This document shows positions 1-21,858 of a DNA stretch of 21,858 bases, one piece after another. How positions within the stretch are numbered: the stretch's first letter is position 1; every line of letters starts with the position of its first letter. Position numbers and translations under genes: made by a program. The notes under the pieces are model-generated. The model made no database searches. It had not been told where the DNA came from and worked only from the letters and a program-made list of their open reading frames with translations. This DNA comes from Chloroflexota bacterium (lineage in GTDB: Bacteria > Chloroflexota > Chloroflexia > JAMDCE01), in NCBI GenBank assembly GCA_023489135.1, contig JAMDCE010000368.1, positions 1 to 21,858 of the forward strand, given 5' to 3'.

Positions 1-1245
<1,245 letters not shown>

Positions 1246-1286
1246 TTCAGGGCGGGGCAATGAAGGCCAGACGATCAGGACCGGAT

Positions 1287-1357
1287 CTCACCGCGGAGAC
1301 GCAGAGGACGCAGAGTTTTTCTTCTAATCTCTGCGCTCTCTGCGTCTCTGCGGTTAG
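1287..1357. repeat. GCAGAGACGCAGAG-type palindromic dispersed repeat
   Basis: Two arms of 29 nt (1287-1315 and 1329-1357) are reverse complements at about 25 of 29 positions around a 13-nt T-rich loop (tttttcttctaat). The arms carry the internally repetitive GGAGACGCAGAGGACGCAGAG / CTCTGCGTCTCTGCGG pattern. From general knowledge, very similar palindromes are scattered through intergenic regions of many unrelated environmental bacteria and often get miscalled as small ORFs rich in ETQR or LCVSAV. It would fold as a strong hairpin in the hypF-hypC mRNA on either strand. No transposase is adjacent. Confidence 0.85.
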
Positions 1358-1424
1358 CCGCAGCCCGGTTTGCAGAATCATCACACCACGAAGCTGCCGC
1401 GATCTTGAACTAAGGAGGGAATAG

Positions 1425-1661
1425 ATGTGCCTGGGAGTCCCGGCTAAGGTCGTCGGTTTGGGAGAGAACTCCATGGCCGAAGTGGAGATCGGCGGAATGA
1501 CACGCCGGGTCGATCTGACGCTAGTGCCGGATTGCCGGATCGGCGACTACGTGCTGATTCACGTGGGTTTCGCGATCGAGCGCCTCAACGAAGCGGCGGC
1601 GCTGGAGACGCTGGCCTTGCTACGGCAGATGGCCGAAGTTTCCGACGAGGACCGCCCGTGA
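1425..1661 (+). CDS. hypC: HypC, hydrogenase assembly chaperone
   Basis: HypC is the small chaperone that, with HypD, carries the Fe(CN)2CO unit and hands it to the hydrogenase large-subunit precursor. The 78-residue product has the family start MCLGVPAKVV with the essential Cys2, followed by the beta-barrel pattern (AEVEIGGMTRRVDL, IGDYVLIHVGFAIERL). Length is normal for the family. The start is fixed by a strong Shine-Dalgarno AAGGAGGG at 1412-1419 and by the need for Cys at position 2. Its stop overlaps the hypD GTG start in a GTGA arrangement, implying translational coupling. No structural hydrogenase genes are in the window, so the client enzyme is encoded elsewhere. Confidence 0.96.
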   Translation: MCLGVPAKVVGLGENSMAEVEIGGMTRRVDLTLVPDCRIGDYVLIHVGFAIERLNEAAALETLALLRQMAEVSDEDRP

Positions 1662-2758
1662 GATACATCGACGAATACCGCGACGGAGCGCTGGGGCGAA
1701 AGCTGCTGCACAGCCTGCGCGCCAAGGTAGAGGGCCAGCCACGATATCGGTTTATGGAGGTTTGTGGCACCCATACCGTGTCGATCTTCCGCAGCGGTCT
1801 GCGCAGCGCGCTGCCGTCTGAGATCTCCCTGCTTTCCGGCCCCGGCTGCCCGGTCTGTGTCACGGCCCAGGAAGACGTCGACAAAGCCATCGAGCTATCC
1901 CGGCAACCGGGCGCCGTCCTGGTCACCTACGGGGATATGCTGAAGGTGCCGGGCACCAGGTCCAGCTTGCAGGAGGAACGGGCTAAAGGGGCGGACGTGC
2001 GGGTGGTCTATTCGCCATCCGACGCCCTGGCCATTTCCAGCGCGGGCCCAACCAAGAAGGTGATCTTCCTGGGAGTAGGATTCGAGACCACCACCCCTCC
2101 CCTCGCTCTGGTAATCAAAGAGGCGCATCGCCGGAAAATCGAGAACCTCTTCGTGCTGTCCGTACACAAGCTCATCCCGCCGGCGCTGAGGGCCTTGCTC
2201 GATAGCGGCGATGCCGCCATCGACGGCTTCCTCCTTCCGGGCCACGTCTCCACGATTATCGGCTCTCATCCCTACGAGTTCCTCTCTTTCCACGGCAAGC
2301 TACCGGCCGTCGTTTCCGGTTTCGAGCCACTCGATGTGCTGCAGAGCATCCACATGCTGATCGACCAGATATCGGACGGGCGCTCCGAGGTGGAGATACA
2401 GTACCGGCGGGTGGTTAAGAGAGAAGGCAACCTGCTGGCGCAGAAGGTAGTAGGCGAGGTCTTCGAGCCCACCGACGCCGCCTGGCGGGGGCTGGGAAGG
2501 ATTCCCGCCAGCGGCCTCAGGCTGCGCCCGGAGTACGGCCGGTTTGACGCCGAAAGGGCCTTCGATCTCGACGTTAGCTACAGCAAAGAGCCGGCCGGGT
2601 GTAGCTGTGGAGAGATGCTCCGCGGCATCAAGTCCCCTCACCAGTGCCACCTGTTCGCCGAAGCCTGCACCCCCGATCATCCGGTGGGACCGTGTATGGT
2701 TTCGTCAGAAGGGACCTGCGCCGCCTTCTACCACTATGGAGATGGCAATGGCGAATAG
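1658..2758 (+). CDS. hypD: HypD, Fe-S scaffold for Fe(CN)2CO assembly
   Basis: HypD is a [4Fe-4S] protein that, complexed with HypC, assembles the iron with its CN and CO ligands. The 366-residue product matches family length and carries the expected cysteine motifs: FMEVCGTHT near the N-terminus, GPGCPVCVT, and the C-terminal cluster CSCGEMLRG, QCHLFAEAC and GPCMVSSEGTCAAFY. The glycine-rich IFLGVGFETTTP segment is also typical. The start is the GTG at 1658, giving MRYIDEYRD and overlapping the hypC stop by four bases. A longer in-frame extension upstream only reads hypC in the wrong frame and is rejected. All key cysteines seen in the family are present, so the gene looks functional. Confidence 0.96.
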   Translation: MRYIDEYRDGALGRKLLHSLRAKVEGQPRYRFMEVCGTHTVSIFRSGLRSALPSEISLLSGPGCPVCVTAQEDVDKAIELSRQPGAVLVTYGDMLKVPGTRSSLQEERAKGADVRVVYSPSDALAISSAGPTKKVIFLGVGFETTTPPLALVIKEAHRRKIENLFVLSVHKLIPPALRALLDSGDAAIDGFLLPGHVSTIIGSHPYEFLSFHGKLPAVVSGFEPLDVLQSIHMLIDQISDGRSEVEIQYRRVVKREGNLLAQKVVGEVFEPTDAAWRGLGRIPASGLRLRPEYGRFDAERAFDLDVSYSKEPAGCSCGEMLRGIKSPHQCHLFAEACTPDHPVGPCMVSSEGTCAAFYHYGDGNGE

Positions 2759-3764
2759 TGAAGACCGAATCCTCCTGGCCCACGGCAGCGGAGGAAGGCT
2801 GAGCCAACAACTGACGCGGGAGATCTTTCTGCGCGCCTTCGACAGCGCGATCCTGCAACGGATGGATGACTGCGCCACGCTCGAAGCACAGCCGGGGCGT
2901 CTAGCCTTCACCACCGATTCGTTTGTGGTCAAGCCCATCTTCTTCGCGGGAGGAGACATAGGCAAGCTGGCCGTCTGCGGCACCGTGAACGATCTGGCGA
3001 TGTCGGGCGCCATCCCCAGGTATCTGGCGGTCACTTTCATCGTCGAAGAGGGTTTCCTGATCTCCGATCTGCTTCGCCTCGCCAAAAGCATGCGGGGCGC
3101 GGCCGACGAGGCCGGCGTAGAGATCGTCGCCGGGGATACCAAGGTCGTCGAGGCCGGGAAAGCCGACGGGGTTTTTGTCACCACGACCGGCCTGGGCACT
3201 ATTCCACCGGGAATCTCCATTTCCGGCTCCGGCGCCCGACCCGGCGACAAGATCATACTCAGCGGGCCCATCGGCGATCACGGCATAGCCATCTTGAGCG
3301 AGCGCGAGGGCTTGCGCTTTAGCTCCGAGATTCGGAGCGACTGTGCCCCGCTCAACCATTTGGTGAAGGCGATGCTGCTCGTGAGCACCGACATCCACTG
3401 CCTACGCGACCCCACCAGAGGGGGGCTGGCCACGGTTCTCAACGAACTGGCGGAGCAGTCACAGGTGGCTGTGCGCGTCTTCGAGCACGCCATCCCCGTT
3501 CGGGACGGGGTGCGCGCGGCCTGCGAGCTGCTGGGGTTCGACCCTCTCTATATAGCCAACGAAGGCAAGCTGGTGGCCATAGTGGCCGGCGAGGTGGCCG
3601 AGCCAATCCTCAATAGAATGAGGCTGGAAAGCTATGGCCGAGACGCCGCCATCATCGGCGAGGTCCTGGACGGCCCGGCCGGCCGAGTCACTATGGTTAC
3701 GAACATCGGCGGCAGCCGGATTATCGACGTGCTGTCCGGCGAGATGCTGCCACGGATCTGCTGA
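2748..3764 (+). CDS. hypE: HypE, carbamoyl dehydratase for cyanide ligand synthesis
   Basis: HypE is an ATP-dependent PurM-like enzyme that accepts carbamoyl from HypF on its C-terminal Cys and dehydrates it to thiocyanate for transfer to the HypC-HypD iron. Visible are LLAHGSGGRLSQ at the N-terminus, the AIRS/PurM motifs FTTDSFVV, GTVNDLAMSG and AGDTKVVEAG, DPTRGGLATVLNELA in the C-terminal lobe, and the diagnostic LPRIC terminus with the acceptor Cys as the last residue. The predicted protein has 338 residues, normal for HypE. Three in-frame ATGs lie at 2736, 2742 and 2748; 2748 is preferred because GGAG at 2738-2741 then sits 6 nt upstream. It overlaps the end of hypD by 11 nt, so hypC, hypD and hypE form one coupled unit. 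Confidence 0.95.
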   Translation: MANSEDRILLAHGSGGRLSQQLTREIFLRAFDSAILQRMDDCATLEAQPGRLAFTTDSFVVKPIFFAGGDIGKLAVCGTVNDLAMSGAIPRYLAVTFIVEEGFLISDLLRLAKSMRGAADEAGVEIVAGDTKVVEAGKADGVFVTTTGLGTIPPGISISGSGARPGDKIILSGPIGDHGIAILSEREGLRFSSEIRSDCAPLNHLVKAMLLVSTDIHCLRDPTRGGLATVLNELAEQSQVAVRVFEHAIPVRDGVRAACELLGFDPLYIANEGKLVAIVAGEVAEPILNRMRLESYGRDAAIIGEVLDGPAGRVTMVTNIGGSRIIDVLSGEMLPRIC

Positions 3765-3791
3765 CGCTGGCCAGATCATGGGCCGAAACGG

Positions 3792-3820
3792 TTGATTCTT
3801 CGCCTTTCTGATGCTATCAT
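3792..3820 (+). promoter_or_regulatory. Sigma70-type promoter for the DUF3052 gene
   Basis: TTGATT (3792-3797) and TATCAT (3815-3820) are separated by exactly 17 nt, 4/6 and 5/6 matches to consensus. Transcription would start near 3827, just before the GGAGGGG ribosome-binding site. This placement supports the GTG at 3856, not the upstream ATG at 3811, as the translation start. It also suggests the genes after hypE form a separate transcription unit. Confidence 0.55.
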
Positions 3821-3855
3821 CAGGCCACCAGCTGCTGACCGGAGGGGATGAGGAC

Positions 3856-4260
3856 GTGGCAGAAGGCTCTTTAGCCAAGAAACTTCAGATCAAGCCTGGG
3901 CAGCGGGTGGCCATCATTAACTCTCCACCGGGCTACCTCGAACAGCTCGGCGAGCTGCCGGGGGGCACGGAGGTGGCAGACAAGCCCGATGGGGTATTCG
4001 ACTTCGTCCAGCTCTTCGTCAAGAACGTCGAGGAGCTGAATCGTCTGGCGCCCGCGGCAATAGGAGCCATCAAGCGCGATGGCGTCTTGTGGATCTGCTA
4101 CCCCAAGCAAAGCGCCAAGATCAAGACCGACATCACGCGCGACGTCGGCTGGGACACGGTTCGGGAGGCCGGGCTCAGGCCGGTGTCGCTGGTTTCGATC
4201 GACGACGTCTGGTCGGCGCTGCGCTTCCGCCCCACGGAGTTAGTACAACAGAAGAAGTGA
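3856..4260 (+). CDS. DUF3052-like protein of unknown function
   Basis: The 134-residue product resembles DUF3052-type proteins, judged from memory of the family. It opens with AKKLQIKPGQRVAIINSPPGY, has a middle DFVQLFVKNVEELNR, then GVLWICYPKQSAKIKTDITR and a C-terminal SIDDVWSALRFRPTEL. It reads as a small soluble alpha/beta protein; no catalytic residues can be assigned and there is no signal peptide or membrane segment. The GTG start is chosen because GGAGGGG lies 8 nt upstream and the predicted promoter would place the ATG at 3811 outside the transcript. It sits 49 nt before an ABC ATPase gene on the same strand, so the two may be co-transcribed, but nothing links their functions. Biochemical role unknown. 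Confidence 0.8.
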   Translation: MAEGSLAKKLQIKPGQRVAIINSPPGYLEQLGELPGGTEVADKPDGVFDFVQLFVKNVEELNRLAPAAIGAIKRDGVLWICYPKQSAKIKTDITRDVGWDTVREAGLRPVSLVSIDDVWSALRFRPTELVQQKK

Positions 4261-4309
4261 TCCGGCAGATAGTTGTCTTGAGACTTGGACGACGATGAGA
4301 GGATGAAGT

Positions 4310-5131
4310 ATGGATGTCAGGGCTAACAACGTAGTCAAGGTGTTCGATAGGGGAAAGCATCCGGTGATGGCTCTGGCAGGCGTGAGCTTCGAGGTCAAGG
4401 CGGGGGAGTTTTTCAGCTTCATCGGCCCCTCGGGCTGCGGCAAGAGCACGCTCCTGGGCCTAATCGCCGGCCTGGAGAAGCCCACCAGCGGATCGGTCGA
4501 GTTCCTGGGCGAGCAAACGGCCAAGGCCAGAACGTCGCTGGTCTGGCAGGATTACCGCCTGCTGCCCTGGCGGACGGTCGAGGCCAATGTCGACTACCCC
4601 GGCGAGATGCGGGACGAGCCCAAGCCGGTGATGAAACGCGTCACCGACTATTTTCTAAGGGTCATTCGCCTGGGCGACTTTCGCACCTACTTCCCCAGTC
4701 AGCTGTCGGGAGGAATGAAACAGCGCGCGGGCATCGCCCGGGCCCTGGCCAACGACCCAGAGGTACTGCTGATGGATGAGCCCTTTGCCCACCTCGACGC
4801 GCTGGCTCGCAAGCTGCTCCAGGAGGAGCTGCTAAACCTCTGGGAGAGAACGGGCAAAACGGTCATCTATGTAACCCACAACATCGAAGAGGCCGTGCTG
4901 CTGAGCGATCGCATCGCCGTTATGACCAACAGCCCCGGGAGAATACGTGAAATCGTGACCGTGGACCTGCCGCGTCCCAGAAACGAGCTAACCCATATGG
5001 ACGAACGCTTCCCACGCATCACGCGCGAGATCTGGAACATTCTGAAGGCCGACGTCGAGCAAACCATCCGCGAGCATAGGGAGCCTCCGAAGGAGCCCCG
5101 GAAGCCGTTTACCCCCCAGACATTCAATTAG
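4310..5131 (+). CDS. NitT/TauT-family ABC transporter ATP-binding protein, orphan
   Basis: This is the ATPase of an importer of the nitrate/sulfonate/taurine (SsuB/TauB/NrtD) type. All nucleotide-binding elements are in order: Walker A GPSGCGKST (residues 39-47), Q-loop VWQDYRLLPWRT (Gln about 80) with the LLPW sequence typical of this subfamily, signature LSGGMKQR (132-139), Walker B VLLMDEPFAHLD and the H-loop His190 in VTHN. The 273-residue length fits the family. The C-terminal tail is charged and Pro-rich. AGAGGA 6 nt before the ATG supports the start. No permease or substrate-binding protein is next to it: the upstream gene is DUF3052-like and the downstream gene is convergent. Partner subunits must be elsewhere or shared, and the substrate cannot be inferred. 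Confidence 0.92.
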   Translation: MDVRANNVVKVFDRGKHPVMALAGVSFEVKAGEFFSFIGPSGCGKSTLLGLIAGLEKPTSGSVEFLGEQTAKARTSLVWQDYRLLPWRTVEANVDYPGEMRDEPKPVMKRVTDYFLRVIRLGDFRTYFPSQLSGGMKQRAGIARALANDPEVLLMDEPFAHLDALARKLLQEELLNLWERTGKTVIYVTHNIEEAVLLSDRIAVMTNSPGRIREIVTVDLPRPRNELTHMDERFPRITREIWNILKADVEQTIREHREPPKEPRKPFTPQTFN

Positions 5132-5160
5132 GGCTTGCCAACGGGAAGGTCGGCCGCCCC

Positions 5161-6129
5161 CTATTTAGCCAGCACGCGAGAGAGCTGATAGAGGTCCATA
5201 TTCAGCCCGCACGGTCCTGACAGGGCCGTTTCCAGGTCCAGCGGGACCACTGCCGAACCCACCAGAGCCACCATCTGCCCCGTCATTCCGTTCAACAGAC
5301 ATTCAACAGCTGCCACTCCAAAGCGCGTGGCCAGAATTCGGTCGAATGCGCTGGGAGACCCTCCGCGCTGTACGTGGCCGAGCACGGTCAAGCGAGCCTC
5401 AAAACCCTTCTCTCGCAGCGCGGAGATATGGTTCCTAAGCGTCTCCGCCTTCAGGGAAGCCCCTTCCGCCGCCACCACGATGAAATGCGGCTTCCCTCGC
5501 TCGTACGCCTCCCTCAAGCCCTGGATGACTGATTCCACCGTCGTTTCCACCTCCGGTATGAGGACGACCTCAGCCCCCGAGGCGAACCCGGCCATTAGCG
5601 CTAAATACCCGCAGTCCCTACCCATAACCTCCACAATGAAGGCGCGCTGGTGAGCGCTGGCCGTGTCCTTGATGCGGTCGATCGCCTCCAGCGCCGTGTT
5701 CAGCGCCGTGTCCGCTCCGATCGCCATTTGCGACCCCGGCAGGTCGTTGTCGATGCTCGCCGGCACTCCCACCACTCGAACTCCGGCTCGATGCAGCTCC
5801 AGCGCCCCTCGCAGAGATCCGTTACCACCGATCACCACCAGCCCCTCAACGGCCCACTTTCTCAGATTGTCGATTGACTTCGCCAACCCTTCGGGCGTCC
5901 TGAATTCCTCCGACCTCGCCGTCCCTAAGATGGTGCCGCCGTGCTGAACAATCCCACCCACCCCACGCCGACTCAGTTCCACCGATTCCCCACGCACCAA
6001 GCCTTGATAGCCTCGCTCAACGCCGATCACTTCCAAGCCTCTAGCCACCCCGACACGAGCCACCGCCCGAATGGCCGCGTTCATTCCGGGCGCATCCCCT
6101 CCGCTGGTCATCACCGCTATCTTTCTCAT
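5161..6129 (-). CDS. pfkA: ATP-type 6-phosphofructokinase
   Basis: This enzyme phosphorylates fructose 6-phosphate to fructose 1,6-bisphosphate, the committing step of glycolysis. The 322-residue protein aligns with the E. coli numbering: GGDAPGMNAAIR (10-21), catalytic SIDND with Asp127, HQR with Arg162, EVMGR with Met169, AEG with Glu222, and HVQRGGSPSAFDR near 252-264. Two substitutions stand out: GGNGS at 101-105 has Asn where classical ATP enzymes have Asp103, a Mg-ATP contact, and Ser125 replaces the usual Thr. Gly104 is kept, so this is not the PPi-type GGDD signature. The start is the ATG at 6129 with AGGAG just upstream; an earlier in-frame ATG would put that Shine-Dalgarno inside the coding region. 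It converges with the ABC ATPase gene, 29 nt apart. Confidence 0.93.
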   Translation of the reverse strand: MRKIAVMTSGGDAPGMNAAIRAVARVGVARGLEVIGVERGYQGLVRGESVELSRRGVGGIVQHGGTILGTARSEEFRTPEGLAKSIDNLRKWAVEGLVVIGGNGSLRGALELHRAGVRVVGVPASIDNDLPGSQMAIGADTALNTALEAIDRIKDTASAHQRAFIVEVMGRDCGYLALMAGFASGAEVVLIPEVETTVESVIQGLREAYERGKPHFIVVAAEGASLKAETLRNHISALREKGFEARLTVLGHVQRGGSPSAFDRILATRFGVAAVECLLNGMTGQMVALVGSAVVPLDLETALSGPCGLNMDLYQLSRVLAK

Positions 6130-6420
6130 TTCCGCTCTCCTACAATCCACGCAAGTTTACCGCATCCCGAGAAAGCCGAATTGCTCTCCCGTCACACGGG
6201 TAGTCCCCCAAGCGCTGGTCCTCGCCCACCTCCCGCACTTTCCATACCACGGCCAAACGCCTGACTGCCTAATCACTAAGTGTACCCCGCAAAACGAGCG
6301 ATGTCGCCGACATGACGATCAACATGGCGATTCACAACGCCGTTGGCTATCTCTATGGCGCCCCCACCGCCTGTTTTGCAGCTCGCCATCCGATTACAGC
6401 GATTTCTTGACGAAACATCG
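6130..6420. other. Gene-free leader of pfkA and left flank of the candidate origin
   Basis: About 290 nt with no credible ORF on either strand. On the + strand C clearly exceeds G (22 C to 11 G across 6241-6300, hand count). The pfkA promoter should lie here on the minus strand, but I find no convincing -35/-10 pair. A short perfect palindrome ATGTCG-C-CGACAT lies at 6301-6313. No tRNA or riboswitch fold is recognised. Confidence 0.6.
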
Positions 6421-6421
6421 A

Positions 6422-6464
6422 GCGCTATAGCGCCGTTGATAGCGCATATTAAGCCCAGATAGCG
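6422..6464. repeat. 12-bp palindrome plus ATAGCG direct repeats
   Basis: A perfect palindrome GCGCTATAGCGC occupies 6422-6433, and the hexamer ATAGCG recurs at 6427, 6439 and 6459, the last two as GATAGCG. The cluster ends 28 nt before the first DnaA box. The arrangement resembles short iterons or a regulator site next to a replication origin, but the binding factor is unknown and chance cannot be excluded for such short words. Confidence 0.4.
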
Positions 6465-6492
6465 ACTCCCTATTGCCTACATGACATAACTG

Positions 6493-6542
6493 TGTGGATA
6501 AGCCGGCCTCCTTTGTGGATAACTCAGCACGGTTGTGGATAA
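6493..6542 (-). promoter_or_regulatory. Cluster of three perfect DnaA boxes
   Basis: TGTGGATAA, the complement of the consensus box TTATCCACA, occurs without mismatch at 6493-6501, 6514-6522 and 6534-6542. All three share one orientation and are spaced 21 and 20 bp, close to two helical turns, so DnaA would bind on one face of the DNA. Three exact 9-mers in 50 bp is far beyond chance. Confidence 0.88.
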
Positions 6543-6684
6543 CTTCGTGGACTAACACCACCTCTCGGCTTTGCCACCTCTCTTTCATCCACTTACCACC
6601 GTTCCTTTCCCACGAATTCATCCACCTTTCACCCGAACTGTTCTCAGCACCTTGAACCTACTAATAGTGCCCATCTATCAACGT

Positions 6685-6702
6685 TTTTCCACTTTTTCCA
6701 CA
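6685..6702 (+). promoter_or_regulatory. Adjacent pair of near-consensus DnaA boxes, opposite orientation
   Basis: TTTTCCACT (6685-6693) and TTTTCCACA (6694-6702) abut directly and match TTATCCACA at 7 and 8 of 9 positions. They point the opposite way from the perfect boxes at 6493-6542. They are followed by a GC-rich spacer and the trio-like tract, which is the position expected next to an unwinding element. Confidence 0.55.
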
Positions 6703-6751
6703 TCTCCTGGCCTACCTATTACGACTACGTCTGCTATACACTCTACTCATG

Positions 6752-6760
6752 TGATACAAT
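6752..6760 (+). promoter_or_regulatory. Extended -10 promoter reading toward obgE
   Basis: TGA-TACAAT forms an extended -10 (TGn plus a 5/6 hexamer) with no good -35 at the right distance. Transcription would begin near 6767 and run through the small ORF at 6863 into obgE, giving a leader of roughly 280 nt before obgE. It lies at the right border of the candidate origin. Confidence 0.45.
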
Positions 6761-6862
6761 CACCCAAGGCTCCAGGCTTCGGTATGTCAGCAAGAAACTC
6801 GTAATAATGGATGCGGAAGCCTCCCTCTCGGAACGAGTAAGATGGCCGCGCGTGGAGGCAGT

Positions 6863-8312
<1,450 letters not shown>

Positions 8313-8356
8313 GATGCGACGGAACATCGTGCGGTATAGGAGCATACTGGCGGTAG

Positions 8357-8365
8357 TGGTATAAT
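8357..8365 (+). promoter_or_regulatory. Extended -10 promoter for nadD
   Basis: TGG-TATAAT gives a perfect -10 hexamer with the TGn extension, in the 82-nt gap between obgE and nadD. No clear -35 is seen at 17 nt, which is usual for extended -10 promoters. Start of transcription near 8372 leaves a leader of about 23 nt holding the GGGGGGAGG ribosome-binding site. Confidence 0.6.
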
Positions 8366-8394
8366 CGAGGCCACACCGTCTTGGGGGGAGGCCG

Positions 8395-9012
8395 ATGAAG
8401 ATCGGGGTATTGGGGGGAAGTTTCGACCCTATTCACTATGGCCATCTTGTAGCCGCCCAAGAGGCCCTGATGGCGCTAAAGCTCTCGCGAGTGATTTTCG
8501 TGCCCGCGGGCCAACCGCCTCATAAGCTGCATCGCACTTTGTCCGATCCGGAGGCTCGTCTGGAAATGGTGAACATCGCCATTTCGTCTAACCCGGGTTT
8601 CGAATCCTCCAGGATCGATATCGATCGTCCTGGGCCTCATTATTCGGTAGACACGGTAAAGATCCTCCGGCACCGGCTGGGTTCGGAGGCAGAGATCTTC
8701 TTCATAGTCGGACTGGATTCCCTGCTCGATATGGGGACGTGGCGAGACCCGCAGCAGTTGCTGATGCTTTGCCGTCTGGTGGGGGTCACCAGGCCAGGGT
8801 ATCCGCGAGCGGACCTGCAGACGTTGGATGCGCGCATCCAGAGGTGGGCCGACCGCATAATCGTGCTGCCAATCCCGGAAATGAACATCTCTTCGTCTGG
8901 CTTGCGTCAAAGGGTTCGGGATGTCCGTCCGATCAAGTATCAGCTTCCGGAGGGGGTAGAGGAATACATCTTCGCCAAGGGGTTGTACAAAGATGGGGGG
9001 AGTGAGGAGTGA
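8395..9012 (+). CDS. nadD: Nicotinate-mononucleotide adenylyltransferase
   Basis: NadD transfers AMP from ATP to nicotinate mononucleotide, giving deamido-NAD in NAD biosynthesis. The 205-residue product shows the nucleotidyltransferase signature GGSFDPIHYGHL (7-18) with the HxGH-type ATP site, VFVPAGQPPHK, the substrate-contact region FFIVGLDSLLDMGTW, and the C-terminal ISSSGLRQRV motif. Length is typical of NadD. GGGGGGAGG 4 nt before the ATG fixes the start. Its TGA overlaps the ATG of the downstream lipoprotein gene (tgATG), indicating translational coupling. The usual partner rsfS is not next to it here. Confidence 0.95.
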   Translation: MKIGVLGGSFDPIHYGHLVAAQEALMALKLSRVIFVPAGQPPHKLHRTLSDPEARLEMVNIAISSNPGFESSRIDIDRPGPHYSVDTVKILRHRLGSEAEIFFIVGLDSLLDMGTWRDPQQLLMLCRLVGVTRPGYPRADLQTLDARIQRWADRIIVLPIPEMNISSSGLRQRVRDVRPIKYQLPEGVEEYIFAKGLYKDGGSEE

Positions 9013-10280
9013 TGTGGTACGTGGGAATGACAGCTCGGGTCCTGGTGGTTGCGATTACCTTTGCTTTGGTAGGGTGCGGTTTCGGTATTGACGGGACAAA
9101 AGGCGCGCCGCCCAAGGTAGATGATCCGAAGCAGAAGGCAATGACATCCGGCAGCCCGCAGCCCGTGGAACAAGTGGCCCAGGTGAAGAGCACGCCCGTG
9201 GCGCGCCCAGCTACTATTTCAACGGCTTCGCCAATCCCTCCCACGGCGACGCCCTCGCCGACGCCTTCTCCCAGGGCCGACCTTGTGTTTGTGAGAGATG
9301 GCAACCTGTGGCTTGCCGAGCTGAAGAACGGAAGCCAGATCCCTTTGACCGTCGACGGCGGCAATAGCTCGCCGGTTTGGAGCCCCGAAGGTAACAGCAT
9401 TGCATTCGTCCATGCCACCGGCGCCGCATCCGAGCTGCACCGTATTGACGCACGTGGGAACGATCGCCGCAAGCTGGTGGGCGGCGATGTGGTGGTCTTG
9501 GATCCGCAATGGTCTCCAAGCGGCGATGCCATCCTGTTCGCAGTGAATCGTGATACGAACAAAGATGCCAAGCTGGATGAGAGGGACGTGTCCGAAGTAT
9601 GGCTGATAAACGGGGATGGATCGGGATCAAGGAAGGTTGCCGAGGGAATGGACCCTACCTGGGCGCCCGAGGGACTGCGGATCGCTTACGCCACCAACGG
9701 GATGCTGGAGAAAGATGTACCCTATCGGCGGGCAAACGGGATCGACGTGATAAATAGACAGGGCAAGAACGATTGGACTCTGGTGTCCACGACGAAAGTG
9801 CCGGTCGAGGTGACGCTGGGAGGAAACAAATTCAACGCCGGGGTGTTTCTCTTGAGAAACCCATCGTGGTCGTCATCGAAGATGGTTTCATTCACTGCCG
9901 TGGGGCACACCGGCATGGTCCTGACGATATCGGAGAAATCCACCGACTTGCGCACCTGGGCCGCGAATTATGAAGGGGGATTCCTAAGGTCGTTCTGGTC
10001 GCCCAAGGGAGACTTCCTGGCTTTCGAATCGGCGCCGGCCAGCGGAATCAACAGCGTGGGGATCACAAGCCTGCCGACCGGTCGAACGGTTTCGATCGGT
10101 GGCGCTCGCACGGGCCTTTCGTTTCGTTCGCCGTCGTGGTCACCTGATGGCCGCTTAGTGGCCCTCGTCCAGGAGGCCGGAACGAAGTTCGTTGGAGTGG
10201 TAAGCCCTGATGGAGAGGGTTTGCGGCAAGTAGCCAGCGGCAATGTTTCGGATCCACAGTGGAATCCGCGGAGTCGCTGA
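9012..10280 (+). CDS. PD40/TolB-like beta-propeller lipoprotein
   Basis: The 422-residue product is exported and lipid-anchored: a hydrophobic segment (VLVVAITFAL) runs into the lipobox LVGC with Cys at residue 22. A low-complexity Pro/Ser/Thr tether follows (SPIPPTATPSPTPSPR), then a propeller. Seven blade signatures of the PD40 kind are visible: SPVWSPEG, DPQWSPSG, DPTWAPEG, NPSWSSSK, RSFWSPKG, SPSWSPDG and DPQWNPRS. Between blades lies DTNKDAKLDERD, an EF-hand-like calcium loop (DxNxDxxxDxxD) often inserted in such proteins. The start is the ATG at 9012, overlapping the nadD stop, with GGGGGAG about 9 nt upstream. Partners and ligand are unknown; it probably works as a surface binding or scaffold protein, and the nadD link may be only transcriptional. 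Confidence 0.88.
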   Translation: MWYVGMTARVLVVAITFALVGCGFGIDGTKGAPPKVDDPKQKAMTSGSPQPVEQVAQVKSTPVARPATISTASPIPPTATPSPTPSPRADLVFVRDGNLWLAELKNGSQIPLTVDGGNSSPVWSPEGNSIAFVHATGAASELHRIDARGNDRRKLVGGDVVVLDPQWSPSGDAILFAVNRDTNKDAKLDERDVSEVWLINGDGSGSRKVAEGMDPTWAPEGLRIAYATNGMLEKDVPYRRANGIDVINRQGKNDWTLVSTTKVPVEVTLGGNKFNAGVFLLRNPSWSSSKMVSFTAVGHTGMVLTISEKSTDLRTWAANYEGGFLRSFWSPKGDFLAFESAPASGINSVGITSLPTGRTVSIGGARTGLSFRSPSWSPDGRLVALVQEAGTKFVGVVSPDGEGLRQVASGNVSDPQWNPRSR

Positions 10281-10281
10281 C

Positions 10282-10650
10282 CTATGACTTGCCCACGTAC
10301 TTGCCGACGGTTCTAAGGAGGTCGTCGATATCGAACGGCTTAGCCAGCCAGCCCGCCGCTCCTACCTGCTGTGCCCAGGACTTGGCGTCCTCCGCGGCCG
10401 ATACTATGACGACGGGCGGAACCTTGGCCGCGTATTCCTCGCGTAGACACCGCACGAATTCCCACCCATCCATCACGGGCATCTTCATGTCGAGCAGAAT
10501 CAGGGACGGCATTTCACGGCGCGTTTCGTCCAATCCGGCTTTGCCGGTTGGCGCTACTCGCACCCGGTATCCTTCCCCCGAAAGAATGATTTCCATCATT
10601 GAGACGATGTCTTGATCATCGTCCACGATCAGAACAGAGCTACCAGCCAT
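10282..10650 (-). CDS. Stand-alone receiver-domain response regulator
   Basis: This 122-residue CheY/Spo0F-like protein is a receiver domain with no output domain. The acidic pocket DDD (10-12), phospho-acceptor Asp54 in LILLDMKMPVMDG, Ser84 in the switch position (VIVSAAE) and Lys104 in AKPF are all present, so phosphorylation should be possible. No kinase is adjacent; the nearest gene on the same strand, 44 nt upstream, is an aldehyde:ferredoxin oxidoreductase, so the two may share a transcript. It converges with the lipoprotein gene, with a single base between the stop codons and no terminator visible. GGAG lies 8 nt before the ATG. Its partner kinase and output are unknown. Confidence 0.9.
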   Translation of the reverse strand: MAGSSVLIVDDDQDIVSMMEIILSGEGYRVRVAPTGKAGLDETRREMPSLILLDMKMPVMDGWEFVRCLREEYAAKVPPVVIVSAAEDAKSWAQQVGAAGWLAKPFDIDDLLRTVGKYVGKS

Positions 10651-10663
10651 TCATTATTCTCCA

Positions 10664-10709
10664 TGTATAGTATATTACACTTGCGCTCTGGAAACTATAC
10701 ACCAAGTGT
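10664..10709 (-). promoter_or_regulatory. Interleaved inverted repeats, pseudoknot-like, before the regulator gene
   Basis: On the minus strand two perfect complementary pairs interlock: ACACTTG (10703-10709) with CAAGTGT (10677-10683), and TGTATAGT (10694-10701) with ACTATACA (10664-10671). The order 1-2-1'-2' is that of an H-type RNA pseudoknot, spanning the end of the upstream oxidoreductase gene, with the last arm abutting the GGAG ribosome-binding site of the regulator. The same stretch contains TATACT and TAATAT, which could instead be -10 elements. Confidence 0.4.
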
Positions 10710-12602
10710 GAGGCTGACATCCTCCAATCCCAGCTCTATCAGCTTTCTAGCCGTGGGGCAGCCCGACTCCAGGTCCCACTCGCGCAGCAGGTAGTACTCG
10801 TCAAGCATGGAGTCGAAGTCGGCGGCCAGGCACGGAACGGAGTTTGATGGCGCAGGATCGTTGGTCAGCCTATCAGGTAGCGCATCATCGGCACGAGAAG
10901 CGCCGTGGAGTATGTTGAAGCAGCGCATCACATTGAAAGAACGCTCGCCGGCCAGCTTCACCGCGCGCTCGTCAAAGTCCATTCCCGTGGCCAGCCTGAG
11001 GGCGTGCACCACGGTGGGCCAGTACGCGGGCGCGATGACGAAGGTGCCGGACACCTTGCAAACCCCGACTGAATCTACCACCGTGGCGAAATCCTCCCCG
11101 TCCTTGACCACCAGAGCCTTGTGCCGCGGGGAGAGCGGGTCGGCCAGCTCCGGCAGCCGGTGACGCCCGTATCGATCCACCAGTGCAGAAGCTTCTCCCG
11201 TCGCATCGACGGTTGGCAGCGCCTTCAAGTGGTCGGCTCCACGATTCGAGGTAGCGTAAGCCAGGGCGAGAGAGCGCTGAGCGCGTGGGTCTCGGCCGGG
11301 CAGCTCCAGACCCTTGACGTGAAGGGCAGAGCTTTCCGCCTCAGCCCCCAGCGCTCGGGCAGCCCGCTTTACCCCTTCGGCCAGGATGTCGCCGAGGCCT
11401 TGTCGCAGGGCTATCCTTTCCAGCAAAGTCAACGCGGCGGCGTAATTCCCCCAGGTCAGCTCCAGGCCGTCGAGGTCGCTCTTGAAGATTTGCCCCCCCT
11501 CGTACAGCTCCATAACCATGGCTATTACCCTGCCCGCGGATGTGATATCGAGGCCCAGCTCGTCGCAGGTATGGCAGGCCTTCACGATGGCGCCGAGATT
11601 ATCGTTCCAGATCCCGCTGCCGAAAGCGGCGATGCCCTCGAAGCCGAGACCGCTTACCTGTGCGCCGGCAAACTTCCCTTCCTTGACGACGAGCACCTTG
11701 CTACAGGATACCGAGCAGCCGTGGCAGGGGTTATCAGTTAAGGAACACTTCCGGAGAACGGCATTTTCGTCGATGTCTTCTATGAAAGGGACCGAGCCAA
11801 ACTGGGAGTTTCTGGCCGAAAGGCGCCCAAGACGATTAGCCGAGGAGAGGGAATAGAGATTCCCGAACGCGGCGACCGAATCGAACGACTCATCCTGGGC
11901 GATCAGCGGGCGCAGGCCGCGGACGAACGCATCGAAATCCTCGGGGTGGGCTACCTCCACGCGCCCGGTTCCGCGCACGACGACGGCTTTGAGGTTCTTG
12001 GAACCCATGACGGCGCCCATGCCGCACCTGGACGCGCTATGGCCGCAGGAGAACTGCACGCTGGCAAAGCGCACCAATCTCTCGCCGGCCGGCCCGATGC
12101 AGGCCACCGACGCCTTACTATCGCCCAGCTCCGCCAGGAGTAGCCTTTCGGTGGATTCGGTCCCCTGTCCCCAGAGGTGATCGGCCCGGCGAAGCTCCAC
12201 CTGGCCGTCCTTTATCAACAGATACATCGGGGAATTTGCCCTTCCCTCCAGCACCAGCGCATCGTACCCGGCGGCCTTTAGCTCGGAGGCGAAGAAGCCT
12301 CCGGCGTTGGAATCGCCGTACATACCGGTCAGCGGCGACTTAGAAACGAGGGCAAGCCGATTGGAGCCGGGCCATGATGTCCCATTCAGGGGACCGGTGG
12401 CCATGATGAGCTTGTTGGCCGGGTCCAAGGGGTCGACGTGGGTTCCCACCTCGTCCCAAAGGAGCCTGGCTCCAAGGCCATTGCCGCCGAGGTACATCTC
12501 GACTAGATCGGGCTCGAGCTCCTCGAGGTAGGTGTGACCGGAAGTGAGATCGACGCGCAGGGTTCTACCCGCGCAGCTATGGTGGCGAAAGTTCCTTTGC
12601 AT
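10695..12602 (-). CDS. Tungsten-dependent aldehyde:ferredoxin oxidoreductase family protein
   Basis: Members of this family oxidise aldehydes or related compounds using a tungsten (or molybdenum) bis-pterin and a [4Fe-4S] cluster, passing electrons to ferredoxin in the cytoplasm. The 635-residue protein shows GRTLRVDLTSG at the N-terminus, LGGNGLGARLLWDE, the pterin-site RCGMGAVMGSKNLKA (193-207), and cluster ligands in a CX2CX3C group (Cys293, 296, 300) plus Cys515 in GVCKVSG. GLELPGRDPRAQ and SNRGADHLKA are also family hallmarks. The start is the ATG at 12602: a strong promoter places transcription initiation on that base, whereas the longer TTG-initiated frame would begin upstream of the transcript. 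The real substrate cannot be told from sequence; the product could be an AOR, FOR or uncharacterised subtype. Confidence 0.93.
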   Translation of the reverse strand: MQRNFRHHSCAGRTLRVDLTSGHTYLEELEPDLVEMYLGGNGLGARLLWDEVGTHVDPLDPANKLIMATGPLNGTSWPGSNRLALVSKSPLTGMYGDSNAGGFFASELKAAGYDALVLEGRANSPMYLLIKDGQVELRRADHLWGQGTESTERLLLAELGDSKASVACIGPAGERLVRFASVQFSCGHSASRCGMGAVMGSKNLKAVVVRGTGRVEVAHPEDFDAFVRGLRPLIAQDESFDSVAAFGNLYSLSSANRLGRLSARNSQFGSVPFIEDIDENAVLRKCSLTDNPCHGCSVSCSKVLVVKEGKFAGAQVSGLGFEGIAAFGSGIWNDNLGAIVKACHTCDELGLDITSAGRVIAMVMELYEGGQIFKSDLDGLELTWGNYAAALTLLERIALRQGLGDILAEGVKRAARALGAEAESSALHVKGLELPGRDPRAQRSLALAYATSNRGADHLKALPTVDATGEASALVDRYGRHRLPELADPLSPRHKALVVKDGEDFATVVDSVGVCKVSGTFVIAPAYWPTVVHALRLATGMDFDERAVKLAGERSFNVMRCFNILHGASRADDALPDRLTNDPAPSNSVPCLAADFDSMLDEYYLLREWDLESGCPTARKLIELGLEDVSLTLGV

Positions 12603-12608
12603 GCGGGC

Positions 12609-12637
12609 ATTATAACAGTGAAAACCGTGCAAGGCAA
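12609..12637 (-). promoter_or_regulatory. Promoter giving a leaderless oxidoreductase mRNA
   Basis: On the minus strand TTGCCT (12637-12632) and a perfect TATAAT (12614-12609) are separated by exactly 17 nt. Six bases follow before the A of the ATG at 12602, which is the expected +1. The transcript would therefore start at the start codon with no ribosome-binding site. The -35 overlaps the T-rich tail of the terminator of the preceding gene. Confidence 0.7.
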
Positions 12638-12669
12638 AAACCGGAGGAGTGTTCTCCCCCGGTTTTTGC
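12634..12669 (-). terminator. Intrinsic terminator after the secreted helical-repeat gene
   Basis: Arms of 16 nt (12634-12649 and 12654-12669) pair with one mismatch around a 4-nt loop. Read on the minus strand, a GC-rich stem CCGGGGGAG/CTCCTCCGG is followed by TTTTT. It lies 28 nt downstream of the stop at 12697. Because the arms also carry A and T runs, it could act in both directions. Confidence 0.85.
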
Positions 12670-12696
12670 GTGGTGATACAGGTATATTATTGCGTT

Positions 12697-13383
12697 TTAC
12701 TGGACTGGGGCTTGCGCCTTCGGTACCCTCCAGCCGCTTCGCGGGGCGAATCCGTTGGGGCGGAACCCGTTGCAGGGGGCCTGCTTGATTTTGTTAAGGA
12801 TGTTGTCCGCCTGCTGCTGCGTCAGCTTGCCGTCCTTGACCGCCTGATCCACCTTCTGCTGGACTATCTGGACGACGGCGTCGTGCAGCTGGGCATTCGT
12901 GATCTTATTGTCGTCGAGGAACTTCTTTATGTTTTTATCCGACTGAAGCTCCTGCTTCACCTGGTCCACCGTCTTTCCGGTGAGGTTGGCCAGCGCCTGC
13001 ACCGTCACGTCTCGGCCCAATACGCCGAAATTGGTTCCTGGTCGCTTGCCTTTGAACCCGAAGTGGCCCTTGCCGATGAACGGCATCAGGTTTCCGTTCG
13101 GCGTGCGCTGCTTGATCTTGTCGGCCTGATCCTTGGTGATCTTCCCGTTCTGGACGGCTTCGTCCAGTATCTGGTCCCGGGTGGTGTCGATGGCCTTGGT
13201 GAGGTTGTCCACGCTGATGCCTAGATTCCCGGCCAGCTTGCCGAGGAAGTTCTGGTACATCGTGTTGGCGCCGGTCTTGGCCTCAGGCGTAGGCGTCTGA
13301 GCCACTGCCGTGCCCGCGGCCAGCGAGCCCACGATGACCAGCGCCGCGCCAATTCCGATCAGCAGCTTCTTTCTTTCGAGCAT
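12697..13383 (-). CDS. Secreted helical-repeat protein (DUF2680-like segments)
   Basis: The 228-residue product has a clear signal peptide (KK, then LLIGIGAALVIVGSLAAGTAVA, cleavage probably before QTPTPE). The mature part contains two helical units of similar design: LAGNLGISVDNLTKAI with DEAVQNGKITKDQADKIKQR, and LANLTGKTVDQVKQEL with DQAVKDGKLTQQQADNILNK. The xxGKIT/LTxxQADxI pattern resembles DUF2680-type small exported proteins, a tentative match from memory. A Gly/Lys/Phe-rich linker (GKGHFGFKGKRPG) lies between. GAGGAGGAAGGG precedes the ATG. It has its own predicted promoter carrying the same 18-base motif as htrA and is closed by a strong terminator, so it is a single-gene unit, possibly part of an envelope response. 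Function unknown. Confidence 0.85.
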   Translation of the reverse strand: MLERKKLLIGIGAALVIVGSLAAGTAVAQTPTPEAKTGANTMYQNFLGKLAGNLGISVDNLTKAIDTTRDQILDEAVQNGKITKDQADKIKQRTPNGNLMPFIGKGHFGFKGKRPGTNFGVLGRDVTVQALANLTGKTVDQVKQELQSDKNIKKFLDDNKITNAQLHDAVVQIVQQKVDQAVKDGKLTQQQADNILNKIKQAPCNGFRPNGFAPRSGWRVPKAQAPVQ

Positions 13384-13447
13384 TTGCCCTTCCTCCTCGT
13401 CGTTCGACTGATGCTGTGGAAAACATCCGCCTCAGTTTTCAGAGGGA

Positions 13448-13503
13448 AGTATACCGTCCAGATATTAAGCCGCAATTGGCGAGTCGTTAAAAGTTTGTAA
13501 AAT
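13448..13503 (-). promoter_or_regulatory. Direct-repeat operator and promoter of the secreted helical-repeat gene
   Basis: Minus-strand ATTTTACAAACTTTTAAC (13503-13486) is TTTTAC-N5-TTTAAC, an 11-bp-period direct repeat. Exactly 32 nt downstream lies the -10 TATACT (13453-13448); transcription would start near 13441, leaving a leader of about 58 nt. The motif matches the one upstream of htrA at 15 of 18 bases with identical spacing to the -10. A second -10-like TAATAT (13467-13462), with a -35 overlapping the motif, is an alternative. Confidence 0.55.
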
Positions 13504-13582
13504 CGAACTGCCATCGAGTCTATGTGGGACTGCCACGATTATACAAATTACTGGAATATAGTGGACCCCAATAGAACCGGGG

Positions 13583-16003
13583 CTATGGCACGTCCATCTC
13601 GCCGATGATGACTCGATCTCCCGGAGGCTCCCCGCCTTCCGAAACGTCCAGCCTCTTTCCGGTCGCGCGCTGATACATGCCAACCTCCACCTGGTAGCGC
13701 CCGGGAGGGGCATCCTGGTCGATCGGCACGTCATACCGGTCGACTATGGTTTCGTTCTCGCGCCAGGTGGTGGTGGGGGACTGGCCATCGGCGGGAAGGG
13801 AGTCTTTTTGGCCCCAGATGAAGTTGTTTCGCCTGGGGTTAGGCTTCTCCCCGAGCAGGTGGACGAAGACGGTGTAGCTGCTGGAGATCTGCTGAGATCG
13901 CTGCCAGTACAGGGTGATGTGGACTGGGTCACCCGGAGCGAGTTTCTCGCCGGCGCCCGGCTGCAGGTCATACCCGAGCAGCGCAGCTTCTTCGCCGAAC
14001 TTGATCCGGCGCTCGTGCTGAATGTCGAAGGACTGCGGCAAGGGCAGGAAGGCCGTCGCCGAAGGCCTTACCTGGACCACCTCCAGCTTGCCCAGATCGA
14101 TCGTGCGCGCCACCGCTTTTGTGGTGCGGTCGGAAGCCCTCAGCTGCCAGTGATAGGTGCCGCTGGGCGTTGAGGCCGGGATAACAAGGCTGAGCTGCTC
14201 CCGAATGGGTTGATCGACTGTCGGAGATTGAGGTCTTTCTAGTCCTCGACTGACTATGGGCTGGTCGCCGGCCGATAGCGCCAGGGAGTAATCGTATTGC
14301 CTCTGGCCCGCGTCCTGCCAGTAAATCGCCACATGGGCGGTCTCGCCCGAGGATGCCCTGCTAAGCCACTGATCGTAGCCCAGCAAGGTGATGCCGTCGG
14401 GCAGCGTCTCCTGCAGTGGGAAAGCCGGCTGGACCTTGGTCAAGCGTACGACCCTTTCGGGCTTGGCCTGGCGACTGCCAAACAAGGTAAGCCGGGATTC
14501 GAAGTACTCCTGGTCGATCAGCGGTTGGGCCCTGTCCGTAAGCCAGGTTAGAACGTGGCGCTGGGGGTCGGTATCCATAGCTTTTACGCTCGAAACGAGC
14601 CAGACGGCTCGATGCCTTTCCAGCAGCGGCGATAAGGTCTTCGCCGCCCAGTCGGCGGTCACATTCTGGGCATAGGGAACGGGGTACCACGGTAAGTCGC
14701 CGGTGTAATGATAGAGAAAAATGGGCCAATCGGTGTCCGGATAGAGGACGATGGCATCCGACGGCTCGGCGTAGGCGTCGATCGTGGCGGCGATGGCCTG
14801 GTAGTCATCTTCCCGGAAGCGCTGTTCGTAGTAGCTGTTGGTAAAGAACAGCCCGATGCCCGCTACGAGCGCCAGCAGAGCGGGTCCCGCAATTGCGATC
14901 CTGCTCTTCAAGAGCGCCAGGCCCCACGCTAAGGCGAGCAGGAACGCCGGCGAAAGGAACAGGAAGTATCGCGAGTGTACGAAGGGCGTATAGAAAACGG
15001 ACGTGGGCAGAGAAAGGGCGTAGATCAGGGCCGGGGCAATGGTCAGATACAGCAGGAGCAACAATCCCAGGTGCCTGCTCGGGCGCTTCCACAGCCCGCC
15101 GACGATGCCCAGAGCCACCAGAAGCAGTGGGAGAGGCAGCAGATAGGCGTAGTCGCTTATGTTGAGATCGATGCCCAGCGACACCACCGAGGCGTAAACC
15201 TGCCAGAAGAGCGCGAAGCCCAGCGTCGGGACCTCGGAGGAAGGCCTTTGTCCCGCGTGAGTTTTCATCAGGTAGAGCCACGGGGAATACGCCGTTAGAA
15301 CGATCGCCTGAATCAGGATCCATTTCATCAGCCAGGTCAGGGTCTTGCGGCGCCCCAGCAGGGGGAAGAGGATCAAGAGCACCGCCAGCACGTTCTGAGC
15401 TACTATCGCCAGGGAGTTGAGGTACAGCGTATACAGAGCCGCGATGCTCGTGATCGCGTACAGGACCCAGTGCGACCGTCTATCATCGCGTAGCGCCGAG
15501 AGGAGGAAGTACAGTGAAGCGATGCCCAGCAGGACCGCCAGGGAGTACATCCGAATCTCTTGCGACCACCAGACGTGGAAGCGACTTACGGCCAGCAACA
15601 GGGCAGCGGCAACGGCAGGGAACGGCCCCAGGAACTTTCGGCCCAGTCGGTAGAGGAGCGCCACGCTGGCTACGCCGGCCGCCACGGACACGTACCGCAA
15701 GGCGAACTCACTATCGCCCGCCATCTTTCCCCAGAAATGCAAGACTAAGTAGTAAAAGGGAGGATGTACCTCTCTAGCCTGATACAAAACGATATCGAGA
15801 GCGCTATTGCGGGAGGTCCACGCCGAGATGGCCTCATCCCACCAGACGCTCTTGTCCCCGAGGAGGTGTATGCGCAGAGCGAAGGCCAGGAGCAGGATAA
15901 ATGAGGTTAGGGCAAGGGACCATCCCTTGCCCTCCAGCATTTTGCTTAGATTCGCGTGGCGCGCTTTGCTGAGCGCGCCGAGTAACGGGGCGGACATGCG
16001 CAT
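13583..16003 (-). CDS. GT-C (GT39/ArnT-like) membrane glycosyltransferase
   Basis: This 806-residue polytopic protein belongs to the dolichyl/polyprenyl-phosphate-sugar-dependent PMT/ArnT-like group, which moves a sugar from a lipid carrier to an acceptor outside the cytoplasmic membrane. After a first membrane helix (about 29-48) comes the catalytic loop VWWDEAIS with Asp56-Glu57, then HPPFYYLVLHFW and WSQEIRMYSL, all usual for the family. About ten further hydrophobic segments reach residue 400. The rest is a long extracytoplasmic region with two beta-sandwich-like stretches of similar wording (GITLLGYDQW...VAIYWQ and AALLGYDLQ...ITLYWQ). The start is the ATG at 16003 with a GGGGG-type site; ATG 15997 is possible. 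It lies 27 nt after htrA on the same strand and is probably co-transcribed. Acceptor and sugar are unknown. Confidence 0.88.
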   Translation of the reverse strand: MRMSAPLLGALSKARHANLSKMLEGKGWSLALTSFILLLAFALRIHLLGDKSVWWDEAISAWTSRNSALDIVLYQAREVHPPFYYLVLHFWGKMAGDSEFALRYVSVAAGVASVALLYRLGRKFLGPFPAVAAALLLAVSRFHVWWSQEIRMYSLAVLLGIASLYFLLSALRDDRRSHWVLYAITSIAALYTLYLNSLAIVAQNVLAVLLILFPLLGRRKTLTWLMKWILIQAIVLTAYSPWLYLMKTHAGQRPSSEVPTLGFALFWQVYASVVSLGIDLNISDYAYLLPLPLLLVALGIVGGLWKRPSRHLGLLLLLYLTIAPALIYALSLPTSVFYTPFVHSRYFLFLSPAFLLALAWGLALLKSRIAIAGPALLALVAGIGLFFTNSYYEQRFREDDYQAIAATIDAYAEPSDAIVLYPDTDWPIFLYHYTGDLPWYPVPYAQNVTADWAAKTLSPLLERHRAVWLVSSVKAMDTDPQRHVLTWLTDRAQPLIDQEYFESRLTLFGSRQAKPERVVRLTKVQPAFPLQETLPDGITLLGYDQWLSRASSGETAHVAIYWQDAGQRQYDYSLALSAGDQPIVSRGLERPQSPTVDQPIREQLSLVIPASTPSGTYHWQLRASDRTTKAVARTIDLGKLEVVQVRPSATAFLPLPQSFDIQHERRIKFGEEAALLGYDLQPGAGEKLAPGDPVHITLYWQRSQQISSSYTVFVHLLGEKPNPRRNNFIWGQKDSLPADGQSPTTTWRENETIVDRYDVPIDQDAPPGRYQVEVGMYQRATGKRLDVSEGGEPPGDRVIIGEMDVP

Positions 16004-16030
16004 CCGCCCCCTACCGTTCAGCGTGAGGCA

Positions 16031-17197
16031 TTACTGTTTCTGCCACTTGCCAAGCTTGACCTCGATGGTCTTGTCTTCTTTTCCTCGAATGACGCTCAGC
16101 TTGACGGTGTCTCCCACCTTCTTAGTATCGAGGTAGGCGATAATGTCCTCGACCTTAGCTACCGACACCTCGTCGATCGCGGTGATAATGTCACCTCCTT
16201 TGCCCGGCTTCCCGTGGGGCGAGGCGTCGGAAGCAACCGCTCCTTTCACTCCGGCGTCCTGAGCCGGGCTGTCCGGCACCACCGAGGCCACGTAAACGCC
16301 CTTTTCCACCGGTAGCTCCAGATCCTTGGCCAGTTGCGCGCCTATGGCAATGCCCGAAACGCCCAGCATGGGGTGCTTCACCTCGCCGCCCTTCATCAAA
16401 TCGGGGAGGAAGTTCTTAACGGTGTTCACCGGAACGGCGAAGCCAATCCCCACCGAGCCGCGCACGGGGCTCTCGATAGCGGTGGTGATTCCCACCACCT
16501 CGCCACTGGAGTTGAGCAGCGGTCCGCCGGAGTTGCCGGGATTGATGGCCGCGTCGGTCTGAATCATCTCCAGGATAGGCCGACCGCTATCGCCCGTGTA
16601 GGTTCGCCCCACCGAACTGAACACGCCGACGGTCACCGTCCTTTGGAGACCGAAGGGATTACCAATGGCGATGGCCAACCCACCGGGGCGGACCTGGCTG
16701 GAATCGCCCAACGTTGCCACCGTCAATTTGCTGGGGTCCACGTCGACCTTTATCAGGGCGAGGTCGTTTACCTTATCGTAACCCACCGTCTGGGCCCTGG
16801 CCACGGTGCCATCGGACAACGTCACGTTCACCCTGTCGGCTCCGTCCACGACGTGATTGTTAGTAAGAATGTGGCCCTCTTTGTCGATGATGAAGCCAGA
16901 TCCCGAACCCCCCTGGGGGATACTGTCGAAGAACCCACTGGATCGACTCGAAGTGCTGGCTATGAAAACCACGGCCGGGCTCATCTTCTCGTACACTGAG
17001 GCGATGACGTTTTCATCGAAGAATGCCCCTTGACTTCCGGCAGTTGTAGCCAGCGGACCGCTGGCCTGCACCGCGCGGGCGGGATTTACTGGTGGAGCGG
17101 ATGAAGGCTGAACTTGCAGGTAGCCTATCACTATGCCTGCCGCCAGAAGCGCGGTTACCACCACCATTGCTGCGTTTCTTGCCACCGATTTGAACAT
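16031..17197 (-). CDS. HtrA/DegP-like serine protease with PDZ domain
   Basis: HtrA proteases degrade or refold damaged envelope proteins. The 388-residue product has one N-terminal membrane anchor (AAMVVVTALLAAGIVIGYL), a linker, a trypsin-like domain with the triad His115 (TNNHVVDG), Asp145 (NDLALIKVD) and Ser223 (GNSGGPL), and one C-terminal PDZ domain (about 277-385, LGVSGIAI, VVPDSPAQDAGVKG, GDIITAIDE). All catalytic residues are present, so it should act as a membrane-tethered protease on the outer face. The ATG at 17197 is chosen because GGAGGGAG is just upstream; an earlier in-frame ATG lacks a site. It follows the PhoB/PhoR-like pair and carries a promoter with a direct-repeat operator, which fits control by that pair. 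It probably leads into the glycosyltransferase gene 27 nt downstream. Confidence 0.94.
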   Translation of the reverse strand: MFKSVARNAAMVVVTALLAAGIVIGYLQVQPSSAPPVNPARAVQASGPLATTAGSQGAFFDENVIASVYEKMSPAVVFIASTSSRSSGFFDSIPQGGSGSGFIIDKEGHILTNNHVVDGADRVNVTLSDGTVARAQTVGYDKVNDLALIKVDVDPSKLTVATLGDSSQVRPGGLAIAIGNPFGLQRTVTVGVFSSVGRTYTGDSGRPILEMIQTDAAINPGNSGGPLLNSSGEVVGITTAIESPVRGSVGIGFAVPVNTVKNFLPDLMKGGEVKHPMLGVSGIAIGAQLAKDLELPVEKGVYVASVVPDSPAQDAGVKGAVASDASPHGKPGKGGDIITAIDEVSVAKVEDIIAYLDTKKVGDTVKLSVIRGKEDKTIEVKLGKWQKQ

Positions 17198-17224
17198 GGT
17201 TCTCCCTCCGATCATTGGATCGAT

Positions 17225-17261
17225 ATCGCCTGGCCTCTCCCCGTTGAGAGGCCACGGCGAT
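17225..17261 (-). other. Stable hairpin in the htrA leader
   Basis: TGGCCTCTC (17231-17239) and GAGAGGCCA (17246-17254) form a perfect 9-bp stem with a 6-nt loop, extended by ATCGCC/GGCGAT (17225-17230 and 17256-17261) across one bulged base, about 15 pairs in all. It lies about 28 nt upstream of the htrA start codon in the predicted leader. There is no U-run on the htrA strand, so it is more likely a leader structure or processing/stability element than a terminator. Confidence 0.55.
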
Positions 17262-17341
17262 TTGTCTTAGGATTGGCCCTTCCCAACCCCAGGCATCCCG
17301 AGCGCGGGACACACCTACGCCTTCGTAGTTTCTTCGTCATA

Positions 17342-17397
17342 ATTGTATGAAACGATTCCTAATGTCAGATGAAATAACGGTTAAAAGATTGTTAAAC
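17342..17397 (-). promoter_or_regulatory. Direct-repeat operator and promoter of htrA
   Basis: Minus-strand GTTTAACAATCTTTTAAC (17397-17380) is TTTAAC-N5-TTTAAC, an 11-bp-period direct repeat starting 1 nt after the kinase stop codon. Exactly 32 nt downstream is the -10 TACAAT (17347-17342), with CTGACA as a sub-optimally spaced -35 (15 nt). Transcription would start near 17335, so the motif sits at about -45 to -62, a usual place for an OmpR/PhoB-class activator. Confidence 0.6.
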
Positions 17398-17398
17398 T

Positions 17399-18862
17399 TC
17401 AACCCGCCGCCGCGTTTCCAGCCGGGAGTGCCACCACGAATTCGGTTCCTGAAGCGGCATCGCTCACCACCGATACGGACCCTCCGTGCGCCTGGACGAT
17501 CTCCTTTACGATGGCGAGGCCCAGGCCGGTGCCTTCGCTCGCCCTCGCCGGGGACACTTTTGCCTGGTAAAACCGGTCGAACACCTTGTCCCGCTCGTCG
17601 GCCGGGATCACCGATCCGGTGTTGTGCACCGCGATGGTCGCCTCCTGGTGTCTGAGGGCGTCGGCACCCGGACGCCTGTTAAGCCCAAGCCGGACGCTGA
17701 TTGTGCCGCCGTCCGGTGTGTATTTTATCGCGTTTTCGAGGAGATTGCTGAAAACGTTCTCCAGGCGGCGAGCGTCGCCGTCGATCACAATGCACCCGTC
17801 AACCTGCGTGGAGATCGCTACGCCGGAATCATTGGCCTGGCGTCTGATCTGCCTCACGCAGTCGCGCAACAAGTCGGTCAGGTCCACCGGTTGCACGTCC
17901 AGCTTCGACTGGCCCGATTCTATCCTCGACAGGTCGAGCAGGTCGTCCACCAGCCGGCGCATTCGATTGGCCTCGTCGTTGATGATGCGGCCCGCCTCTT
18001 CGTAACCTTGCCGGTCCTTGACGGCTCCGTCAACCAGCGCCTGAGAGAAGCCCTGAATCGAGGTCAGCGGGGTTTTCAACTCGTGAGAGGCATTGGCCAG
18101 GAACTCCCGCAGGGTCCGGTTGGTGGTGCTGACTTGCCGAGCCATGTTGTTAAACGAAGACGCCAGCAAGCCCAATTCATCGCGGCTCTTCACGGAAATG
18201 AACTGGTCGTAGTGCCCCTGAGCCATCTCCTCCGAGGCGCGGGCGATCTGAAGGATCGGCTTGGAAATCGATCGAGACAAAAGGAACGCGACCAGTATGG
18301 AAGCTGCCAGCGATACGAGGGCGGCGATCGAGAACTGCGGAGCCAGCTCCAGCCAGGCCGAGGTGATCTGCTCTTGAGGCACCGCCAGCACCACGGAGTA
18401 CGAGGGAATACGGCTCAGAAACCTTTCAGACTGCAGGGAGCTCGTCCTGGGGGGGATCGTAACCAGCACCAGCCCGTTGTGGGTCCGGTAAACCTTGACC
18501 GGGGGCGAGGGTCGCCGGAAGATAAGATCGTAGCTCTGTGGGTCAACCCCCGCGCCGCCAAGCTCTCCCTGAGTATCCTCGACGATTTTGCCCTGGGAGT
18601 CAACCAGGAGGATGCGAACGCCGGTTTCCCGAGCTTGGTCCTGCAAGAACGAGCCTATCTGGCTCGGCGAGGCCCCAACACGCTCCAGTACGCTCACCTG
18701 ATAAGTAATCGGCAAAGCCATATCGGCGAGCTGATTGAGCCTGATTTGCCGCTGATAGTCCCGCAGCAAGAGCACCGCGCCCGAGCTAGAGACCATCAGG
18801 GACAGGAATATGACCAGGACAAAAGCAGCAACCAACCTGGTCCGGAGACTACGAAACCTCAT
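17399..18862 (-). CDS. PhoR-like membrane sensor histidine kinase
   Basis: The 487-residue kinase should sense an envelope signal and phosphorylate the adjacent regulator. Layout: membrane helix 1 (about 9-33), a 150-residue extracytoplasmic sensor part, membrane helix 2 (about 178-197), HAMP (198-250), HisKA with phospho-acceptor His260 in [19 protein letters not shown], and HATPase_c with the N box [10 protein letters not shown] (373-382), G1 [10 protein letters not shown] box VFDRFYQ and G2 [11 protein letters not shown] (444-454). Oddity: Asn414 replaces the usual Asp of the G1 box, which contacts adenine; Asn variants of this box occur in other kinases. It overlaps the regulator gene by 14 nt, so the pair is translationally coupled, and the htrA operator follows its stop directly. 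Confidence 0.94.
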
Positions 18863-19556
18863 CCTGATCCTTCACGCCCTTCGAGACAGTCAGTTTGTAG
18901 CCTACACCCCAGACGGTCTTGATTTGAGCGCTGGAGTTGGCCATTTTCTCCCTGAGCCAGGTCACGTGTACGTCGACGGTTCGGGAATCCCCGAGGAAAT
19001 CGTATCCCCAAACGGAGCTGATCAGCTTGTCGCGGGTAAAGACGACCTCCGGATTGAGGGCGAGCGTCGCCAGCAAGTCGAATTCCTTGGCCCTCAGTTG
19101 AACCAGGTTTCCTTCGACGCTTACATCGCGCCGGTCCAGGTCAATCACCGTGTTACCGAGCACGACCTGTCTTTGCGGTTTCGTTCCCACCTGGTAGCGA
19201 CGCAGCACCGCCTTCACGCGGGCAACCAGCTCTCGCGGGTTGAACGGCTTGGTGATGTAGTCGTCGGCTCCCAGCTCGAGACCGACGATCTTATCCACGT
19301 CGTCGTTGCGGGCCGTCAGGATAATGATCGGAACGTCGCCGTTTTTGCGAAGCTGGCGGCACACCTCCCAGCCATCCAGCTCAGGCATCATCAGGTCCAG
19401 GACTACCAGGGCAGGGTGGATGCGGCTGGCCTTATCCAGCGCGTCTTTCCCGTTGTAGGCCGCTTCGACCTCGTAACCCTCGTTGCTGAGATACAGCTTG
19501 GCCAGTTGAACTATGTTCTTCTCGTCATCTACCACCAGAATCGGTTTGGAATCCAT
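18849..19556 (-). CDS. OmpR/PhoB-family response regulator
   Basis: The 235-residue regulator has a receiver domain (about 1-120) with Asp10/Asp11, phospho-acceptor Asp54 in LVVLDLMMPELDG, Thr81 and Lys103 in TKPF, then a winged-helix DNA-binding domain (about 135-230, ending VDVHVTWLREK and VWGVGYKL). Regulators of this class bind direct repeats with a period of about 11 bp, matching the TTTWAC-N5-TTTAAC motifs before htrA and the secreted helical-repeat gene; that link is an inference. The start is the ATG at 19556; a GTG four codons earlier is possible and neither has a strong ribosome-binding site. It begins the regulator-kinase operon. Confidence 0.95.
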   Translation of the reverse strand: MDSKPILVVDDEKNIVQLAKLYLSNEGYEVEAAYNGKDALDKASRIHPALVVLDLMMPELDGWEVCRQLRKNGDVPIIILTARNDDVDKIVGLELGADDYITKPFNPRELVARVKAVLRRYQVGTKPQRQVVLGNTVIDLDRRDVSVEGNLVQLRAKEFDLLATLALNPEVVFTRDKLISSVWGYDFLGDSRTVDVHVTWLREKMANSSAQIKTVWGVGYKLTVSKGVKDQDEVS

Positions 19557-19594
19557 TTTCGCCAGCACTTTCTATTGAAGTAAGCATACAGTCG

Positions 19595-19652
19595 ATTATG
19601 CCCTGTATCTATAGCTATTATCTAGTATAAGTCATCCACCTTAACCTTTGCA
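19595..19652 (-). promoter_or_regulatory. AT-rich promoter region of the regulator-kinase operon
   Basis: The 187-nt gap upstream of the regulator holds several -10-like words on the minus strand: TATACT (19629-19624), GATAAT (19622-19617) and CATAAT (19600-19595). None has a good -35, so one cannot be chosen. A perfect 12-bp palindrome CCTGGTACCAGG sits farther upstream at 19670-19681 and might be an operator. No copy of the htrA-type direct repeat is seen here, which gives no support for autoregulation through it. Confidence 0.35.
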
Positions 19653-19743
19653 CGGAGCCTCTCTGCTGCCCTGGTACCAGGTATTGGATGCCTCCGGTTT
19701 CGCGCCTGCCCCGGCGAGTGCGGATGGAGAAAGCATAGCCCTG

Positions 19744-20607
19744 CTACTGCCCCCTTGTCATATGGGACGCTTCCTGCGGCAGAATCTGGATGCCGGTGGC
19801 CACCACCACCCCGTCGGCGCCGCGAGGGCCGTTGACGGCGACGTAGGCTCCTTCGGTTATATCCTTGAAGCTGCCCGAGTCGCTCTTCAAAATCACGGTC
19901 TGGTCTGAAAGAGTCACCTTCACGGACGAGCGGTTCTGCCCCTGCGAACCTCCTTGCGACCCTCCTGGGGTTATGGTAACCACGTTGTCGGCCACTTCCT
20001 GGACGGTGCCAACGGCTACCTCGGCGCCGTTCTGGGACGCGCCGTTACGCCCGCCCGGTGACGCTCCGGCGCGACTGTTCTCTGGTGTGCCGTTTCCCCC
20101 GTTCTGCGATGCTCCGCCGCGGCCGAATTGTGAGGCCATGCCGCTGCCCGATTGAAGAGATTGCCCTCGTTGAGCCTGTTGCCCCCCGACACCTTCGGCG
20201 CCGATCTGCACCGAAGCCGCGGAAAGCGTCCCATCTTCGGCCGCCTGGCCACGGACCGTGATTCTTTGTCCTTTTTGAATATCGGTTGGTGCCCCCGCAA
20301 CTTGCTTCCTGATCTGGGTCTGTTCGTTGGTGCGTACGGTCACAGGGTATGAGGAGTCGCTAACGGTGACCGTGAACTCGTTGTCTCCAACTTTCTCCAC
20401 CGGGCCCATTGTAGGTCGGACGCCCGCTGCCTGTGAAGTCGGTCCCCCGCCGGATAGACCGGAGGCTGCGCCGGAGCCCCCGTTTATAGGTGCTGCCGCG
20501 AGCGCAGCGGGAGACTTGGAGGATGACTGGTAGGCCCCTAAGGCCGCGCCAATCCCCAGACCCACCACCACGGTTCCCGCTAACATCAGATTAAAGCCTA
20601 TCTTCAT
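19744..20607 (-). CDS. Exported DUF5666-like protein
   Basis: The 287-residue product begins with a membrane or signal segment (LMLAGTVVVGLGIGAALGAY), then a low-complexity Ala/Gly/Ser linker. Two beta-rich units of DUF5666 type follow: residues about 65-135 (GPVEKVGDNEFTVTV, TQIRKQ, IQKGQRITVRGQ) and about 197-280 (GTVQEVADNVVTITPGG, TVILKSDSG, ITEGAYVAVNGP). They are separated by a long Gly/Gln/Asn/Ser-rich disordered stretch with near-repeats of GASQNG. GGAGGGGGGAG precedes the ATG. It lies 16 nt after the MacB-like permease gene, so the two form an operon; it may be an accessory exported subunit of that export system, but no function is established. Confidence 0.85.
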   Translation of the reverse strand: MKIGFNLMLAGTVVVGLGIGAALGAYQSSSKSPAALAAAPINGGSGAASGLSGGGPTSQAAGVRPTMGPVEKVGDNEFTVTVSDSSYPVTVRTNEQTQIRKQVAGAPTDIQKGQRITVRGQAAEDGTLSAASVQIGAEGVGGQQAQRGQSLQSGSGMASQFGRGGASQNGGNGTPENSRAGASPGGRNGASQNGAEVAVGTVQEVADNVVTITPGGSQGGSQGQNRSSVKVTLSDQTVILKSDSGSFKDITEGAYVAVNGPRGADGVVVATGIQILPQEASHMTRGQ

Positions 20608-20623
20608 TGTCTCCCCCCTCCAC

Positions 20624-21858
20624 TTATTCGTAGCGCAGTGCTTCGATCGGGTTCAGGCTGGCCGCCCTGGTGGCCGGATAGATGCCGAAGAAGATACCGA
20701 TGGCTGCCGAAACCCCCACCGCCAGTCCCACCGCGTCGGGCGAGACCACCGTGTGCAAGGGTTGTCCTCCCAGATTGACCCTACTGATCGCCTCCGAGAT
20801 GCCGGTCCCCACCAGGATGCCCAGGGCACCTCCCAACAGGCTTACCACCGTCGCTTCGATCAAGAACTGGACCAGAATGTCTTTCCTCTTGGCGCCGACG
20901 GCCTTACGGATGCCGATCTCCCGCGTGCGCTCGGTGACCGAGACCAGCATGATGTTCATGATGCCTATTCCCCCAACCACGAGGGATATGCCGGCAATGG
21001 CTCCGAGCAGAAGGGTCATCACGCCGGTGACCTGGTTGGCCACCGACAGAAGATCGTCTTGACTGCGAATGGTGAAGTCGTCCTGGACGGCCCGGTGCCT
21101 CTGGCGCAGAAGATCTCCGATCTGCTGGACGGCATCGTTCCTCAACGACTGGGAGGCTACCTGGACGTATATCGTGTTAACGTTGGGGGCTCCTCTAGCC
21201 GTGCGCTGCCGATTCAGCTTCTGGAGCTGGGTGGTCAGCGGCACGAGCACGATATCGTCCTGGTTGCCCATAGACTGGGCCCCCTTGCTCTCCATCACTC
21301 CTATCACGCGAAAGTTGAGCCGCCCGATCCTGACTTGTTGGCCGATCGGGTCGGCGTCCGGGAACAGGGTCGAAGCGACGTTGGTGCCCAGCACCGCCAC
21401 GTTGGACCGGGCGTCGAGATACTGTTTGGTGATGAATTCGCCTTCCGCCACGTGCCAGTTCCGCACGTCTTCGTAAGTTGGGGTGACGCCGGTTATGCGG
21501 GTCATGGTGTTTTGCGGGCCGGCGATCACCTGCGAAAAGGCCATACCTTCCGGCGCGACGGCCGCGGCAGCCGGGACGTTTAATGGGTCGGCGATGGCGT
21601 CGGCATCCTCCAGGGTGAGAGTGGGAGCCGTTCCCTGCTGCTGGCGCACACCGCCTTGCTGTTGAGCGCCGGGAGTGACGAAGAGCAGGTTGGTTCCCAT
21701 TCCCTGAATCTGCGAGGTGACCATGGCCTGCGCCCCCTTGCCCACCGACATAAGGGCGATGACCGCTCCTACGCCGATGATCATGCCCAGCATCGTCAGC
21801 GCCGTGCGCAGCTTGTTGGCCGCCAGGGCTCTCAAAGCAACACGCAAGCTTTCCGTCT
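20624..21858 (-). CDS. MacB/FtsX-type ABC transporter permease, 5' end cut off
   Basis: This is a four-helix MacB-like permease of a mechanotransmitting ABC system that, with an ATPase and often a periplasmic adaptor, exports compounds or lipoproteins. The frame runs to the window edge (ESLRVALRALAANKLRTALT), so only a few N-terminal residues are missing. TM1 (TALTMLGMIIGVGAVIAL) is followed by a MacB periplasmic core domain of about 220 residues and an FtsX domain with three helices, including GIRKAVGAKRKDILVQFLIEA and the C-terminal PATRAASLNPIEALRYE, all canonical. The ATPase gene is expected just outside the window. It is followed after 16 nt by the DUF5666 gene. Substrate unknown. Confidence 0.94.
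   Translation of the reverse strand, partial: TESLRVALRALAANKLRTALTMLGMIIGVGAVIALMSVGKGAQAMVTSQIQGMGTNLLFVTPGAQQQGGVRQQQGTAPTLTLEDADAIADPLNVPAAAAVAPEGMAFSQVIAGPQNTMTRITGVTPTYEDVRNWHVAEGEFITKQYLDARSNVAVLGTNVASTLFPDADPIGQQVRIGRLNFRVIGVMESKGAQSMGNQDDIVLVPLTTQLQKLNRQRTARGAPNVNTIYVQVASQSLRNDAVQQIGDLLRQRHRAVQDDFTIRSQDDLLSVANQVTGVMTLLLGAIAGISLVVGGIGIMNIMLVSVTERTREIGIRKAVGAKRKDILVQFLIEATVVSLLGGALGILVGTGISEAISRVNLGGQPLHTVVSPDAVGLAVGVSAAIGIFFGIYPATRAASLNPIEALRYE

Follow-up and report, generated by a model that had tools for sequence, protein, structure and literature searches.

The window, that is, the whole stretch of 21,858 nucleotides analysed here, comes from an uncultured Chloroflexota bacterium. 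As stated in the original prediction, pfkA (minus strand) and obgE (plus strand) diverge from a region of DnaA boxes, and NCBIfam matches back these gene names. The genes and the intergenic features are the following.

5161-6150, minus strand: pfkA, the left neighbour, an ORF matching NCBIfam PRK03202 and PFKA_ATP above cut-off
6484-6489, plus strand: ACATAA, picked out by reading the alignment, immediately left of the array and common to several relatives
6493-6501, minus strand: DnaA box R1, a perfect TTATCCACA (box scan), invariant in 10 of 10 aligned loci
6514-6522, minus strand: DnaA box R2, a perfect TTATCCACA (box scan), nearly invariant in the alignment
6534-6542, minus strand: DnaA box R3, a perfect TTATCCACA (box scan), nearly invariant in the alignment
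6584-6633, plus strand: two weak boxes, 33 bp apart, within copies of a 17-bp repeat (starts at 6584 and 6617), in a variable C-rich middle part
6685-6693, plus strand: proximal box TTTTCCACT, read from the sequence
6694-6702, plus strand: proximal box TTTTCCACA, adjoining the trios, its start 201 bp from that of R1, as in genomes G001 and G002
6703-6715, plus strand: 13-bp spacer between proximal box and trio tract
6716-6736, minus strand (the presumed bound strand): DnaA-trio tract, plus strand CTA TTA CGA CTA CGT CTG CTA
6752-6760, plus strand: TGATACAAT, an extended -10-like element and presumed obgE promoter, recognised by eye, its position conserved in the alignment
7044-8312, plus strand: obgE, the right neighbour, matching NCBIfam PRK12297 above cut-off
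8395-9012, plus strand: nadD, matching NCBIfam PRK00071 and TIGR00482 above cut-off

The three perfect boxes, announced as sharing one orientation at 20-21 bp spacing, were found at 6493, 6514 and 6534 on the minus strand, spaced by 21 and then 20 bp, and the two weak boxes were located in the 17-bp repeat. The proximal boxes TTTTCCACT and TTTTCCACA, described as an adjacent opposed pair, are adjacent but not mutually opposed: both lie on the plus strand as a direct tandem, opposite in orientation to the three-box array only. At up to one mismatch the window contains 7 boxes against 2.04 +/- 1.42 expected, a number reached in 0 of 100 shuffles, and the cluster lies in non-coding DNA and exceeds chance, as required of a bacterial oriC. 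Neither of the two genes by which a dnaA-dnaN-type origin is marked was recognised in the window ORFs scanned.

Most of the G-rich obgE leader is occupied by a 57-aa ORF (6863-7036, plus strand) preceded by a GGAGG ribosome-binding-like site. It stops 7 bp before obgE and has no Pfam match, and the sequences printed just 5' of obgE in G001 and G002 are too short for it. A consensus promoter scan, which requires a -35 element as well, reports no promoter for the TGATACAAT region. Further right, the likely genes in 10282-21847 are all oriented toward the candidate origin, hence head-on to the expected fork; domains identified in part of them are a response regulator, AFOR, PMT_2, trypsin/PDZ and DUF5666, while a kinase, a second regulator and a MacB-like permease are named by appearance alone.

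The trinucleotide tract and its middle bases

A DnaA-trio-like element had also been predicted, and a tract of three-nucleotide repeats with a periodicity beyond that of shuffles is indeed present at 6716-6736. The window thus combines a DnaA box with a trinucleotide tract of the correct polarity no more than 16 bp away, the arrangement that characterizes a basal unwinding system (BUS), its spacer being 13 bp. The published search rule, as excerpted from PMC8287927, calls for at least 3 consecutive trios with a middle adenine; this strict rule rejects the window tract and accepts 8 of 37 loci, the site in G008 being doubtful. The register of the repeats was set without using the middle base, at the window locus and in ten genomes, with manual choice of the box that precedes each tract. 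It scores 119, compared with 76.0 +/- 3.4 in shuffles, the highest of 2000 being 87. On the trio strand, the middle base is A or C in 64 of the 77 repeats at these 11 loci (39 A, 25 C), against a null of 33.3 +/- 3.9 (64 was reached in 0 of 2000 shuffles), and the lag-3 identity of the tracts is 0.370 versus 0.275 +/- 0.019 in shuffles. An alternative register, for which the first C[TG][AG] served as anchor, was misplaced in the window, G013, G018 and G045, returned nothing in G371, and was replaced.

According to excerpts of PMC10721633, strands separate at a rate close to that with adenine when the first trio has cytosine as its middle base, G, T and U being worse, and the amino group of the middle base contacts Asn187 of DnaA. 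The pocket residues Glu183, Asn187 and Arg202 are kept in 14 of the 15 DnaAs examined, the 15th (G054) being unreadable by the residue pattern used. The A-or-C middle bases fit this cytosine-for-adenine replacement (PMC10721633, in the same excerpts), and the middle-C trios are presumably functional in the window group. If so, they would be the natural counterpart of the laboratory cytosine result (PMC10721633), and would also match the deviant trios suspected in the excerpted part of PMC8287927. No consistent link emerged between the middle base of the trios and the I or V at DnaA position 190, as G003 combines C-rich trios with I, and the idea was dropped.

Conservation and base skew among the Chloroflexota

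A search with the window ObgE retrieved 80 loci from species genomes (the best 80 of 121), the titles of which comprise 70 Chloroflexota, 8 Atribacterota/Atribacteria, 1 Bacillota and 1 other. Two of them (L001 and L002) have perfect boxes upstream of obgE with the identical 21/20 spacing, and boxes occur in several more. In the window and its two nearest genomes, G001 and G002, the box starts are identical at 0, +21, +41 and +201 bp. When ten loci are aligned (window, G001, G002, G016, G014, G004, G005, G013, G003 and G034), a box, a trinucleotide tract and a TGnTAnAAT element follow to the right of the array, the last being poor in G034. G018 carries related but weaker boxes and a tract, located between dnaA and obgE. 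The array and tract thus stand directly upstream of obgE in 10 of 16 genomes (the nine aligned relatives and G018), the 16 being those read among the 24 obgE-bearing genomes of the class of G002, a conservation at the same place that is expected of an oriC. Among the remaining six, G031 and G032 exhibit degenerate boxes and a tract-like stretch, G006 and G011 have boxes 1.3-1.4 kb from obgE (a single one in G011), and G019 and G025 have no boxes upstream of obgE.

Two perfect boxes 8-35 bp apart are present in 7 of 12 genomes searched, at a single place in each of the seven, and in G002 the only such pairs of the genome are those at obgE. In G027, which is more distant within the class, ~2.3 kb separate the box pair from dnaA and obgE sits on a different contig; in G024 a pair is on a contig devoid of both dnaA and obgE. 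Since the G027 pair is near dnaA, the presence of boxes at obgE is a rule of the nearer relatives and not of the whole class. Conservation of the boxes between pfkA and obgE in related genomes was proposed as a check of the prediction, and close relatives do keep the boxes at obgE. The refuting situation, boxes missing here with a cluster near dnaA, is not what these relatives show; the box pair of G027 is near dnaA.

Across the phylum, the triple-box array was detected in 35 of 400 Chloroflexota genomes (36 matches), many of which are mutually related and do not represent independent events, while the reversed-pattern control returned 0. All 36 matches measure 49 bp, though 46-50 were permitted, and the spacing is 21/20 in 33 of the 35 loci examined and 20/21 in two. 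The array is linked to obgE in seven genomes (G001, G002, G004, G013, G014, G016 and G034); the loci from the remaining 28 genomes, most of them 3 kb long, yielded no ObgE and a single DnaA, that of G054. As judged by eye, 20 of 22 printed loci exhibit a tandem pair of type TTTCCACnnTnTCCACA followed by a C[TG]A-type tract, weakly so in G054, the two without this tandem and tract being G376 and G283. Taken together, the box shuffles, the reversed-pattern control and the trio shuffles rule out chance or base composition as the source of the pattern.

The surroundings of these arrays are diverse. An SRP RNA gene (RF00169) lies within ~1.2 kb of the array in 9 of 20 loci searched (L178, L179, L182-L186, L188 and L193), and among representatives the array adjoins an OsmC-like gene in G210 and bifunctional-nuclease-domain genes in G384 and G313. 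Beside the G384 array, a 745-aa protein (L212, 7405-9639, minus strand) contains two phosphofructokinase stretches (PF00365). A shared pfkA/origin neighbourhood was not retained, since pfkA in G384 is on the opposite side of the origin, probably a coincidence. In the 11.3-Mb genome G356, the 3049-bp locus L197 (contig G356:C1) contains 39 perfect DnaA boxes within 3 kb, 15 on one strand and 24 on the other, an outsized array that may be an origin or a titration site.

Base skew provides a less uniform picture. The counts given in the original prediction, 88 C and 26 G on the plus strand in 6541-6780 followed by 55 C and 81 G in 6781-7020, are exact, this C-to-G switch is the largest in the window in a scan at 20-bp steps, and the cumulative skew over the window is minimal at 6773. 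With the flanking genes excised, the window skew is +0.030 on the left and -0.011 on the right, which is against the origin reading. The local minimum thus holds, the window skew beyond the first kilobases goes the other way, and the skew argument as a whole is weakly supported. Skew is higher on the right than on the left in 13 of 14 contigs, the exception being G004, and, once the flanks are excised (1.9 kb left, 3 kb right), in 10 of 11 contigs (G001, G034 and G006 dropped as too short), the exception being the window. In G002:C1 the cumulative skew reaches its contig-wide minimum away from the boxes, and so does the cumulative skew over 60 kb of G016:C4, where a local minimum is present. 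Whole-chromosome skew was abandoned as a decisive test. In the 2.38-Mb contig of G166, which may be incomplete, skew is negative in 4 of 5 stretches left of the array and positive in 14 of 15 to its right, changing sign near the array; in the 3.0-Mb contig of G054 it is positive on both sides, with a sampled negative-to-positive change at 2.4-2.6 Mb; and G009, sampled at 20 places, has no clear pattern. Because one of these agrees, one disagrees and one is patternless, skew is used here as weak evidence only.

The position of dnaA relative to the boxes

Of the 29 genomes in the class of G002, 24 yielded obgE, 27 dnaA and 25 dnaN. obgE and dnaA share a contig in 4 of the 23 genomes having both: they are adjacent, with the origin between them, in G001, G016 and G018, and ~4.3 kb apart in G011. 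In all 24 class genomes having both dnaN and dnaA, the two genes never share a contig, though the contigs may be fragments. Outside the class, G007 and G008 carry dnaA to the left of the boxes, and G009 carries it to the left of obgE, with no perfect box in the 21 kb around obgE. The left neighbour of the origin is dnaA in G001, a flavoprotein with fumarate-reductase domains in G002 and pfkA in the window, and a PucR-type regulator in G004, G005, G013 and G014 (Pfam was run on G004, the other three being judged from similar sequence). The obgE-nadD neighbourhood, considered unusual in the original prediction, is so in that dnaA is absent from the left, but less odd given the order dnaA-oriC-obgE-nadD of G001 and the outgroups.

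On the ObgE tree, the window joins G001 and G002 (98/99) and G001 joins G002 (97/92). The label "dnaA on left" is unclustered on this tree, which includes one locus of unexamined dnaA status (L077): it requires 5 changes, and 242 of 500 shuffles are as low, hence the tree is by itself no proof of the direction of change. We infer that the origin stayed with obgE-nadD and that dnaA, formerly its left neighbour, is no longer adjacent in the window lineage. As dnaA adjoins the boxes in G001 and in the outgroups, the simplest reading of these fragmentary assemblies is that dnaA left twice in the clade of the window, G001 and G002. The G002 DnaA is 73% identical to that of G001 and its gene is on a contig separate from the boxes; an origin that remained at dnaA in G002 after loss of linkage was rejected, as none of the searched-for boxes occurs on this 59-kb contig.

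The neighbourhood may nevertheless be explained otherwise, with dnaA just past the left edge of the window, displaced by an insertion of a few genes, a scenario compatible with the origin reading. The visible left flank is only ~6.4 kb, and G011 offers a precedent with its ~4.3 kb between dnaA and obgE. G002, however, has no dnaA in the 10.8 kb to the left of its boxes, its dnaA being on another contig, though the ends of these two contigs may join. Such a displacement is thus conceivable but rather doubtful. Whichever way dnaA was separated, close relatives share the box spacing with and without an adjacent dnaA, and constitute a natural test of the importance of dnaA linkage.

The origin reading and its comparison with known systems

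The anatomy of the locus, its spacing, its conservation and the uniqueness of the box pair in relatives support the candidate origin originally predicted. Judged from sequence, 6484-6760 is very probably the chromosomal oriC of this bacterium, within which DnaA binding, looping, unwinding, helicase loading and initiation may be envisaged as follows. DnaA would bind the three high-affinity boxes, spaced by about two turns of the helix, as well as the tandem boxes ~150-200 bp away; by looping, the distal array would assist in bringing DnaA to the proximal pair, as proposed for the distal and proximal boxes of B. subtilis incC. From the proximal pair a DnaA oligomer would then be loaded on the trio strand (6716-6736), and opening would spread toward the obgE -10 element, where the helicase would be loaded. 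R3 and the proximal box are 160 bp apart in each of three diverged genomes (window, G001 and G002), a distance compatible with such a loop.

Boxes of this kind might also form a DnaA-binding regulatory or titration site, setting the time of obgE transcription or of the supply of DnaA while the chromosome starts replicating at another place, a role that we take to resemble those of datA and DARS. The boxes are upstream of the presumed obgE promoter, initiation is a prediction from sequence, and the skew is weak. However, the box pair and trio tract form an unwinding module that titration does not need, and in G002 no other cluster was found at dnaA. Furthermore, the array adjoins quite different genes in other Chloroflexota, and hence does not serve obgE as such. 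Altogether, a regulatory or titration site appears improbable. That the region is the origin of a plasmid, a secondary chromosome or another mobile replicon is hardly credible: the window is a fragment, but the region adjoins the core genes obgE and nadD, as in relatives, and no plasmid-type initiator gene was recognised among the ORFs scanned.

The chromosomal origin convincingly found here is an ordinary kind of object in a variant architecture, the interest of which lies in its separation from dnaA and its relaxed trios. Many Chloroflexota may share one blueprint, made of three boxes at 21/20 bp, a proximal pair and trios with an amino base (A or C) in the middle, that was moved between neighbourhoods (dnaA-obgE, pucR-obgE, pfkA-obgE and SRP RNA) independently of dnaA, a generalization for which the chances seem even. 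If the amino-base rule is true, GC-rich lineages could run a GC-rich unwinding element (CGA repeats) with an unchanged DnaA pocket. The locus provides a base-level origin prediction for uncultured Chloroflexota, the sampled contigs of which are weak in skew, together with a searchable 49-bp signature. No paper on an obgE-linked Chloroflexota origin was among the matches listed in a search that excluded subscription papers and DoriC entries.

In B. subtilis, incC requires distal and proximal box sets, the proximal pair loading DnaA onto the trios (PMC6669920, in excerpt). The window resembles this oriC and its BUS, as far as excerpts of PMC6669920, PMC8287927 and PMC10721633 describe them, in having a distal box set and a proximal pair beside DnaA-trios, a spacer of ~10-13 bp, trios on the complementary strand and conserved DnaA pocket residues. 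It differs from them, by the same excerpts, in having three distal boxes, spaced 21/20 bp and facing the other way from the proximal pair, in the A or C at the middle of the trios of its group, B. subtilis having A throughout, and in its gene setting, with obgE downstream, dnaA not adjacent and dnaN not among the ORFs scanned. Like the E. coli origin described in the excerpted part of PMC6669920, the window oriC is located beside other genes, with dnaA elsewhere. Unlike the E. coli case so described, a close relative, G001, retains dnaA beside an origin with identical box starts, and the separation from dnaA can therefore be placed on the tree.
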